Below, one piece after another: positions 1 through 64,000 of a stretch of DNA of 64,000 bases. Positions within the stretch are counted from its first letter, which is position 1; every line of letters starts with the position of its first letter. The notes beneath the pieces are model-generated. The model searched no databases and was not told where the DNA came from. It was given only the letters and a program-made list of their open reading frames with translations. A program made the translations under genes and the position numbers. Source of the DNA: Nocardia arthritidis. Its GTDB lineage: Bacteria; Actinomycetota; Actinomycetes; Mycobacteriales; Mycobacteriaceae. The DNA is taken from assembly GCF_011801145.1 (NCBI RefSeq), contig NZ_CP046172.1, positions 8,432,001-8,496,000 of the forward strand, in the 5' to 3' direction.

Positions 1-1382
1 AGCGCGTCGACGACCCGGATCTCGCGCGGGCGCTTGTGCACCGAAAGCTGTTCGGCCACATGGTCGATGAGCTCTTTTTCGATGGAATCGGTTGGTGCGC
101 CGCGCAATACGACGAAGCCGACGATGCGCTGGCCGAGGTCGGCGTCGGGCAGACCGACGACGGCGGCCTCGGCCACGGCCGGGTGGCCGAGCAGCACCGT
201 CTCCACCTCGCCCGCGCCGACGCGGTAGCCGCCGGATTTGATCAGGTCCACCGATTCACGGCCGACGATGCGGTGAAAGCCGCCCGCATCGATGACGGCG
301 ACGTCACCGGTTTTGAACCAGCCGTCGGCGGTGAAGTTCTCGGCGGTGACCTCCGGGCGGTTGAGGTAGCCGTCGAACAGCATCGGGCCGGAAACCTGTA
401 GGCCGCCGATGCTTTCGCCGTCGTGCGGCACATCGTTGCCCGCCTCGTCGCGCAGCCGGGTGCGCACGCCGCGCACCGGTGTGCCGACCCAGCCCGGCCT
501 GCGTTCGCCGTCGGCGCGGGTGGACAGGGTGATCATGGTTTCGCTCATGCCGTAGCGCTCGACGGGTGCGTGGCCGGTGAGCTCGCGCAACTTCTCGAAT
601 ACCGGCACCGGCAGCGGTGCGCTACCCGAGACGAGCAACCGCGCCTCACTCAATTGCTTTGCGGCAGTGGGGTCTTCGACGACACGCGACCACACCGTCG
701 GCACCCCGAAGTACAGCGTGCCACCGGCGGCCGCATACGCCTGCGGCGTCGGTTTGCCGGTGTGCACGAGCGGGCTGCCCACCCGCAGCGGGCCGAGCAC
801 GCCGAGGATCAGCCCGTGCACGTGGAACAGCGGAAGTCCGTGCACCAGAACGTCGTTCGGCGTCCATGCCCAGGCGTCGGCGAGCGCGTCCAAGCCGGCG
901 GCGATGGCGCCGCGGCTGAGCACGACACCTTTCGGCAGGCCCGTGGTGCCGGAGGTGTAGAGGATGAAAGCGGTTGTGGCCGGGTCGGGTTCGGGATAGG
1001 TGTGCCAGGATCTGGCGTGCAGACGCACCGGAACCACCGGCAGCTCGGTGCCGTCGGGCGCGTCGCCGAGCCAGGCCTGCGCACCGGAATCGGCGAGGAT
1101 GTGCGCGAGTTCGGCGGCGCCGGAATCCGGCGGCACCGGCACCACGGTGACACCGGCGATCAGGCAGCCGAGCACGGCGAGCACGGTGGTCGCGGTGGGC
1201 CTGGCCAGCACGGCGACCCGGTCGGCCCGGGCGATCCGCTCGGCGACCGAGGTCGCCGCGCCGAGCAGATCGCCGCGCGACATGGTCACGCCGTCGATGG
1301 TGACGGCATTGGGGATATCGGCCCCCTGGGCAACGGCGATCGGGTTGAGGGAGCGGAGCAGCAGCGGCGGACCGAACGACAT
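1..1382 (-). CDS. fadD36: FadD36-like acyl-CoA synthetase (3' end cut by window)
   Basis: AMP-forming acyl-CoA synthetase that activates a fatty acid as acyl-adenylate and then acyl-CoA in the cytoplasm. The ATP-binding P-loop YTSGTTGLPKG lies at about residues 142-152. The conserved HGLPLFHVHGL segment follows, then the ERYGMSET motif and the YRVGAGEVE hinge. The start is ATG at 1382. The frame runs off the left edge after 460 codons; the M. tuberculosis FadD36 is about 473 residues, so only the extreme C-terminus is missing. Its position near pruA, dapC and fdxA matches the mycobacterial gene order. The exact substrate cannot be read from the sequence. Confidence 0.9.
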   Translation of the reverse strand, partial: MSFGPPLLLRSLNPIAVAQGADIPNAVTIDGVTMSRGDLLGAATSVAERIARADRVAVLARPTATTVLAVLGCLIAGVTVVPVPPDSGAAELAHILADSGAQAWLGDAPDGTELPVVPVRLHARSWHTYPEPDPATTAFILYTSGTTGLPKGVVLSRGAIAAGLDALADAWAWTPNDVLVHGLPLFHVHGLILGVLGPLRVGSPLVHTGKPTPQAYAAAGGTLYFGVPTVWSRVVEDPTAAKQLSEARLLVSGSAPLPVPVFEKLRELTGHAPVERYGMSETMITLSTRADGERRPGWVGTPVRGVRTRLRDEAGNDVPHDGESIGGLQVSGPMLFDGYLNRPEVTAENFTADGWFKTGDVAVIDAGGFHRIVGRESVDLIKSGGYRVGAGEVETVLLGHPAVAEAAVVGLPDADLGQRIVGFVVLRGAPTDSIEKELIDHVAEQLSVHKRPREIRVVDA

Positions 1383-1455
1383 TCGCCCACGCTACTTCTC
1401 GGACCGAGAACACACCCACTCCGGTCGGTGCCCGTTGACACCCTTCCCGAGTCAG

Positions 1456-1482
1456 TGAGAAAGTTGATGCATAAGTTTCTCA
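1456..1482. promoter_or_regulatory. Inverted repeat, candidate TetR operator upstream of first DUF2236 gene
   Basis: TGAGAAAGTT and AAGTTTCTCA form 10-nt arms with one mismatched pair around a 7-nt centre, in the divergent gap between fadD36 and the first DUF2236 gene. A 27-nt element with the same layout (TGAGANNNTT, 7 nt, AANNNTCTCA) lies at 3949-3975, in front of the second DUF2236 paralog. That suggests one regulator, most likely the TetR protein encoded at 3222-3854, controls both. Confidence 0.5.
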
Positions 1483-1503
1483 ACGACGAGAACGAGGTCG
1501 ACG

Positions 1504-2355
1504 ATGACCAGCCCGCTCCGCGCCGTCGTCCCAGCCGCAACCGGCGACGATTTCGACATCCGAGCAGTAATCGACGGCTCGGCCGCGTTTTTCGGCGCGG
1601 CGGCCAACGTCATCATGCAGCTGAGCCTGCGACCGGTCGGCTACGGCGTGCTGGAAAGCACCGTCGACAGCGGCAAGATCATGCTGCATCCGATCAAGCG
1701 GACCCGCACCACGCTGACCTATCTGGCGGTCGCGCTGCTCGGCACCGAGGATGAACGCGCCGCCTACCGCGAGGCGGTCAACCGATCGCATATCCCCGTC
1801 CGCTCCACGCCGGACAGCCCGGTGAAATACAGCGCCTTCGATTCGCGGCTACAGCTGTGGGTGGCGGCCTGCCTCTACTGGGGCGCGCGCGACCTGTACG
1901 AACGCATGCACGGTCCGATGGACGAGGCGGCCGCCGACGGGTTCTACCGGCACGCCGAGCGGCTCGGCACCACCCTGCAGGTGCGGCCCGGCATGTGGCC
2001 GGCCGATCGCGCGGCCTTCGACCGGTACTGGGCCGAAAACCTGGACCGGACCAGTACCGATCCGCCGATCCGCGACTACTTCTGGCAGATCGTCGACCTG
2101 AAGATGTTCCCGCGCCCGATCCAGTTGGCGTTCGGCGGCTTCCACCGCTGGGTGACCGCCGGATTGCTGCCACCGCACCTGCGTGCCGAAATGGGGATGC
2201 GGTGGAGTGAGCGCGACGATCGCGCGCTGGCTCGGCTGCTGCGCGCGGTCGGCACGGTAGAGGCGCGAATGCCGAAGGCGGTCAAGGTTTTTCCGGTCAA
2301 TGCCTTCCTGCTGGATCTGCGGATGCGCCGCAGGCTCGGCCTGCCGCTGGTTTAA
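1504..2355 (+). CDS. DUF2236 / MpaB-type oxygenase (paralog A)
   Basis: Member of the DUF2236 family (oxygenase MpaB / latex-clearing protein fold), b-type heme oxygenases acting on hydrophobic substrates. The 283-residue protein has an RTRTTLTYL segment at about 66-74 and a conserved histidine at about 96 (NRSHIPVR). These match the Arg/Thr and heme-ligand His signature of the family; assigning His96 as heme ligand is inference. There is no signal peptide. The start at 1504 has a GAGG element a few bases upstream. A close paralog lies at 3999-4853 and the two share a putative operator. The substrate is unknown. Confidence 0.8.
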
Positions 2356-2476
2356 CGACACGCCAGGCGACAATCACGCATATTCGGCGTGTCACATGAC
2401 GCGATCCTCGGTTGCTCGAGGTTATCTCGACTGAGCGCCAGCGCATACCGCCGACGCATGGACCCGGGAGGTAACC

Positions 2477-3190
2477 GTGGGCTATCGCAGGGTGGCACTG
2501 GCGGCCGTCGTCGGAGCCGGAATCTGTCTCGCCTGCGCCGCGACCAGAGCGACGGCCGCCGAACCCGAACAGGTGCCCCAGCGCACCGCGATCTCGCTGC
2601 GCTCCACCATCGGCCTGCACTGGGGCACCGCCAACGAGCACGAGGCGCGCAGCGGGCTCTCGCTGACCAAGCTCTACATCGTCGACTACGCGCTGCGGCA
2701 CGGCGACGGCTCGGCCCTCGATCGCGAGCTGAGCGAGCGGATGATCCGCCTGTCCGACGACAGGGCCGCGGATTTGCTGTCCGCTCGCTATCCGGCCGCG
2801 ATCGATGCGATCGCCAAGGAATTCCACCTGCACGAGACCCAGGCCGGCCCGGATTGGGGTTCGGCATCGACCAGCGCGGCCGATGTGGCCGACTTCCTGG
2901 AGCAGAAGCTGCACGACGATCCGGCGTCACCGATCTTCGAATGGATGACCACCGCCTCGTCGATCGCCGCCGACGGCACCGAACAGGATTGGGGCACTTC
3001 GCATATGCCCGGCGTGCTCGGCAGCAAATGGGGTTGGTCGGATTACGGGCCACCGGAGGTGGCCTCGACCTCGTACGGGCCGTGGTTCGCCGTCGCCGCG
3101 CATACGCACGGCACCGCCGCCGAGGAGACCGCGGATGTGCTCGACGCGCTGCCGGAGCTGACGCGCACGCTGTTCCCGCTGTTCCTCTGA
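2477..3190 (+). CDS. Secreted beta-lactamase-like serine hydrolase
   Basis: A 237-residue protein with an N-terminal signal sequence (hydrophobic stretch at about 5-28, ending in the alanine-rich ATAAEP). The SLTK tetrad at 62-65 is the SxxK catalytic motif of the class A beta-lactamase/penicillin-binding fold. An SDD tripeptide follows in the place of the SDN loop, and SKWGWSDYG stands where a KTG-like strand would be. It is probably an exported serine hydrolase or an inactive relative rather than a proven beta-lactamase. The GTG start at 2477 is preceded by GGGAGGT at good spacing. It is the only gene between the first DUF2236 gene and the TetR gene. Confidence 0.7.
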   Translation: MGYRRVALAAVVGAGICLACAATRATAAEPEQVPQRTAISLRSTIGLHWGTANEHEARSGLSLTKLYIVDYALRHGDGSALDRELSERMIRLSDDRAADLLSARYPAAIDAIAKEFHLHETQAGPDWGSASTSAADVADFLEQKLHDDPASPIFEWMTTASSIAADGTEQDWGTSHMPGVLGSKWGWSDYGPPEVASTSYGPWFAVAAHTHGTAAEETADVLDALPELTRTLFPLFL

Positions 3191-3191
3191 G

Positions 3192-3212
3192 CCCATCGAA
3201 TCGCTGCGCGAT
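3192..3212. repeat. 21-bp direct repeat, copy 1
   Basis: A 21-nt word starting CCCATCGAATCGCTGCGC occurs identically here and at 4889-4909. Both copies sit in short gaps where a rightward gene meets the 3' end of a leftward gene. No coding or terminator role was recognised. Confidence 0.7.
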
Positions 3213-3221
3213 ATCTCGATT

Positions 3222-3854
3222 TCAGGGCACCCGGAACGATACGACGATGTGGTCACGGGCGAACCGGCGCGCGGCATCGTCGTCGTCGAGCGGGATCACC
3301 GTCTGCCTGGTGAGCGCGAGCGAAAGTGCCGTGCGCGCAATCATTTCGGCGAGCGGCGCCGGATCGTACGAGGGCAGCTTGCCCTCGCGTTGCAGCCGGG
3401 ATATGAACTCCGCCAAGTAATCTCGGCCCAGCTCCAGCACCGGCGCGCCCCGCACCGTGAGCTGGGGCAGCACGATCTCCGGCTCCGTCTGCAACAGCCG
3501 GTCCAGTAATTTGTTGCCGCGCAAGCCGTTCAGGAATGCGACGAAGAGTTCGACGATCTGGTCCTCGGCGCTGGCGTCCCGTTCGATCTGCCGCTGCAAC
3601 GCCGCATCGGCCTGCGCGACGAACTGCCGCGCCTGCCAGAGGCCGACGGCCTGGATCAGATCCGATTTGCTGGCATAGCGCCGGTAGAGGGTGGCGGGTG
3701 AGAGACCGCAGCGCCGGGCCACCTCGACCATGCTGGTGCGTTTGATGCCGAAGTCGAGGAAGGCTAGCAGTGCGGCGTCGAGGACCCGCGTCTGATTGCC
3801 GTCTTCCGGCCCGGCGTCGCGCACCCGGGCAAGCAGCCGATTGAGCCTTGCCAT
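3222..3854 (-). CDS. TetR-family transcriptional regulator
   Basis: A 210-residue TetR repressor. The N-terminal helix-turn-helix at about residues 20-65 includes the typical SMVEVARRCGLSPATLYRRY pattern; the rest is an alpha-helical ligand domain. The ATG at 3854 is chosen because it starts the recognisable domain at normal spacing; an in-frame GTG at 3863 is possible. It is divergent from the second DUF2236 gene, across a gap that carries the TGAGA...TCTCA inverted repeat. It probably represses both DUF2236 paralogs; its ligand is unknown. Confidence 0.88.
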   Translation of the reverse strand: MARLNRLLARVRDAGPEDGNQTRVLDAALLAFLDFGIKRTSMVEVARRCGLSPATLYRRYASKSDLIQAVGLWQARQFVAQADAALQRQIERDASAEDQIVELFVAFLNGLRGNKLLDRLLQTEPEIVLPQLTVRGAPVLELGRDYLAEFISRLQREGKLPSYDPAPLAEMIARTALSLALTRQTVIPLDDDDAARRFARDHIVVSFRVP

Positions 3855-3948
3855 GGCATTCACCCCATCGATCGGCGAAACGATGACAGATTCAGCATCA
3901 CATACCCTCGCCGAACCCGTGCGGACGTTTGACAGCTTATCGAGACGA

Positions 3949-3975
3949 TGAGAGATTTGTAGATGAATCATCTCA
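3949..3975. promoter_or_regulatory. Inverted repeat, candidate TetR operator upstream of second DUF2236 gene
   Basis: TGAGA and TCTCA end-arms with inner TT/AA frame a 27-nt element in the TetR-DUF2236 divergent gap. It matches the element at 1456-1482 at 17 of 27 positions. Inside it, AGATGA-A-TCATCT (3961-3973) is a perfect 6-bp palindrome with a 1-nt centre. It ends 23 nt before the chosen start of the DUF2236 gene. Confidence 0.5.
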
Positions 3976-3998
3976 CTATCGCTCAACGAGGAGCCGCG

Positions 3999-4853
3999 AT
4001 GACCGCGCCAGCTGCCCGGATCGACGAGTACGCCGAACCGATCACGCCGGAGACCGTGCAGGAGTACATGGACGGAATCGCCGCCTTCCTCGGCGGCGTC
4101 GCCAATGTGATCGTGCAGCTCAGCCTCCGCCCCGTCGGCCGGGGCGTATTGGAGAGCACCGTCGACAGCGGAAAGGTCACCCTGCATCCGCTGAAGCGGA
4201 TGCGCACCACGCTCACCTATATAGCAGTCGCGATGATGGGTTCCGACCCGGAACGGGCCGCCTACCGCGCGGCGGTCGACGAATCGCATCGGCCGGTGCG
4301 CTCGACCGCGGCCAGCCCGGTGAAATACAACGCCTTCGATCCGAAATTGCAGCTATGGGTCGCGGCCTGCCTCTACTGGGGCATCGACGATCTCTACACC
4401 CGCATGCACGGGCCGATGGATCCGGAGACCGCCGAGGCGTTCTACCGATACTGCGCTCGATTCGGCACGACACTACAAATGCGGCCGGAGCTGTGGCCCG
4501 CGGATCGTGCCGCCTTCCAACGGTATTGGACGGAGAACCTGGCCCAGCGCGGCATCGAACCCGCGCTGCGCGACTACTTCGACGACCTGATCGACCTGAA
4601 AATGCTGCCGCGCCCGGTGCAATTCACCTTCGCGCGGCTGCAGCGGTTCGCCGTCACCGGGCTGCTGCCGCAGCATCTGCGCGACGAGATGCGGATGACC
4701 TGGACCGAACGCGATCAGCGCCGATTCGATCTGCTGCTGCGCGCGATCGCCGCCGTGCACACCCGACTGCCCAAGCAGGCCAGGATGTTTCCGCTCAACG
4801 CCTATCTGTTCGATATGCGGCGACGGATGCGGCGCGGGCTGCCGCTGGTTTAG
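3999..4853 (+). CDS. DUF2236 / MpaB-type oxygenase (paralog B)
   Basis: Second DUF2236 oxygenase, 284 residues and clearly paralogous to the gene at 1504-2355 over its full length. Shared blocks include [29 protein letters not shown] and a C-terminal GLPLV. The conserved histidine lies at about 97 (DESHRPVR). The start at 3999 is preferred over the in-frame ATG at 3963 because GAGGAG sits just upstream of 3999, and because 3963 falls inside the inverted-repeat operator. The gene is divergent from its likely TetR regulator. It is predicted to be a heme oxygenase of a hydrophobic substrate; the substrate is unknown. Confidence 0.8.
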   Translation: MTAPAARIDEYAEPITPETVQEYMDGIAAFLGGVANVIVQLSLRPVGRGVLESTVDSGKVTLHPLKRMRTTLTYIAVAMMGSDPERAAYRAAVDESHRPVRSTAASPVKYNAFDPKLQLWVAACLYWGIDDLYTRMHGPMDPETAEAFYRYCARFGTTLQMRPELWPADRAAFQRYWTENLAQRGIEPALRDYFDDLIDLKMLPRPVQFTFARLQRFAVTGLLPQHLRDEMRMTWTERDQRRFDLLLRAIAAVHTRLPKQARMFPLNAYLFDMRRRMRRGLPLV

Positions 4854-4888
4854 GCCGCTCGATGCCCACCCGTCGCCCGACCACCACC

Positions 4889-4909
4889 CCCATCGAATCG
4901 CTGCGCGAT
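4889..4909. repeat. 21-bp direct repeat, copy 2
   Basis: Identical 21-nt copy of the word at 3192-3212, again just beyond the 3' end of a leftward gene (pruA) and downstream of a DUF2236 gene. After the repeat both copies continue to CTCGAT within a few bases. Confidence 0.7.
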
Positions 4910-4915
4910 GCTCGA

Positions 4916-6547
4916 TCAGCTCATGTGCGGATACCGGTAATCCGTTGGCGGGACGAAGGTTTCCTTGATCGTGCGCGGGGCGACCCAGCGCAGCAGGTTC
5001 AGCGGTGAGCCCGCCTTGTCGTCGGTGCCGGAGGCGCGGGCCCCGCCGAACGGCTGCTGGCCGACCACCGCGCCGGTCGGCTTGTCGTTGATATAGAAGT
5101 TGCCCGCCGCGAAACGCAGTGCGGCACTCGCCTGTTCGACGGCATTGCGATCGCGCGCGAAGACCGCGCCGGTCAATCCGTACGGCGCGGCCGATTCCAC
5201 CTCGGCGAGCACCGCGGTGTACGCGCCCGGTTCGGCATCGTCGTAGACGTGCACCGACAGGATCGGGCCGAAATACTCGGTGGTGAAGGATTCGTCGCGC
5301 GGGTCGTCGGCCAGCATCACCGTCGGGCGGACGAACCAGCCCTCGCTATCGTCGTAGGTACCGCCGACCGGAATGGTGATGCCCGCCGACCTGGCCCGCT
5401 CGATGGCGGCGACATTCTTGTCATAGGCGCGCCGATCGATCAGCGCCCCACCGAAATTCGACAGATCGGCGACATCGCCGTAGGTCAGCTCGGCGGTCAG
5501 GTTCAGGAACTCGTCGCCCATCTCGCGCCAGACCGAGCGCGCGATGTAGGCGCGGGACGCGGCCGAACACTTCTGGCCCTGATATTCGAACGCGCCGCGA
5601 ATCAGCGCGGTGCACAGCGCCTTCGGATCCGCCGACGCGTGCGCGACGATGAAATCCTTGCCGCCCGTCTCGCCGACCAGCCGCGGATAGCAGTCGTAGC
5701 GGCCGATATTCGCGCCGACCTGCTGCCAGAGGAACTGGAATGTCTTGGTGGAGCCCGTGAAATGAATTCCGGCCAGCCGCCGGTCGGCCAGCGCCACCTC
5801 GGACAGCTCGACACCGTCACCGGTGACCATATTGATCACGCCGGGCGGCAGGCCCGCCGCCTCCAGCAGCCGCATGGTGTGGTACGCCGCGAGCGTCTGC
5901 GTCGGCGACGGCTTCCACACCACGGTATTGCCCATCAAAGCCGGTGCGGTGGGCAGATTTCCGGCGATGGCGGAGAAGTTGAACGGCGTGATCGCGTAGA
6001 TGAACCCCTCCAGCGGCCGGTAGTCCATCCGGTTCCACACGCCCGGGCTCGACTGCGGCTGCTGTTGCAAAATCTCCCTGGCGAAGGCGACATTGAATCG
6101 CCAGAAGTCGATCAGCTCACACGGTGCGTCGATCTCGGCCTGCACGGCGGATTTCGACTGGCCGAGCATCGTTGCGGCGGCGATGGTTTCGCGCCACGGC
6201 CCGGCCAGTAGGTCGGCCGCGCGCAACAGGATGGCGGCGCGCTCGTCGAAAGGCATCGCGCGCCAACCGGGTGCGGCCGCGGTCGCCGCATCGATCGCGT
6301 CCTGCGCCTCGGAATGTGTTGTGTCGGTGTATGTTCCGAGCACCTGCCGGTGCCGGTGCGGTGCGACGATATCGTGCCGGGTGCCGATGCCCGGTCGCGG
6401 TTTGCCGCCGATCACCAGCGGCACCTCGACGGAATGGCCCGAGAGCTCGGCAAGCCGGGCGATGAGCAGCTCGCGCTCCCGGCTGCCCGGTGCGTAGGAG
6501 TGCACGGGCTCGTTCGCGGGTATGGGGACTACCGTGACAGCGTCCAT
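4916..6547 (-). CDS. pruA: 1-pyrroline-5-carboxylate dehydrogenase
   Basis: NAD-dependent aldehyde dehydrogenase that oxidises L-glutamate-gamma-semialdehyde/P5C to glutamate, the second step of proline catabolism. At 543 residues it matches the mycobacterial RocA/PruA length. Visible signatures are ITPFNFSAIAGNLP (cofactor loop), VGETGGKD with the general-base glutamate, and GQKCSAASR with the catalytic cysteine. The first ATG giving the normal N-terminus is at 6547; a longer open frame upstream has no family similarity. No proline dehydrogenase gene (putA/prodh) is adjacent in this window, unlike the M. tuberculosis locus where the two are neighbours. Confidence 0.95.
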   Translation of the reverse strand: MDAVTVVPIPANEPVHSYAPGSRERELLIARLAELSGHSVEVPLVIGGKPRPGIGTRHDIVAPHRHRQVLGTYTDTTHSEAQDAIDAATAAAPGWRAMPFDERAAILLRAADLLAGPWRETIAAATMLGQSKSAVQAEIDAPCELIDFWRFNVAFAREILQQQPQSSPGVWNRMDYRPLEGFIYAITPFNFSAIAGNLPTAPALMGNTVVWKPSPTQTLAAYHTMRLLEAAGLPPGVINMVTGDGVELSEVALADRRLAGIHFTGSTKTFQFLWQQVGANIGRYDCYPRLVGETGGKDFIVAHASADPKALCTALIRGAFEYQGQKCSAASRAYIARSVWREMGDEFLNLTAELTYGDVADLSNFGGALIDRRAYDKNVAAIERARSAGITIPVGGTYDDSEGWFVRPTVMLADDPRDESFTTEYFGPILSVHVYDDAEPGAYTAVLAEVESAAPYGLTGAVFARDRNAVEQASAALRFAAGNFYINDKPTGAVVGQQPFGGARASGTDDKAGSPLNLLRWVAPRTIKETFVPPTDYRYPHMS

Positions 6548-6652
6548 ACTCCAGGCTAACCCGGCGCTCACGCCCCACGCGTCAAGACACGGTTTGGTAC
6601 GAATTCGCGCGTCAACCCGTATTTTTACCCCTACTACCGGCAATATGGCGTC

Positions 6653-7981
6653 ATGCGCGTGCTGATTCAGCTTCGTCCGACGGCCGATGTGATCGCCGCG
6701 ATCGCCGATCCGGCGGTCACCGTCACCGCAGGGGAGGTGGTCGGTGAACTGCCCGATGCGGTCGTGGACCGGGCATGGCATCCCGTCGCGGTACCGCGCG
6801 CACTCCGCTTCGAGGACGGGCCCATGTATTCGCTCGCGCCGGAGCATGCCTCGGTGGTGGTGCGCGGCGAGATCGCCGATACCGATATCGATGCCGTCGT
6901 ACAGCGGCTGACCGCACAACCGGCGATCACCGGGGTGTTCGCCGATCCGGTCATCGAGGGCATCATCACCTGTGGTGACAGCGACCCGGTCGGCACCTGG
7001 ACCGATATCGAATCACTGCTGCACACCACCGATTTGGCGGCGTCGGGGCTGACCGGGCAGTCGGTGGCGCTCGCCATCGTCGACACCGGGATCAACGCGG
7101 CGTTCGTCGAGCAGGCCCGCGGCAGCGCGGTCACCATCGACGCGCGGCGCAGCTGGAATCCGCAGGGCGTCACCGGAACAGCGGGCCAGTTTCCGGTCGA
7201 CCACGGCACCATGTGCGCCTTCGACACCATGATCGCCGCACCGCGCGTCACCCTGCTCGACTATCCGGTGCTGCGCAGCACCCGCCAGGGCCAGACCGCG
7301 ATGGACGGCCTGCTGTCCGACGCGCTGGCCGGGTACGCGCAACTGCGCACCGTGCTCACCGACCAACCGGCTGCCACCAGGGCGCTGGTGGTCAGCAATA
7401 GTTGGGGCGCTTTCTCGCCCGATTGGGATTTCCCGGTCGGCCAGCCAGGGAATTACTCCGACAATCCGTCCCATCCGTTCAACATCATCGTCGGCTCGCT
7501 GGAGGCCGCGGGTGCCGACATCCTGTTCGCCGCGGGCAATTGCGGACGCGATTGCCCCGATGGCCGCTGCGGTTACGCCGATCGCCCGATCACCGGGGCG
7601 AATTCGCATCCGAGCGTGCTGAGCATCGGCGGTGTCGACACCTCGAATACCAGGGTCGGCTACTCCTCCCAGGGGCCGGGCCGCCTCACCGACAAGAAGC
7701 CCGATATCTGCGCCTACACCCACTTCCTCGGCTCGACGGCCTTCGGCGCGGGCACCCCCGACTCGGGCACCTCGGCCGCCACCCCCGTCGCCGCCGGGCT
7801 GATCGCGGCCATCCGCACCCGCTACCCGGCCACCGCGCTGACACCGGCGCAATTGCGAGATCTGGTGCGGCGCACCGCGATCAAGCACAGAAAGAGCGGT
7901 TTCGACTACGACTACGGTTACGGCGTCGCCGATGCGGCGGCACTGCTCGCGGCACTGAAGAACACCGGCGTTCGGGCGTAG
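6653..7981 (+). CDS. Subtilisin-like (S8) serine peptidase without signal peptide
   Basis: A 442-residue subtilase with a complete catalytic set: Asp144 in AIVDTGIN, His184 in VDHGTMCAFD, oxyanion Asn296 in FAAGNCG and Ser374 in SGTSAATPVAAG. The first ~110 residues look like an I9-type prodomain or an extra N-domain, but there is no signal peptide or membrane segment, so it may act in the cytoplasm. A short insertion around 297-307 holds four cysteines (C297, C301, C306 nearby), unusual for a cytosolic enzyme. Nine bases separate it from the next small gene, so the two probably form an operon. Confidence 0.85.
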   Translation: MRVLIQLRPTADVIAAIADPAVTVTAGEVVGELPDAVVDRAWHPVAVPRALRFEDGPMYSLAPEHASVVVRGEIADTDIDAVVQRLTAQPAITGVFADPVIEGIITCGDSDPVGTWTDIESLLHTTDLAASGLTGQSVALAIVDTGINAAFVEQARGSAVTIDARRSWNPQGVTGTAGQFPVDHGTMCAFDTMIAAPRVTLLDYPVLRSTRQGQTAMDGLLSDALAGYAQLRTVLTDQPAATRALVVSNSWGAFSPDWDFPVGQPGNYSDNPSHPFNIIVGSLEAAGADILFAAGNCGRDCPDGRCGYADRPITGANSHPSVLSIGGVDTSNTRVGYSSQGPGRLTDKKPDICAYTHFLGSTAFGAGTPDSGTSAATPVAAGLIAAIRTRYPATALTPAQLRDLVRRTAIKHRKSGFDYDYGYGVADAAALLAALKNTGVRA

Positions 7982-7990
7982 CGTAGAGGG

Positions 7991-8242
7991 ATGCCGCTGT
8001 TGACCGTTCGGCTACCGAAAACCGCGACACTCCGCGACGCGTTGCAGAAGCTCGAATTGTCCGAGGGTGATGTCGATGTGGGATACGGACTGATTCCGGT
8101 CGATCCGGAGGTCGGATTGTTCGCGCTGCGGATCACCGATGCCGCGGCCGCCCGGCTTTCCGAGCAGGGCGGCCCGCATATCGAGATCTTCGCGGATCCG
8201 CGAATCCAACCGCCTGGTCCGGATTCGGAAACTACTGCCTAG
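7991..8242 (+). CDS. Small protein paired with the subtilase, unknown function
   Basis: An 83-residue acidic protein with no signal or membrane segment, starting 9 nt after the subtilase stop, with GAGGG just before the ATG. The sequence contains LRDALQKLELSEGDVDVGYG and LFALRITDAAAARL, a compact alpha/beta pattern. It could be an inhibitor, chaperone or substrate-targeting partner of the peptidase; that is inference from gene order only. I do not recognise a named family. Confidence 0.75.
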   Translation: MPLLTVRLPKTATLRDALQKLELSEGDVDVGYGLIPVDPEVGLFALRITDAAAARLSEQGGPHIEIFADPRIQPPGPDSETTA

Positions 8243-8249
8243 CTTCGAG

Positions 8250-8271
8250 TTTCGGTTCTGACAAACCGAAA
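8250..8271. terminator. Hairpin between convergent genes
   Basis: TTTCGGTT and AACCGAAA pair perfectly around a 6-nt loop. The hairpin lies between the stop of the subtilase-partner gene and the stop of dapC, so it can serve both strands. The flanking T/A runs are short. Confidence 0.5.
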
Positions 8272-9381
8272 TCAGTTGCCGCTCAAGCGTTCTGCTGCCG
8301 CAGCGATCCGCTCGTCACTGGCCGTCAACGCGATTCGCACGTGCTCCGCGCCCTGCGGCCCGTAGAAGTGGCCGGGTGCGGCGAGGATTCCGCGGTCGGC
8401 GAGCCAATCCAAGGTCGTCAGACCGGGTTCGCCGCGGGTCGACCAGAGGTACAGCCCGGCCTCGGAGTGATCGATCCGGAAACCGGCCCCCGCCAACGCT
8501 TTACGCAACACCTCGCGCCGCGCCCGGTACCGCTCCCGCTGCCGCGCCTCGTGCTCGTCATCGCCGAGCGCCGCGGTCATCGCGGCCTGGATCGGGAGGG
8601 GCACCATCATGCCGGAATGCTTGCGCACCTCCAACATTTCGCCGATCAGCTCCGGATCGCCGACGACGAATCCGGCGCGGTAACTCGCCAGGCTCGAGGT
8701 CTTGGACAGCGAATGGATGGCGAGCAGGTTCGTGTGGTCGCCGTCGCAGACCTCGGGATCGAGGATCGACAGCGCCCGGCCCTCCCAGGACAGGCCGAGA
8801 TAGCACTCGTCGGAGGCCACGATGACGCCGCGCTCCCGCGCGAACGCCACCACCTTGCGCAGATGGTCCACCCCGAGCACCCGGCCGGTGGGATTCGACG
8901 GCGAGTTGAGGAAGATCAGCGCCGGGCGCTCCGGCCCGAGCTGGGTGAGCCCGTCGGCGCGCAGCATCCGAGTGCCGGCCAGCAGCGCGCCGACCTCGTA
9001 GGTCGGATAGGCAACCTCCGGGATGACGACGAGATCGTCGGCGCCCAAACCGAGTAACCGAGGCAGGCCCGCGATGAGCTCCTTGGTGCCGATCACCGGA
9101 AGCACCGCCGACGGGTGCACACCGGTGATCCGATAACGCCGGGCCAGCGCGTCGACCGCGGCCGCGCGGAGTTCGGGAGTGCCGTGGGTGGTCGGATATC
9201 CGGGCACCGCAGCGACCGCGTTCAGCGCGGTGCGAATCAGCGGATCGACCGGATCGACCGGGGTGCCGACCGAGAGATCGACGAGCCCGCCCGGATGCGC
9301 CGCCGCTCGCTCCTTCACCGAAGCGATGGTGTCCCAGGGGAAATCGGGTAGCAGCGCGCTGACCCGGGTGCGTCTACTCAC
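8272..9381 (-). CDS. dapC: N-succinyldiaminopimelate aminotransferase
   Basis: PLP-dependent class I/II aminotransferase converting N-succinyl-2-amino-6-ketopimelate to N-succinyl-LL-diaminopimelate, for lysine and peptidoglycan. It has 369 residues, close to the 362 of the M. tuberculosis DapC. SLSKTSSLASYRAGF carries the PLP lysine, with FLNSPSNPTGRV and SDECYLGL as further family blocks. The GTG start at 9381 overlaps the fdxA stop codon (GTGA), so translation is probably coupled. The same fdxA-dapC order is found in mycobacteria. Confidence 0.93.
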   Translation of the reverse strand: MSRRTRVSALLPDFPWDTIASVKERAAAHPGGLVDLSVGTPVDPVDPLIRTALNAVAAVPGYPTTHGTPELRAAAVDALARRYRITGVHPSAVLPVIGTKELIAGLPRLLGLGADDLVVIPEVAYPTYEVGALLAGTRMLRADGLTQLGPERPALIFLNSPSNPTGRVLGVDHLRKVVAFARERGVIVASDECYLGLSWEGRALSILDPEVCDGDHTNLLAIHSLSKTSSLASYRAGFVVGDPELIGEMLEVRKHSGMMVPLPIQAAMTAALGDDEHEARQRERYRARREVLRKALAGAGFRIDHSEAGLYLWSTRGEPGLTTLDWLADRGILAAPGHFYGPQGAEHVRIALTASDERIAAAAERLSGN

Positions 9382-9701
9382 TCGCTCGCCATCGGCGGGA
9401 GTTCCTTGATGAACGGCGGGTCGTAATCGACGGCGCCGACCTTCGTCGCGCCGCCGGGCGAGCCGAGGTCGTTGAAGAAATCGACGTTCGCGTTGACGTA
9501 ACCGCTCCACTGGTCCGGGGTGTCGTCCTCGTAGAAGATCGCCTCCACCGGGCACACCGGCTCACACGCACCACAGTCCACGCACTCGTCGGGATGGATG
9601 TACAGCATGCGGCCACCCTCGTAGATGCAATCCACGGGGCATTCCTCGATGCACGCCTTGTCCTTCACGTCAACGCACGGTTCAGCGATGATGTACGGCA
9701 C
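9378..9701 (-). CDS. fdxA: 7Fe ferredoxin (FdxA/FdxC type)
   Basis: A 107-residue low-potential ferredoxin. Eight cysteines at 9, 17, 21, 25, 40, 43, 46 and 50 fit one [3Fe-4S] and one [4Fe-4S] cluster, with CVDCGACEPVCP as the second binding block. The C-terminal ~50 residues form the extension usual in actinobacterial 7Fe ferredoxins. It is an electron carrier in the cytoplasm; its redox partner is not shown by the locus. It is the first gene of the coupled fdxA-dapC pair. Confidence 0.95.
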   Translation of the reverse strand: MPYIIAEPCVDVKDKACIEECPVDCIYEGGRMLYIHPDECVDCGACEPVCPVEAIFYEDDTPDQWSGYVNANVDFFNDLGSPGGATKVGAVDYDPPFIKELPPMASE

Positions 9702-9788
9702 TGCCGCTCTCCTAGTCTGTCCTCACCTCGGGATTACTCCGCCCGCGCAACAGTATCCCGGCACCCGACACGTTACTACCGGCCAGCC

Positions 9789-9812
9789 TCGCCTAATTAT
9801 TTGGCCAGGCGA
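9789..9812. terminator. Weak hairpin downstream of fbiC
   Basis: TCGCCT and AGGCGA form 6-bp arms around a 12-nt AT-rich loop in the 170-nt gap between fdxA and the 3' end of fbiC. It could end fbiC transcription. The stem is short and lacks a good T-run. Confidence 0.3.
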
Positions 9813-9871
9813 AGCCCGTCCTCAGCCCCGCGCCGGGCGAGCTCCTGCGCGAGGCACCGGCGGCCGGGCTT

Positions 9872-12478
<2,607 letters not shown>

Positions 12479-12619
12479 GCGCTAACCATCCGGGCATGTC
12501 TCCTTCCAGTGCCTGTGAGGGTGGACAACCTCGTCGCACACCACACTATTCCGGCCGCCGCCGACGAATCCGGAACGGATGACAACCGTCATGCCGGTAA
12601 TCGATCGATTCGTGCAACC

Positions 12620-13126
12620 ATGGGCAGCATGTCGCAGCCGCGCACGATCATGGCCGAACCGGCCTGGCGTCCCAGCGCCAAGGCGAAACTGCTGTGGACC
12701 ATTCAAGCCGGGCTCGCCTGGGTGATTCCGTTCGTGGCCGAACTGATTTGGGCACTGGTGGATACCGGGCACCGCGGCGCGCAGCTCGCCGTCTTCGTGA
12801 TCACCCTGGCCGCCGCCGCGGTCAGCATCGGGGTGGTGCCGTGGTGGCGCTACGCGGTGCACCGGTGGGAGGTCACCGACGAGGCGGTGTACACGCGGGT
12901 CGGCTGGATCAATCAGGAGAGCCGGGTCGCACCGATCTCCCGGGTGCAGACGGTGGACACCGAGCGCGGGCCGCTGGAGCGCATGCTCGACCTCGCGACG
13001 GTGACCGTCACCACCGCGTCTTCGGCTGGGGCCGTGACCATTTCGGCGCTGGACCGGCCGGTGGCCGAGGAGACGGTGCGGCGGCTGACCGATATCGCCG
13101 CCCGGCACCGCGGTGACGCGACATGA
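12620..13126 (+). CDS. Bacterial PH-domain membrane protein (YdbS-like)
   Basis: A 168-residue membrane protein with two hydrophobic segments at about 30-75, followed by one bacterial pleckstrin-homology (bPH2, formerly DUF304) domain. The domain shows the usual WEVTDEAVYTRVGWINQESRVAP block and the VQTVDTERGPLER loop. In-frame ATGs lie at 12620, 12629 and 12650; none has a strong ribosome binding site, so the first is used. Its stop overlaps the start of the next gene (ATGA). Pairs of this kind are found together widely; their function is not established. Confidence 0.85.
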   Translation: MGSMSQPRTIMAEPAWRPSAKAKLLWTIQAGLAWVIPFVAELIWALVDTGHRGAQLAVFVITLAAAAVSIGVVPWWRYAVHRWEVTDEAVYTRVGWINQESRVAPISRVQTVDTERGPLERMLDLATVTVTTASSAGAVTISALDRPVAEETVRRLTDIAARHRGDAT

Positions 13127-14625
13127 CGCAGGTACTGCCGTGGCAGCGGCTGGATCCGCGAATGTTGCTGGTACATCCGGTCAATGAGGTCGTGCGGTAC
13201 ATCCCGGTGTTGATCGGCACGGTCATCGTCGGCAGCCGCGCCGACAATCCACTGTGGAGCCTGATCCCGCTGGTGCTGATCGTGGGTTTCGCGGCGACCC
13301 GCTGGTTCACCACCACCTACCGGGTCGGTCCGACGCATGTCGAGCTGCGGACGGGCCTGATCCAGCGCAAGAGGCTCGCGGTGCCGCGCTCGCGGATCCG
13401 CTCGGTGGATATCGAGGCCGACCTGTTGCACCGGGCGCTCGGGTTGGCGGTGCTCGCCATCGGGACCGGGCAGCACGCCGACAAGAAGGAGCAGTTCAAG
13501 CTCGACGCGCTGGACGCGCGGCTGGTCCCGGACCTGCGCCGCGAACTGCTCGCTAGTACCGGCACCGAAGAGGTTGCCGGACAAGAGGTTCCGAAGATAG
13601 AACCGGCGGGCCGGGAGATCGGGCACTGGCAGGCGGGCTGGGTGCGGTACGCGCCGCTGTCGCTGACCGGGTTCGCGATCTTCGCGCCGATCGTCGGCCT
13701 CGCCTTCCAATACGGAATCGGCCAGGCGATTTTCCGCTCCGACGCGGTGCACAGCCTGCGCGACGGCACGGCGCTGGTCATCACGCTGGTGATCGCGGCA
13801 TTGGTTGTCGCGCTGGTGCTGGTGGTGGCGCTGGCGGCGTGCGCGCGTTATCTGGCAACGTATTTCGGCCTGCAGGTGCTCGACGACGGAAAGACACTGC
13901 AGATCCGGCACGGACTGTTCACCACGCGGCAGATCACCATGGATCTGGCCAGGTTTCGCGGCGCGACGGTGAACGAGCCGCTGCTGCTGCGGCTCGCCGG
14001 CGGCGCCGAACTCGAGGCGATCATGACCGGCGAGAAGCCGCGGGTGAAGATCCTGCCGCAGGCGCCGCGGGCGGCGATCGATCACACGCTCGCACATCTG
14101 CTCGCACCGGACGCCACACACGATAAACCCAGCGGCACAACGCAATCGATGCCCGGCCTGGTGCCGCTCATCCCGCACGGGCCCGCGGCGCTGCGGCGCC
14201 GGTACACCCGCACGCTGCTGCCCGTACTCGTCATCGCGGTCGTCATGCTCGCGATAAGGCTTGCGGGCGTGGAGTTTTCGGCATGGTGGTGGCTGATTCC
14301 GGTCCTCGGCGCGCTGATCGGCATTCCGCTCGCCGCCGACCGGTATCGCGGACTCGGCCACGCGGTCATTCCGGCCGACGGCGCCGCGCCGACCTGGCTC
14401 GTCACCCGCTCGGGTTCGCTGGACCGCGACCGCGACTGCCTGGAGGCGCCCGGCATCATCGGCTGGACGGTGCGGCAGACCTTCTTCCAGCGCCGGGCGG
14501 GAGTCGCGACGGTGGTCGCGGCGACCGCGGCGGGCAAGAAGCGCTACGCGGTGATCGATATCCCGATCGACCAGGCGTATGCGCTGATCGAGCAGGTGCA
14601 CCCGGGACGCCTCGGCAAGCGCTGA
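13123..14625 (+). CDS. Multi-domain bacterial PH-domain membrane protein (YdbT-like)
   Basis: A 500-residue membrane protein with three membrane-segment pairs (about 20-60, 165-235 and 360-400), each followed by a bPH2/DUF304 domain. The first has a TTYRVGPTHVELRTGL block; the second has YFGLQVLDDGKTLQIRHGLF. The ATG overlaps the preceding stop codon, so the pair is translationally coupled, as in other ydbS-ydbT loci. The role is unknown; the family is often suspected to act in envelope maintenance. Confidence 0.85.
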   Translation: MTQVLPWQRLDPRMLLVHPVNEVVRYIPVLIGTVIVGSRADNPLWSLIPLVLIVGFAATRWFTTTYRVGPTHVELRTGLIQRKRLAVPRSRIRSVDIEADLLHRALGLAVLAIGTGQHADKKEQFKLDALDARLVPDLRRELLASTGTEEVAGQEVPKIEPAGREIGHWQAGWVRYAPLSLTGFAIFAPIVGLAFQYGIGQAIFRSDAVHSLRDGTALVITLVIAALVVALVLVVALAACARYLATYFGLQVLDDGKTLQIRHGLFTTRQITMDLARFRGATVNEPLLLRLAGGAELEAIMTGEKPRVKILPQAPRAAIDHTLAHLLAPDATHDKPSGTTQSMPGLVPLIPHGPAALRRRYTRTLLPVLVIAVVMLAIRLAGVEFSAWWWLIPVLGALIGIPLAADRYRGLGHAVIPADGAAPTWLVTRSGSLDRDRDCLEAPGIIGWTVRQTFFQRRAGVATVVAATAAGKKRYAVIDIPIDQAYALIEQVHPGRLGKR

Positions 14626-14673
14626 ACCCGGCCCTCGTGTCGCTGTCAGCGCAGGGTATCGGCACCGCGTTGA

Positions 14674-16515
14674 ATGATCGGCGTGGTGAATACGCTGGAG
14701 CAGCGCGCTGCCGAACCGAGGATCGCCGACCGCCGGGTCCGGCGGATGCAGCGCGGCGACAAATTCCGTTTGACCGCGCTCGGCGGACTGGCCGCGCTCT
14801 CGCTCGACGCGCTGTCCAGCGTCGCGTACGGCCCCGAGGCGATCGTGCTGGTGCTCATCGCCGCGGGCGAGGCGGCGGTCTCCTGGACGCTGCCGGTTTC
14901 GGTGGCCATCGCCGCACTGCTGCTGGTGCTGGTGCTGTCCTACCGGCAGGTGATCGCGGTGCACCCCGACGGCGGCGGCGCGTATGCCGTGGCCAAACGG
15001 CATCTCGGCCGCTGGGCCAGCCTGCTCGCGGCGGCCAGCCTGGTGGTCGACTACGTGCTCACGGTCGCGGTCAGCCTCGCGGCCGGTGCGGCGAGCCTGG
15101 CCAGCGCCTTTCCGTTGCTCGCGGGCCATCTGCTGCTCGTCACGCTGATCGGGCTCGCGGTGCTCACCGTCATCAACCTGATCGGGGTGGCCGAATCCGC
15201 GAAAGTCCTGATGGGGCCGACGATTCTGTTCGTCGTGCTGATCCTCGCGGTGATCGTCGCCGGATTGGTGCACTGGGAGCCGGTGCGGATCGGCACCGAT
15301 CGGTCGCCGTTCGTCGCGGTCGAGGGTTTGGGAATCATCCTGCTGCTCAAGGCCTTTTCGGCCGGATGCTCGGCGCTGACCGGTGTCGAGGCCATCGCCA
15401 ACGCGGTCCCCTCGTTCCGCACGCCCGCAGTGCGGCGGGCCCAGCACACCGAGGTCGCGCTCGGCGTGCTGCTCGGCGTCATGCTGCTCGGGCTGGCCTG
15501 GCTGATCCGGCGCCACGATGTGGTGCCGCGCGGGGATGTGACCCTGCTGGCCCAGCTCTCGACCGGCGCGTTCGGCACCGGCTGGCTGTTCTATCTCACC
15601 AATCTGGCCGTCACGCTGGTGCTGGTGCTCGCGGCGAATACCAGCTTCGGCGGGCTGCCGGTGCTGCTCTCGCTGCTGGCCAAGGACCGGCGGGTGCCAT
15701 CGCTGTTCGGCGTGCGCTCCGAACGCCCGGTGTTCCGCTACGGCGTCGCGGCGCTGGCCGGGCTCGCCGCGCTGGTGCTGATCATCGTCGGCGCCGAAAC
15801 CCACCGGCTGCTACCGCTTTTCGCGATCGGCGTGTTCATCGGCTTCACCATCAGCCAGGGCGGCCTGGTACTGCACTGGTATCGCGAACGCGGTCCGGGA
15901 TGGTGGCATCGGGCCGCGCTCAACGGATTCGGCGCGATACTCACCGCCGTCGCGCTGATCGTCCTACTCGCCGAGAAATTCACCGAGGGCGCCTGGCTGC
16001 TGCTGATCATCGTGCCCGCGCTGGTGGTGAATTTCGCTCGCACCGAGAACTATTACGGCGATGTCGCCCGGCAACTGCACCTCGGCGAGATTCCGCCGCG
16101 ACCCGAACCCGGTTCGGCGACACAGGCTTTGGTGGTGGTTCCGGTGGTCGCGATCAGCGAGGTGACGGCCCGCGCGCTCTGCTCGGCCCTGCGGATGCGC
16201 GGCGAAATCGTCGCGGTGGCAGCCGAAATCGATCCCGACTCCACCAAAAAGCTCAGCGCGCAATGGAAGGAATGGGATCCCGGCGTACCGCTGAAGGTGC
16301 TGCCCTCCCCGCACCGCAGCCTCGTCAACACCCTCGTCGGCTATGTGCGCAAGCAAACCGAAAAGGGCCGCCAGGTCACCGTTCTGCTGGCCCATATGGA
16401 GGCCAGGCGCTGGTGGCGCCGCCCACTGCACAACCCGCGCGGCCCGGTGCTCACCGCGGCCCTGCGCGCCCGCACCGACGCGGTCGTCGCGACGCTCGCG
16501 GTTCGGCTCGACTGA
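14674..16515 (+). CDS. APC-superfamily permease, KimA-like (potassium uptake family)
   Basis: A 613-residue permease with about 12 membrane segments and a C-terminal cytosolic domain of about 150 residues (from near 465). The first helix contains SLDALSSVAYGPEA, a hallmark of the KimA/KUP-like branch of the APC superfamily that carries K+ with protons. The C-terminal soluble domain also fits KimA. The potassium substrate is inferred from similarity; an amino-acid permease is the alternative. It starts 48 nt after the PH-domain gene, and no riboswitch-sized leader is present. Confidence 0.75.
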   Translation: MIGVVNTLEQRAAEPRIADRRVRRMQRGDKFRLTALGGLAALSLDALSSVAYGPEAIVLVLIAAGEAAVSWTLPVSVAIAALLLVLVLSYRQVIAVHPDGGGAYAVAKRHLGRWASLLAAASLVVDYVLTVAVSLAAGAASLASAFPLLAGHLLLVTLIGLAVLTVINLIGVAESAKVLMGPTILFVVLILAVIVAGLVHWEPVRIGTDRSPFVAVEGLGIILLLKAFSAGCSALTGVEAIANAVPSFRTPAVRRAQHTEVALGVLLGVMLLGLAWLIRRHDVVPRGDVTLLAQLSTGAFGTGWLFYLTNLAVTLVLVLAANTSFGGLPVLLSLLAKDRRVPSLFGVRSERPVFRYGVAALAGLAALVLIIVGAETHRLLPLFAIGVFIGFTISQGGLVLHWYRERGPGWWHRAALNGFGAILTAVALIVLLAEKFTEGAWLLLIIVPALVVNFARTENYYGDVARQLHLGEIPPRPEPGSATQALVVVPVVAISEVTARALCSALRMRGEIVAVAAEIDPDSTKKLSAQWKEWDPGVPLKVLPSPHRSLVNTLVGYVRKQTEKGRQVTVLLAHMEARRWWRRPLHNPRGPVLTAALRARTDAVVATLAVRLD

Positions 16516-16539
16516 ACCGGCACGTAAGCTGCTGCACCT

Positions 16540-17103
16540 ATGGCACTCGGCGCAACCATGTACACCTTCACCGTTCAGCTGGCCGACGTCGACCGCGGGG
16601 TCTACGCGGATCTCGACGTCCGGGTGGCGCGGCATCCGTCGGAGACCGCCGAATTCATGCTGACCCGTCTACTGGCCTACTGCCTGGAGTACGAGGAGGG
16701 CATCGCGTTCAGCGAGGGCGGCGTCTCATCGACCGATGAGCCCGCGGTGTTGGTGCGCGACCGCACCGGGAAGGTCACCGCCTGGATCGAGGTCGGCGCG
16801 CCCGATGCGGAGCGGGTGCATCGCGGCAGCAAAATGGCCGACCGAGTCGCCGTCTACACCCATCGCGATCCGGCCAAGGTGCTGGCTCAGCTCACCGGCA
16901 AACGGATCCATCGCGCCGAGGCGATTCCGGTGTACAGCGTCGACCGAACCTTCATCGATGAAGCCGTCGCCGCCATCGAACGCCGCAACACCGTCACGCT
17001 TTCCATCACCGAGCGGCTGCTGTATCTGGATCTCAACGGGACCGGGCTGAGTGCCCAAATAACGGAATACGGCCTCGCTCAGCCTATTCGACGGGACCAG
17101 TAA
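16540..17103 (+). CDS. YaeQ family protein
   Basis: A 187-residue YaeQ-family protein, a fold related to PD-(D/E)XK nucleases. The start MALGATMYTFTVQLADVDRG aligns with the typical YaeQ N-terminus, which fixes the ATG at 16540. Later blocks TAWIEVGAPDAERVHRGSK and VAVYTHRDP are also family features. The biochemical role of YaeQ is not settled. The 3' end overlaps the convergent LysR gene by 20 nt. Confidence 0.88.
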   Translation: MALGATMYTFTVQLADVDRGVYADLDVRVARHPSETAEFMLTRLLAYCLEYEEGIAFSEGGVSSTDEPAVLVRDRTGKVTAWIEVGAPDAERVHRGSKMADRVAVYTHRDPAKVLAQLTGKRIHRAEAIPVYSVDRTFIDEAVAAIERRNTVTLSITERLLYLDLNGTGLSAQITEYGLAQPIRRDQ

Positions 17104-17977
17104 GGGTGGTCCTGGCGATTTTGCGGAAGTCGGCCACCAGACGGCTGCCGTCACCGGCGCGGGTCGCCACCACCACGTGGCTCGGCGGCACGTCTTCGAG
17201 CGGGATGGCGGTGAGATCGGGACGCACGCGTTCGGCCGTCGGGTCGGCGGGGACGATGGCCACCGCCTGGCCGGAGGCGATCAATTCGAGTTTGTCCTCG
17301 AGCGTCTCGGCGAGCGGGCCGTCCGGTGCGCGGCTGCCGTCGGGGCGAGGGTCGATGCGCCAGAAGGCATTCCATGCCGGATCGGGCACGCGGACCACGG
17401 GTTCGTCGGCGATATCGCCCAGGGTGACCGACGCCTTGCCGACGAGCCGATGATCACGCGGGACCAGCACGGCACGAGGTTCGTCATAAAGAATCGTCAC
17501 GTGTAGTTGGTCGGTGACGAACGGCAGCCGGGTCAGCACGGCGTCGACACGGTGGTCGAGCAGCGCCTCGCGCGCTTTGCGCCAACCCAGGTGCAACGTC
17601 TGTATATCGGCGTCCGGATGGCGTCGGCGCAGTTCGCGCACCACCGGCGTGACGATCAGGTTGACGGTGTATCCGATGACGATGCGATGCGGTTCGGCGG
17701 CCGCCCTGGTGTATGCCGCGGCCTGAGCGGCCGAGCGCAGTAGCGCCTTCGCGCGCGGCAAAAACACCGCACCCGCTTCGGTGAGCCCGACGCCCTGTGG
17801 CGTGCGATCGAACAGCCGAGCGCCCAATTGCTGTTCCAGACGCCGGATTTGGCGACTCAGCGAGGGCTGCGCGACCCGCAGCGCGGTGGCGGCGCGGCCG
17901 AAATGCCGGTGCTCGGCGACGACGGTGAAGTACCGGACCAGTCGTAGGTCGAGATCGATCGCGGGTGTGTCGGCCAT
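17084..17977 (-). CDS. LysR-family transcriptional regulator
   Basis: A 297-residue LTTR. The N-terminal winged helix-turn-helix at about 8-65 (LRVAQPSLSRQIRRLEQQLG) is followed by a two-lobed effector domain. The ATG at 17977 gives the standard N-terminus. It is divergent from the SDR gene at 18155, the usual layout for an LTTR and its target. A TGGCA-A-TGCCA palindrome lies just upstream of its start. The effector is unknown. Confidence 0.9.
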   Translation of the reverse strand: MADTPAIDLDLRLVRYFTVVAEHRHFGRAATALRVAQPSLSRQIRRLEQQLGARLFDRTPQGVGLTEAGAVFLPRAKALLRSAAQAAAYTRAAAEPHRIVIGYTVNLIVTPVVRELRRRHPDADIQTLHLGWRKAREALLDHRVDAVLTRLPFVTDQLHVTILYDEPRAVLVPRDHRLVGKASVTLGDIADEPVVRVPDPAWNAFWRIDPRPDGSRAPDGPLAETLEDKLELIASGQAVAIVPADPTAERVRPDLTAIPLEDVPPSHVVVATRAGDGSRLVADFRKIARTTLTGPVE

Positions 17978-17989
17978 AACTCCAGGGTA

Positions 17990-18000
17990 TGGCAATGCCA
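17990..18000. promoter_or_regulatory. Short palindrome in LysR-SDR gap
   Basis: TGGCA-A-TGCCA, 5-bp arms with a 1-nt centre, 12 nt upstream of the lysR start codon. It is a candidate autoregulatory site, but such a short palindrome is weak evidence. Confidence 0.3.
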
Positions 18001-18154
18001 CCGGCAGCACCGCACGGAAATACGCCGCCAACTGCGGCGATGCCTCGAATGCATTGCGCTGTGCGAAACAGGCCTTGGACGCCGACCGCATCGCGCACCG
18101 AAGCTGAAAGCACCGGCCCCGAAGCCGGTCAGCCGAATTCCGAAGGAGTACACA

Positions 18155-19048
18155 GTGCGCGTATTCGTCACCGGCGCAACGGGTTTCGTTGGAAGCGCCG
18201 TCGTCCGCGAACTACTCGGCGCCGGACACGAAGTGCTCGGGCTCGCCCGAACCGATGCGGCGGCCGCCGCGGTCACCGCGGCGGGAGCCGAGCCGTATCG
18301 CGGCGACCTGACCGACCTGGACAGCCTGCGCGCCGGCGCGGCAGCGGCGGATGGCGTCATCCACACCGCTTTCGTCCACGACTTCACCGATTTCGCCGAG
18401 AACGTCCGCATAGATCGCCGGGCCGTGGAAACCCTCGGCGCGGCGCTGGCATCGTCGGACCGCCCGTTTGTGATCACCTCTGCCACCGGTGGTTTCGTAC
18501 CCGGCGAGATCGCCACCGAGAACAGCGCACCCGATCCCACGGCGTTCAACGCCGAGCGGATCGCCACCGAATCGGTGGCCTTGGCCTTCGCCGAACGCGG
18601 TGTGCGCGTCGCGGTGGTGCGGCTGCCGATCGTGTACGGCGAAGGCGACCACGGCTTCCTCACCCAGTTGATCGATATCGCACGCGCACAAGGCGTTTCG
18701 TCCTACGTCGGCGATGGCGACAGCCGCTGGGCCGCCGTCCACCGCCTCGACGCGGCCCACCTGTACCGGCTGGCGCTCGAGGCGGCCCCGGCAGGTGCTC
18801 GGCTGCACGCCGTCGCCGAGGTCGGCATCGCGTTCCGCGATATCGCGGAGGTAATCGGCCGTCATGCGGGTGTCCCGACCACGTCCATTCCGGCGTCGGC
18901 GGCCGTCGACCACTTCGGCTTCGCGGGATTGCTCATCCAGCGGGACAGCCCGGTTTCCAGCACCGCGACCCGCGAGTCGCTCGGCTGGGAGCCCATTCAG
19001 CCGGGCTTGCTTGCGGATCTCGAAAAGGGTCACTACTTCGACCGGTAG
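18155..19048 (+). CDS. NAD-dependent epimerase/dehydratase-like SDR
   Basis: A 297-residue extended short-chain dehydrogenase. The N-terminal Rossmann motif GATGFVG sits at about residues 7-13, and DGVIHTAF follows in the cofactor-binding region. The canonical YxxxK is not obvious (FNAERIATES occupies the region), so catalysis may be atypical. The GTG start at 18155 has AAGGAG at good spacing. It is divergent from the LysR gene, its likely regulator. The substrate is unknown. Confidence 0.85.
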   Translation: MRVFVTGATGFVGSAVVRELLGAGHEVLGLARTDAAAAAVTAAGAEPYRGDLTDLDSLRAGAAAADGVIHTAFVHDFTDFAENVRIDRRAVETLGAALASSDRPFVITSATGGFVPGEIATENSAPDPTAFNAERIATESVALAFAERGVRVAVVRLPIVYGEGDHGFLTQLIDIARAQGVSSYVGDGDSRWAAVHRLDAAHLYRLALEAAPAGARLHAVAEVGIAFRDIAEVIGRHAGVPTTSIPASAAVDHFGFAGLLIQRDSPVSSTATRESLGWEPIQPGLLADLEKGHYFDR

Positions 19049-19138
19049 TTGACCTCGATTCCTACCATCCGCGCGCGCCAGCCCGTACCGTGTCTGCGGT
19101 ATCCAACGGAATCAGCCGAGTTTCAGGGAGATTCGACG

Positions 19139-19450
19139 ATGAGCTTTGTCCGGACCACCATGTTCGTGGGATTGGCCGCCGCGGCGCTGACCGCTGTCGG
19201 CTCGGTATCGGCGAACGCGGAGGACTTCGACTACGCGCAGATCGCCAAGCAGACCTGTGCGCAGGCGGGTCTCGAATACACCGAAAGCATTTACCTGCCC
19301 GGTGATTCGCCCGCGTCGGCCACCTGCTACAAGCCGGGTCAGGACGGGGTCCAGTTCATTCCGCTGCCGAGCGGCACCCGCTGCGAGGTCGCGGATATGC
19401 CGCACAAGGTCGGTCAGGCCGACGGCCAGGGCAACTGCGTCACCGGATAA
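19139..19450 (+). CDS. Small secreted protein, unknown function
   Basis: A 103-residue exported protein. The signal peptide spans about residues 1-27, ending SVSANA-ED. The mature part is ~76 residues with four cysteines (in KQTCAQ, ATCYKP, TRCEVA and GNCVTG) that could form two disulfides. AGGGAG lies 7 nt before the ATG at 19139. I do not recognise a family. It is convergent with the glutathione peroxidase gene. Confidence 0.75.
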   Translation: MSFVRTTMFVGLAAAALTAVGSVSANAEDFDYAQIAKQTCAQAGLEYTESIYLPGDSPASATCYKPGQDGVQFIPLPSGTRCEVADMPHKVGQADGQGNCVTG

Positions 19451-19498
19451 TTCGCGACGAAACCGGGACGAGCGCGCTGCCCGTCCCGGTTTCGGTCA

Positions 19499-19993
19499 CT
19501 ACCGCGGCAGCACGCCCTCGATGGCCGCGATGAGTTCCGGATCGTGCGGATCGGTCTGCGGGCGGAACCGTCCGACGATCTTGCCGTCACCGGACAGCAC
19601 GAACTTCTCGAAGTTCCACGCGATATCGCCCGAATTGCCTTCGGCGTCGGCGGTTTCGGTGAGCTCCGCGTACAGCGGATGCCTGCCCGGCCCGTTCACC
19701 TCGCTCTTCTCGGTGAGCGGGAAGGTGACACCGTAGGTGGTGGAACAGAATTCGGCGATCTCCTCGGACGTGCCGGGCTCCTGACCCATGAACTGATTGC
19801 ACGGCACGCCGACGACGGTGAATCCGCGCGCCGCGTACTCCTGCTGCAACTGCTCGAGTCCGGTGTACTGCGGGGTGAGCCCGCACTTGGACGCCACGTT
19901 GACGACGAGCGCCGCCCGCCCCTCGGTGAGCCCGCCGAGCGTGGTCTGCGCACCCGCGAGGGTGGTGACGGGGATATCCAGAATGTTGGTCAC
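19499..19993 (-). CDS. Glutathione peroxidase family thiol peroxidase
   Basis: A 164-residue peroxidase of the GPx fold. The peroxidatic residue is Cys37 (NVASKCGLTPQY) rather than selenocysteine. PCNQFMGQEPG and the later AWNFEKF supply the conserved Gln and Trp. The GTG start at 19993 follows AGGAGG at ideal spacing. Mycothiol, not glutathione, is expected in this host (mshB is present), so reduction is probably by thioredoxin or mycoredoxin. It removes hydrogen or lipid peroxides in the cytoplasm. Confidence 0.9.
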   Translation of the reverse strand: MTNILDIPVTTLAGAQTTLGGLTEGRAALVVNVASKCGLTPQYTGLEQLQQEYAARGFTVVGVPCNQFMGQEPGTSEEIAEFCSTTYGVTFPLTEKSEVNGPGRHPLYAELTETADAEGNSGDIAWNFEKFVLSGDGKIVGRFRPQTDPHDPELIAAIEGVLPR

Positions 19994-20161
19994 GGATCTT
20001 CCTCCTGATCGGTCATCGCCGACAGTACCGACCGGCACCGACCACCGCCGTCGGGGCGCATTCAGCCGATCATTTGCTGGGTTTATGCCGGAGCGCTTGC
20101 GATGTGCACGGACGGAACATACCGTCATGGCTTCGGTTAGACCCAGTTCGTTGGAGAACAC

Positions 20162-20845
20162 GTGCTCGTCCTTTTGGGTGTGGCCCTCGTCGTCGCGGGG
20201 TTCGCACTACGTCTCAATCCCCTTCTTGTCGTCGTCGTTTCCGGTGTGGTCACCGCACTGCTCGGCGGCCTGACCCCCACCGCGCTCCTCGATGCCATCG
20301 GCAATGGTTTCGCGGGCAGCCGCTCGGTGACGATCTACGTCGTCACCCTGCCGGTCATCGGTTTGCTGGACCGTTTCGGACTGCAACAGCAGGCCGCCAG
20401 GATGATCGGAAAGCTGCGCATGGCCACCACCGGCCGCCTGCTCGCCGGTTACATGCTGGCCAGGCAGGCGACCGCGGCAATGGGCCTGACCGGCATCTTC
20501 GGTCCCGCACAGACGGTGCGTCCGCTGATCGGCCCGATGGCCGTCGGCGCGGCGGAGCGCAAGTACGGTTCGCTGCCCGAGCGAGCGATCGAACGCATCA
20601 AGGGGTTCACCTCGAGCGCGGATACCATCGGGCTGTTCTTCGGTGAGGACATCTTCATCGCGATCGGCAGCGTCCTGCTGATCACCGGATACATCAATAC
20701 CGCCTACCACGTTCAGCTCGACGCGCTGGAGATCGCGCGGTGGGCGATCCCATCGGCCATCTGCGCCTACGTAATCCACGCCGGACGCCTGCTGTGGCTG
20801 GACCGGTGGCTGACCAAGAACTGCGCACAGGTGGTTGTCCGATGA
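20162..20845 (+). CDS. DUF969 membrane protein (pcp-linked transport component)
   Basis: A 227-residue integral membrane protein of the DUF969 family, with hydrophobic segments at about 1-45, 55-75, 100-125 and 160-185. GFALRLNPLLVVV and the AGSRSVTIYV region are family-like. DUF969, DUF979 and pyrrolidone-carboxylate peptidase genes recur together in many bacteria, as here, and are thought to form a transporter for pyroglutamyl compounds (inference). The GTG start at 20162 has GGAGA upstream. The stop overlaps the next start (ATGA). Confidence 0.85.
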   Translation: MLVLLGVALVVAGFALRLNPLLVVVVSGVVTALLGGLTPTALLDAIGNGFAGSRSVTIYVVTLPVIGLLDRFGLQQQAARMIGKLRMATTGRLLAGYMLARQATAAMGLTGIFGPAQTVRPLIGPMAVGAAERKYGSLPERAIERIKGFTSSADTIGLFFGEDIFIAIGSVLLITGYINTAYHVQLDALEIARWAIPSAICAYVIHAGRLLWLDRWLTKNCAQVVVR

Positions 20846-21822
20846 TCGACGCCGAATGGATCTACTGGGCCCTGGGCCTGTTCTTCTGCACGATGGCGGT
20901 TTTCGCGCTGAGCCATCGGGACAATCCGCGCCGCGCGGGCGCCTTCGCGTTCTGGGCCCTGCTCGGAATGTCTTTTTGCTATTCGACTTTCGTCACCCAC
21001 AAGATGGCAGCCGCCTGGCCGCTCGGGCTCGCGGTGCTCGCGGTCGGCGTGCTCGGCGGCACGGGTGCGCTCGGCAAATCCGAGATTCCCACCAGTTCCA
21101 TCGAGGAGCGCGAGGCCTCGGCCGAGCGGCTCGGCAACCGGCTGTTCGCGCCCGCGCTGCTGATCCCGCTGGTCGCGCTGCTCTTCGCGACGCTGGTCGC
21201 CTCGGTGAAGATCAATGGAAAAGCGTTGCTCGCCAACGGAACTCCGGCGCTCACCGGCCTCGGCGCCGGGGTCATCGTCGCGCTCATCGCCGCCATGGCG
21301 CTGCTGCGGCCCGCCGGACGCCCGAGCCTCGGCCTCGCGTTGCGCGAGGGATCACGGTTGGCGCAGGCCATCGGCTGGGCACTGCTGCTGCCGCAGTACA
21401 TCGCCATCCTCGGCCTGCTGTTCGACAAGGCGGGTGTCGGTAAGCAGGTGGGCCGGCTCTTCTCGAATATCCTGCCGGACGGTTCACAATTCGCGGCCGT
21501 CGTGCTGTATTGCGTTGGCATGGCGGTATTCACCGTGGTGATGGGCAACGGGTTCGCCGCATTCCCGGTGATGACGGCGGCCATCGGCTGGCCGGTGCTG
21601 GTCACCCAGTTCCACGGCAATCCCGCGGTGATCTTCGCGGTCGGCATGCTCAGCGGTTTCTGCGGCACGCTGTGCACGCCGATGGCGGCCAATTTCAATA
21701 TCGTGCCCGCGGTCCTGCTGGAGATGAAGGACCGCTACGGCCCGATCAAAGCCCAACTGCCGACGGCGATTCCGCTGCTGGCCTGCAATATCGCGATCAT
21801 GTACGTCTGGGGATTCCGATGA
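20842..21822 (+). CDS. DUF979 membrane protein (pcp-linked transport component)
   Basis: A 326-residue polytopic membrane protein of the DUF979 family with about 9-10 hydrophobic segments. The GNGFAAFPVMTAAIG block and the C-terminal FCGTLCTPMAANFNIVPA are conserved-looking. The ATG at 20842 overlaps the DUF969 stop, and its own stop overlaps the pcp start, so the three genes are translationally coupled. It is presumed to work with DUF969 as a permease for substrates or products of Pcp. Confidence 0.87.
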   Translation: MIDAEWIYWALGLFFCTMAVFALSHRDNPRRAGAFAFWALLGMSFCYSTFVTHKMAAAWPLGLAVLAVGVLGGTGALGKSEIPTSSIEEREASAERLGNRLFAPALLIPLVALLFATLVASVKINGKALLANGTPALTGLGAGVIVALIAAMALLRPAGRPSLGLALREGSRLAQAIGWALLLPQYIAILGLLFDKAGVGKQVGRLFSNILPDGSQFAAVVLYCVGMAVFTVVMGNGFAAFPVMTAAIGWPVLVTQFHGNPAVIFAVGMLSGFCGTLCTPMAANFNIVPAVLLEMKDRYGPIKAQLPTAIPLLACNIAIMYVWGFR

Positions 21823-22427
21823 GCCGGGTGCTGGTGACCGGATTCGAGCCGTTCGGCAGCGAGGCGCGCAACGCGTCATGGGAGGCGACGCGACTGCTCG
21901 CGGGGCAGCCAACGGATATCGAGCTGTCGGCCGTCCAATTGCCTTGTGTCTTCGGCGCTTCCATATCGGTGCTGCGCGCCGCGATCGCCGAATACCGGCC
22001 GGATCTGGTCATCAGCACCGGAATCGCGGGTGGCCGCACCGAGATAACGCCGGAGCGGGTGGCGATCAACCTCGACGATGCCCGCATCCCCGACAACGCG
22101 GGTGCGCAACCGATCGACCGCCCGGTGGTTTCGGGCGGCCCGGCCGCGTATTTCAGTCGGCTGCCGGTCAAGGCCTCGGTCGCCGCCGTGCGCGCCGCCG
22201 GGATTCCGGCGTCGGTCTCGTTCACCGCGGGCACATTCGTGTGCAACCACGTCTTCTACGGGCTGCTGCATCTGATCGCGACCGAAATGCCGAGTCTGCG
22301 TGGTGGTTTCGTACATGTCCCGGCGGATATGCCGGTGCCGGTGATCGCCGACGGGCTGGCCGGGATCGTCCGGGCCTGCCTGGAAACCGAACAGGATCTG
22401 GAGGTCCCCGCAGGAACTCTGTACTGA
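21819..22427 (+). CDS. pcp: Pyroglutamyl-peptidase I
   Basis: Cysteine peptidase (C15) that removes N-terminal pyroglutamate from peptides. Its 202 residues hold the full triad: Glu79 in GRTEITPERVAIN, Cys142 in FVCNHVFY and His166 in GGFVHVP. DARIPDNAG is also conserved. It is the last gene of the DUF969-DUF979-pcp operon with ATGA overlap. It acts in the cytoplasm, probably on peptides or 5-oxoproline compounds brought in by the two membrane proteins. Confidence 0.95.
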   Translation: MSRVLVTGFEPFGSEARNASWEATRLLAGQPTDIELSAVQLPCVFGASISVLRAAIAEYRPDLVISTGIAGGRTEITPERVAINLDDARIPDNAGAQPIDRPVVSGGPAAYFSRLPVKASVAAVRAAGIPASVSFTAGTFVCNHVFYGLLHLIATEMPSLRGGFVHVPADMPVPVIADGLAGIVRACLETEQDLEVPAGTLY

Positions 22428-22566
22428 GATCAATTCGGTTGTGCCACAACATATTTCATAAGCCAGATACGATTCCGGCGCCACGCGCAACCCCAAGCAA
22501 ATGCGGCTGCCCGGCGTCACGCCGGGCTGGCAGGATGGCGGGGTCCAGCGATTCGGAGGGGACCGA

Positions 22567-23391
22567 ATGACAATCTTGGTGACCGGAGCAACCGGAAATA
22601 TCGGCCGGAAGGTCGTCGATGAACTACTCGCGCGTGGAGCGACCGACGTCCGCGCGCTGACGAACAAGCCCGCCGCGGCGGCACTTCCGGACGGAGTACG
22701 GGTCGCCCAGGGCTACCTCGGACGGCCGGAGACACTTCCCGCGGCATTCGACGGCGTCGACCGCATGTACCTCGCGCCGATGCACAAATCGCTCGAGGGC
22801 GTACTCGATCTCGCCCGCCAGGCCGGTGTCGAGTATGTGGTCGACCTATCGGGCGAGCACGAAAGCTGGTGGGGTCATGTGACGCGGGCGGTCGAGGCCA
22901 GCGGCTTGGCCTGGACGCACCTCTGGCCGGCGGACTTCATGGAGAACACCAGAACTTGGGCTCCGCAGATCCAAACGACCGGCGCCGTGCGCGAACCCGA
23001 CCCGAACAAGGCGAGCGCACCGATCGCCATGGCGGATATCGCGGCGATCGCGGCGCAGTCGCTGCTGGAAGCGGGGGCCGAAGGTAAGGCGTACTCCCTC
23101 GCCGGTCCCGAGATCCTGACCCGCGCCGAACTGACCCGTCAAATCGGTTCGGCTCTGGGACAAGACATTTCGTTCATCACCGCTTCACGGGAAGAGACCA
23201 TCGAAGCGCTGACCCCATCGATGGGCGAACGCGCGGTCTGGTATGTCGACAACGTACTCGCGCATATGACGACGACACCGACCGCACCGACCAATTCGGT
23301 CGAAGAGATAACCGGCCGCCCCGCAACAACTTTCGCCCAATGGGCGGTCGACAACGCGGCGATGTTCCGCCAGCCGGTCACTCCCGGCTGA
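22567..23391 (+). CDS. NmrA-like NAD(P)-binding oxidoreductase
   Basis: A 274-residue atypical SDR of the NmrA/QOR2 type. The Rossmann motif GATGNIG is at about residues 7-13. The C-terminal TFAQWAVDNAAMF segment is shared with the paralog at 41329-42204. The ATG at 22567 has CGGAGGGG upstream; a longer frame to 22501 has no support. It is probably a quinone/aldehyde reductase or redox sensor; the substrate is unknown. The 3' end overlaps the convergent membrane-protein gene by 14 nt. Confidence 0.85.
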   Translation: MTILVTGATGNIGRKVVDELLARGATDVRALTNKPAAAALPDGVRVAQGYLGRPETLPAAFDGVDRMYLAPMHKSLEGVLDLARQAGVEYVVDLSGEHESWWGHVTRAVEASGLAWTHLWPADFMENTRTWAPQIQTTGAVREPDPNKASAPIAMADIAAIAAQSLLEAGAEGKAYSLAGPEILTRAELTRQIGSALGQDISFITASREETIEALTPSMGERAVWYVDNVLAHMTTTPTAPTNSVEEITGRPATTFAQWAVDNAAMFRQPVTPG

Positions 23392-23782
23392 ATACCGTGG
23401 CGTTCATCCGGAAGTAGATGAACAGCAGCGGCGGCACCAAACCGCAGAACACCAAAAGCAGCGTGCGCCAATCGTTCAGGAGCATGACCGAGCCGCCGGG
23501 ACCTGAGCTCGCACAGGCCAGAAAGCCGATGACCCACGCGCCGAGCGGTAGCAGCATCACCCCGACGCGCTGGGTCACCGTGCGCACGCCCAGCACCAGC
23601 AGCACATTCACCACGCCCGCGAGCACCGCCGTGATCGGCATCGCGACGCCGCCGATATAGCTCGGCAGGAACAACACCTCCAGCACCAGCGTGATCAGCC
23701 CGTCCAGCACCAGCAGGGCGACGATGACCGGCCCGAGCACTGTCGATGACGGCCTACCCGCCGGATCGTCGAGCGCCGTCAC
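23378..23782 (-). CDS. Small membrane protein, Rv1171-like
   Basis: A 134-residue protein with four membrane segments at about 15-37, 45-65, 73-90 and 103-122. In M. tuberculosis an uncharacterised membrane protein of similar size (Rv1171) follows mshB; this is its likely counterpart, although an amino-acid permease gene separates it from mshB here. The GTG start at 23782 overlaps the stop of the 52-codon gene at 23779-23937 (GTGA). Function unknown. Confidence 0.7.
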   Translation of the reverse strand: MTALDDPAGRPSSTVLGPVIVALLVLDGLITLVLEVLFLPSYIGGVAMPITAVLAGVVNVLLVLGVRTVTQRVGVMLLPLGAWVIGFLACASSGPGGSVMLLNDWRTLLLVFCGLVPPLLFIYFRMNATVFSRE

Positions 23783-23937
23783 GGCACCGGCGGGAAACCG
23801 AGCAGGGTCAGCAACTGGCTCTGCATATCGACGAACGCGTACAGCGCCGACAGGTAGAGGTCGTGCTGCGCGGGCCAGTTCGGGCGCATGCTCTCGACGA
23901 AGGCCGCGATGGCGTTCTGCAAATCCCAGTTGTACAC
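23779..23937 (-). CDS. 52-residue protein translationally coupled to the Rv1171-like gene
   Basis: A short frame from GTG at 23937 to TGA at 23779 encodes 52 residues, with MRPNWPAQHDLYLSALYAF in the middle and a LLGFPPVP tail. It is aromatic-rich and lacks a membrane segment. The stop shares bases with the next start (GTGA), which is strong evidence that it is translated. It begins 14 nt after the permease stop. No family was recognised and no clear ribosome binding site is visible. Confidence 0.6.
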   Translation of the reverse strand: MYNWDLQNAIAAFVESMRPNWPAQHDLYLSALYAFVDMQSQLLTLLGFPPVP

Positions 23938-23951
23938 GGACCGCAGTCTAG

Positions 23952-25421
23952 TTATTTCTCGCCATCCATCGGCAGATTGGCCACCACCGGGAATTCACCG
24001 GTGTAACCCATCCGCTGTTCGGCGATGGACAGCACCCGCCTGCGCGCCGCGTACCAGCCCACGATCAGCATCGGGATGATGACCGCCAGCGTCGCCACCG
24101 TCCACGTGCCGATCGGATAGTCGAATCCGGTGAGGACCACCACGAAGAACAGGAACACCAGCGTCAACAGGCCGGTGTACGGCGCGCCGAACATGCGGAA
24201 GGCGGGCCGCTCCACCCGCCCCTGCTTCCACCAGCGCCACAGCTGCAGCTGGCACAGCACGATGGTGGTCCACGAGGCGACGATGCCGAGCGAGGCCATA
24301 TTCAGCACGATCTCGAAGGCCTGATGCGGGACGACGCCGTTGAGCACGATGCCGCACAGCGCGATCAGGCTGGTGAGCAGGATGCCGCCGTACGGCACGC
24401 CGTTCTTGCCCATCACCCCGGTGAATTTCGGCGCGCTGCCGTTCATCGACATCGAGCGCAGGATGCGGCCGGTCGAGTACAGGCCGGCGTTCAGGCTGGA
24501 GAAGGCGGCGGTGAGCACGACGATATTCATCACGCTGCCGATACCGGGCACGCCGAGCGCGCCGAAGAAGGTGACGAACGGGCTCTCACCGGATTTGTAG
24601 CTGGTGTACGGCAGCAGCAGGCCGAGCAGCACCAGGGAGCCGACGTAGAAGATCGCGATGCGCGCGATGACCGAGTTGATGGCGCGCGGCATGATCTTGA
24701 CCGGATCCTCGGTCTCCCCCGCCGCGGTGCCGACCAGCTCGACGGCCGCGTAGGCGAACACCACGCCCGAGGTGACGACCACCAGCGGCAGGACACCCGT
24801 CGGGAACAGGCCGCCGTGATCGACGATGACGCTCGGGCCGGTGTGTTTGCCCTGCACAGTGAAGCGGCCGAGCAGGAAGACGGTGCCGATGATCAGGAAC
24901 GCGCACAGCGCGGTGACCTTGACCAGCGCGGCCCAGAACTCCATTTCACCGAACCACTTGACCGAGATCAGGTTCACCCCGAGCACAATCACCAGCGCGA
25001 TGAGCGCGAGCACCCACTGCGGGATCGGCGAGAATCCGGACCAGTAGTGGAAATATTGGGCAATCGCGGTGGTGTCGGCGATACCGGTCATCGACCAGTT
25101 CAGGAAGTACATCCAGCCCGCGACGAAGGCCGCCTTCTCACCGAAGAATTCCCGGGCATACGAGACGAACGAGCCGGACGACGGCCGGTGCAGCACCAGC
25201 TCGCCGAGCGCGCGCAGGATGAGGAACACGAAGATGCCGCACACCGCGTAAACCAGGAAAAGCCCTGGTCCGGCCGTATTTAGTCGCCCGCCCGCGCCGA
25301 GGAACAGACCCGTGCCGATGGCACCGCCGATGGCGATCATCTGTAGCTGGCGTGGCTTGAGACTCTTGTGGTAGCCGTGGTCCTCGACGCTGAGGTGGTC
25401 CTTGTCGCCGACCGCTGTCAT
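23952..25421 (-). CDS. Amino acid permease (APC family, AnsP/CycA type)
   Basis: A 489-residue permease with 12 predicted membrane segments. The N-terminal signature [20 protein letters not shown] followed by GLFLGAG is typical of the amino-acid transporter (AAT) branch of the APC superfamily, which includes AnsP and Cyc[20 protein letters not shown] is the conserved helix 6 region. It is a proton-driven importer of a neutral or amide amino acid; asparagine is a guess. The ATG at 25421 starts the family N-terminus; a longer frame to 25490 is not supported. It sits between mshB and the Rv1171-like gene. Confidence 0.88.
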
Positions 25422-25587
25422 GAACCCGCCAAACCTCCACGTCGATGTCCTGGGATGAGAGCACGGTACCCGTCCCAGATAATCGATCAAACAGCAACCC
25501 AGAGGCTACTGCCAAATGGAACCGATCGGTCGATAGTCGAGTGCGGTGGCCTGCTTCCCGCATCCGGTTACCCCGCCGGCGCGCCGT

Positions 25588-26478
25588 TCAATCAAGTCCG
25601 GCGAAGAGATCATGTTCGCGTCCGTCCGGCCCGACCGGTCCCTTGACGCCACGCACGAGCACGAAATGCTCCTCCGGCAGCACCGGCTGCGCGATATCGT
25701 TCGACAGCGCGAACTCTCGCCCCGACGGCGCGACGGTGATCTGAGTCTCGTGCGCCCGCAACGCATTTCGCTTCGCGGCCAAACCGTCCGAGACATCGAC
25801 GACGGTGGTGACGGTATGACTCGGCACGCTGGCCAACTCACCCTCGGCGGGCAACCGCCAGCCGGACGGCAGCGCACCCGGCAGCCCGTCCACCGTGCGC
25901 TTGGCGAGCGCGTCGGTGTGCGCGCGCAGCATATCGCCGTCGGTCACGGTCCAATAGAACTTCGGTGTGTCCCAACCTTTTTCGGCCGCGAGACGGACCG
26001 CGGCGGTGGTCACCTCATGCGCCCGGATGTGGTCGGGGTGACCGTAGCCGCCGCGCGGGTCGTAGCCGACGACGACGCGCGGACGCAGCTCCAGAATGAT
26101 TTCGGCCATGGCAGCCACCGCCGCGTCACCGGAGTGGATGAACGCCCGCGGGTTCGCCTGCGACGCCATCCCGGCCATCCCGGAATCCCGCCAGCGGCCC
26201 GCGCCGCCGAGGAAGCGCGGCGGCGCGGCGTCCAAAGCCGCGAGCGCCCTGGTGAGTTCGAGGATTCGATAGCCGCCGAGCTGGTCGGCTCGTGCCGCGA
26301 CCAATCCGGCCCACCGCTCGCCGATCACCTCACCCTCTTCACCGAGCGTGCAGGTCACCACGTGTACCGGAACCCCACGCATGCGGTAGTGCGCGATGGT
26401 GCCGCCAGTGGTGATGGATTCGTCATCGGGGTGCGCGTGCACCAGCAACAACCCGCCCGTCACGGCAGCATCCGCCAC
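25588..26478 (-). CDS. mshB: N-acetyl-1-D-myo-inositol-2-amino-2-deoxy-alpha-D-glucopyranoside deacetylase
   Basis: Zinc-dependent LmbE-family deacetylase of mycothiol biosynthesis, converting GlcNAc-Ins to GlcN-Ins. Its 296 residues (303 in M. tuberculosis) carry the metal-binding AHPDDE at 15-20 and GHPDH near 146-150. The ATG at 26478 lies within the 3' end of lpqW, a 19-nt overlap on the same strand. The lpqW-mshB linkage is also found in mycobacteria. Its presence implies that mycothiol is the major thiol of the host. Confidence 0.95.
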   Translation of the reverse strand: MADAAVTGGLLLVHAHPDDESITTGGTIAHYRMRGVPVHVVTCTLGEEGEVIGERWAGLVAARADQLGGYRILELTRALAALDAAPPRFLGGAGRWRDSGMAGMASQANPRAFIHSGDAAVAAMAEIILELRPRVVVGYDPRGGYGHPDHIRAHEVTTAAVRLAAEKGWDTPKFYWTVTDGDMLRAHTDALAKRTVDGLPGALPSGWRLPAEGELASVPSHTVTTVVDVSDGLAAKRNALRAHETQITVAPSGREFALSNDIAQPVLPEEHFVLVRGVKGPVGPDGREHDLFAGLD

Positions 26479-28247
26479 TGTGCGGCATCACCGAAGATGC
26501 CCGACTGGATGCTGCCGGTGAGCGCGACACCGTCCACGCGCGGGCCCGCCGCGGCCACCACGTTGTCCTGCACAATCGGCAGCACCGTCGACAGCGCCCA
26601 CAGCTTCGGCTCGGCCTCCGCCAGAATCCGTCCGACATCGATGCCGCGCAGCGCGTCATCGATCTGGGCCTGCAGCGCCGGATCGCATACCCCGGACAGA
26701 TTGCTCGGCGCGACCCGGACGACCTCCGGGCTCGGCTGCGAATCCCCGTTCGACGCGGGCACATTCGGCGGCGGGCAGCCATAGCGGGAAGCGAGCACGG
26801 TGGCCGGATCGGTGCCCGCCACCTCCCAGCCGACGATCGCGTCGACGGTGCTGTCGGCAAGCTCCTTGCCGTACAACGTATCCGCGGCGACGCTGCGCGC
26901 GGTGGCATCGATTCCGGCGCTGCGCAATTGGTCCGCCGCGGTGTTCGCGACGGCGATCGCGGTGTTGTCGCCGGATACCGCGCCGATCCGAATCGAAAGC
27001 GCCTTACCGTTTTTCGCGACCGAACGCGGGCTCGGCGCGGGCGAGGTCGGCGAGGCGACCGGCGGCTGTTCCGGCGCGCGCCCGAACCCGGCCTCGGCGA
27101 GCAACGCGAAGGCCTCGTCGGCCGAGGGGCGCGGCGGCACGGTCGGCGCGTAGCCGGGGTCCGACGGTGCGAGCACCTGTGCGCGCACCGGATCCACCCA
27201 GCCACCGGTATGCGCGCCGACGGTGGCCAGCAGCGCGGGATCGAGCAGCGCGAGCACCGCCCTGCGCACCCGGATATCGGCGAAATCGCCACTGCGCCCG
27301 TTCAATACGAGTTGCAGCTCGCGCGCCTGCGGGGTAATCGAGGTGCGCACCGAAGGGATCGCGGCAAGCTGCGCCTGCGTCGCGGCGCCGCCGTGCACAA
27401 GCGCCATCTGAGAATCGCTGGTGCGCAACGATTCCGCCAACTGCGCGGTGGTTCCACCGCGCTGCAGACGGATCTCGTCCGGTGCCGCGGGCGTACCCCA
27501 GTACCGGTCGTTGCGCTCCAGCCGGATCTCGTCGCGCCCCTGGTCGAGGTTCTTCACCGAGAATTGCCCACCGGACACCTTGATCGATCTGATCCACCCG
27601 GTCTGGAATCCGCCCGGCGAATCCTTCAGCAGATGCGACGGCAGCAGATTGCTGAACAGTTCACGCCACGCGGGATACGGCTGACTCATGGTGACCGTGA
27701 CGGTCTTGCCGCCGTTGGACGACGCGATATCCGAAATATGCCGGTAGCCAGCGGAATCCACGACACCGGGCTGGGTGATCATCTGCTGCCACAGGAATCG
27801 GAAGTCCTCGGCGGCGATCGGCGCGCCATCGGACCAGTTGGCCTGGTTGCGCAGCGTATAGGTGATGGTGAACGGCTCCTGCGCCGTGACATCCGCCGAG
27901 ACGAGCAGTCCGAGATCGGGCACCCAATCGGTGGCGCCGGGCACGGTCGGGCTCGCCACCGGACGGAACGGGCTCGGCAGCACCATCGAACTCACCGCCG
28001 AGGTGGCGGGCGACTGATCGGACCGCAGATGCGGATTGAATCCGATGCCGATGTCGTCGATCGCCACCACGACGGTGTTCTTACTCGGCTTGGGCGTCGT
28101 GGTCTGCGGGCTGTCGCTGGCCTCCACCGGCGGGGGCGGATTCGCGGTGCAACCGGCGAGCACCGTCAACGATGCCGCCACCGCAAGCACGGCGCGCACC
28201 GTCGCGCGCCCGACCCCCGATGTCACCTTCGGCACTCTACCTCGCAC
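26460..28247 (-). CDS. lpqW: LpqW-type lipoprotein of the lipoglycan pathway
   Basis: A 595-residue exported lipoprotein with the fold of oligopeptide-binding (SBP_bac_5) proteins. The lipobox VLAGC puts the lipidated cysteine at residue 33, followed by a Pro/Ser/Thr linker. In mycobacteria LpqW directs phosphatidylinositol mannoside flux toward lipomannan/lipoarabinomannan, in balance with PimE, whose gene lies 4 kb away here. The GTG at 28247 is used; GTG at 28235 is an alternative. It acts at the outer face of the plasma membrane. An ordinary peptide-binding role is the alternative. Confidence 0.88.
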   Translation of the reverse strand: MRGRVPKVTSGVGRATVRAVLAVAASLTVLAGCTANPPPPVEASDSPQTTTPKPSKNTVVVAIDDIGIGFNPHLRSDQSPATSAVSSMVLPSPFRPVASPTVPGATDWVPDLGLLVSADVTAQEPFTITYTLRNQANWSDGAPIAAEDFRFLWQQMITQPGVVDSAGYRHISDIASSNGGKTVTVTMSQPYPAWRELFSNLLPSHLLKDSPGGFQTGWIRSIKVSGGQFSVKNLDQGRDEIRLERNDRYWGTPAAPDEIRLQRGGTTAQLAESLRTSDSQMALVHGGAATQAQLAAIPSVRTSITPQARELQLVLNGRSGDFADIRVRRAVLALLDPALLATVGAHTGGWVDPVRAQVLAPSDPGYAPTVPPRPSADEAFALLAEAGFGRAPEQPPVASPTSPAPSPRSVAKNGKALSIRIGAVSGDNTAIAVANTAADQLRSAGIDATARSVAADTLYGKELADSTVDAIVGWEVAGTDPATVLASRYGCPPPNVPASNGDSQPSPEVVRVAPSNLSGVCDPALQAQIDDALRGIDVGRILAEAEPKLWALSTVLPIVQDNVVAAAGPRVDGVALTGSIQSGIFGDAAQWRMLP

Positions 28248-28335
28248 TATGTCGGGGGCAGCACCGGTGCGCCGCCCACATCGCCCTAATCCCCCGAGAC
28301 CCGCTCCGGGTCCACCTTAGTTGTGCGAGAAGCGT

Positions 28336-30234
28336 TTACAGCGCCGCGCGGTCCCTTGCCTTGCGGCGAGAGAGTTCGCGGGCTCGCTCGGTGGCGCCGA
28401 GCACCACCTTGCGCACCCGGACCACCTCGGGCGTGACCTCGACGCATTCGTCGGCGGCGCAGAACTCCATCGCGCTCTCCAGATCCAGCTGCAGCGGCTT
28501 GGCGAGGGTTTCCATCACGTCGGCGGTCGAGCTGCGCATATTGGTCAGCTTCTTCTCCCGGGTGACATTGATGTCCAGGTCCTCGGCACGCGGGTTGACG
28601 CCGACGACCATGCCCTCGTAGGTGTCCGCGCCCGGCTCGACGAAGAACTGCCCGCGGTCGGACAGCTGGATCATGGCGAACGGGGTGACCGTGCCCGCAC
28701 GGTCGGAGACCAGCGAACCGGTGTGCCGGGCCCGGATTTCACCGGCCCACGGCGCGTACCCGTGCGAAACGGCGTTGGCGATGCCGGTGCCCCTGGTCTC
28801 GGTGAGGAAGTCGGTGCGGAAACCGATCAGGCCACGCGAGGGAACGATGAACTCCATCCGCACCCACCCGGCGGCATGGTTGCTCATCTGCACCATCTTG
28901 CCTTTTCGGGCGGCGAGCAGCTGGGTGATCCCACCGAGGTACTCCTCGGGGCAGTCGATGGTCAGTTCCTCGTACGGCTCGTGCACCTTGCCGTCGACCT
29001 GCTTGGTGACCACCTGCGGCTTGCCGACGGTGAGCTCGAAACCCTCGCGGCGCATGGTCTCCACCAGGATGGCCAGCGCCAGCTCGCCGCGGCCCTGCAC
29101 CTCCCAGGCGTCGGGGCGGCCGATGTCGAGCACCCGCAGCGACACGTTGCCGACCAGTTCCTGGTCCAGGCGCGCCTTGACCATGCGCGCGGTGAGCTTG
29201 TGGCCCTGCACCCGGCCGACCAGCGGCGAGGTATTGGTGCCGATGGTCACCGAGATGGCGGGTTCGTCGACGGTGATGCGCGGCAGCGCGACCGGGTTGT
29301 CGATATCGGCGAGGGTGTCGCCGATCATGATGTCCGGAATGCCGGCGATGGCGACGATGTCACCGGCGACGGCGACCTCGCCGGGCTTGCGCTCGACGCC
29401 GATGGTCTGCAGCAGCTCGGTGATCTTCACCTGCTTGACACCGTCGCCGTGCATCCAGGCAACGTTCTGTCCCTTGCGCAGCTCACCGTTGTGGATGCGG
29501 ACCAGGGCGAGACGGCCGAGGAAGGCCGACGCGTCCAGGTTGGTGACATGCGCCTGCAGCGGCGCGGCCGGATCGCCCTTGGGCGCCGGGATGTGCTCCA
29601 TCAGCACGTCGAACAGCGCGTCCAGGTTCTCCGCGGCGGGGGCGTTGCCGTTCTCGGGCCGCTCCTTGGACGCCTTGCCCTCGCGGCCGGAGGCGTAGAG
29701 CACGGGCAGGTCGAGGGCCAGCTCGGCGGCCTCGGCGGCGGCGTCGTCCAGATCGGATGCCAGATCGAGCAGCAGGTCGTGGCTTTCCTCGACCACCTCG
29801 GCGATGCGCGCGTCCGGGCGGTCGGTCTTGTTGACGACCAGGATCACCGGCAGCGAGGCGGCCAGCGCCTTGCGCAGCACGAACCGGGTCTGCGGCAGCG
29901 GACCCTCCGAGGCGTCCACCAGCAGCACGACACCGTCGACCATGGACAGGCCGCGTTCCACCTCACCGCCGAAGTCGGCGTGGCCGGGCGTGTCGATGAC
30001 GTTGATCACGGTCACCGAACCGTCCGGGTGGTGGCGATGCACCGCGGTGTTCTTGGCGAGGATGGTGATGCCCTTCTCCCGCTCGAGATCACCGGAGTCC
30101 ATCACCCGGTCGACCGGTTCGGCGCGCTCGGCGAAGGCGCCGGACTGGCGCAGCATGGCGTCGACGAGCGTCGTCTTACCGTGGTCGACGTGGGCCACGA
30201 TGGCGACGTTGCGAAAATCGCGTGCAGACGACAC
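28336..30234 (-). CDS. typA: Ribosome-associated GTPase TypA/BipA
   Basis: Translational GTPase of the EF-G-like family that binds ribosomes and supports assembly or stress translation. It has 632 residues. G1 is AHVDHGKTT at about 15-23; later come [16 protein letters not shown] (G3) and NKTDRPDAR (G4). EF-G domains III and V and the TypA-specific C-terminus follow. The GTG at 30234 has CAGGAGG seven bases upstream, which decides the start. Transcription is probably on its own or leads into lpqW, 88 nt downstream. Confidence 0.96.
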
Positions 30235-30389
30235 GCCTGAATCCTCCTGCTGTAAGTGTCGATGCCGGCCCTGCCCATGGAGAACTTGGTGGAGAATCGA
30301 CTTCACCGGGCAAACTGGCCAGCCTCACACACTACCGGTAAAGAGACCGCAAAAGACCACGCGGGCCACTTAGGTTATGCTAAGCAATC

Positions 30390-30566
30390 ATGGGCAAGGT
30401 TAAGGCGAAGCAGGTTTCGAGCCTGAAACCGAAGAAGAAGTGCTGTCGGAAGAAGACGCGCTGCTTGAAATGCCCCGTGGTCATCATGCGGATGAAACGC
30501 CTGGAAGCCGCGGGTGTTTGCGGCAAGGAACTGAAAAAGGGGCTCAAGAAGGCCCGCGCCGCCTGA
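30390..30566 (+). CDS. Small Lys/Cys-rich protein (58 residues)
   Basis: A 58-residue, very basic protein with cysteines at 18, 19, 25, 28 and 44. KKKCCRKKTRCLKCPVV resembles half of a zinc ribbon or a nucleic-acid-binding knuckle, and the C-terminal half is a Lys/Arg helix. It is divergent from typA (155-nt gap) and followed 55 nt later by the PCD-like gene. A ribosome- or RNA-associated role is inferred from charge and the Cys pattern only. Confidence 0.75.
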   Translation: MGKVKAKQVSSLKPKKKCCRKKTRCLKCPVVIMRMKRLEAAGVCGKELKKGLKKARAA

Positions 30567-30621
30567 TCCCCTATCGGCGAATGCCCGATGCCGCTCGGCT
30601 CGGTGGAGTAGAACCGAATTC

Positions 30622-30909
30622 ATGAGCGCAGCACTGCTGACCGAGACCGAACTCACGCAAGCTCTCACCGGATTGCCGGACTGGACCCGCTCCGGCGACA
30701 CCATCACCCGCACTGTTCAGGCCCCCACCTTTCTCGAAGGCATCGACCTGGTGCGCCGGGTCGCCGAGGCCGCGGAGGCGGCCAACCATCATCCCGATAT
30801 CGATATCCGCTGGCGCAAGATCACCTTCACCCTGTCGACGCACGATTCCGGCGGATTGACCGCGCTGGACACCGCGTTGGCGGGCGAGATCGACAAGCTG
30901 GCCGGATAG
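30622..30909 (+). CDS. Pterin-4a-carbinolamine dehydratase-like protein
   Basis: A 95-residue PCD/DCoH-fold protein. It satisfies the family motif: ANHHP, five residues, Trp, nine residues, His, eight residues, Asp (NHHPDIDIRW ... STHDSGGLTALD). One histidine present in animal enzymes (in KVHITL) is Thr here (KITFTL). The family dehydrates 4a-hydroxytetrahydropterin or aids molybdopterin and pterin metabolism. No phenylalanine hydroxylase gene is nearby. M. tuberculosis has a similar gene (Rv1159A) next to pimE. Its stop is immediately adjacent to the pimE stop on the other strand. Confidence 0.88.
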   Translation: MSAALLTETELTQALTGLPDWTRSGDTITRTVQAPTFLEGIDLVRRVAEAAEAANHHPDIDIRWRKITFTLSTHDSGGLTALDTALAGEIDKLAG

Positions 30910-32193
30910 TCAGGCCGCGCCCGAACCCGCGTCCACCGGCTGCGGACGTCCGAATCGGAACGTCCGCAGCCCTCGCCACTGGGCGAGCAATTCGCCACGG
31001 CCGTGCCAGATCATCCAGCCGAACAGCACCAGCACCCCGGCGACATCCACCGCGCCGAGCCAGGACAGGATGCCCGGCCGGGAGATCGTCCAGATCGACG
31101 GTTGCAGGAACGAGAGCACCCACGGCACCCCGACCGCCATGGTGACGAGCCAGTAGCCCGCGATGATCCGCGCGCCGGGCAGTTCCCGCACCGGCCCGAA
31201 AAGCAGCCAGAGCACGGTCGGTATCAGCCAAACCCAGTGGTGGGACCAGGAGATGGGCGAGACCATCAGCCCGAACAGCTGCACGATGAGCAGGGTGCCG
31301 AGCAGGTCGTCGGGCCGCAGCGTGCGCCAGGCCAGCAGCGCGAGCACCGCGACGACCAGCGCCGCGGCCAGCCACCACGGACCGGACTCCACGTCGTAGC
31401 CGAGAATGCGGCTGATGGTTCCGCGCAGCGACTGGTTCCACACCGAGCCGACCGGGCCGATCCGGTGCGCGTCACCGAGCAGGGTGCCGAAATACCGCCG
31501 CGCCTCCTTCGAATTGATCAGGAAGCTGAGGCCGACGGTCGCGCCGAACGCCACCGCGGACCATACGACCGTTGCCCAGCGCCGCCGCGCCGCGAAATAC
31601 AACCCGCCGATCGCCGGGGTCAGTTTGATGCCGCCGATGATGCCGATCAGCGAACCCGATACCCACCACCGCGCGCTGCGCACCGCGGCCATCGCACCGA
31701 GCACCAGGAAGACATTGACCTGGCCGTAGTCGATGGTGGTACGCACCGGCTCCATCCACAGGCCGACGGCCGTCCAGGCGATCGTCGCCGCGCGCCAATT
31801 CGGTTCGCGCAGACGCTCTTTGCCGATCAACAACTCCAAAGCGATGCGCACCACCCAGTAGAGCGCGGCGACCGTCGCCAGCAGCCAGCCGATCGCGACG
31901 ACGGTGAACGGCAGGAAGTGCAGGGGGTAGAAGACCAGCGCGGCGAACGGCGGATAGGTGAACGGCAGCGGGAAGTCCGGCGTCTTCTCCGAATAGGTGT
32001 AGTCGTAGAGCCGGTCGGTGAGCAGATCGGCCGAACCGTTGACGTAGACGTGCAGGTCGACCAGGTTCATACCGTTGGGGGCCAGCAGCATCCAGCCCAG
32101 GCGGATCAATACGGACAGACCGAGCAACGGCACTGCCCAGCGGAGGCCGGCAGCGGCGGGACGTGCGTCCACCCGTGCGCTCTCTCGGTTCAC
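30910..32193 (-). CDS. pimE: Polyprenol-phosphate-mannose-dependent alpha-1,2-mannosyltransferase (PimE-like)
   Basis: GT87 membrane mannosyltransferase that in mycobacteria adds mannose from polyprenyl-phosphomannose to AcPIM4 to form AcPIM5 on the outer side of the membrane. It has 427 residues and about 10 membrane segments. Asp46 in NLVDLHVYVNGS corresponds to the catalytic Asp of the first extracytoplasmic loop. Other blocks are PFTYPPFAAL and SPISWSHHWVW. The start is GTG at 32193. Together with lpqW at 26460-28247 it covers both arms of the PIM/lipomannan branch point. Confidence 0.9.
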   Translation of the reverse strand: MNRESARVDARPAAAGLRWAVPLLGLSVLIRLGWMLLAPNGMNLVDLHVYVNGSADLLTDRLYDYTYSEKTPDFPLPFTYPPFAALVFYPLHFLPFTVVAIGWLLATVAALYWVVRIALELLIGKERLREPNWRAATIAWTAVGLWMEPVRTTIDYGQVNVFLVLGAMAAVRSARWWVSGSLIGIIGGIKLTPAIGGLYFAARRRWATVVWSAVAFGATVGLSFLINSKEARRYFGTLLGDAHRIGPVGSVWNQSLRGTISRILGYDVESGPWWLAAALVVAVLALLAWRTLRPDDLLGTLLIVQLFGLMVSPISWSHHWVWLIPTVLWLLFGPVRELPGARIIAGYWLVTMAVGVPWVLSFLQPSIWTISRPGILSWLGAVDVAGVLVLFGWMIWHGRGELLAQWRGLRTFRFGRPQPVDAGSGAA

Positions 32194-32463
32194 AATCGCA
32201 GGCTTTCGAGTCGGGTCGTCGGCCTGGTTCCGGAACGGATCCGGGGTTGGGCGACGCGGCGGGGAGTGCTGTGCATTAGATTAGCCGCAGCGCGGGAGGC
32301 TCCGGCCATTCGCCCGAATCGCTGATAACATTTGTATCACCTTTCACACCAGTAACAGACAACGGCGCTACCTTCTGTTCACACTGATCGTCCACGACAG
32401 CGGCGCCGCTCATAGTGAGCTGTACAACAGAGCGGCCTTATCCCTAGAGTGACCCCGGAAACG

Positions 32464-33315
32464 ATGGCTTTTCAGGTAAGGACGGCTAGACCAGTGCTTC
32501 GCTACCGAGGATCGCGGATCGTGCTTTCCGTGCTCGCCATGACGGCGAGCGCCGCGCTCGCCGCGCCCACCGCATTCGGCGCTCCGGCCCCGGCCGCCCC
32601 CGCACCCGCGCCGGCCGCCCCGGTTCCCGCTCCGGCCTCGGTGCACACCGACACCGTTCCGATGATCCCCGAGGGCGTCCCGATCGACGCCATCGCCTCG
32701 CTGGCCCCCGCCATCGTCGGCGCGATCGCCGGACCGGCCGACGTCTCCGGCCCGCAGTCCGCCATCCTCGATCAGGCCCGCAGGCTGCTGGCGACGCTGA
32801 ACCTGCCGCCGCAGGTCAAGGACACGCTCGACAAGATCATCACCTTCCTCGACGGCAGCGGCGGCGGTGGCCCCGACCTGCCGCCCAAGGACGGTCCGAT
32901 GATCGCCCAGTTCCTCTACCCGACCATCGGCAAGGGCTGCATCGCGCCCACCGCCGATTCGGTCGGCACCGCGCTCGCCGTCCCCGGTCCGGCCACCCTG
33001 CCGCCGCCGGGACCCAAGGCGGGCCAGGCCGGATTCGTATTCACCGCGCTCGGCACCAAAGGCCCGACGCCGGTGCAGGATCCGCCGATGACCGTCCAGT
33101 GGCTGAACCTGGACACCCGGCAGACGGGTGTGCTGCCGCTCACCGATGAGGCCAAGATCAATCCGGGCGGTCCGGCCACCCTGTCCGCCATCGCCGACAC
33201 GGGTGCGGGCCGAATCGTCGCGGTGATTTCCGGTTCGCTCACCACCAAGGCCGACGACGCGGACCCGCGAACCTGCTCATTCCTGCCGACGCTCGGATTC
33301 TTCAGCGTCGCTTGA
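32464..33315 (+). CDS. Secreted Ala/Pro-rich protein, Rv1157c-like
   Basis: An exported protein of about 283 residues. The signal peptide ends near TAFGA, followed by an Ala/Pro linker made of PAPAAPAP-like units. The mature domain has conserved-looking GKGCIAPT and RTCSFLP segments whose two cysteines may pair. Composition and position next to pimE match M. tuberculosis Rv1157c. In-frame starts lie at GTG 32449, ATG 32464 and GTG 32494; the last also gives a complete signal peptide. Function unknown. Confidence 0.78.
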   Translation: MAFQVRTARPVLRYRGSRIVLSVLAMTASAALAAPTAFGAPAPAAPAPAPAAPVPAPASVHTDTVPMIPEGVPIDAIASLAPAIVGAIAGPADVSGPQSAILDQARRLLATLNLPPQVKDTLDKIITFLDGSGGGGPDLPPKDGPMIAQFLYPTIGKGCIAPTADSVGTALAVPGPATLPPPGPKAGQAGFVFTALGTKGPTPVQDPPMTVQWLNLDTRQTGVLPLTDEAKINPGGPATLSAIADTGAGRIVAVISGSLTTKADDADPRTCSFLPTLGFFSVA

Positions 33316-33409
33316 TAATTCGTACATCCGGACAACCCCTGTGCATTTGCCCGGATTTATACAGGGGTGATGGCGCATCATCGGCCGCCGATTGTGGTAG
33401 ACCACTTTC

Positions 33410-33769
33410 ATGGCGACTATCGAGAGTTCGATAAGGCCCGATCGTTGTATCCGTAGCAGGCGTTCGCGCCGATCCATCCTGTCGTTCCGTTCGGAGGGCT
33501 CGATCCTGTCCATCGGTTCGGCGTATTCGATCCTGTCCATCGGCAGCGTCGGCTCGGTGCTGTCGATCGGATCGGTCGGATCGTTCGCCTCGGTGATTTC
33601 CTCCGCCTCGTTCGCCAGCGTCGGCTCGGCGTTCTCCGGGCTGTCGCGCTGGTCGTTGCTCTCCTGGCTCGGCGACCACCAAGCGCCGGAGACCCGCCCG
33701 ACGCTGCGGGTGGTGCCGGACGACGAACCCGACCTGAGGGTCGCGCCGGTCTGTCATTGCCAGACATAA
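33410..33769 (+). CDS. Serine-triplet (S-x-x) repeat protein
   Basis: A 119-residue protein in which every third residue from 16 to 85 is serine: 24 triplets in a row, such as SIL SIG SAY SIL SIG SVG. The other two positions are mostly small or hydrophobic (I, L, V, G, A, F). The N-terminus is Arg-rich, and the C-terminus ends in an acidic tail and VCHCQT. The serine codons are mixed (TCG, TCC, AGC), so this is not simple DNA slippage. A strict 3-residue period suits a beta-solenoid or another regular fibre (inference). No signal peptide or named family was recognised. The ribosome binding site is weak. Confidence 0.65.
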   Translation: MATIESSIRPDRCIRSRRSRRSILSFRSEGSILSIGSAYSILSIGSVGSVLSIGSVGSFASVISSASFASVGSAFSGLSRWSLLSWLGDHQAPETRPTLRVVPDDEPDLRVAPVCHCQT

Positions 33770-33776
33770 GACCTGA

Positions 33777-33814
33777 GTCGAAGTCCGGCCGGAAGCGCCG
33801 GATGGGGCTTCGAC
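33777..33814. terminator. Hairpin between convergent genes
   Basis: Outer arms GTCGAAG/CTTCGAC and inner arms CCGGC/GCCGG form a stem with small bulges, between the stop of the serine-repeat gene and the stop of the DUF1906 gene. It is a likely bidirectional terminator, though it lacks a clear T-run. Confidence 0.5.
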
Positions 33815-33824
33815 ACAGGAGGGG

Positions 33825-34529
33825 CTACCAGGCGCCGAATTCGGGCTGCAGCGCATTGTTGAGGTCGACGCCGACGCCGTCGATGGCGCGTTTGTCGACC
33901 TCGAACTGGTGCAGGTGCGCCGAGGGGTGCACGAAACCCTTCGGTGTGCCCCAATTGTGCTGCCAGTAAAAGGAACCCAGATTCGCCGCGGTGGCCAGCT
34001 CGATGGTGGGCGCGTTCGCGTAGACGCCGGTGTTCGCCTGGCCGAGCACCGACTGCCAGCCGAGTAGATACGGCGCGATCATGGTGGCGAAGTCGATGGC
34101 GCTCGGATTGTCATCGATGGAGGCGTAGATGGGTGCGTCGTCCGGGCCGCCCGCGGCGCGGTGCAGGGCGAGGCCGCGATCGGCGTGCCGCTTGCCCGCC
34201 TCCAGCCCGCCGCGCCAGTCCGCGGTCGGGCCCTTGCCGAACTGGTAGCAGGACACAATCCGCAGGCCCGCGGCCCGCAACTCGTCGACTTCGCGGGAGC
34301 GCAACGGTTTACCGGCCATCCACTCCGCGCCGGGTCGCCGGTCCGAGACATAGCGGATCACCCCGAGATGGCCCGCGTCACGAATCGCCGCGGCCGACGG
34401 GATGCCGCCCGCGTAATCGACCAGGGTTCCGATCGGCGCGGCGGCGGAGGCGCGTGGCGCGGCGGCGGCCAGGCCCGCGGCGGCGGTGACGGCGAACAGC
34501 TGACGCCGGGACAGCGAGAACGAACGCAT
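33825..34529 (-). CDS. Tat-exported DUF1906 (Rv2525c-like) glycoside-hydrolase-fold protein
   Basis: A 234-residue protein with a twin-arginine signal (LSRRQLFAVTAAAGLAAAAP) followed by a DUF1906 domain, the TIM-barrel GH25-like fold of mycobacterial Rv2525c. Domain markers are GTLVDYAGG near the start, RIVSCYQFGKG, and the acidic IYASIDDNP at the expected catalytic strand. It probably acts on or binds cell-wall polysaccharide outside the membrane; activity is unproven for the family. The ATG at 34529 has AAGGAG upstream. An upstream extension to 34664 lacks support. Confidence 0.88.
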   Translation of the reverse strand: MRSFSLSRRQLFAVTAAAGLAAAAPRASAAAPIGTLVDYAGGIPSAAAIRDAGHLGVIRYVSDRRPGAEWMAGKPLRSREVDELRAAGLRIVSCYQFGKGPTADWRGGLEAGKRHADRGLALHRAAGGPDDAPIYASIDDNPSAIDFATMIAPYLLGWQSVLGQANTGVYANAPTIELATAANLGSFYWQHNWGTPKGFVHPSAHLHQFEVDKRAIDGVGVDLNNALQPEFGAW

Positions 34530-34802
34530 CGCAGAACTCCTTCGCGCAACCGCTGATGTGTGGCTGTGGGTGGATCTGCGACGGAGGCCGGTGAAACCCC
34601 TCGCGCCGCCGTTGTGGATCTGAGGGCCTGGAGCGGCCCAGCGTACCCGGCGCACCTTCCCCAAGTGTCACTCGCGCGCCGGGAGCCTCGAACGTGCACT
34701 CATTTCACCACACTCACATATGAACCGCTAGGCCCATGCGATAACTCTGTTCACACTTGTAACACGTGACCGTTTCAAGATCATCGGACCCGATGTCGAC
34801 GT

Positions 34803-35978
34803 TCAGGCAGCGCCGTCTATGCGCGCGGCGACATCGATGGTGCGGATCGACGGGTCGGCGAGTTCGGCGCGGATAACCCGGACGACCTGTGCGACAACCT
34901 GTTTGCGGATACCGGCCAGCGCGCCGAGTGTCGCCGCGCGCATGCCGTGCGCCTTGAAATCGAGCCGGACATCGGCGGTTTCGGGCGGCGGCACATCGAT
35001 GACGATCAGCAGCGGGTCGGCGGCGCGGGCAGTCAGCACCAGCGGCACCTCGACCTCCGCGCGATATTTGTTGGCCTTCAACACGTCGACGGTGATGTCC
35101 AGGCTCACCGGCAGCAGCATGTCGAAGACGATCGGGTCCGCCGGGAGTTCGGGCTCGGCGCGCTCGGCCAGCCGCGGCACCAGCACCGCGCCGCGCACCG
35201 TCACCGTCGCCGATTTACGCGGACCGGTGCGCAGCGGCCCGACCTCGATCGGGCGGCCCGCCATCCGCTCGACCACCTGGAACACCCGGTCCCGGGTGAC
35301 GATGCGCTCGAAGAAGCGGCGGCCGAACTCGCCGTAGTCGATCCACTCGAATTCGGCCTTGGTGCGATGTTCGGACCGGACGCCGGAAACCATTGCCTCG
35401 ACGTCGAAGACGCGGCTGCGCCGCACCTGCGGATCGGCCAGCATGGCGTTGACCCGGTTGGCCACCTCGCGCTGCACCAGGCCCGCGATCGGATCCAGGA
35501 TCCACTCCCACGCCGCCTCGATGGCCTGCGCCCGCAGCACGAAGCTGACGTCGCGGGCGGTGAGCGGCGGTATGTCGATGACGATGAGCACCGGATCGGC
35601 GGTGCGCGCGTGCATCGTCATATCGATCTCGACCACCGCCTCGAAGCGCAGCTTGCGCCCGCCGAGCAGGACTTTCAGCGATAGCGATACCGGAACGGTC
35701 ACCTCGAAGGTGACGTGCGGACCGCTGCGCAGCACATGCGGCTCGCCGACCTTGCCCTCGGCGACGAATCCGGCGAGTCCGGCCGGGCCGATATTGAACG
35801 GGCCGATCTTCATGCCCTGCCCGCCGATACCCGCCACCGCTGCCTCGATCCGGTCCTCGGTCACGGCGTGTGTGACGAAGCGTTCCCCGAAGTCGGCATA
35901 GTCGATCCAGGCGGGGGCGGCGTCATCCACCATCCCGTCGGCTCCCATGGCCCGGCGCGTTTCGTCGGTCGGCTGCAT
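34803..35978 (-). CDS. Tandemly duplicated-domain protein, unknown function
   Basis: A 391-residue cytosolic-looking protein made of two homologous halves of ~185 residues. WIDYADFGERFV near 25 matches WIDYGEFGRRFF near 212, and PVLIVIDIPPLTARDV near 135 matches PLLIVIDVPPPETADV near 325. Each half has a long beta-rich section with alternating hydrophobics and a terminal amphipathic helix. That is reminiscent of lipid-binding barrels, but I cannot assign a family. No signal or membrane segment. The ATG at 35978 has GGAAG upstream. Confidence 0.75.
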   Translation of the reverse strand: MQPTDETRRAMGADGMVDDAAPAWIDYADFGERFVTHAVTEDRIEAAVAGIGGQGMKIGPFNIGPAGLAGFVAEGKVGEPHVLRSGPHVTFEVTVPVSLSLKVLLGGRKLRFEAVVEIDMTMHARTADPVLIVIDIPPLTARDVSFVLRAQAIEAAWEWILDPIAGLVQREVANRVNAMLADPQVRRSRVFDVEAMVSGVRSEHRTKAEFEWIDYGEFGRRFFERIVTRDRVFQVVERMAGRPIEVGPLRTGPRKSATVTVRGAVLVPRLAERAEPELPADPIVFDMLLPVSLDITVDVLKANKYRAEVEVPLVLTARAADPLLIVIDVPPPETADVRLDFKAHGMRAATLGALAGIRKQVVAQVVRVIRAELADPSIRTIDVAARIDGAA

Positions 35979-36251
35979 CAGAATCTTCCGAAACCCTCAC
36001 CCTTCGAACGGACATGCACACGGTACGCGACAAAGGTGTCGGTTCGGGGCACGGCGCGAATCGGCGTGGACGACAGCACGAAATACGCGAGCCGGGATCC
36101 CCGCCCTGCCGATGAGGGGGAGGCAGGACGAGGATCATCGACGGTGCTGCCGGGCACCGCCGAATCAATCGTAGAGGTCAACGCCGGACGCGCCGACGGC
36201 GCACACTCCGAGCCGCGTCGATTGCGGCGCAACAACTCTCGGGTTCATGGA

Positions 36252-36869
36252 TCACAGCCGCCCGAATCCGACAATTCCGGAATCGTCGGCCAGTGCGAAG
36301 CGGTGGATCCGAATACCGCCCAGTTCGTTGCCGCCGATCGTGGTCACCGTGCCGTCCCGCGCGGTGAGCACGATGTTCGTGTGCTGATGAAAGGGGCTCG
36401 GATCGTTGTAGAGCAGCACATCTCCGGTGCGCGGTTGATAACCCGATGCGATCGGCGCGAACCGGCCCACCCCCTGGTAATACTCCTGCAGCGTGTAGAC
36501 GCCGGGAATGCGCCACGATCCGGAGTTCGGATTCGCCAGCGGTGCACCGGCCTCCCGCATCACCCAGCTGACGAAATCGGCGCACCACGGTTCGGTGACA
36601 CCCTCGGCATACGTCGGACCGGTTCCGGGATGGTCGAATTCACGCTCGAGCACCGAAACCAGCCGCGCCTGAACGGGATCCAGCGCGGACCGATCGATAT
36701 CGGGAAACTGGACGACTCGCGTGCCGACGATCGGCGCACCGGCCGAATTGTCCTGCCACCAGCGCAATCCCACGGCACCGGCGCCCGCGAGCGCGACGAC
36801 CGCGAGCACCGCCGCGATCCAGCGGCCGATCCGCCGCGGCGCGGCGGCGCGAGGTTGGGTCATATCCAC
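36252..36869 (-). CDS. Membrane-anchored CHAP-domain amidase/peptidase
   Basis: A 205-residue protein with a membrane anchor at about 15-36 and an extracytoplasmic CHAP (NlpC/P60-like) domain. The catalytic cysteine is C96 in PWCADFVSWVMREAG; the histidine lies in HQHTNIVLTARDG, after a GDVLLYND strand. It is expected to cut peptidoglycan stem peptides or amide bonds at the cell surface. Start: GTG 36869, or ATG 36863 two codons later. It is divergent from the vapBC module. Confidence 0.85.
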   Translation of the reverse strand: MDMTQPRAAAPRRIGRWIAAVLAVVALAGAGAVGLRWWQDNSAGAPIVGTRVVQFPDIDRSALDPVQARLVSVLEREFDHPGTGPTYAEGVTEPWCADFVSWVMREAGAPLANPNSGSWRIPGVYTLQEYYQGVGRFAPIASGYQPRTGDVLLYNDPSPFHQHTNIVLTARDGTVTTIGGNELGGIRIHRFALADDSGIVGFGRL

Positions 36870-36945
36870 TACGACGAACCAACGGGCCCGTCGGTTCCAT
36901 CGATCCGGCCGCGAATTAATTCGTTGCCGCTATCACGTCGGCGGC

Positions 36946-36959
36946 GGTAGAGTTCTACC
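36946..36959. promoter_or_regulatory. Inverted repeat upstream of vapBC-1, candidate operator
   Basis: GGTAGA-GT-TCTACC is a perfect 6-bp inverted repeat with a 2-nt spacer, 37 nt before the antitoxin start. A third GGTAGA half-site follows at 36975-36980. Antitoxins of this class usually bind such repeats to autoregulate. Confidence 0.45.
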
Positions 36960-36996
36960 ACGCTATTCTATGAGGGTAGACATTGGGGATATTGAT

Positions 36997-37260
36997 ATGG
37001 GATTGAACATAAAAAACGAGCAGGTACACGCCCTGGTGCGCGAGGCGGCCGAGCGAACGGGTATGTCGCAGACCAGCGTTGTGGAGGAGGCAGTGAAACG
37101 TATGTTGAAAGAGCTCGACGCCGAACAGAAGGCGGCGCAGCAGTCTCGCAAGGAACGAATGTACGAGATTCTCGCCGACATCGACGCCATCATGACGCCG
37201 GAGATGCGGGCGTCGCTGACAACCGATGATCTCTACGACGATCAGGGGATGCCAGCTTGA
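36997..37260 (+). CDS. VapB-type antitoxin (module 1)
   Basis: An 87-residue antitoxin of the Rv0623-like VapB family. The N-terminus MGLNIKNEQVHALVREAAER matches the family DNA-binding region; the acidic C-terminus should wrap the toxin. ATG at 36997 with GGGGAT upstream is preferred to the ATG at 36970, because family proteins begin with the MGLNIK-type sequence. The toxin start overlaps its stop (TTGA). Confidence 0.88.
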   Translation: MGLNIKNEQVHALVREAAERTGMSQTSVVEEAVKRMLKELDAEQKAAQQSRKERMYEILADIDAIMTPEMRASLTTDDLYDDQGMPA

Positions 37261-37649
37261 TCATCGACGCATCAGCGGTTATCGCGATCCTCAGCCATGA
37301 TCCCGAGCGAGAGAAGTTCGTCGACGCGATGGACTCCGCATCGACACTGTCGATGTCTGCGGTCAATCATTTCGAGCTAGCGATCAAAGTCGACCGTTCG
37401 TTGGATCCTGTATTCGCCCGTCGTTTCGCCGAGCTGATCAGGGACAGCGCCATCGAAGTTGTGCCTGTTTCACTGGCGCAAGCCGCCATTGCCCGCGATG
37501 CGTATCGCGACTTCGGAAAAGGCAGCGGACACCCGGCACAACTGAACCTGGGCGACTGCTTCGCATACGCACTGGCAACGGTCACCAGACGGCCATTACT
37601 GTACAAAGGCAACGATTTCGTCCATACCGACATCAAATCCGCTGTCTGA
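37257..37649 (+). CDS. VapC-type PIN-domain toxin (module 1)
   Basis: A 130-residue PIN-domain ribonuclease. The acidic site is complete: Asp4 (IIDASA), Glu40 (NHFELA), Asp100 (LGDCFAYA) and Asp120 (GNDFV). It starts at TTG 37257, overlapping the antitoxin stop as TTGA, so toxin synthesis is coupled to antitoxin translation and probably weak. VapC toxins cut specific tRNAs or rRNA; the target is unknown. A strong terminator follows. Confidence 0.92.
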   Translation: MIIDASAVIAILSHDPEREKFVDAMDSASTLSMSAVNHFELAIKVDRSLDPVFARRFAELIRDSAIEVVPVSLAQAAIARDAYRDFGKGSGHPAQLNLGDCFAYALATVTRRPLLYKGNDFVHTDIKSAV

Positions 37650-37689
37650 CAACATAACTCGCAGTCGATCACCGGCTCCGGCCGAACCG

Positions 37690-37722
37690 AGAGGGGCGCA
37701 TCCGTTTCGGATGCGCCCCTCT
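37690..37722 (+). terminator. Strong intrinsic terminator after vapBC-1
   Basis: GAGGGGCGCATCCG pairs perfectly with CGGATGCGCCCCTC around a TTT loop, giving a 14-15 bp stem followed by TTTT. It begins 41 nt after the VapC stop. Confidence 0.9.
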
Positions 37723-37746
37723 TTTGCCGGACCTATCCTCTGAACC

Positions 37747-38108
37747 ATGACCGACGACGAGTTCTTTCTCGAACCGAACATCGGCAAGCCGACGACGAAA
37801 ATCGGATACTTCACCAGCAGACGGTACCGGAGGGCAGGCTGATCGCCTCCGCCATGCGGGATTTCCAGCAGGCGCAGCCGGTTCCGGTGCGGCCCACCGA
37901 GGCTCAACTCGCCGAAATCAAGATCCCGGTGCTCGCCATCATGGCGGGCCGCAGCATCGTGCACGACGCCGAGCGGGCGGCCGCGACGGCGCGCACCATT
38001 CCCGGTGCGCGGGTTGAGCTTTGGCCCGAGGCCTCACACGCGATCAACGGCGAGTTCCCGGAACGCATCGCCGAGTGCTTCGCCGAGTTCACCGCTGAGC
38101 TGTTGTAA
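37747..38108 (+). pseudogene. Remnant of an alpha/beta hydrolase gene
   Basis: Only the C-terminal ~85-90 residues of an alpha/beta hydrolase remain in frame (to 38108). They include IPVLAIMAGRSIVHDAE, the strand and loop before the catalytic Asp position, and the late SHAINGEFPERIAECF with the catalytic His. A separate short frame from ATG 37747 (MTDDEFFLEPN) runs into a stop at 37851 and is out of phase. The nucleophile elbow GxSxG and the whole N-terminal core are missing, so the gene is a deletion remnant. Confidence 0.65.
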
Positions 38109-38130
38109 AGCCGTGCCCAGCAACGACAGT

Positions 38131-38162
38131 GGGGCCGAACGTCATCGTTGACGTTCGGCCCC
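38131..38162. terminator. Bidirectional hairpin terminator
   Basis: GGGGCCGAACGTCA and TGACGTTCGGCCCC form a perfect 14-bp stem with a 4-nt loop, between the hydrolase remnant and the 3' end of the MFS gene. Confidence 0.8.
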
Positions 38163-38207
38163 AAGGTCGTTCGGGCGCCATTGCCCGAGAGATCTTGGGC
38201 CGCGCGG

Positions 38208-39650
38208 TTATGCGGCGGCGTCGGCCGCCTTGCGCATCGGAATGCACAGGCTGATCAGGATGCCCGCCGCCGCGGCGGCCGTCGCGATCAGGAAGGTGGT
38301 GTGGAAGCCATCCCGCGACGGCAGCACGAACTTGCCGAGCTGCATGGTCATATGGGCGAGCACCACGCTCATCACCGCCGAGGAGGTGGAGGTGCCGATG
38401 GAGCGCATCAGCGAGTTGAGGCCGTTGGCCGCCGCGGTCTCGGTGATCGGGACCGCGCCCATGATCAGCGCGGGCATGGCGGCATAGGCGAGACCGATAC
38501 CACCCGCGATGATCATCGAGGCGACCATGATCTCCCACACGCTGTTCATCAGCACCAGCGCGCACAGGTAGCCCGCCGCGATCACCGCGGAGCCGAGCGC
38601 CAGGGTGACCTTCGGGCCGCGCGAGGCGGACAGCTTGGCCGACACCGGCGAGAGCAGCATCATCACGAAACCGGTTGGGGCCAGCGCCAATCCGGCGTTC
38701 ACCATGGTGAGGCCGAAACCGTAGCCGGTCTTCTCCGGCGCCATGAGCAGCTGCGGGAAGGTCATCGACATGCCGTACAGCGCGAAGCCGACCGCGATCG
38801 ACGCGATATTGGTGAACAGCACCCGCGGCCGCGCCGAAACCCGCAGGTCGACCAGCGGCGACTTCTGACGCAGTTCGAAGAAGCCCCAGATCAGGAACAC
38901 CACGACCGAGAGCCCGAACAGGCCGAGCGTGCTCGCGCTGGCCCAGCCCCAGTCGGCGCCCTTGGTGATCGGGATGAGCAATGCCAGCAGGGCGATCGAA
39001 AGTCCAACCGCGCCACCGAAATCGAAGCGGGCGGGGGTGTGCACCGGAGATTCGGGCACGAAGATGAAGCACAGCACCGCGCAGAGCAGACCGAGCGCGC
39101 CCGCGGTCCAGAACAGCATGTGCCAGTCGTAGTTCTGCGCGATCGCGGCGGCGAGCGGCAGGCCGAGGGCGCCGCCGACGCCGAGTGTCGCGCTCATGAT
39201 CGCCATCGCGCCGCCGACCTTCTCGGCGGGCAGCTCGTCGCGCATGATGCTGATGCCGAGCGGGATCGCACCGACCGCGGCGCCCTGCAGCGAACGCCCG
39301 ACGATCTCGGGCACCAGCGAGGAGAAGGTCGCGCACACGACCGAGCCCGCGACGAGCAGCACCAGATTGGCGAAGAGCACCCGGCGCTTGCCGAACATAT
39401 CGCCGAGGCGGCCGCTGATCGGGGTCGCGACGGCGCCTGCCAGCAGCGTCGCGGTGACCACCCAGGACGCGTTGGACGCGGAGGTGTTCAGCAGCGTGGG
39501 CAGTTTGGGAATGATCGGGATGACCAGCGTCTGCATGAGCGAGACGACGACACCGACCGTGCCGAGGGTGGCGATGAGGAGGGCGGGCGGTGTCTTGCGC
39601 CGATCGCCGGTGGAGACGGTCTTGGCAGACGCGTCGGCAGCAACAGTCAT
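38208..39650 (-). CDS. MFS drug-efflux-type transporter
   Basis: A 480-residue major facilitator with about 14 membrane segments, of the DHA2 type. The loop 2-3 motif GRLGDMFGKRR is motif A of the superfamily. It probably exports a toxic hydrophobic compound using the proton gradient; the substrate is unknown. The ATG at 39650 starts the family N-terminus. It is divergent from a MarR gene across 75 nt with a clear palindrome, so MarR control is likely. Confidence 0.9.
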   Translation of the reverse strand: MTVAADASAKTVSTGDRRKTPPALLIATLGTVGVVVSLMQTLVIPIIPKLPTLLNTSASNASWVVTATLLAGAVATPISGRLGDMFGKRRVLFANLVLLVAGSVVCATFSSLVPEIVGRSLQGAAVGAIPLGISIMRDELPAEKVGGAMAIMSATLGVGGALGLPLAAAIAQNYDWHMLFWTAGALGLLCAVLCFIFVPESPVHTPARFDFGGAVGLSIALLALLIPITKGADWGWASASTLGLFGLSVVVFLIWGFFELRQKSPLVDLRVSARPRVLFTNIASIAVGFALYGMSMTFPQLLMAPEKTGYGFGLTMVNAGLALAPTGFVMMLLSPVSAKLSASRGPKVTLALGSAVIAAGYLCALVLMNSVWEIMVASMIIAGGIGLAYAAMPALIMGAVPITETAAANGLNSLMRSIGTSTSSAVMSVVLAHMTMQLGKFVLPSRDGFHTTFLIATAAAAAGILISLCIPMRKAADAAA

Positions 39651-39652
39651 GA

Positions 39653-39669
39653 ATGTGTACGCTACACAT
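39653..39669. promoter_or_regulatory. Palindrome in MFS-MarR gap, candidate MarR operator
   Basis: ATGTGTA-CGC-TACACAT is a perfect 7-bp inverted repeat that starts 3 nt before the MFS start codon. An imperfect second copy (TGTAT-GGT-GCACA) follows at 39674-39686. Its place in the shared promoter region suits repression of both genes by MarR. Confidence 0.6.
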
Positions 39670-39725
39670 CCTATGTATGGTGCACAATTTGCTATGACCG
39701 TGATACCGGCGACATAGTGAGGGCC

Positions 39726-40202
39726 ATGACCGGTGCCCCAGACAGCAAGGCGTTCTCCCGTCTCGTCTTCGAGCTGACCCTGCTCTCTCGGCACTTCCCC
39801 GCCTCGGTACTGCGGCGGCCCGGCTTCCAACTGGACAGATCGGCGTTCCTGATCCTCACCCGCCTGGAAATCGACGCCCCGCTGAGCCTGCGGGAGCTGT
39901 CCGAGGCCTTCCAACTCGACATCTCCACGATCAACCGGCAGGTGGCCGCGATGCTCAAGGCGGACCTCGTCGAGCGGGTCGCCGACCCGGAAGGCGGGAT
40001 CGCACGCAAGGTGCGGGCCAGCGCGAAGGGGCTGGAGATGCTCGCCGCGGATCGGCTGCAGAGCCATGACGGAATCGGCGCGGTGGTGGCCGATTGGTCC
40101 GACGCCGATGTCGCGCAGCTGAGCGCGCTGATCGCGCGGCTCAACGGATCGATAGAGCGGCTGGAGCACAACCCGTGGCCGCGGCCGCCGGAATTGGAAT
40201 GA
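39726..40202 (+). CDS. MarR-family transcriptional regulator
   Basis: A 158-residue MarR protein. The winged helix-turn-helix at about 50-110 contains LSLRELSEAFQLDISTINRQ and the wing DPEGGIARKVRASAKG. The start is ATG 39726; an in-frame GTG lies at 39717. It is divergent from the MFS efflux gene with a palindromic site between them, the classic MarR layout. The ligand is unknown. Confidence 0.92.
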   Translation: MTGAPDSKAFSRLVFELTLLSRHFPASVLRRPGFQLDRSAFLILTRLEIDAPLSLRELSEAFQLDISTINRQVAAMLKADLVERVADPEGGIARKVRASAKGLEMLAADRLQSHDGIGAVVADWSDADVAQLSALIARLNGSIERLEHNPWPRPPELE

Positions 40203-40221
40203 GCCGCAGCGCCTTTCGGTA

Positions 40222-41211
40222 TCAGACGAGACGATTGACCGCCCGGCCCGCCGCCTTGACCGTCGCCAGCACGGGCGCGGATTCCAGCGTCCGGATCGCG
40301 GGCAACGCGGCGAGCCGGGTGGTCAGGTAGCGGTGCAGTGCCACCGGGTCGGCGCACATGGCTTGGGCGACAAGGTTTGTCGCGCCCGTGGTGGCAGCGA
40401 CGAAGGCCAGCTCCTCGTGTTCGGCGAGTGTCCTTGCGACGCCGTCCAATTCGGCGGGCGCCACCGACATCCACAGCAGCGCCCGCGTGGTCGCGCCGAG
40501 TAGCGCGTCGTCGAATTCCACGTCGAAGAACAGCGATCCGGTCGCACGCAGTTCGGCCAGCCTGCGCGTCACCGTCGCCTGGGACCAGCCGGTGGCCGCG
40601 GCCAGCTCGGTGAGGCCGGCTCGGCCGTCGCGGCTCAACGCGGTCAGCAGCGCCCGGTCCGGAGCTGAAAATCCTGATGCCGCACGGGATTCCGAACGAC
40701 CCGCCGGTGGCGCCCAGTCGAGCGCGCCGCGCTGCGCCGCGTCGAGGACGCTGAGGTGACCGCGCCATGCCGTCGGTCCGCCGCGATAGGTGTGCAGCAC
40801 CAAATGGGCGGAGCTGCCCGTAATGCCGGATGTGCGCGGAAGATCGTGCAACAGAATCGATTTCGCGGCCGCACCGTGCGGGACATCGACGACGAAAAGT
40901 ATTTCGGTGCCACCGGAGATCAGCTTGACCCAGGACGTATCCGGGCGCCGGGCGAGCGCATGTGCGAGATTCTGCGCCGTCGCGGTGGTCACGGTGAGGC
41001 GAACCACCCACTGCGACTGGCCCACCCTGGCCGGATCGGGTAGGCCGACCACGCGCAGGCCCGCCGCGCGCAGCTTGCGATAACGGCGGGCGACGGTCTG
41101 GGTGGAGACGCCGAGCACCGTCCCGATCCGGTTGAACGGGGCCCGGCCGTCGATGCGCAGGGCGTGGATCAGACCGCGGTCCACCTCGTCGAGGGTGGTT
41201 ATTTCTTTCAT
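40222..41211 (-). CDS. AsnC/Lrp-family regulator with two HTH domains
   Basis: A 329-residue tandem Lrp/AsnC protein. The first HTH is at about 8-50 (LDEVDRGLIHALRIDGRAP) and a second, AsnC-type HTH is at about 183-225 (LLTALSRDGRAGLTELAAAT); each is followed by an alpha/beta ligand domain. The double arrangement is common in actinobacteria. Start ATG 41211; ATG 41220 is also in frame. It is divergent from the NmrA-like gene, with a perfect palindrome just upstream of its start. Confidence 0.88.
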   Translation of the reverse strand: MKEITTLDEVDRGLIHALRIDGRAPFNRIGTVLGVSTQTVARRYRKLRAAGLRVVGLPDPARVGQSQWVVRLTVTTATAQNLAHALARRPDTSWVKLISGGTEILFVVDVPHGAAAKSILLHDLPRTSGITGSSAHLVLHTYRGGPTAWRGHLSVLDAAQRGALDWAPPAGRSESRAASGFSAPDRALLTALSRDGRAGLTELAAATGWSQATVTRRLAELRATGSLFFDVEFDDALLGATTRALLWMSVAPAELDGVARTLAEHEELAFVAATTGATNLVAQAMCADPVALHRYLTTRLAALPAIRTLESAPVLATVKAAGRAVNRLV

Positions 41212-41222
41212 GATTGCCATAA

Positions 41223-41241
41223 TTGCGGAAGTATTCCGCAA
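41223..41241. promoter_or_regulatory. Palindrome, candidate AsnC/Lrp operator
   Basis: TTGCGGAA-GTA-TTCCGCAA is a perfect 8-bp inverted repeat with a 3-nt centre, in the 117-nt divergent gap, immediately upstream of the AsnC-type start and about 90 nt before the NmrA-like gene. Confidence 0.6.
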
Positions 41242-41328
41242 GATTCCAGCGGTGAATGGAGTCGATGGCGGCACCGGCCCGATGCTGGAGCACGACATCG
41301 CCGCACCATCGGAAAAGGAAGTACCGCA

Positions 41329-42204
41329 ATGATTCTCGTGACCGGAGCCACCGGGACGGTCGGCCGCGCGCTGATCGGCCGACTACTCGCCGTCGGCGAG
41401 CCCGTATGCGCGATGACCAGGACGCCCGCCGCGGCGAGCCTCCCGGACGCCGTCGAGGTGCGGCGTGGTGATTTCGGCGATCCGGCCACGATCGCCGCCG
41501 CGCTGTCCGGCGTCGACCGGGTGTTCCTGGCGTCCAGCGGTCCGGCGATACCCGAACACGATGCGAACGTCGCCGAGGCGGCGGCCGCGGCCGGGGTGCG
41601 CCGGTTGGTGAAACTCTCGGCGGGCCGGGCCGGTGACGACACCGCCACCGATCAGATCCCGGCCTGGCATCGCGCGGGCGAAGCGGCCGTGCGCGCGGCC
41701 GGGGTGCCGTGGACCATCCTGCGGCCGTTGGGTTTCATGTCCAATGCGCTGCACTGGGCGAGCACCATCCGCGAAACGGACACCGTATACGCACCGTTCG
41801 GCCAGGGCCGCATCGCCGCTATCGACCCCGAGGACATCGCCGCCGTCGCCGTCGCGGCGCTGACCGAGGACGGGCACGCGAGCAAGATTTACCCGATGAG
41901 CGGACCGCAGCCGCTCTCCCCCGGCGAACAGACCGAAATCCTCGGCGAGGTGCTCGGCCGGCCGCTGCGCTATGTCGAGGTGGCACCCGAGCAGTCCCGC
42001 CAGTCGCTGCTCGACTATGGGGTCTCCGCCGAAATGGCCGACGCGATCATGGCGTTGCGGGCGACCGCGCTGGCGGCGTTCACCTCGGTGGTGTATCCGA
42101 CGGTGCGGTCGGTCACCGGTCGCGAGCCGCGTACCTTCGCCCAGTGGGCAACCGCACATGCTGCGGCTTTCCAGCGGGAAACGGTCGCGCCGGGCACGCC
42201 GTAG
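41329..42204 (+). CDS. NmrA-like NAD(P)-binding oxidoreductase (second copy)
   Basis: A 291-residue atypical SDR. GATGTVG at about 6-12 is the dinucleotide motif; VDRVFLASSGPAIPEHDANV and ILRPLGFMSNALHWAST fit the NmrA/HSCARG group. The C-terminal TFAQWATAHAAAF matches the paralog at 22567-23391. ATG 41329 has AAGGAA upstream. It is probably controlled by the divergent AsnC-type regulator. Substrate unknown. Confidence 0.86.
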   Translation: MILVTGATGTVGRALIGRLLAVGEPVCAMTRTPAAASLPDAVEVRRGDFGDPATIAAALSGVDRVFLASSGPAIPEHDANVAEAAAAAGVRRLVKLSAGRAGDDTATDQIPAWHRAGEAAVRAAGVPWTILRPLGFMSNALHWASTIRETDTVYAPFGQGRIAAIDPEDIAAVAVAALTEDGHASKIYPMSGPQPLSPGEQTEILGEVLGRPLRYVEVAPEQSRQSLLDYGVSAEMADAIMALRATALAAFTSVVYPTVRSVTGREPRTFAQWATAHAAAFQRETVAPGTP

Positions 42205-42213
42205 GATCGGTGC

Positions 42214-42834
42214 GTGAGGTTCGGTCTCGGTTTGCTGGCCGTGTCGGTGCTCGCCGCCGCGTGCGATGCGGGCCCCGAGAACGAGTGGTCGGATTGGACC
42301 GTCGGCGTCTACTACACGGCGGTCCAGTCGTTCTATGACGGCCCGACGCATACGGTGCGCGGCTGCGCCGATTTCGACTGCACCGAATCGGACACCGAAC
42401 TCGGCGAATTCCCGGACGATTTCATCGATGCGGTGCGCGATCAGGGCACCGGCCGGATCACCGACGGACCGCACGCGGGCGAATACCTGAACTGGTCCTA
42501 CGATGTCGGTTTCCGCCTCGATAACCAGCCGCGCGATCCGAACGGCGCAGTGCTGCAACCGTTCCGCAGCGCGGCGGCCGACGGGCTGGAACCCGGCACC
42601 CGGCTGCGGCTCACCGACTGCGGCATCATCGACGCCAAGGACGACCGCACCTGCGCCAAATTCAAGGCGGCCGAATGGGTTATCGGTGACGAGTCGACGC
42701 CGGGTCTCGGCGGTCCGAAGCATATCGACCTCTATGTCGGCGAGGAGACCGAGGAGGATCTGCTCGACGCCACCGAGATCATCACCTTCGCCGGGGCTAT
42801 GCTCGAACCGCTCGACTCGACGGCTCTTCCGTAA
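42214..42834 (+). CDS. Putative lipoprotein, unknown function
   Basis: A 206-residue exported protein with a lipobox LAAAC; the lipidated cysteine is at residue 17. The mature region has two CxxxxC-like pairs (RGCADFDCTE and LTDCGIIDAKDDRTC) and a GTRLRLTDCG segment typical of a small beta-barrel. GTG start at 42214, 9 nt after the NmrA-like gene, so co-transcription is possible. No family recognised. The last 38 nt overlap the convergent EamA gene. Confidence 0.72.
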   Translation: MRFGLGLLAVSVLAAACDAGPENEWSDWTVGVYYTAVQSFYDGPTHTVRGCADFDCTESDTELGEFPDDFIDAVRDQGTGRITDGPHAGEYLNWSYDVGFRLDNQPRDPNGAVLQPFRSAAADGLEPGTRLRLTDCGIIDAKDDRTCAKFKAAEWVIGDESTPGLGGPKHIDLYVGEETEEDLLDATEIITFAGAMLEPLDSTALP

Positions 42835-43711
42835 CCTCCGGCGGCACAATGGTTTTCGGCTTCACACTGCGGCTGTTCAGCCACGCGCCGACGAACATCA
42901 GTGCCGCGCCCGCCGCCTGCACCGGTGCGATGGATTCACCAAGCAGCACCCAGGCGCAGGCCAAGCCGAAGGCGGGCACCAGGAACATCGCCGATGCGGC
43001 GACCGCAGGACCGACCTGTCCGACCGCGCGGTAGTACAGGACATAGGCGAGGGCGGTCGGCAGAATGCCGAGATAGGCCTGATTGAGCCAGAATTCGAGC
43101 CCGAGGCCCGTCCAATCGACCCGCGCGAACTCCGGCGTCGCGAAAAGTCCCAGCGCCGAACTGCCTGCGGCCGTGGCGTATACGGTGACCGTCGGGGCGG
43201 AGAGACGGGACAGGATGGGCGCCCCGAGTATGGTGTACGCCGCCCAGCAGACGGCCGCGCCGAGAAATATCAGATCGCCGAGGAGGCGGTTGCCGCCGGA
43301 ATCCGGGATGCCGATGAAGAAGACGACACCGCCCACGACCGCCGCGGTCAGCCCGGCCGCACGCGTCGGGGTGATCGCGGTGCGGCCGAGCAGCGCTGTC
43401 ACCACCAGGGTGACCACCGGCGCGCACATCGGGACGATCACGCTGCCGTCGGCGGCGGGCGCCAGCGAAAGTCCCAGGAAGAAGCAGACGTTGTAGCCGA
43501 AGACGCCCACCAGGCCGAGCCCGCCGACCCGCGCCGCGTCACGCGGGCGCAGCCGCGGCAATCGCAGCACGACGACCAGCGCGATGGTTCCGATGAGGAA
43601 GCGGAGGAATCCGGCGACCTCGTGCGGTACCTCGCGCACCGCCAGCTTCGATGACGCGAACGCGCTGCCCCACAGCGCCATCACCAAGATCAGTAGAAGA
43701 CGTATACGCAC
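42797..43711 (-). CDS. EamA/DMT-family transporter
   Basis: A 304-residue drug/metabolite transporter with 10 membrane segments in two EamA repeats (about 5-130 and 140-280). ILVMALWGSAFASSKLAV is the first-helix signature. It is probably an exporter of a small metabolite. The start is GTG 43711. It is divergent from an AraC-family gene (63-nt gap), its likely regulator. The C-terminal 12 codons overlap the lipoprotein gene on the other strand. Confidence 0.88.
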   Translation of the reverse strand: MRIRLLLILVMALWGSAFASSKLAVREVPHEVAGFLRFLIGTIALVVVLRLPRLRPRDAARVGGLGLVGVFGYNVCFFLGLSLAPAADGSVIVPMCAPVVTLVVTALLGRTAITPTRAAGLTAAVVGGVVFFIGIPDSGGNRLLGDLIFLGAAVCWAAYTILGAPILSRLSAPTVTVYATAAGSSALGLFATPEFARVDWTGLGLEFWLNQAYLGILPTALAYVLYYRAVGQVGPAVAASAMFLVPAFGLACAWVLLGESIAPVQAAGAALMFVGAWLNSRSVKPKTIVPPEVTEEPSSRAVRA

Positions 43712-43774
43712 GTCATCGATCGTTGCCGGAGGGCGGGGCGCGGTATTGAACGCTGGTGCGGGGACAATGGACGG

Positions 43775-44602
43775 GTGGCGAATGGTGAGTGGGTGAATTA
43801 CCGGCGAATGCCGGATCGGCCGGTCGAGGTGATGCACGCGCATTTCGAGCGCCACACCTACCACCCGCACACCCACGAGACGTATTCGTTCGGGATCACC
43901 GAATACGGTGCGCAGAGCTTCGATTGCCGGGGAGCAGCGCGGGTGAGCGCCGCGGGCATGGTGATGGCCTTCAACCCCGACGAACCGCACGACGGGCACA
44001 GCACCACCGAGTTGGGCTTCACCTATTCGATCGTGCATATCGACCCCGAGCTGGTGACCGATCTGCTCAGCGATCAGGCGGGCCGCGCCACCGGGCTGCC
44101 GCTGTTCACCGATCCGGTACTGCCCGACCAGCTACTCTCCGGCGCGCTGCGCAGGCTGATCGGCGCACTGGACGGTCCGGCGACGCCACTGGCCGCCGAT
44201 GAGGCGCTGGCCGCGACGGTATCCGCCATGGTGCGTCGCGGTGCACGTAACCCGTTGCGCCGCACCGTTGTTCCAATATCCGGCAACGGTTCCGATATCG
44301 CCGCGCGGGTACGCGCGCTGCTCGACGAACGCTACCTCGACCCGCTCTCGATGGACGATCTCGTCGCCGCGAGCGGAGCCAGCCGCTTCGCCCTCTACCG
44401 CGCCTTCCGCGCGAATTACGGTCTGGCGCCGAGCGATTACCAGCGCCTGCTGCGGCTGCGCGCCGCCCGCAGACTCCTCATCGCCGGTCGCCCCGTCAGC
44501 GAGGCCGCCATCGAATCCGGCTTCGCCGACCAGGCACACCTCACCCGCTGGTTCCGCCGCTGCTACGGCATCACCCCCGGCGTCTACCGAAACGCGTGCT
44601 GA
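43775..44602 (+). CDS. AraC-family transcriptional regulator
   Basis: A 275-residue regulator. The N-terminal cupin-like sensor (HTYHPHTHETYSFGITEYG with metal-type histidines) is followed by two C-terminal HTHs at about 175-275, including LSMDDLVAASGASRFALYR and ESGFADQAHLTRWFRRCYG. Start is GTG 43775. It is divergent from the EamA transporter, which it probably activates; the effector is unknown. Confidence 0.92.
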   Translation: MANGEWVNYRRMPDRPVEVMHAHFERHTYHPHTHETYSFGITEYGAQSFDCRGAARVSAAGMVMAFNPDEPHDGHSTTELGFTYSIVHIDPELVTDLLSDQAGRATGLPLFTDPVLPDQLLSGALRRLIGALDGPATPLAADEALAATVSAMVRRGARNPLRRTVVPISGNGSDIAARVRALLDERYLDPLSMDDLVAASGASRFALYRAFRANYGLAPSDYQRLLRLRAARRLLIAGRPVSEAAIESGFADQAHLTRWFRRCYGITPGVYRNAC

Positions 44603-44684
44603 ACCCGCATCGGGGCCATTTTCCGGCACCGCCGGGCGACGGATGAGTCTAAGGACTAGGGGTGTGGCCGGGGGACGAGTGGGG

Positions 44685-45245
44685 CTAGAGACCGGCGGAT
44701 TCGACTACCGATGCGACGACGCGGGCTATGTGGGCGGCGGCTCGGTCCGGGTCGGGTTGGCCGGCGTCGAGCCAGGCGATGACCGCCTCGGTGGTGAGGG
44801 CGGGTAGCAGGCGGGCGGCCCAGTCGCGCCAGCGTTGGTCCGGGATGCGTTGGGTGAGTTGGTGTTCGGCGATTTCGATGGAGTTGGTGCGCAGGGCGTC
44901 GGTGACGTCGCGGAACTCCGGTTCGCGGGCGGCGTGGCGGAACAGCAGGCGGAAGGCGTCCGGGTCGGCGGCGGCCGCGCGAAGCAAGGCCGGGATGGTG
45001 GTTTCGCCGTAGTCGCCGGAACCGACGGTGGCGCGCAGTCGCTCCCGGCCGCTTTCCAGGACGGCGCGGTAGAGGTCGGCCTTCGAGGCGAAGTGGCGGT
45101 ACAGGATCACCGGTGTGATGCCCGCCTCCGCGGCGATCGCGTCGAGGCCGGTGCCCGCGAAACCGCCCTGAGCGAAGGCGCGGGTGGCTGCCGCCAGGAT
45201 CTGTTCGCGCCGCTCGGCCCTGGGCAGGCGCCTCGTCGCCACCAT
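44685..45245 (-). CDS. TetR-family transcriptional regulator (P450-linked)
   Basis: A 186-residue TetR repressor. The HTH at about 12-55 includes GLDAIAAEAGITPVILYRHF. ATG at 45245. It is divergent from the P450 gene across 89 nt that contain an array of four regularly spaced half-sites, so it very likely regulates the P450 and itself. Ligand unknown, perhaps the P450 substrate. Confidence 0.92.
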   Translation of the reverse strand: MVATRRLPRAERREQILAAATRAFAQGGFAGTGLDAIAAEAGITPVILYRHFASKADLYRAVLESGRERLRATVGSGDYGETTIPALLRAAAADPDAFRLLFRHAAREPEFRDVTDALRTNSIEIAEHQLTQRIPDQRWRDWAARLLPALTTEAVIAWLDAGQPDPDRAAAHIARVVASVVESAGL

Positions 45246-45273
45246 CCCCGATCCTCCTCTTGTTTAGTGCAGA

Positions 45274-45322
45274 TTATACACATACGCTTGTATAAGTAAT
45301 CTTATACAAGATCGTTTGTATA
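45274..45322. promoter_or_regulatory. Four half-site operator array between TetR and P450 genes
   Basis: Alternating half-sites TTATACA (45274), TTGTATAA (45288), TTATACAA (45302) and TTGTATA (45316) start exactly 14 nt apart. The central pair forms a perfect 10-bp inverted repeat, CTTGTATAAG-TAAT-CTTATACAAG (45287-45310). The last half-site abuts the P450 ribosome binding site. This fits cooperative binding of two or more TetR dimers. Confidence 0.75.
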
Positions 45323-45334
45323 CAGGAGGGCGTC

Positions 45335-46513
45335 GTGACGACCCCGATTCAGCTGCCGCTAGCAGGCGGAAATCCGCTGCGCCCGGCATCGGAACTACGA
45401 AATATGTTGAAAACAGGCGTGATTCATCGCGCCCGCACACCGGTCGGCGATCCGGCCTGGTTGGTCACCGGATACGCCGAGGTGCGGCGGCTGCTCGACG
45501 ACGACCGGCTCGGCCGCGCCCATCCCGAGCCGGAACGCGCGGCCCGCACCGGCGATTCGGCACTGTTCGGCGGCCCGCTCGGCAACTTCGACACCGAACG
45601 CGCCGACCACGCCAGAATGCGTGCGCTCATGCAGCCGCACTTCACGCCGCGGCGGGTGCGGGCGCTACAGTCGCGGGTCGACGCGCTCACCACCGAACTG
45701 CTCGACGCGCTCGCCGAATCCGGCCCACCCGCCGATCTCGTCGCGAAACTCGCACTGCCACTGCCGATCCTGGTGATCTGCGAACTGCTCGGCGTGCCGT
45801 ACGCCGATCGCGATCGCTTCCGGGGTTGGACACAGGACGCCGCGAACATTCGCGATCGCGGCGTCTCCGAACGCGGCATCGCCGAATTATTCGGCTATGG
45901 ACTGGAATTGGTGCGGCACAAGCGCGCGAACCCCGCCGACGACGTCATCTCGCGGCTGTGCGCCATGCCCGATGTCTCCGACGAGGAGGCCGCGATGACC
46001 GCTGTCGGGCTGCTGTTCGCCGGTCACGAGACCACCGTGGTCGAGATCGGTAACGGCGCCCTTCTGCTGTTGGCGAATCATGAACAGTGGCAGGCGCTTT
46101 CACAGAATCCAGCACTGCTGCCGAATGCCGTCGACGAGCTGCTGCGGGCCAGGACCGGCGGCGGCAGCGGCGGCATCCCCCGCTACGCCCGAGTGGATTT
46201 CGAGTTCGCGGGCGTCCAGATCCGCACCGGCGATCTGGTCCTGCTCGACACCCACTGCGCCAACCACGATCCCGCCGCCTTCCCCGACCCGGACCACACC
46301 GACATCACCCGAAATGCCGCACACCACCTAACCTTCGGCTACGGAGCCCACTATTGCCTCGGCGCCCCGCTCGCCCGCCTGGAGCTACGCAGCGTCTTCG
46401 CCCAACTCATCCCCCGCTTCCCGAACATGCGCCTGACCGTCGCCCCCCAAGACCTCACCGTCCGCGAAGACACCCTCACCGGCGGCCTGACCGAACTACC
46501 CGTCACCTGGTGA
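45335..46513 (+). CDS. Cytochrome P450
   Basis: A 392-residue class I bacterial P450. The I-helix oxygen motif AGHETT, the ExxR helix DELLR and the heme-binding loop FGYGAHYCLG with Cys341 as thiolate ligand are all present. It needs a ferredoxin and a reductase; none is adjacent, although fdxA lies elsewhere in the window. GTG start at 45335 with AGGAGG upstream. Controlled by the divergent TetR. Substrate unknown. Confidence 0.95.
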   Translation: MTTPIQLPLAGGNPLRPASELRNMLKTGVIHRARTPVGDPAWLVTGYAEVRRLLDDDRLGRAHPEPERAARTGDSALFGGPLGNFDTERADHARMRALMQPHFTPRRVRALQSRVDALTTELLDALAESGPPADLVAKLALPLPILVICELLGVPYADRDRFRGWTQDAANIRDRGVSERGIAELFGYGLELVRHKRANPADDVISRLCAMPDVSDEEAAMTAVGLLFAGHETTVVEIGNGALLLLANHEQWQALSQNPALLPNAVDELLRARTGGGSGGIPRYARVDFEFAGVQIRTGDLVLLDTHCANHDPAAFPDPDHTDITRNAAHHLTFGYGAHYCLGAPLARLELRSVFAQLIPRFPNMRLTVAPQDLTVREDTLTGGLTELPVTW

Positions 46514-46547
46514 CCCGAACCGCTCGCACACCGTCCACCGCTCACAT

Positions 46548-46572
46548 CTCCTGATATCATTGATATCAGGAG
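46548..46572. promoter_or_regulatory. Perfect 25-bp palindrome over the vapB-2 ribosome binding site
   Basis: Arms CTCCTGATATCA and TGATATCAGGAG (12 bp each) flank a single T. The right arm overlaps the AGGAGG Shine-Dalgarno sequence (46568-46573) of the antitoxin gene. It can be a DNA operator bound by the VapB dimer. As RNA it could also fold and mask the ribosome binding site. Confidence 0.8.
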
Positions 46573-46581
46573 GTGGTTGCC

Positions 46582-46800
46582 ATGACAGATATCTTGATTC
46601 GGGATATCCCTGATTCGACAATCGAGGAGATCGATCGACGCGCAAAAGGGATGGGCGTATCGCGCACCGAATTCTTACGCCGGTGGCTCAGCAGGGATTT
46701 CCGTCCCGCAGTGCCGGTTACGGCCCGTGATCTCGGCCGCCTCGGCGCACTTGTGCAAGATCTCGACAACCCTGACGTCATGGGGAAGGCCTGGTCTTGA
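46582..46800 (+). CDS. VapB-type ribbon-helix-helix antitoxin (module 2)
   Basis: A 72-residue antitoxin. The N-terminal RHH domain ([20 protein letters not shown], with [11 protein letters not shown] as the second helix) is followed by a short toxin-binding tail. ATG 46582 lies 8 nt after AGGAGG; the GTG at 46573 would sit in the ribosome binding site and is rejected. The stop overlaps the toxin start (TTGA). Preceded by a perfect palindromic operator. Confidence 0.9.
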
Positions 46801-47216
46801 CCGCCCGCCCCTGGCTCATCGACAAATCGGCCCTGGTGCGACTCGGCCAATCTCCAGATGCCGAAGAATGGGCGGAGCGAATCGAACGTGGACTGGTCCG
46901 CATCGCGACTGTCACATTGTTGGAGGCTGGCTACTCCGCCAGGTCCGCCACAGACCTCACCGAATTGCTCGATCTTCCGCCACTCGCGCGCATGCCAGTG
47001 GAGTACATGACACCCACGGCGGAGGATCGGGCCGTCGATGTGCTCCGAATACTTGCCGAGCGAGGACACCATCGCGCACCGTCCATACCAGATCTGCTGA
47101 TTGCGGCGACAGCGGAGCAAGCCAAACTCGTTGTTCTCCACGCCGACAAGGACTTCGAGTTGATCGCCGGAGTCACCGGCCAACCGGTGGAATGGCTCCG
47201 GTTCGATAAGCGCTGA
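46797..47216 (+). CDS. VapC-type PIN-domain toxin (module 2)
   Basis: A 139-residue PIN ribonuclease. Acidic residues: Asp9 (WLIDKSA), Glu43 (LLEAGYS), Asp99 (SIPDLLIAA) and Asp117 (HADKDF). Starts at TTG 46797, overlapping the antitoxin stop. Its stop at 47214-47216 is followed within a few bases by the broken kinase sequence, so the module appears to have been joined to, or inserted into, the kinase gene. Confidence 0.93.
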
Positions 47217-47220
47217 GCCC

Positions 47221-48213
47221 GCGGGCGGTTTCGATCGTGGATCGCTGGCTTACGTCGCCCCCGAGCGGCTCAACGGGCACGAGGGCGATCCGGCCTCGGA
47301 CCTGTGGTCGCTCGGTGTGCTGTTGTTCGCCGCGGTGGAGGGCTATCACCCGCTGCAGCGCAATACCGATGTCGCCACGCTCGCCGCGATACTGCGGGCC
47401 GAGGTCCCGCCACCGCGGCAGGCCGGTGCGCTCACGCCCGTCATCCAAGCGTTGCTGGTGCCGGATCCGGCGCGGCGACCGTCGGCGGAGCAGCTGGAAG
47501 TCATGCTCGCACAGGCGGTCACGGACCGTACGCCCGCGACACAGCAGTGGCACCTACCGACCGCGCCGATAACTCCTCGACGCACCGTGGCGCCCTGGAT
47601 CGCGGCGGGCTCGGCCGCCGCCATCGCCGCGACCATCGCGGCAGCGGTGATCCTGTGGCCCAAACCTTCCGGGCCGCAGGCACTCCCGGGTCCGGCGCAA
47701 CCGACTTCCACCGAAGCGGCCGCACCGACGACCAAGCCGGCCACACCGACGCCGAACACCAAGCCGCATATCGATCTGCTCACTCCCGGCGGCATCCGCG
47801 GCGCCATCGCCGCACTCGAAAAGGCAACCGGTGGAACAGAATTCACCGCAACTACGGTGTACCTGGACAATATCGACACCGGCGCACCGGTCAAAGATCA
47901 GCCGAAAGTCTACGACCGGTACACCTTCCGCGACGGCAAGACCATCCGCACCGGCCCCGGCAGCACGTTGACGAAGCCGACGGTCAACCTCGGCAAGATC
48001 GATTGGGATATCCTGCCGAAGTTGCTCGACGAGGCTCCGGGCATGCTCAACGTCCCCACCCCGACCCACCGCTACCTGATCATCGATCCCGCCTGGGGCT
48101 TCAACAACGACCAGCCGACGATCCTGCTCTACCTCGGCGACGACTACGGCTCCGGCTACCTCGCCGCCAATCCGGACGGCACCATCGTCCGCACCTATCC
48201 GCACGGGAGTTGA
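47221..48213 (+). pseudogene. 5'-truncated Ser/Thr protein kinase (Pkn-type)
   Basis: The frame opens directly after vapC with the kinase subdomain VIII-like SLAYVAPERL, then DLWSLGVLLFAAVEG (subdomain IX) and RRPSAEQLEVML (subdomain XI). A Pro/Thr-rich linker, a membrane helix near TVAPWIAAGSAAAIAATIAA and an extracellular domain of ~170 residues ending at 48213 complete it. The glycine loop, the catalytic Lys, HRD and DFG are all missing, and there is no suitable start codon. It cannot be an active kinase. The extracellular part is intact, so decay may be recent. Confidence 0.8.
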
Positions 48214-48219
48214 CCCCTG

Positions 48220-49170
48220 TCAGATCCGGTCCTCGGCGCGGCGCGGTAACTCCGTGCCGCCCAGTGATTCTCCCGCTTCGACGGGCGCCTGCGGCTCGGC
48301 ACCCCGCCGATCCATCGCGTACTGAACCACCAGCGCCGCGAACACTATTGCCGCACCGAAGATCTGGTGCGGGTGCAGGACGTCGCCGCGAACGGTGATG
48401 CCGAGGATGACGGCGAAGATCGGCATCAGGTAGAAGGCCAGTCCTGCTTGCAGCGGGCCCACCGTCGCGATCAACCAGTAGTTGAGCAGGAACGCTACGG
48501 CCGTGCTGATGCCAAGGGCGACAAGGGAACCCACCACCGCCGGGGTGGCGTCGACCGGATGGCCGAGCTGCGGCGCCGCGACCACAAGCATCAGCACACC
48601 TGCGACCAGCGCCTGGGTGGCCGCCAGCGACACCTTCGAATAACCGAGATTGCTGATCAAATGTTTGGCGTAGGCATAGGCGATGGCGTAGCAGACGGCG
48701 CCGGCGAGGCAGGCGAGCTGGCCGAGCAGCGAGGACCGCGAGCCATCCGACCACGGCGCCATCAGCACGACGATACCGGCGAAGCCGAGCACCGACGCAG
48801 TGGTTTCACCGCGACTTCCCTTGTGCCGCAACAGCAACCAAACCACCGGTAGCGAGGCCAGCGGGGTGACGCTGTTGTAGATGCCCGCCATACTCACCGA
48901 AACCTGCTCCTGCCCCCAGGCGAACAGCAGCCACGGCAGCGCTTGGCCGAGCACCCCCATCACCAGCAGCCGCAACCAAATTCCCCAGCCGCGCGGCATC
49001 CGGCTGCGCAACACCAGGCAACATCCCAGCAGGATGGCCCCGCCCAGCCACAGTCGCGCCGCGACGATCTGGGCCGGGTCGGAGCCACCGAGGGCCACAT
49101 CGACCAGTAGGAAATTCGAACCCCAAATGGCCGCGAGCGCGATCAGAACAAGGCGGCCAACGGCTTGCAT
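48220..49170 (-). CDS. EamA/DMT-family transporter, last gene of the HDO cluster
   Basis: A 316-residue drug/metabolite exporter with 10 membrane segments in two EamA repeats; the first helix reads LIALAAIWGSNFLLVDVAL. ATG 49170 lies inside the 3' end of the upstream HDO-type gene (28-nt overlap), so it is co-translated with that cluster. It is a plausible exporter for the cluster's product. The C-terminal ~30 residues are polar and charged. Confidence 0.88.
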   Translation of the reverse strand: MQAVGRLVLIALAAIWGSNFLLVDVALGGSDPAQIVAARLWLGGAILLGCCLVLRSRMPRGWGIWLRLLVMGVLGQALPWLLFAWGQEQVSVSMAGIYNSVTPLASLPVVWLLLRHKGSRGETTASVLGFAGIVVLMAPWSDGSRSSLLGQLACLAGAVCYAIAYAYAKHLISNLGYSKVSLAATQALVAGVLMLVVAAPQLGHPVDATPAVVGSLVALGISTAVAFLLNYWLIATVGPLQAGLAFYLMPIFAVILGITVRGDVLHPHQIFGAAIVFAALVVQYAMDRRGAEPQAPVEAGESLGGTELPRRAEDRI

Positions 49171-50195
49171 GTCATCGTCTTTCCCGCGGCGACCGGATAC
49201 GCGTCGGCGGTGAAAATCCGCGGACCGCCCTCGGCGTACCAGGACATGATCTGGGCGTCCAGCCGGGCCCGGTGCTCGATGATGTCGACGACCACCTTCG
49301 CGCATTCGTTGCGTTCCTCGGCGCCGACGAAGGAGAATTGCGCGAGCAGATCCAGGCTGACCGCCTCGTGCTCCTCATCCTCGTTGACACCCGAATGCGC
49401 GGCGATCGGCCGCGAGAATTCCTCCGGCAGTTCATGTTCCCGGCAACGGGTGAGGAACAGCTCGAGGAAGTCCGGTTCCGGTTCCTCCATCGGGAACAGC
49501 GTGCTGAGAATGCCGAGCGGGAATTGATAGGCGAGCACGCCCATGGTGGCCATGATCGACATGGTCGCGGGCAGCGGCTGCATGCGAAGCAGATCGTCGC
49601 GGGTGATGCCGACGGCCTGCAACGACTTCTCCAGCATCCGGTCGTGGTTGCGTTCCATTTGGTAGAAGGCCATGAATTGCTGCCACACATCTATTCCGAT
49701 GTCGTCGCGCGCCAACAGCGGTGCGAGCGCGCGCGGGCACAGGTGGGTGACGTGCCAGTATTCGATGGCATATCCGATGATCTGATTCCTGGTGATCGCC
49801 CCGGAAATCATCGCCTCGGTGAACGGGCTGCGGATATTCGCGCGTGCGGCGTCCGCGGCGCGCTTGAGATGCCCGTACGCGCCGACACCCGTCGTACCGC
49901 CGTCCGGTTCGTCCCCGCCCGCGTCGATGAGCATGCCCTGCTCGTCCAGCGCGGCCAGCACATCGTCGAATTCGGCTCGGCTGCCCGGGAACCCGGCGGC
50001 GAGGTCGTCAGTGGTGTGCGTACCGGATTCGAGCAGCGCGAAGAACTTTCGCGACTCCTCGGCCCGGCCCTCCAGGTATTCGAGTTCGATCCAGCGCTTT
50101 CCGTCCAGATAGGAAAGCCGGATTCCGTCGGCCAATTCGCCGATTTCGACCTCGCGGCGCAGGGCCGGGCGCCGCAACAGTTCATGACCGGACAT
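49143..50195 (-). CDS. Heme-oxygenase-like (HDO-type) enzyme with RRE/winged-helix-like N-terminus, copy 2
   Basis: A 350-residue protein in two parts. Residues ~5-92 form a small beta/winged-helix domain like peptide-binding (RRE-like) domains. Residues ~110-335 form an all-helical heme-oxygenase-like domain of the iron-containing redox group (PqqC/TenA relatives). Candidate metal ligands are E145 and H148 (IEYWHVTH), E181 and H184 (QMERNHDR), H267 and H276 (HSGVNEDEEHEA). The same HxxVN...H block occurs in the upstream paralog. The ATG at 50195 overlaps that gene by 14 nt. The reaction is unknown; oxidative tailoring of a peptide is inferred. Confidence 0.75.
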   Translation of the reverse strand: MSGHELLRRPALRREVEIGELADGIRLSYLDGKRWIELEYLEGRAEESRKFFALLESGTHTTDDLAAGFPGSRAEFDDVLAALDEQGMLIDAGGDEPDGGTTGVGAYGHLKRAADAARANIRSPFTEAMISGAITRNQIIGYAIEYWHVTHLCPRALAPLLARDDIGIDVWQQFMAFYQMERNHDRMLEKSLQAVGITRDDLLRMQPLPATMSIMATMGVLAYQFPLGILSTLFPMEEPEPDFLELFLTRCREHELPEEFSRPIAAHSGVNEDEEHEAVSLDLLAQFSFVGAEERNECAKVVVDIIEHRARLDAQIMSWYAEGGPRIFTADAYPVAAGKTMTCKPLAALF

Positions 50196-51213
50196 CTGTC
50201 ACTCCCGAGGTTGTGCCGGTGCGGACCAGCGGCCGCGCCGAATCGCTGTAGTAGTCCAGGATTCCGTTGAAGAATTCCGCGTACGCCTCTACGAACAGAT
50301 GCGCCTTGCCCACCAGCCGGTCCTGCGTACCGACCGGCAGCGGCGGCAGCGCCGCGAAGAATTCCCGGCTGACGCTGCCGTGATCGTGGCTCGCGTTCAC
50401 CTTGGCATGCCTGCGCATCGGCTCGACGAAATGCGGTGCGATACCGGCGATTCCGCAGGCGCGCAGGAACGAGTCGTAGTTGGCGCCCTCGCCCTCGGCC
50501 TTTTCCAGCCTGCCCTCCAGAATGCCGATGGTGGCGATGAAGAACAGCGGGTCGGTGCGCGCCCACCACGACAGCAGTTTGATCAGGCCCGACGTTGTCG
50601 GCAGCGGCCGGGCCGCGACCAGGGCCTGTCTGGTGATGCCGAGGTTCTCGAAGGCCTGGACGACGATATCGTCGTGCCGGTGTTCCTCGTGGTAGAAGTC
50701 GTTGGCCATGGAGCGAATGGCATCGCTGGTCGGGTAGGCCAGTATCGCCGAGTCGAATTCGCATTCCCGGGACAGGAAGAACCAATTCTCCAGGCCGAAT
50801 CCGTAATACACGTGTGGATCGACCTGTTCGGGCTTGTCGAGTATCGCCTCCCAGAATGGGCCCGCGAAAACCAACTCCTCCAGCAGCCGATTCACCACGT
50901 GTTCGACGGCGCCGAGCACCACGAGCGCGGATTCGGTGGCGGGCGTCGAGCGATCGTCGAGCAATCCAGAGATCTGCGCAGGCAGCAGCACCGTGGCCAG
51001 TTTGTCCTCGGGCAGGCCACTGCGCGCCGAGATCTCGGCGATGGAGGCGGATCCGTCGGCCGCGCGCAATACCGTGCCGAGTTGTTCGGCGGTCACGCCC
51101 TCATCCGGTTCGACCTCGAATGTCACCTCCCCGCAACGTAATTCGAAGGTACCGGGAACCGCCTCCGACACCTCCGCCAGGAGGTGGGGCTTGATGGGGA
51201 TGGTTCGGGTCAC
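50182..51213 (-). CDS. Heme-oxygenase-like (HDO-type) enzyme with RRE/winged-helix-like N-terminus, copy 1
   Basis: A 343-residue paralog of the next gene. Residues ~5-88 (VPGTFELRCGEVTFEVEP, then a winged helix) look like a leader-peptide-recognition domain. Residues ~95-320 are an all-helical heme-oxygenase-like domain. Candidate iron ligands: E142 (LENWFF), H175, E176 and H178 (YHEEHRHDD), E233, H269 and H278 (HAKVNASHDHG). GTG start at 51213 overlaps the stop of a 7-codon frame (GTGA). It lies 75 nt downstream of the 17-codon peptide gene. The family resemblance is firm at fold level; the function is inference. Confidence 0.75.
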   Translation of the reverse strand: MTRTIPIKPHLLAEVSEAVPGTFELRCGEVTFEVEPDEGVTAEQLGTVLRAADGSASIAEISARSGLPEDKLATVLLPAQISGLLDDRSTPATESALVVLGAVEHVVNRLLEELVFAGPFWEAILDKPEQVDPHVYYGFGLENWFFLSRECEFDSAILAYPTSDAIRSMANDFYHEEHRHDDIVVQAFENLGITRQALVAARPLPTTSGLIKLLSWWARTDPLFFIATIGILEGRLEKAEGEGANYDSFLRACGIAGIAPHFVEPMRRHAKVNASHDHGSVSREFFAALPPLPVGTQDRLVGKAHLFVEAYAEFFNGILDYYSDSARPLVRTGTTSGVTDVRS

Positions 51214-51233
51214 CGCGCCGTCCAACCTTTCAT
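51210..51233 (-). other. Seven-codon reading frame coupled to HDO copy 1
   Basis: ATG at 51233 followed by codons for MKGWTAR and a TGA that shares bases with the GTG start of the HDO gene. No clear ribosome binding site precedes it. It could be a coupling minicistron or chance. Confidence 0.25.
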
Positions 51234-51248
51234 GAGAATTCAGGGAGG

Positions 51249-51276
51249 GTGGGGCGCCCCCGCCGGGCCGCCCCAC
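51249..51276 (-). terminator. GC-rich hairpin between peptide ORF and enzymes (possible attenuator)
   Basis: GTGGGGCG and CGCCCCAC form an 8-bp GC stem with a 12-nt loop, 13 nt after the stop of the 17-codon frame. It has no T-run, so partial read-through into the enzyme genes is expected. Such a layout is common behind RiPP precursor genes. Confidence 0.45.
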
Positions 51277-51288
51277 GTCGCTGCCGGA

Positions 51289-51342
51289 TCACAGATGAAC
51301 CGCGGTCAGCGCGACAACTTTCGAAGTACGACGGATTTTCAT
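51289..51342 (-). CDS. Candidate 17-residue precursor peptide
   Basis: ATG 51342 to TGA 51289 encodes MKIRRTSKVVALTAVHL. GGGAGGT lies immediately upstream at good spacing, one of the best ribosome binding sites in the window. The peptide has a basic N-terminus and a hydrophobic C-terminus ending Val-His-Leu. It precedes two enzymes with RRE-like domains and an exporter, all on the same strand, which is why it is read as a possible RiPP precursor. An alternative is a leader peptide for translational attenuation. Confidence 0.5.
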   Translation of the reverse strand: MKIRRTSKVVALTAVHL

Positions 51343-51995
51343 GACACCTCCCCTCGGGGAACACGCACAGCGCCAACCACTCGATGCTGACGCCGAGCGG
51401 CCAACGAATAGTCCGATGACCGGACCTTCCGAGCATAAACGAAGCATCATCGACTGGTCATCGAATTTGGTTGAGGCAGTTGGATTTTGGCGAAACCCCG
51501 AGACAAACGTTTTGGGGGCAGGACATTTCGCGCAATTACCCGGCGAGGAAGCCGACGATACGGTATGCAGTATCCAATTACGTTGACTCGCTGCACATTT
51601 CGTCAAGATTCCGAGCCATTGGACCGAGCCGAACCGCGCAATCTGCGAAGAAATCGACCAAACAGTATGGCAATGCCGAGGTCGAGCCGCGCCGCGGGGG
51701 CCGATCACGAGGCCGACTTGTTGATACGCACGTACCAGCTACATGGTGCTGTCGTATCACCACCGGCCGACGCCGGAACAAATCCGGGACTCGGGCACGA
51801 TTCGCCGCATGCGGTCTCGGAACTGGTCATACTCCACTTGCCTCGGTTCACCGGAAATGACCATCCAGTACCGGTGCAAAACAGCCCATCCACCCGGAAT
51901 CCGGGGCATAGGATTGAACTCGGTTGGGTTTTGCCCGGAAAGTTGTTGGGTACCAACTGTTTGGGATGTATCGCCCCGGGCCAATGGAGGCTGCG
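51343..51995. other. 653-nt gene-free, lower-GC intergenic region
   Basis: No convincing gene. It must hold the leftward promoter of the peptide/HDO cluster and the rightward promoter of the lysin gene. A direct repeat TCATCGA at 51447-51453 and 51458-51464 (11-nt step), and a TATGCT -10-like hexamer on the minus strand near 51432-51437, are the only signals noted. Two open frames across it (51289-51708 minus and 51487-51999 plus) have atypical composition and no ribosome binding site. Confidence 0.6.
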
Positions 51996-52913
51996 ATGAC
52001 CGACACCCTGTTCGCCGATGTCAGCTACTACCAACCTCCGGTCGACGACTCCTACCCGTACGAGGTCTTCAGCTTCCGCTCCAACGACGGCACCTTCCAG
52101 GACCCCAACTTCGCCGCCAATTACCACTGGTCCACCAGCGCAGTCGATTCCGGGCGGCTGGCCTTCTTCATCGTCTATCTCTACCTGCGCCCGAACTGGC
52201 TCGACACCGTCAACACGCACCGGAGCATGGTGAGCGCGCTCGGCGGCCCGCATCCGAAGATGGTCGCGATGCTCGATGTGGAATCCGGCGGCAATCCGCC
52301 CGGCGACGGCTCCGACTGGATCAACCGCTCGTACTGGAATCTCGCCGACTGGCTCGGCAACCCGGAGCGGGTGATCGGATACGCCAACCCGACCGATTTC
52401 TACAACATGTGGCCCGTCCGCCCCGACGGACTGCGGGTCGTCGCCGCCGGGTACGGCTACAACCCGGACCTGCCCGGAAAGATCGCGCACCAGTACACCG
52501 ATGGCAACGGCTACGGTGGCGGCCTGCCCGAGGGCTGTCCGCCGTTCGGCAACTGCGATATGAATTCCGCCGACGGCCTGGACGCTCACCAATTCGCCGC
52601 GGCATGCGGCGTAGGGTCGCCAGCACCCGAACCCACCTTGACCCAGGCCGATATCGATGCCATCGCCGAGGCCGTCGCGGGAAAGATGTTGACGCCCAAG
52701 TGGTTCGCCGAATTCATGGTCAGCTACATCGGGCCGATGGGCTCCGATGCCAAGGATATCCGCGAACAGCTCCTCGGCGGCCGCAACACGGGCGAGAACG
52801 ACGGCTATCCGCAGGGCGGATTCCGCACACTGTACGACCTCGTCGCCGCGATCGCGGCGCATACCGGCGTGCCCGAAACCACCGACATCAAAGCCGGGCC
52901 GGAATCGGTCTGA
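51996..52913 (+). CDS. Phage-type lysin, GH25/DUF1906-like glycosidase
   Basis: A 305-residue protein. Residues ~1-215 are a GH25-like lysozyme barrel: FADVSYYQPP at the first strand (Asp8), MVAMLDVESGG as the acidic strand, and VIGYANPTDF and AHQYTDG later. A linker leads to a ~70-residue C-terminal helical segment. There is no signal peptide, as in phage endolysins. GGAGG precedes ATG 51996. No holin, integrase or other phage gene is nearby, so it is an orphan domesticated or remnant lysin. Confidence 0.75.
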   Translation: MTDTLFADVSYYQPPVDDSYPYEVFSFRSNDGTFQDPNFAANYHWSTSAVDSGRLAFFIVYLYLRPNWLDTVNTHRSMVSALGGPHPKMVAMLDVESGGNPPGDGSDWINRSYWNLADWLGNPERVIGYANPTDFYNMWPVRPDGLRVVAAGYGYNPDLPGKIAHQYTDGNGYGGGLPEGCPPFGNCDMNSADGLDAHQFAAACGVGSPAPEPTLTQADIDAIAEAVAGKMLTPKWFAEFMVSYIGPMGSDAKDIREQLLGGRNTGENDGYPQGGFRTLYDLVAAIAAHTGVPETTDIKAGPESV

Positions 52914-52914
52914 A

Positions 52915-53547
52915 TCAGGACAGGTAGGCGAGCACCGCGAGCACACGGCGATGCCCGCTCTCCTCCGGCGGCAGATCGAGTTTCGCGAAGATATTGCCGA
53001 TGTGCTTGTGCACCGCCCGCTCGGTGACGGTGAGCAGGCGGGCGAGTTCGGCATTCGAGTAGCCCTGCGCCATCAACGCGAGCACTTCGCGTTCGCGGGC
53101 GGTGAGCGCGGCCAGCGGATCGTGCCGATTCAGCACCTGCGCAACGACTTCCGGATCCATGGTGGTGCCGCCCGCCGCGACGTGCTCCAGCGCACGGATG
53201 AACTCGTCCACCCGCGCGACCCGGTCCTTCAACAAATAGCCGACGCCGCCGGAACCGTCGGACAGCAGTTCGAGCGCGTAGGTGCGCTCGACATACTGGG
53301 AGAACACCAGCACGGGTTGCCCGGGCAGGCGTTCGCGAACCGCGAGCGCCGCCTTGATCCCCTCATCCCGGAAGGTGGGCGGCAGCCGCACGTCGACGAT
53401 GGTCGCGTCCGGCCGATGCGCCAGCACGGCCGCGAGAAAACCCTCGGCATCGTCCGCTCGGGCGACCACCTCGTGGCCCGCGGACCGCAGCAGCAGGCGC
53501 AGTCCCTCGGCGAGCACCGCGCTGTCCTCGGCGATCACGATCCGCAC
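52915..53547 (-). CDS. LuxR-type (NarL) response regulator
   Basis: A 210-residue regulator. The receiver domain has Asp8 in the acidic pocket and phospho-acceptor Asp52 (ATIVDVRLP). The C-terminal LuxR HTH shows LTAREREVLALMAQGYSNAELA. GTG 53547 or 53553 starts inside the 3' end of the sensor kinase gene, so the two are coupled. Its stop is 1 nt from the lysin stop on the other strand. Likely target: its own operon or the divergent CPBP gene (inference). Confidence 0.94.
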   Translation of the reverse strand: MRIVIAEDSAVLAEGLRLLLRSAGHEVVARADDAEGFLAAVLAHRPDATIVDVRLPPTFRDEGIKAALAVRERLPGQPVLVFSQYVERTYALELLSDGSGGVGYLLKDRVARVDEFIRALEHVAAGGTTMDPEVVAQVLNRHDPLAALTAREREVLALMAQGYSNAELARLLTVTERAVHKHIGNIFAKLDLPPEESGHRRVLAVLAYLS

Positions 53548-54776
53548 GGGCACTCCATTCGCAATGTGGTCGGTCCGCCCGGCGGGCTGTCGACCGAGAG
53601 CGTTCCATCCAGCGCCTCGACGCGCCCGCGCATTCCGGCGACGCCCGTTCCCGCCGATTCGTCGATGCCGCCGTGCCCGTCGTCGGTGATCACGATCGTC
53701 AGCAGATCCGTTGTCGCGCATACTGTTACGGTCGCGCGGGTGGCCATGGCGTGCTTGGCGACATTGGTCAGCGATTCCGCGACGACGTGGTAGGCGGCGG
53801 ATTCGACATTGGCGGGTATCGGCCCGGGCAGGTCGATCTCCAGCCGTGTCGGCACGGCGCACTGCGCGGCCAAGGCGCTCAGCGCGCCGTCGAGCCCGCG
53901 GTCGGCCAGGATCGGCGGGTAGATGCTGCGCAGCACCGCGCGCAGCTCGGTCATCGCCTGCTCCGCACCGGCCCGCGCCTGGGCGATGAGCGCGGCGGCC
54001 TCCTCGGGTTCGCGGCGGACGGCCTGTTCGGCCAGGCCCAAACGCATTGCCAGACCGACCAATTGAGCCTGTACACCATCGTGCAGGTCGCGCTCGATCC
54101 GGCGCAGGTCGGCGCCGTGTGCGTCCACCGCGCCGGAACGCTTGCGCCGCACGGTCGCCAACTCCTGGGCGAGCAGGCGGGTACGGCTCGGTTCCAGCAA
54201 TCGGCGCGACAGGGCGATGCCGACGCCCGACAACACCGGCACCCCGAATGCGGCGAGCACGACTTCGACGCCGAGCTGGACAACGCCGACGGTCAGCGCG
54301 GCGAACCAGCTGTCGATCGCGAAACCACCCGGCACCCTGATCGGATCCGCCGCGGGCAGCAGCCACCACAGCGCGATATCGGCGGCCGCGGCGATCGGCA
54401 GCGCGGTCAGGGCCAATCCGAGCAGCCCGATGACGGTGCCGCCCAACGGCATCACCAGCAGCCAGCGCAGATCGCGCCAGGTCTGCCGATCGGCCAGCAA
54501 TTCGGGTAACCACCGGCCAGCCACGCGCCGGTCCGGCGGCCGCGTGCCGGACCAGCGCGCGATCCGGGCGCGTTCGAGGTCGGCGACGCGTCCGATGACG
54601 CGAAGCGCGACGGGCAGGATCAGGAATCCGATCCCGATCAGCAAGGTCGGTGTGGCGAACAGGACCACGACGAGGGCGGGTATCGCGAACAGACCGACCG
54701 CCGTGGTGCGGGCGCACTGGGCAACCGATCGGCGGAATACCGCCCACCGCCCGTTGATCTCCCGTCGCGAAAACAT
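53535..54776 (-). CDS. HisKA_3 sensor histidine kinase
   Basis: A 413-residue NarL-partner kinase. N-terminal membrane segments at about 25-62, 105-140 and 160-188 without a large outside loop suggest sensing within the membrane. The phospho-acceptor is His232 (RRIERDLHDG), followed by a HATPase domain with the N-box AESLTNVAKHA and G-boxes DDGHGG and GTGVAGMRGR. ATG at 54776. It forms a two-component pair with the following response regulator. Confidence 0.94.
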   Translation of the reverse strand: MFSRREINGRWAVFRRSVAQCARTTAVGLFAIPALVVVLFATPTLLIGIGFLILPVALRVIGRVADLERARIARWSGTRPPDRRVAGRWLPELLADRQTWRDLRWLLVMPLGGTVIGLLGLALTALPIAAAADIALWWLLPAADPIRVPGGFAIDSWFAALTVGVVQLGVEVVLAAFGVPVLSGVGIALSRRLLEPSRTRLLAQELATVRRKRSGAVDAHGADLRRIERDLHDGVQAQLVGLAMRLGLAEQAVRREPEEAAALIAQARAGAEQAMTELRAVLRSIYPPILADRGLDGALSALAAQCAVPTRLEIDLPGPIPANVESAAYHVVAESLTNVAKHAMATRATVTVCATTDLLTIVITDDGHGGIDESAGTGVAGMRGRVEALDGTLSVDSPPGGPTTLRMECPCGS

Positions 54777-54888
54777 CCACTCGATTGTTCCCGCAGACGC
54801 GTTCCGGCGCGGTGGAGCGTGCTACACCATCGCTCCGGCAGCCCGCGTCACCGCGCGACCGAGTTGCGCGCACCTACCTTCTCTCGGC

Positions 54889-55770
54889 ATGAAGACCGTT
54901 CTCGCCGCGAACCCGCGCCGTTCTGCCCGGGAGTTGTGCACCTTCTTGCTGTTGAGCTATGCCGGAGCCTGGATCGTCGCATCGCCCATGTGGCTCACCG
55001 GCTTTCACCGCGATTCCGCCGCACAGGGACCATCACCGCTGGCGGCGTCCTGCATGCTGGCGATGATGCTGGTGCCCGCGACGGTGGCGATCGCCCTGAC
55101 GCTGCGCGAACACCGCTGGCCGGAGCTGCCCGGTGTGCTCGGACTGCGGTCATCCGCGTCCTGGCCGCTGGCGATTGTCCGATTTGCGTCGGCCGCAATG
55201 GTTTTCGTCTCGATCACCGCAGTGGGGTTGGTGGTCGCGAGCGGGTTCGGCCGGTATCACCCACACCTGCCTGCCGACTGGACGCCGATCGCGGGCATGC
55301 TCGCGTCCGCATTGGTCTCGGTACCGCTCTATCTCGGTGAGGAGGTGGGATGGCAGGGCTATATGCTGCCGCGCATGCTGCGCTTCGGCGCGGCGCGCGG
55401 GGTGACGCTCGGCGGCATCGTGTGGGGGCTGTGGCATCTGCCGATGACCGCGCTCGGCGGCAGCTATCCGGGACATTCGCTGCTGGTCGCGGTGCCTGCC
55501 GCCGTTATCTGCGCGGTCGGCGTCGGCGCGGTGATCGCCTGGATCCGGCTGTGGTCCGGATCGGTGTGGCCCGCCGTCGCCGCCCACCTCGGCTTCAACG
55601 AATTCGCCCTGCCGTTGACGAAATTCCTTGCGGCACCGGGTTCGACACCGGACCCACTGATCGCCGGACCGCTCGGCGTCACCACCTGGCCCGCCCTGCT
55701 CGTCGTCGCCGGCGCGGCGCTGCTGCATCTGCACGGCGGCAGGCGGACGACCGGGACGACTCGGAGCTGA
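54889..55770 (+). CDS. CPBP-family intramembrane metalloprotease
   Basis: A 293-residue membrane protein with about eight segments and an Abi/CPBP domain. The first motif EEVGWQGY has Glu151-Glu152; the second is GIVWGLWHLP with His near 182; the third is HLGFNEF. These are the proposed zinc ligands of Rce1-like proteases. It is divergent from the sensor kinase gene (112-nt gap) and may be its target. Possible roles include processing of exported peptides or envelope stress; unproven. Confidence 0.9.
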   Translation: MKTVLAANPRRSARELCTFLLLSYAGAWIVASPMWLTGFHRDSAAQGPSPLAASCMLAMMLVPATVAIALTLREHRWPELPGVLGLRSSASWPLAIVRFASAAMVFVSITAVGLVVASGFGRYHPHLPADWTPIAGMLASALVSVPLYLGEEVGWQGYMLPRMLRFGAARGVTLGGIVWGLWHLPMTALGGSYPGHSLLVAVPAAVICAVGVGAVIAWIRLWSGSVWPAVAAHLGFNEFALPLTKFLAAPGSTPDPLIAGPLGVTTWPALLVVAGAALLHLHGGRRTTGTTRS

Positions 55771-55775
55771 AACCG

Positions 55776-56741
55776 CTATGCGGGCAGGCGATTCCGTAGT
55801 TTCCGCAAGCGAGCCGCGATCTCCTCGGTCGCTTCCATCAGGGTGACGGGGGCGTCCAAGGCAATGATCGCGGCTACGTATTGCGTGATCAGCTCGGCGG
55901 AATCGGCGCTCAGGCGGATCGTGCAGGCATCCGGTCCATCGGCGTCGATCGGGCCGAAAACCGTGGCAAACAGCTTGTCCCGCAACGTATCCGCGGCGAC
56001 GCCGACCCGCAGCACCGCATGGTGCCGGTAGACGGCGCTGTTGAGCGATCGGATCAGATAGGTCGCCGGATCCGGCGCGGGCAGCGGGCGCGGATCGAAA
56101 CGGGCATGGGTCGGCAGCGGATTCGCGATTCGATCGGCGCGGAAGGTGCGCCAATCAGTCCGGTCGAGATCGAAGGCGATCAGGTACCACCTGTCCGCGA
56201 CGGTCACCAGGTGGTGCGGCTCGACGCGGCGAGCGCTGGCCGCACCCTGGCGGTGGTGATCGAAACGCATTACCTCGTGATCGCGACAGGCCGATGCGAG
56301 CACCGCGAGCACCATCGGATCGGCACTCGGTACGCGCCGTCCCGGGGCGGCGACGGCGGCACCCGCGAAGGCGGCCAGCCTGGGCCGCAATCGTGCGGGC
56401 AGCACCCGTTCCAGTTTCGCCAGCGCCCGCACCGCGCTCTCCTCGATCCCGGTGACGCCGCCCGCGGTGATCAGGCCGAGCGCGACCGCCACCGCCTCCT
56501 CGTCGTCGAGCAACAGCGGCGGCAGCGCCCGGCCGGACGCCAGCCGGTAGCCGCCCGCGGTGCCGGTGGTGCCGTGCACCGGATAGTCGAGCGCGCGCAG
56601 TCGGTCCACATCGCGGCGCAGTGTGCGCGCGCTGACACCGAGCCGCTCGGCCAGTTCGGCGCCCGGCCATTCCCGGCGGCTCTGCAGCAGCGACAGTAGG
56701 CGCAGCAATCGTCCCGGCATGTTCTTGCGCACATCGCTCAC
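55776..56741 (-). CDS. YafY/WYL-domain transcriptional regulator
   Basis: A 321-residue DeoR-like regulator. The N-terminal HTH_11 (about 8-65) includes LAERLGVSARTLRRDVDRLR; a WYL domain sits near 150-215 (VADRWYLIAFDLDRTDWRTF), followed by a WCX extension. GTG 56741 is used; ATG 56720 is also possible. It is divergent from the FAD oxidoreductase gene with an inverted repeat between, so repression of that gene is likely. Confidence 0.9.
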   Translation of the reverse strand: MSDVRKNMPGRLLRLLSLLQSRREWPGAELAERLGVSARTLRRDVDRLRALDYPVHGTTGTAGGYRLASGRALPPLLLDDEEAVAVALGLITAGGVTGIEESAVRALAKLERVLPARLRPRLAAFAGAAVAAPGRRVPSADPMVLAVLASACRDHEVMRFDHHRQGAASARRVEPHHLVTVADRWYLIAFDLDRTDWRTFRADRIANPLPTHARFDPRPLPAPDPATYLIRSLNSAVYRHHAVLRVGVAADTLRDKLFATVFGPIDADGPDACTIRLSADSAELITQYVAAIIALDAPVTLMEATEEIAARLRKLRNRLPA

Positions 56742-56751
56742 ACCCCCATTG

Positions 56752-56774
56752 TTGCGGACAAGATATGGCCGCAA
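56752..56774. promoter_or_regulatory. Inverted repeat, candidate WYL-regulator operator
   Basis: TTGCGG and CCGCAA are perfect 6-bp arms around an 11-nt centre, in the short gap between the WYL regulator and the FAD oxidoreductase. The repeat supports a start for the latter at 56795 rather than at 56765 or 56774. Confidence 0.45.
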
Positions 56775-56794
56775 TGGACCATAGCCTTGGCCGC

Positions 56795-58123
56795 ATGATC
56801 GATTCGAGAGACGAATTCGCCGCTCGCCTGCCCGTGCTCATCCCCGGCGACGACGGCTACGACGACGCGCGCACCGGCTTCCAACTGTTCGATCCGCACC
56901 GGCCCGCGGTGCTGGTCGCCGCGACCGATCCCGAACAGGTGCGGACCGCGGTCGAATTGGCCGGGGCGCAAGGACTTCCGCTTGCGGTGCAGGCCACCGG
57001 GCACGGCCGGGCCGTCCCCACCGAGGGGGTACTGATCAACACTCGCCGGATGTCGGGGGTTCGGGTCGACCCGAAGGCGCGGACGGCCTGGGTCGAGGCC
57101 GGAGCGCCGTGGCGGGCGGTGATCGACGCCGCCGCGCCGCATGGTCTCGCGCCGCTGTCGGGCAGCCTGCCCGGTGTCGGTGCGATCTCGTACACCCTCG
57201 GCGGCGGTGTCGGCCTACTGGCCAGGCGATACGGCTTCGCCGCCGATCACGTGCGACGCATCGACTTGGTGACCCCAGATGCCGAAATGCACCGGGTCAC
57301 AGCCGATTCCGATGCCGAGCTGTTCTGGGCGCTGCGCGGCGGTGGCGGCGGTCTCGGCGTGGTCACCGGTATGGAGATCGATCTGGTGCCGGTCGCCCGG
57401 ATTTACGGCGGCAACCTGGTTTTCGACATCGCACAGGTACCCGACGCGCTCAGCGAATGGGCCCGCTGGACGGCCGATCTGCCGGACGAAATGACCTCGG
57501 CCGCACTGACTCTCACCTATCCGGACCTGCCGATGATGCCGGAATGGCTGCGTGGGCGACAGGTCGCCCGGCTGCAGATCTCATACGCCGGCTCGGCCGA
57601 GGAGGGCACCCGGTTTGTTGCGCCGCTGCGGCGACTCGGCCCGATCCTCCAGGACACCGTGCGCGAACTCCCCTTCACCGAATCCGGTGCGGTATTCGAC
57701 GAACCGGAGCAGCCGCACGCCTATCGCGGCCGCAATGTCCTGGTCGACGCGCTCGACCCGGACGATCTGGCCGGGCTCACCAAGGTCGCCGCGCCGTCGG
57801 AATCGGTGATGACCATTGCCGGAGTGCGTCACCTCGGCGGTGCGCTCGCACGCAAACCCGGTGTCCCCAACGCTGTCGGCCACCGCGACGCCGCATATTC
57901 GGTTTCGGTTCTGTCCCCGCTGCTCGGTGACGAAACCGCGGCCGTCGCCGCGATCCACCGCGCCGCGCTGGCCCCGTTCGCGCCTGCGGCACTTGGCATC
58001 TCGCTGAACTTCACCTTCGGTCCGGTCGACGATGACGAGTTCCGCCGAGCCTTCGCACCGGATGATCACGCGCGGCTGACCGCGCTGGTGAAGCGGTTCG
58101 ATCCGCACGGAATGCTGCTGTAG
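56795..58123 (+). CDS. FAD-linked oxidoreductase (berberine-bridge-enzyme-like)
   Basis: A 442-residue PCMH-type flavoprotein. His70 in QATGHGRAVPTEG is the probable covalent 8-alpha FAD attachment site. The GSLPGVGAISYTLGGGVGLLARRYG block lacks the second (cysteine) attachment residue, so attachment is likely by His only. A BBE motif region ends the protein. It oxidises an unknown small alcohol, sugar or natural product with O2 as acceptor. Probably controlled by the divergent WYL protein. Confidence 0.88.
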   Translation: MIDSRDEFAARLPVLIPGDDGYDDARTGFQLFDPHRPAVLVAATDPEQVRTAVELAGAQGLPLAVQATGHGRAVPTEGVLINTRRMSGVRVDPKARTAWVEAGAPWRAVIDAAAPHGLAPLSGSLPGVGAISYTLGGGVGLLARRYGFAADHVRRIDLVTPDAEMHRVTADSDAELFWALRGGGGGLGVVTGMEIDLVPVARIYGGNLVFDIAQVPDALSEWARWTADLPDEMTSAALTLTYPDLPMMPEWLRGRQVARLQISYAGSAEEGTRFVAPLRRLGPILQDTVRELPFTESGAVFDEPEQPHAYRGRNVLVDALDPDDLAGLTKVAAPSESVMTIAGVRHLGGALARKPGVPNAVGHRDAAYSVSVLSPLLGDETAAVAAIHRAALAPFAPAALGISLNFTFGPVDDDEFRRAFAPDDHARLTALVKRFDPHGMLL

Positions 58124-58141
58124 CGCAAGGGTTTTCGCTGC

Positions 58142-58837
58142 CTACGAACTTCGACCGCGACGGAAAGCATCGCGTAAGCGCGGCGTTCCCTGCGTGGTGA
58201 CCAAATCGACGCGGCCGCCGATGTTTCGGTTTTCGGTGGCCGCGCGCAGCAGTGCGTCGGCCAGATCCGCGCGGGAGGTGTACCGCCCTGGAATGCTCGA
58301 TGGTGCCAAGGTGTAGTCGGTGATTCGAGTGTCGTCGAAGAGTCCGGAAGCCCGGATTATCGTCCAGTCGAGGCCGCTGTCTCGAACGATCGTCTCCATC
58401 CGGCCCAAATCGGCGTATGCGGTGCGCCCCAACCTGAGCAGGATCGGCATGAGCACCAGCCGGAAGAGCAAGGTCTCACCCGGTGCCGGTCTGCCAGCGA
58501 CGCATACCGAGCTGACGCAGACGAGACGCCGAATCCCTTGCGCCGTCATGGCTTCGACGATATTTCCGATGCCATCGGAGAATATCGAGACGGGTTTGCG
58601 GGTGTACGTACCACCGAGTGCCGATATCACCGCGTCGTGCCCGCGCACCGCGCTCGCTACCGAATCGGCGTCCAATGCGTCCGCCCGCACGACCCGTACT
58701 CGATCGGCGATCGGGAACTCACCGGGGCGGCGAACCGCGGCGGTTACCTTGTGCCCCTTGTCGATTGCCTGCCGGACCACCCGCAAACCGGTACGGCCGT
58801 TCGCGCCGAACACCACGAGATCCACTTGATTCTCCAC
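58142..58837 (-). CDS. NAD(P)-binding SDR (NAD(P)H-dependent reductase-like)
   Basis: A 231-residue atypical SDR. The nucleotide motif FGANGRTGLRV is at about 9-19; HDAVISALGG and LDWTIIRASGLFDD follow, as in BLVRB/NmrA-like flavin or NADPH reductases. GTG start at 58837, 11 nt after the TetR gene on the same strand, so the two form an operon. Substrate unknown. Confidence 0.87.
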   Translation of the reverse strand: MENQVDLVVFGANGRTGLRVVRQAIDKGHKVTAAVRRPGEFPIADRVRVVRADALDADSVASAVRGHDAVISALGGTYTRKPVSIFSDGIGNIVEAMTAQGIRRLVCVSSVCVAGRPAPGETLLFRLVLMPILLRLGRTAYADLGRMETIVRDSGLDWTIIRASGLFDDTRITDYTLAPSSIPGRYTSRADLADALLRAATENRNIGGRVDLVTTQGTPRLRDAFRRGRSS

Positions 58838-58848
58838 CCCATCGAGAA

Positions 58849-59460
58849 TTATTCCGCCGCATAGCCTTTCAGCAGCGGGATGACGAGCGAATCGATGATT
58901 CGCCGGTAATACGCACCGTCTATCGGCGCTTGCTGGTCGAGCAGTCGATAGAAGATCATCGCGGGCACCACATCCGCGATGAGCTCCGTATCGGCACCGT
59001 CCGCGATTTCACCGCGCTCGCGCGCCCGGTCGACGATGGCGGTGTAGGCCGCCCGGCGCGGTGCCGCGATGGCCCGGTCGACGGTTTCCCGCAGCCGCTG
59101 GTCCCGATTTATCGCCGACGCCATCGCGGACAGGATCTCGTCGCGGCGATTGCTGCGGTCGAGATACATTGCGCCGACGGCGATCAGATCCTCGCGCAGG
59201 CTGCCGGTATCGGGCAGCGGCTGATCCCAGGCCAGCGCCTGGATGGCATCGCGCACCAGCTCCGACTTGTCCTTCCAGCGACGGTAAACCGTCGCGCGGC
59301 CCGCACCGGCCCGAGCCGCGACCGCATCCATCGTCAACTTGTCGTACCCGACCTCGGGCAGGATTTCGCCGACGGCCGCGAGCAGTGCGCGGTCGCGGTC
59401 CGGATCACGCGGCCGCCCAACAGGTTTCGATGCGGCATCGCCGCCGGACTCGGTTGGCAC
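58849..59460 (-). CDS. TetR-family transcriptional regulator
   Basis: A 203-residue TetR protein with a TetR_C (AcrR-like) ligand domain. The HTH at about 25-65 includes LTMDAVAARAGAGRATVYRR. GTG 59460 is preferred to the far TTG at 59484. It is the first gene of an operon with the SDR and is divergent from the DJ-1 gene, with an inverted repeat between. Confidence 0.9.
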   Translation of the reverse strand: MPTESGGDAASKPVGRPRDPDRDRALLAAVGEILPEVGYDKLTMDAVAARAGAGRATVYRRWKDKSELVRDAIQALAWDQPLPDTGSLREDLIAVGAMYLDRSNRRDEILSAMASAINRDQRLRETVDRAIAAPRRAAYTAIVDRARERGEIADGADTELIADVVPAMIFYRLLDQQAPIDGAYYRRIIDSLVIPLLKGYAAE

Positions 59461-59485
59461 GGCGTCAGCGTAGCTCGATCGCAAT

Positions 59486-59512
59486 TACGAAACAAGAGTG
59501 ACTTGTATCGAA
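59486..59512. promoter_or_regulatory. Inverted repeat, candidate TetR operator (TetR/DJ-1 gap)
   Basis: TACGAAACAAG and CTTGTATCGAA pair at 9 of 11 positions around AGTGA. The element lies 26 nt upstream of the TetR start and about 59 nt before the DJ-1 gene. Confidence 0.5.
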
Positions 59513-59570
59513 TCTATCCTTACGATTACGTCTATCTACTTATTGGTATCCCAAGCGATCAGGACCTTCC

Positions 59571-60299
59571 ATGACACAGCTCGCGATCGTCACCTATCCG
59601 GGTATGACGGCGCTCGACGCCGTCGGACCGTACGAGGTATTGCGTGGCCTGCCCGGCATCGAGTTCAGATTCGTCTGGCACGAATCCGGTCCGATCACGA
59701 CAGACAGCGGCGCGCTCATCCTCGGCGCGACACATTCCTTCGAGGAGACACCCACGCCGGATATCGCGCTGATCGGCGGGTCGACCATCGCGACGATGGC
59801 GACCGCGGGCGATCCCGCGGTCCTGGAATGGCTGCGCGCGGTCCACCGGACCACGACCTGGACGACGTCGGTGTGCAGCGGATCGCTGATCCTGGCCGCG
59901 GCCGGGCTCCTCGACGGCAAGGCCGCCACCGGCCACTGGGCCGCTCAGGGCGCGCTCGCCGGGCTCGGCGCCCGGCCGCAGCGGGGCGAACGAATCGTCC
60001 GGGACGGCAAGATCGTCACCGCCGCCGGCGTCTCGGCGGGCATCGAACTCGGACTCTGGCTGATCAATGAAATCGCCGGACGCGAGCGCGCCGAGGCCGC
60101 ACAGCTCGCCATCGAATACGACCCGCATCCGCCGTTCGATTGCGGGCATCCGAGCAAGGCCACGGCGCGAACCAAAGCCGTCGCCGCGGTGCTCGGCAAG
60201 GATATGGTCGGCGCGCGTGCCATCGGCGGCGAATTCGTCGCGGGCTCGAAGGTGATGTGGACCAGTGCGATTCGCCGGGCGCGGGCGCGCAGGCGCTGA
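59571..60299 (+). CDS. DJ-1/PfpI family protein
   Basis: A 242-residue protein of the class I glutamine-amidotransferase-like DJ-1/PfpI superfamily. The nucleophile elbow holds Cys102 (TTSVCSGSLILAAAGLL), and the conserved acidic residue lies near YEVLRGL at about 21. It resembles the isonitrile hydratase / ThiJ group. The substrate is uncertain. Divergent from the TetR-SDR operon; an ECF sigma gene follows 41 nt downstream. Confidence 0.9.
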   Translation: MTQLAIVTYPGMTALDAVGPYEVLRGLPGIEFRFVWHESGPITTDSGALILGATHSFEETPTPDIALIGGSTIATMATAGDPAVLEWLRAVHRTTTWTTSVCSGSLILAAAGLLDGKAATGHWAAQGALAGLGARPQRGERIVRDGKIVTAAGVSAGIELGLWLINEIAGRERAEAAQLAIEYDPHPPFDCGHPSKATARTKAVAAVLGKDMVGARAIGGEFVAGSKVMWTSAIRRARARRR

Positions 60300-60340
60300 C
60301 TCCGTGCTCCGTCGCGTCGCGACGGTGGTTGACTGTGGTC

Positions 60341-61285
60341 ATGCTCGGTGTGCGTGAGGTCGAGGTATTCGAGGATTCCAGGGCGCGGTTGTTGGCGATC
60401 GCCTACCGGTTGCTCGGCTCGGCGAGCGATGCCGAGGACGCGGTGCAGGACACATTTCTGCGCTGGCAGGCGGCCGACCGCGAGTACGTCGAGACACCCG
60501 CGGCCTGGCTGACGAAGGTACTCACCAACATCTGCCTCAACCAGCTCGCCTCGGCGCGGCTCAAACGCGAATCCTATGTCGGCCAGTGGCTGCCGGAACC
60601 GATCCTGGACGGTGACCGGATGCTCGGCCCCGCCGACACCGCCGAACAGCGGGAATCGGTTTCGATCGCGATGCTCACGCTGATGGAGCGGCTTTCGCCC
60701 AAAGAACGCGTCGTGTACGTCCTGCGCGAGGCATTCGGTTACTCGCACGGCGAGATCGCCGAGGTTCTCGACCTCAGCGAATCGAACTGTCAGCAGATCT
60801 ATCGGCGCGCCAAACAACATCTGGCGACCGGACGCACCCGCGTGCACGTCGACGCGGCGGCCGCCCGCAAGATCGTCGAGGAATTCCTCACCGCGGCACT
60901 GAGCGGCAACACCGACTCGCTGGTCAGGTTGCTATCCGACGACGCGATCCACATCGGCGACGGCGGCGGCCTGGTGCCGTCCCTCGCACAGCCGATCGTC
61001 GGCGCGCTGACCGTCGCCCGATTCCTGCGCGGCAGCTTCAAACCCACCGAACACAAACGCAATATGCTCGGCGGCGGCGCCCCCACCTTCTTCGCGGCGC
61101 TCGCCAACGGTGTGCCCGCAATGGTGGCCGTCTCCGGCGACCGCGTCGTCGGCGTCATGACCTTCGACCTGACAACCGACGGCGTCGCAGCCCTACACAC
61201 CCAGGTCAACCCCGACAAACTCACCCGCGCCACCCAACAGTGGGCCACCACCAACCACAACCACCCCCTCCTCGAATCCTGGTGA
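60341..61285 (+). CDS. ECF RNA polymerase sigma factor, ECF41/SigJ type
   Basis: A 314-residue extracytoplasmic-function sigma factor. Sigma2 (about 10-75, YRLLGSASDAEDAVQDTFLRW) and sigma4 (about 115-170, YSHGEIAEVLDLSESNCQQI) are followed by a SnoaL-like C-terminal domain. That domain carries DGGG (here DGGGL, normally DGGGK) and the late NPDKL motif, the two marks of ECF41. In ECF41 proteins this extension replaces an anti-sigma factor. ATG 60341 is used; GTG 60335 is possible. Confidence 0.92.
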   Translation: MLGVREVEVFEDSRARLLAIAYRLLGSASDAEDAVQDTFLRWQAADREYVETPAAWLTKVLTNICLNQLASARLKRESYVGQWLPEPILDGDRMLGPADTAEQRESVSIAMLTLMERLSPKERVVYVLREAFGYSHGEIAEVLDLSESNCQQIYRRAKQHLATGRTRVHVDAAAARKIVEEFLTAALSGNTDSLVRLLSDDAIHIGDGGGLVPSLAQPIVGALTVARFLRGSFKPTEHKRNMLGGGAPTFFAALANGVPAMVAVSGDRVVGVMTFDLTTDGVAALHTQVNPDKLTRATQQWATTNHNHPLLESW

Positions 61286-61347
61286 TTCGCCGGGGGTCTC
61301 GGTGGCTATGCTGGCACGGCTGATCGTTTGCTGGGAGGGGTGCCGCG

Positions 61348-63105
61348 TTGGGTAATAGCCAATCAGTATGGCTGCGGGTGGATTTCGGGGTGGTGGAGAC
61401 CTCGGCGGCGTTGGTCGGCGCTGATGGTGCTTCGTGGCCGCTGCGGTTGAATGATCGGGCGGCGGCGATGCCGTCGGGTGTGTATCTGTCGCCGTCGACG
61501 GGGCTCGAAGTCGGCGCGATAGCGCGGGAATACGGCGTGGCGGATCCCAATCGGTATGTGGCCGAGCCGAAACGGTGGATCGATGATGGGCGGCCGGTCT
61601 GCGAATTGGGCGGTACGGCGGTGCCCGTACATGTGGTGGTCGCGGCGGTGCTGCGCGCCGTGATCAACCGGGCACAGGCCGAATGCGGATGGCAGCTGCC
61701 CGCGGGACTGGTGCTGACCCATCCACAGCGGTGGACGGCGGCCCAGACGCAGGTGCTGGTGGCGGCCGCGGCGGAGGCGGGATACGCGCCCGATCGGCTC
61801 CGGCTGGTCGCGGAGACGCCGGAAAACGTTCCGGTGTCCGGATATTCGGCGCAACTCGGAACCGTTCCCGCCGTTGGATATCCGGCGCGCCACGAAGTCG
61901 CGCCGAACGGCGGATACCCTGCACACCACGAAATCGCGCCAAACGCCGGATATCCTGTACAACGCGAAACCGCGTCTGTGGCAGCACAATTCGTCACACA
62001 TCCGGGCTCACTCGGTCCCCAATCGGGGGTTGCGCAGGCGAATACGGCATCCCGCAGCTCCGTCCGGCTCACGCTGCTGATCGCCCTCGGCGTGGTCGTG
62101 TTGGTCGCCGCGGTGGTTACCGGGCTCGCCATGATCGATTCCGGGGGCGGCGGGGAGCAGGGCCCGAAGGAACCGTTCGAGAAGATCGCCGTCGGTCGCT
62201 CACAAGGCGTCGGCTACACGGCCGTCGACCCGGTCGATCACCGTGCGTACACGTCCGACACCTCCAGCAATACGGTGTCCGTCATCGACACCGTTGCGAA
62301 GAAAACCATTACGCAGGTGCAGATCGATTCCGTACCGCGCTCGCTGGCGGTGGATCCGCAGAATCACACGCTCTGGGTGCTCAGCGGGAAATACCAGGAT
62401 GGTTTGGGGCTGAAGAAGATCGACACCACGACCAACACCGTCGTCGGTACCGCGACGGCGCCGGACAGCACGCGAGAAATCGCGGTCCATCCCGTCACCC
62501 ATGAGGTGTACACCAGTCAGGCCAATGGTGATGTCGTGGACCGAGCCACCGGCGCGCGGGTGGTGGCCTCGACCATCGACCCCACCACACTGCAGATCAA
62601 CGGCCGGGTCCTGGCACCGGGCCACGGCATCGACATCGCCATCAATCCCGACAACGGGCAGGTGTACCTCTACGGCGGTGACGATGTGAAAATCGTCGAC
62701 CCGACCACCAAATCCGTGGTGAAACGGATCGAATCCCCCGTCCGCGGACAGCGGATGGTCGTCGACCCGCGGACGAACACCGCATTCGCGTCATCGGAGA
62801 CCGGCATCGTGGTGATCGATCTCGCCGGCGGCGCCTACGTCAAGACCATCGGCATCGGCCACAAAGTGTTCTGGCTGGCAATCGATCCGGCCGTCGGCAA
62901 GGTCTACGCACCCGAAACCGGCGCCTCCGGCACCGCCCGCCTCACCGTGATCGACACCGCGACCCGCGCCGTCGCGAGCGCCATCGATATGGGCGGCTCC
63001 GCCGAGGGCCTCGCGGCAGATCCGGTGTCCCACAAGGTCTATGTGCGTCCGCTGCGTTCGTACGTGTACGTCGTCGACCCCTGCGCCTCGGTGCGGTGCG
63101 GCTGA
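61348..63105 (+). CDS. Membrane fusion of partial Hsp70-like domain and YncE-type beta-propeller
   Basis: A 585-residue protein. Residues ~1-155 resemble the first lobe of an Hsp70/actin ATPase (LRVDFGVVETSAALVG, LTHPQRWTAAQ), but the second lobe with the adenosine motif is absent. Residues 165-212 are four 12-residue repeats beginning GY (GYSAQLG, GYPARHE, GYPAHHE, GYPVQRE). A membrane helix follows at about 232-258, then an extracytoplasmic 6-7 bladed YncE-like propeller with repeats of the NTVSVIDT and AVDPQNHTLWV type. Function unknown. Start TTG 61348; the 3' end overlaps the convergent MerR gene. Confidence 0.8.
   Translation: MGNSQSVWLRVDFGVVETSAALVGADGASWPLRLNDRAAAMPSGVYLSPSTGLEVGAIAREYGVADPNRYVAEPKRWIDDGRPVCELGGTAVPVHVVVAAVLRAVINRAQAECGWQLPAGLVLTHPQRWTAAQTQVLVAAAAEAGYAPDRLRLVAETPENVPVSGYSAQLGTVPAVGYPARHEVAPNGGYPAHHEIAPNAGYPVQRETASVAAQFVTHPGSLGPQSGVAQANTASRSSVRLTLLIALGVVVLVAAVVTGLAMIDSGGGGEQGPKEPFEKIAVGRSQGVGYTAVDPVDHRAYTSDTSSNTVSVIDTVAKKTITQVQIDSVPRSLAVDPQNHTLWVLSGKYQDGLGLKKIDTTTNTVVGTATAPDSTREIAVHPVTHEVYTSQANGDVVDRATGARVVASTIDPTTLQINGRVLAPGHGIDIAINPDNGQVYLYGGDDVKIVDPTTKSVVKRIESPVRGQRMVVDPRTNTAFASSETGIVVIDLAGGAYVKTIGIGHKVFWLAIDPAVGKVYAPETGASGTARLTVIDTATRAVASAIDMGGSAEGLAADPVSHKVYVRPLRSYVYVVDPCASVRCG
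61840..61983 (+). repeat. Four 36-bp (12-residue) tandem repeats
   Basis: Within the Hsp70-propeller gene, four imperfect 36-nt units encode 12-residue blocks starting Gly-Tyr, with central Ala-rich and charged parts. They lie just before the membrane helix and probably form a flexible cytosolic linker. Confidence 0.75.
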
Positions 63106-64000
63106 TCCGTTGACGCGCTGGAGTTGGTCAGTGCGTCATAGACCCAGTTGTGGGCCTGCCCCACGGTGACCCGGGCGCCGAGGAACCGCGCCGTCAGTTT
63201 CCAGTAGCAATGGATACGGTGGTCGGTGTCGGTTGCGTTGCGCAGCAATCGCTCCCGGAAATGCGGGGAGTCGCGGTCCCCGCGCGCGCTGGCATGCGCG
63301 TCGACGAAGCGATCCAGTTCGCTGCCGCCGTGTGGCGGCACACCTTCGGTCACGTGCGCGACAACATCGGTCATCACCTCGCTCACGGCGGAGTACAGTC
63401 CGAGGCGGTCGCGGATCAGCTCCGGCTCGTTCCGCCAGAGTTGTTGTCGCACAGTTCTTTTCATATCCGGATTGGCGGCGAGCGCGGCCAGCTCGGCATA
63501 TGCGACCACCTCGTCGACGGACGGATCGGCGGGCGGCTCCGGGACATTCCAGTACACGTAGATGTCGATCTCGCGGCGCGGTATCGGGGCGAGGACGCGC
63601 CGCCAGAACCGCACCAGGCACTCGTGTGCCGCATCGCCGTCCTGCGCGGCGGCCAGCAGGGCGAGGCGCTCGGCCCGCTGCGCCGGAGCGGCCGCCTCGA
63701 CGGCCCGCAGCGCCGCCCGCCGCCAACCCAGTGATCTGAATTCGATATCGAGACGGGCGCTTTCGGCGGAGACGGCATCGGCGATCGACCGGTTCCCGTG
63801 CAGCACATCGGTGATCGAGCCCAATCCCAGACCGAGTGTGCGCAACCGCCGGACCAGCAACAGTCGCTCGATGGCGCTTTCGGCGTCGAACATTCGATGC
63901 CCGCCCGCGCTTCGCCGGGATTCCAGAATGCCTTCGTCACAGTAGAACCGGATCGTGCGCACCGCGAACCCGGTGGCACGCGCCAATTCTCCGATGCTCA
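63039..64000 (-). CDS. MerR-family regulator with C-terminal effector domain (5' end cut by one base)
   Basis: The frame enters from the right edge with TG-AGC-ATC, so the start codon lies one base outside the window. The N-terminal MerR HTH has IGELARATGFAVRTIRFYCDEG and a Gly-Gly-His-Arg wing (SAGGHRMFDAE). The remaining ~230 residues are a helical domain with no recognised ligand site. About 320 residues are visible. The last 67 nt overlap the end of the convergent propeller gene. Confidence 0.88.
   Translation of the reverse strand, partial: SIGELARATGFAVRTIRFYCDEGILESRRSAGGHRMFDAESAIERLLLVRRLRTLGLGLGSITDVLHGNRSIADAVSAESARLDIEFRSLGWRRAALRAVEAAAPAQRAERLALLAAAQDGDAAHECLVRFWRRVLAPIPRREIDIYVYWNVPEPPADPSVDEVVAYAELAALAANPDMKRTVRQQLWRNEPELIRDRLGLYSAVSEVMTDVVAHVTEGVPPHGGSELDRFVDAHASARGDRDSPHFRERLLRNATDTDHRIHCYWKLTARFLGARVTVGQAHNWVYDALTNSSASTDQPHRTEAQGSTTYTYERSGRT

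Follow-up and report, generated by a model that had tools for sequence, protein, structure and literature searches.

A 17-codon peptide gene and paired heme oxygenase-like enzymes in Nocardia arthritidis as a candidate RiPP-type pathway

Described pathways closest to the locus

In the PQQ pathway, an HDO-fold enzyme and an RRE-type protein act around a short ribosomal precursor, which is converted to a small molecule; the HDO-fold enzyme, PqqC, uses no metal. The MNIO (DUF692) enzymes belong to a different superfamily from the HDO enzymes and have another fold. PqqC is described as acting after proteolysis of the leader (PMC11002830), and the MNIO enzymes of RiPP pathways are described as iron oxidases that modify ribosomal peptides (PMC13419390). 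In the thiovarsolin cluster, the heme oxygenase-like protein VarO has been proposed to put a double bond into an Arg side chain of the ribosomal peptide product, with a timing that is unclear (PMC6511847). Finally, the mangotoxin acetylenase MboA modifies a peptide at its C-terminal residue, and the carboxylate of that peptide binds Fe1 (PMC13185094).

We analyzed a window of 64,000 nucleotides from Nocardia arthritidis, in which a 17-codon frame is followed on the same strand by the genes of two enzymes, here called E1 and E2, and of an EamA-family transporter (Table 1). The locus is like the PQQ pathway (PqqC, PqqD) in its HDO-fold enzyme, RRE-type domain and short ribosomal precursor, and unlike it in that no radical SAM enzyme is encoded in the operon and the RRE-like domain is fused to the oxidase. 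With VarO it shares a heme oxygenase-like enzyme for a ribosomal peptide, an activity that is proposed in both cases. However, the thiovarsolin cluster is described as needing YcaO, TfuA and a precursor with repeats; neither YcaO nor TfuA is encoded in the window's operon, which thus is not of this thioamidated type and has instead paired HDO-fold enzymes with N-terminal RRE-like domains and a putative precursor of 17 residues. MboA is an HDO that targets the last residue of a short peptide, as we propose for E1 and E2, and its ligand spacing (E-x2-H, E, H-x3-D-x4-H) is matched by both enzymes at five of six positions, with Asn where MboA has Asp176. Its tripeptide is described as the product of ATP-grasp ligases and not of the ribosome, unlike the window peptide. 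The proposed action of iron-oxidase-type enzymes on a ribosomal peptide also recalls the MNIO RiPPs. In the open-access full texts searched, no description of the present system was found.

The peptide gene and its relatives

The coordinates that a sequence-only reading had given for the peptide frame and for the locus were confirmed, and the strong ribosome binding site that it had described ahead of the peptide frame was seen, as were the overlaps of 14 nt between E1 and E2 and 28 nt between E2 and EamA.

Table 1. Features of the candidate locus, with positions in the window
Feature	Position	Strand	Remarks
Shine-Dalgarno site of the peptide gene	51353-51347	-	GGGGAGG; 4-nt spacer to ATG
Putative precursor peptide gene, MKIRRTSKVVALTAVHL	51342-51289	-	17 codons; ATG 51342-51340, stop 51291-51289; C-terminal Val-His-Leu in 16/16 loci
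GC-rich hairpin directly 3' of the peptide stop codon	about 51276-51249	-	no U-run
E1, RRE-like domain (about residues 1-90) and HDO-fold domain (about 94-330)	51213-50182	-	GTG start; E177, H180, E233, H269, N273, H278
E2, paralogue of E1, RRE-like and HDO-fold domains	50195-49143	-	E181, H184, E237, H267, N271, H276
EamA-family transporter, presumed exporter	49170-48220	-	PF00892, E 5.7e-34; overlaps E2

The same reading had named the lack of a conserved short frame in related loci as a possible refutation. We examined 16 distinct genomes or records from Actinomycetota and Pseudomonadota, and in every one a frame ending in Val-His-Leu-stop lies 5' of the E1/E2 pair. A purine-rich ribosome binding site was also found ahead of the 17-codon relatives displayed and in locus L101. 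By comparison, a Val-His-Leu-stop occurred once in 489,408 background strand-bases (57 background loci and the window, both strands), and that single case was this very peptide. The distance from the peptide to E1 was 75–113 nt in 13 of the 16 loci, and in the other three the peptide lies about 2 kb 5' of E1, with a TPP-enzyme gene in between. The frame has exactly 17 codons in 12 loci; the exact 17-mer is not universal, because four loci, all of them distant, have longer frames of 27, 35, 55, and 58 residues. Among the five Nocardia copies, the differences are exclusively synonymous and fall in nine codons, so that the codons look to be under purifying selection. A conserved, gene-encoded peptide is thus linked to candidate modifying enzymes, as is expected of a RiPP locus. 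The observation of a 17-codon peptide is therefore confirmed, and the case for it is stronger than the sequence-only reading could show.

For the Rhodococcus and Robbsia plasmid records, the gene table, which is incomplete by design, has no entry at the peptide. A peptide search on plasmids gave three matches in E. coli besides Robbsia; the two that were examined do not end in Val-His-Leu, and both look like chance. A scan of viral contigs with A5 gave no relative, and in a phylum sample of 296 genomes searched with A5 the only positive was G207, which was already known.

A hairpin is also present 3' of the peptide stop codon in 11 core loci, with a sequence that differs between loci. The folding z score of the window hairpin was −1.26, and 25 of 200 shuffled sequences folded equally well, which taken alone is weak evidence; the scores were likewise weak in the Nocardia copies and strong (−3.05 to −5.79) in the five non-Nocardia sequences folded. 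The hairpin may perhaps be a partial terminator or a stabilizer of the mRNA.

The enzyme pair and its neighbors

E1 and E2 are paralogous, as had been read from the sequence, with 24% identity over 152 residues; in one species, Tistrella, they are fused. Pfam and NCBIfam gave weak or generic matches only, and therefore name no function for either enzyme. Homologues were collected in two alignments: A1 holds the window E1 and 42 of 51 E1 homologues (43 rows; left out were the window's own copy P0001, and P0004, P0014, P0029, P0030, P0033, P0040, P0045, and P0049), and A2 holds the window E2 and 35 of 36 E2 homologues (36 rows; own copy left out). The enzyme tree was built from 25 of 26 rows, without L040_E2, whose translation extended beyond the stop codon, and its root was set for drawing only; it contains long branches (the E3 rows) and four rows of odd composition.

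In the structure models, both enzymes have the seven-helix heme oxygenase-like fold of the HDO enzymes. The Glu and His metal ligands predicted by the earlier reading are retained, in that an HDO-type pattern is present in all 26 enzymes checked, with one canonical Asp replaced by Asn. The full pattern is missed by 2 of 43 rows in A1 and 1 of 36 in A2, and the E1 homologue P0045, outside A1, has lost parts of it. Asn takes the place of the Asp of H-x3-D-x4-H in 26/26 enzymes, 43/43 A1 rows, and 35/36 A2 rows. The majority of HDOs are described as using a set of three His and three carboxylate ligands (PMC13108848), of which E1 and E2 keep five positions by spacing. Because Asn stands in place of one Asp ligand, the sequences place E1 and E2 among HDO-fold proteins with a variant ligand set, rather than among the canonical 3 His/3 carboxylate HDOs, and their metal site may be unusual.

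As a further possible refutation, the sequence-only reading had named N-terminal domains unrelated to RRE folds together with absent metal ligands; here too the outcome favored the reading, with caveats. In the AlphaFold2 models (mean pLDDT 91.1 for E1 and 86.6 for E2), both domains have three strands followed by three helices, which is the order that defines the RRE fold (PMC12710340). The profile evidence is mixed. In hhalign comparisons (profiles from 41 of 43 rows for the E1 N-terminus, 23 of 27 matches for PqqD, and 20 of 30 fetched loci for MarR), the match to PqqD was moderate, with probabilities of 72.9 for E1 and 81.8 for E2 over 76 and 72 columns, whereas the MarR control scored 89.8 with E1, over 46 columns that span the helices alone, and 12.5 with E2. 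This test separates the families poorly, because PqqD itself scores 86.6 against MarR. The PDB profile matches of the E1 N-terminus were mostly ordinary winged helices, and those of E2 were generic winged helices and a weak full-length match to PbtF, which is not decisive. The structural match lists of the two models were filled by the HDO domain and listed no RRE structure, which is uninformative either way.

Downstream of the peptide, the window's operon contains E1, E2 and EamA only; no peptidase gene and no redox-partner gene were seen in it. A related transporter lies 3' of E2 in ten loci including the window, and an EamA protein is annotated in L103. EamA is the usual exporter type in these loci (11 of 16) and not the sole one, as one locus has an MFS transporter. 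A GNAT gene is present in 6 of the 16 loci, and distant loci encode a TPP enzyme or a class-III aminotransferase.

Proposed pathway and competing explanations

Because relatives ending in Val-His-Leu adjoin an oxidase-like pair with peptide-binding-like domains in two phyla, the peptide is probably the precursor from which a ribosomal natural product of a kind not yet described is made. The results support the RiPP-type interpretation of the sequence-only reading, and we consider it likely (probability about 0.8) that the four genes form a pathway in which E1 and E2 oxidize the Val-His-Leu end of the peptide, followed by export of a small product. We infer the following course. The basic N-terminal part of the 17-mer would serve as the recognition sequence, held by the RRE-like domains of E1 and E2, and the C-terminal Ala-Val-His-Leu would be altered by the HDO-fold domains, which as a pair would oxidize the terminal residues using O2. 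On the model of MboA, the terminal carboxylate of the peptide would probably bind iron and so position Leu and/or His to be desaturated or oxidized. The leader might then be trimmed by host peptidases, and the small product, perhaps acylated by GNAT in some relatives, would be exported by EamA. Counting against this course, 17 residues are very short for a separate leader and core.

A different role for the short frame would be that of a regulatory leader peptide, in which ribosome stalling controls the operon with the hairpin as attenuator, and E1 and E2 act on another substrate. A short frame with a strong ribosome binding site and a GC hairpin ahead of the first enzyme gene would suit such control, as would the strong hairpins in the non-Nocardia loci folded and the conserved C-terminus, since arrest peptides also show C-terminal conservation. 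We nevertheless regard it as improbable: by reading, the peptide has no run of one regulatory codon and the window hairpin has no U-run, the marks of a ribosome-mediated attenuator (the one mode of attenuation that this reading covers), and the ribosome binding site of E1 lies outside the main hairpin. Moreover, the frame reaches 27–58 residues in four distant loci, in three of which it is followed by the TPP-enzyme gene instead of E1, and the enzymes carry RRE-like domains.

These domains, present on both oxidases, also argue against the slightly less probable explanation that E1 and E2 oxidize a free small molecule and that the peptide functions as a small protein in its own right, such as an enzyme activator or subunit. 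Characterized HDOs are described as having mainly fatty acids or amino acids as substrates (PMC13108848), EamA and GNAT would fit a small amino compound, and the TPP enzyme or class-III aminotransferase of distant loci points the same way; the fixed C-terminus with a variable N-terminal length, however, looks precursor-like, and the free C-terminal carboxylate matches peptide binding by MboA. It is very unlikely that the N-termini are DNA-binding winged helices and that E1 and E2 act as sensors in regulation and not in biosynthesis. Although the E1 N-terminus aligns to the MarR helices and to winged-helix regulators in the PDB, both models have three strands ahead of the helices, E2 scores far higher against PqqD than against MarR, and every enzyme checked retains the oxidase ligand pattern.

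Returning to the RiPP-type pathway, we also lean, with less confidence, towards a new RiPP class. Its core modifying enzymes would be only RRE-fused, Asn-site HDO-fold oxidases, usually two and in some branches three, that convert the Val-His-Leu end of precursors with as few as 17 residues to a small exported metabolite in two phyla, and in some branches a TPP enzyme or aminotransferase would act on a carbonyl formed by the oxidation. If true, RiPPs would gain a class based on HDO-fold oxidases, whose superfamily is described as having about a dozen validated members (PMC13108848). Precursors of such a size are easily overlooked, and the common Val-His-Leu terminus provides a search handle for the family. 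With two enzymes and 17 residues, the system is small enough to be rebuilt in vitro, and a possibly new chemistry at a peptide C-terminus would be directly testable.

Operon layout and sampling of related loci

The genome containing the window is a single contig of 10.0 Mb, and the closest named loci belong to Nocardia. The sequence-only reading had described a 17-codon frame with a ribosome binding site, a hairpin, two paralogous enzymes (E1 and E2, each with an RRE-like N-terminal domain and an HDO-fold domain), and an EamA transporter on one strand, with overlaps of 14 nt (E1/E2) and 28 nt (E2/EamA), and this layout agreed when the coordinates were re-read.

Coordinates of the operon and adjacent features in the window
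Feature	Position	Strand	Remarks
17-codon frame	51342-51289	minus	GGGGAGG site four bases 5' of ATG
Hairpin	between 17-codon frame and E1	minus	
E1	51213-50182	minus	weak match to TENA_THI-4 only (Pfam)
E2	50195-49143	minus	Haem_oxygenas_2, 1.4e-7
EamA transporter	49170-48220	minus	PF00892, 5.7e-34
PIN-domain protein	46797-47216		PF01850, E 5e-12; resembles a VapC-type toxin from a toxin-antitoxin pair
Cytochrome P450	45335-46513	opposite to operon	PF00067; ~2 kb past the EamA end
329-residue frame	51924-52913	plus	adjoins operon; no Pfam match at 0.01

Relatives of E1 or E2 were matched in 6 of 198 related genomes and in 2 of 394 genomes of a class sample (both including the Nocardia arthritidis genome itself), in 4 of 345 genomes from the order of the Actinomadura genome, and in 2 of 390 from the family of the Saccharothrix genome. 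Six loci from one genome-contig scan and three plasmid records were added. These samples overlap, and merging identical loci gave 16 distinct genomes or records. No description of the peptide or gene set was found in searches of open-licence PubMed Central papers up to August 2026. The nearest systems described there are VarO, a heme oxygenase-like protein of the thiovarsolin cluster (PMC6511847), and the mangotoxin acetylenase MboA (PMC13185094).

The peptide gene and its hairpin

The 17-codon peptide gene is real. The expectation that a VHL-like short frame always precedes the enzyme pair was borne out, a VHL-stop frame being present in 16 of 16 distinct genomes or records. It lies 75-113 nt upstream of the E1 start codon in 13 of these; the distance is 1,879 nt in Tistrella, 2,231 nt in G207 and 2,337 nt in G176, three loci in which a TPP-enzyme gene sits between frame and E1. 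Across both strands of 57 loci plus the window (489,408 strand-bases), the background control gave one VHL-stop occurrence, the window peptide itself.

The peptide is MKIRRTSKVVALTAVHL in five Nocardia copies, among which 9 of the 16 codons after the start vary, every change being synonymous by the codon table. It is MRIKRRKKVPSLSAVHL in Actinomadura, MRIKRRAKVTALSAVHL in Saccharothrix, G888 and G891, MKIKRRSKVVALSGVHL in Actinoallomurus, and MTITKKKRTIVAVAVHL on a Rhodococcus gordoniae plasmid; G1223 has a GTG-initiated 17-mer ending in VAVAVHL. Positions 3, 8, 9, 15, 16 and 17 are invariant among eleven 17-mers, from which that of Rhodococcus departs at positions 8 and 9. Four distant loci have longer frames, with start codons that we picked via the ribosome binding site: Robbsia (27 residues, VLIPVHL), G207 (35, VLISVHL), Tistrella (55, VLIAVHL) and G176 (58, VLIAVHL).

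A GC hairpin directly follows the peptide stop in 11 of 11 core loci, represented by nine sequences for z-scores after near-copies were dropped. Its z-scores run from -3.05 to -5.79 in five non-Nocardia sequences, where it is strong, and from -0.95 to -2.40 in four from Nocardia, where it is weak; no U-run follows it in the window. We infer a role in partial termination or in mRNA stabilisation at the junction of precursor and enzyme genes.

Metal-ligand pattern, partner genes and the proposed pathway

The MboA ligands are Glu86, His89, Glu143, His172, Asp176 and His181 (PMC13185094). Matched by residue spacing rather than coordinates, their counterparts are E177, H180, E233, H269, N273 and H278 in E1 and E181, H184, E237, H267, N271 and H276 in E2, so that Asn stands where MboA has Asp. 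The claim that both enzymes keep Glu/His residues was upheld, again by spacing: E-x2-H...E...H-x3-N-x4-H occurs in 26 of 26 sequences of E1, E2 and E3 (a third related protein of distant loci), drawn from 11 of the 16 loci. Of the rows in wider alignments, 41 of 43 for E1 (A1) and 35 of 36 for E2 (A2) show the pattern complete; the Asn is kept in all 43 rows of A1 and in 35 of 36 of A2. P0045 (Streptosporangium saharense), an E1 homologue outside A1, has a broken pattern and is perhaps a decaying copy.

A related EamA lies 3' of E2 in ten loci (window, L003, L004, L005, L027, L006, L007, L008, L041, L042), and annotation adds Robbsia (11 of 16); the same query had no match in L040, L025 or L026, and Rhodococcus has an MFS transporter instead. 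A GNAT gene is downstream in 6 of 16 loci (L006, L007, L041, L042, Rhodococcus, Robbsia), and the GNAT query had no match in the window. G207, G176 and Tistrella have the TPP enzyme with an E3 of 505-532 residues, and Robbsia has an E3 of 496 residues with a class-III aminotransferase. E3 matches Haem_oxygenas_2 in three of these four loci; that of Tistrella has no Pfam match at 0.01, keeps the ligand pattern, and aligns with Robbsia E3 at 30% over 58%. On the unannotated Tistrella mobilis plasmid pTM3 (L102:7933-10008), E1 and E2 are fused into one 691-residue protein, a hint that the two enzymes act together in a complex.

Robbsia andropogonis p4 (L103:7798-15214) carries the VHL frame, unlisted as a gene, then E1, E2, E3, aminotransferase, EamA and GNAT; a transposase lies close by. 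Downstream on the same strand, the G176 locus (L026:1-5311) has two further frames, one small and one long, the latter reading like an NRPS; the G207 locus (L025:9591-11573) has a downstream 660-residue protein with no Pfam match at 0.1.

A fixed C-terminus, an N-terminus that varies and can be extended, oxidases bearing RRE-like domains and an exporter are most likely the parts of a RiPP pathway. A 2026 review names five substrate-bound structures, each with the substrate directly on Fe1 (PMC13108848), and MboA binds its peptide by the C-terminal carboxylate (PMC13185094); on these two grounds, the proposed targets of oxidation by E1 and E2 are the C-terminal residues Leu and/or His. A carbonyl intermediate would suit the TPP enzyme and the aminotransferase found in distant loci, and a small product with an amino group would suit GNAT and EamA; we infer all of this chemistry, from oxidation to amino product.

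Family history and wider spread

A profile of distant E1s, which may also pick up E2 and E3, matched 287 protein sequences with E-values of 1e-20 or lower; Paraburkholderia, Chromobacterium, Sorangium, Enterovibrio and Legionellales are among the 120 matches listed. In an unrooted tree of 25 sequences, which carries a warning on long branches, E1 (support 97/99), E2 (100/99) and E3 (100/100) are each recovered as a single group; the 17-mer loci likewise cluster together inside E1 (7 rows) and inside E2 (6 rows), with 100/100 in both cases. Based on these groupings, loci that combine the short precursor with two enzymes make up a single branch of a wider family; its other members among the loci compared have longer precursors and E3.
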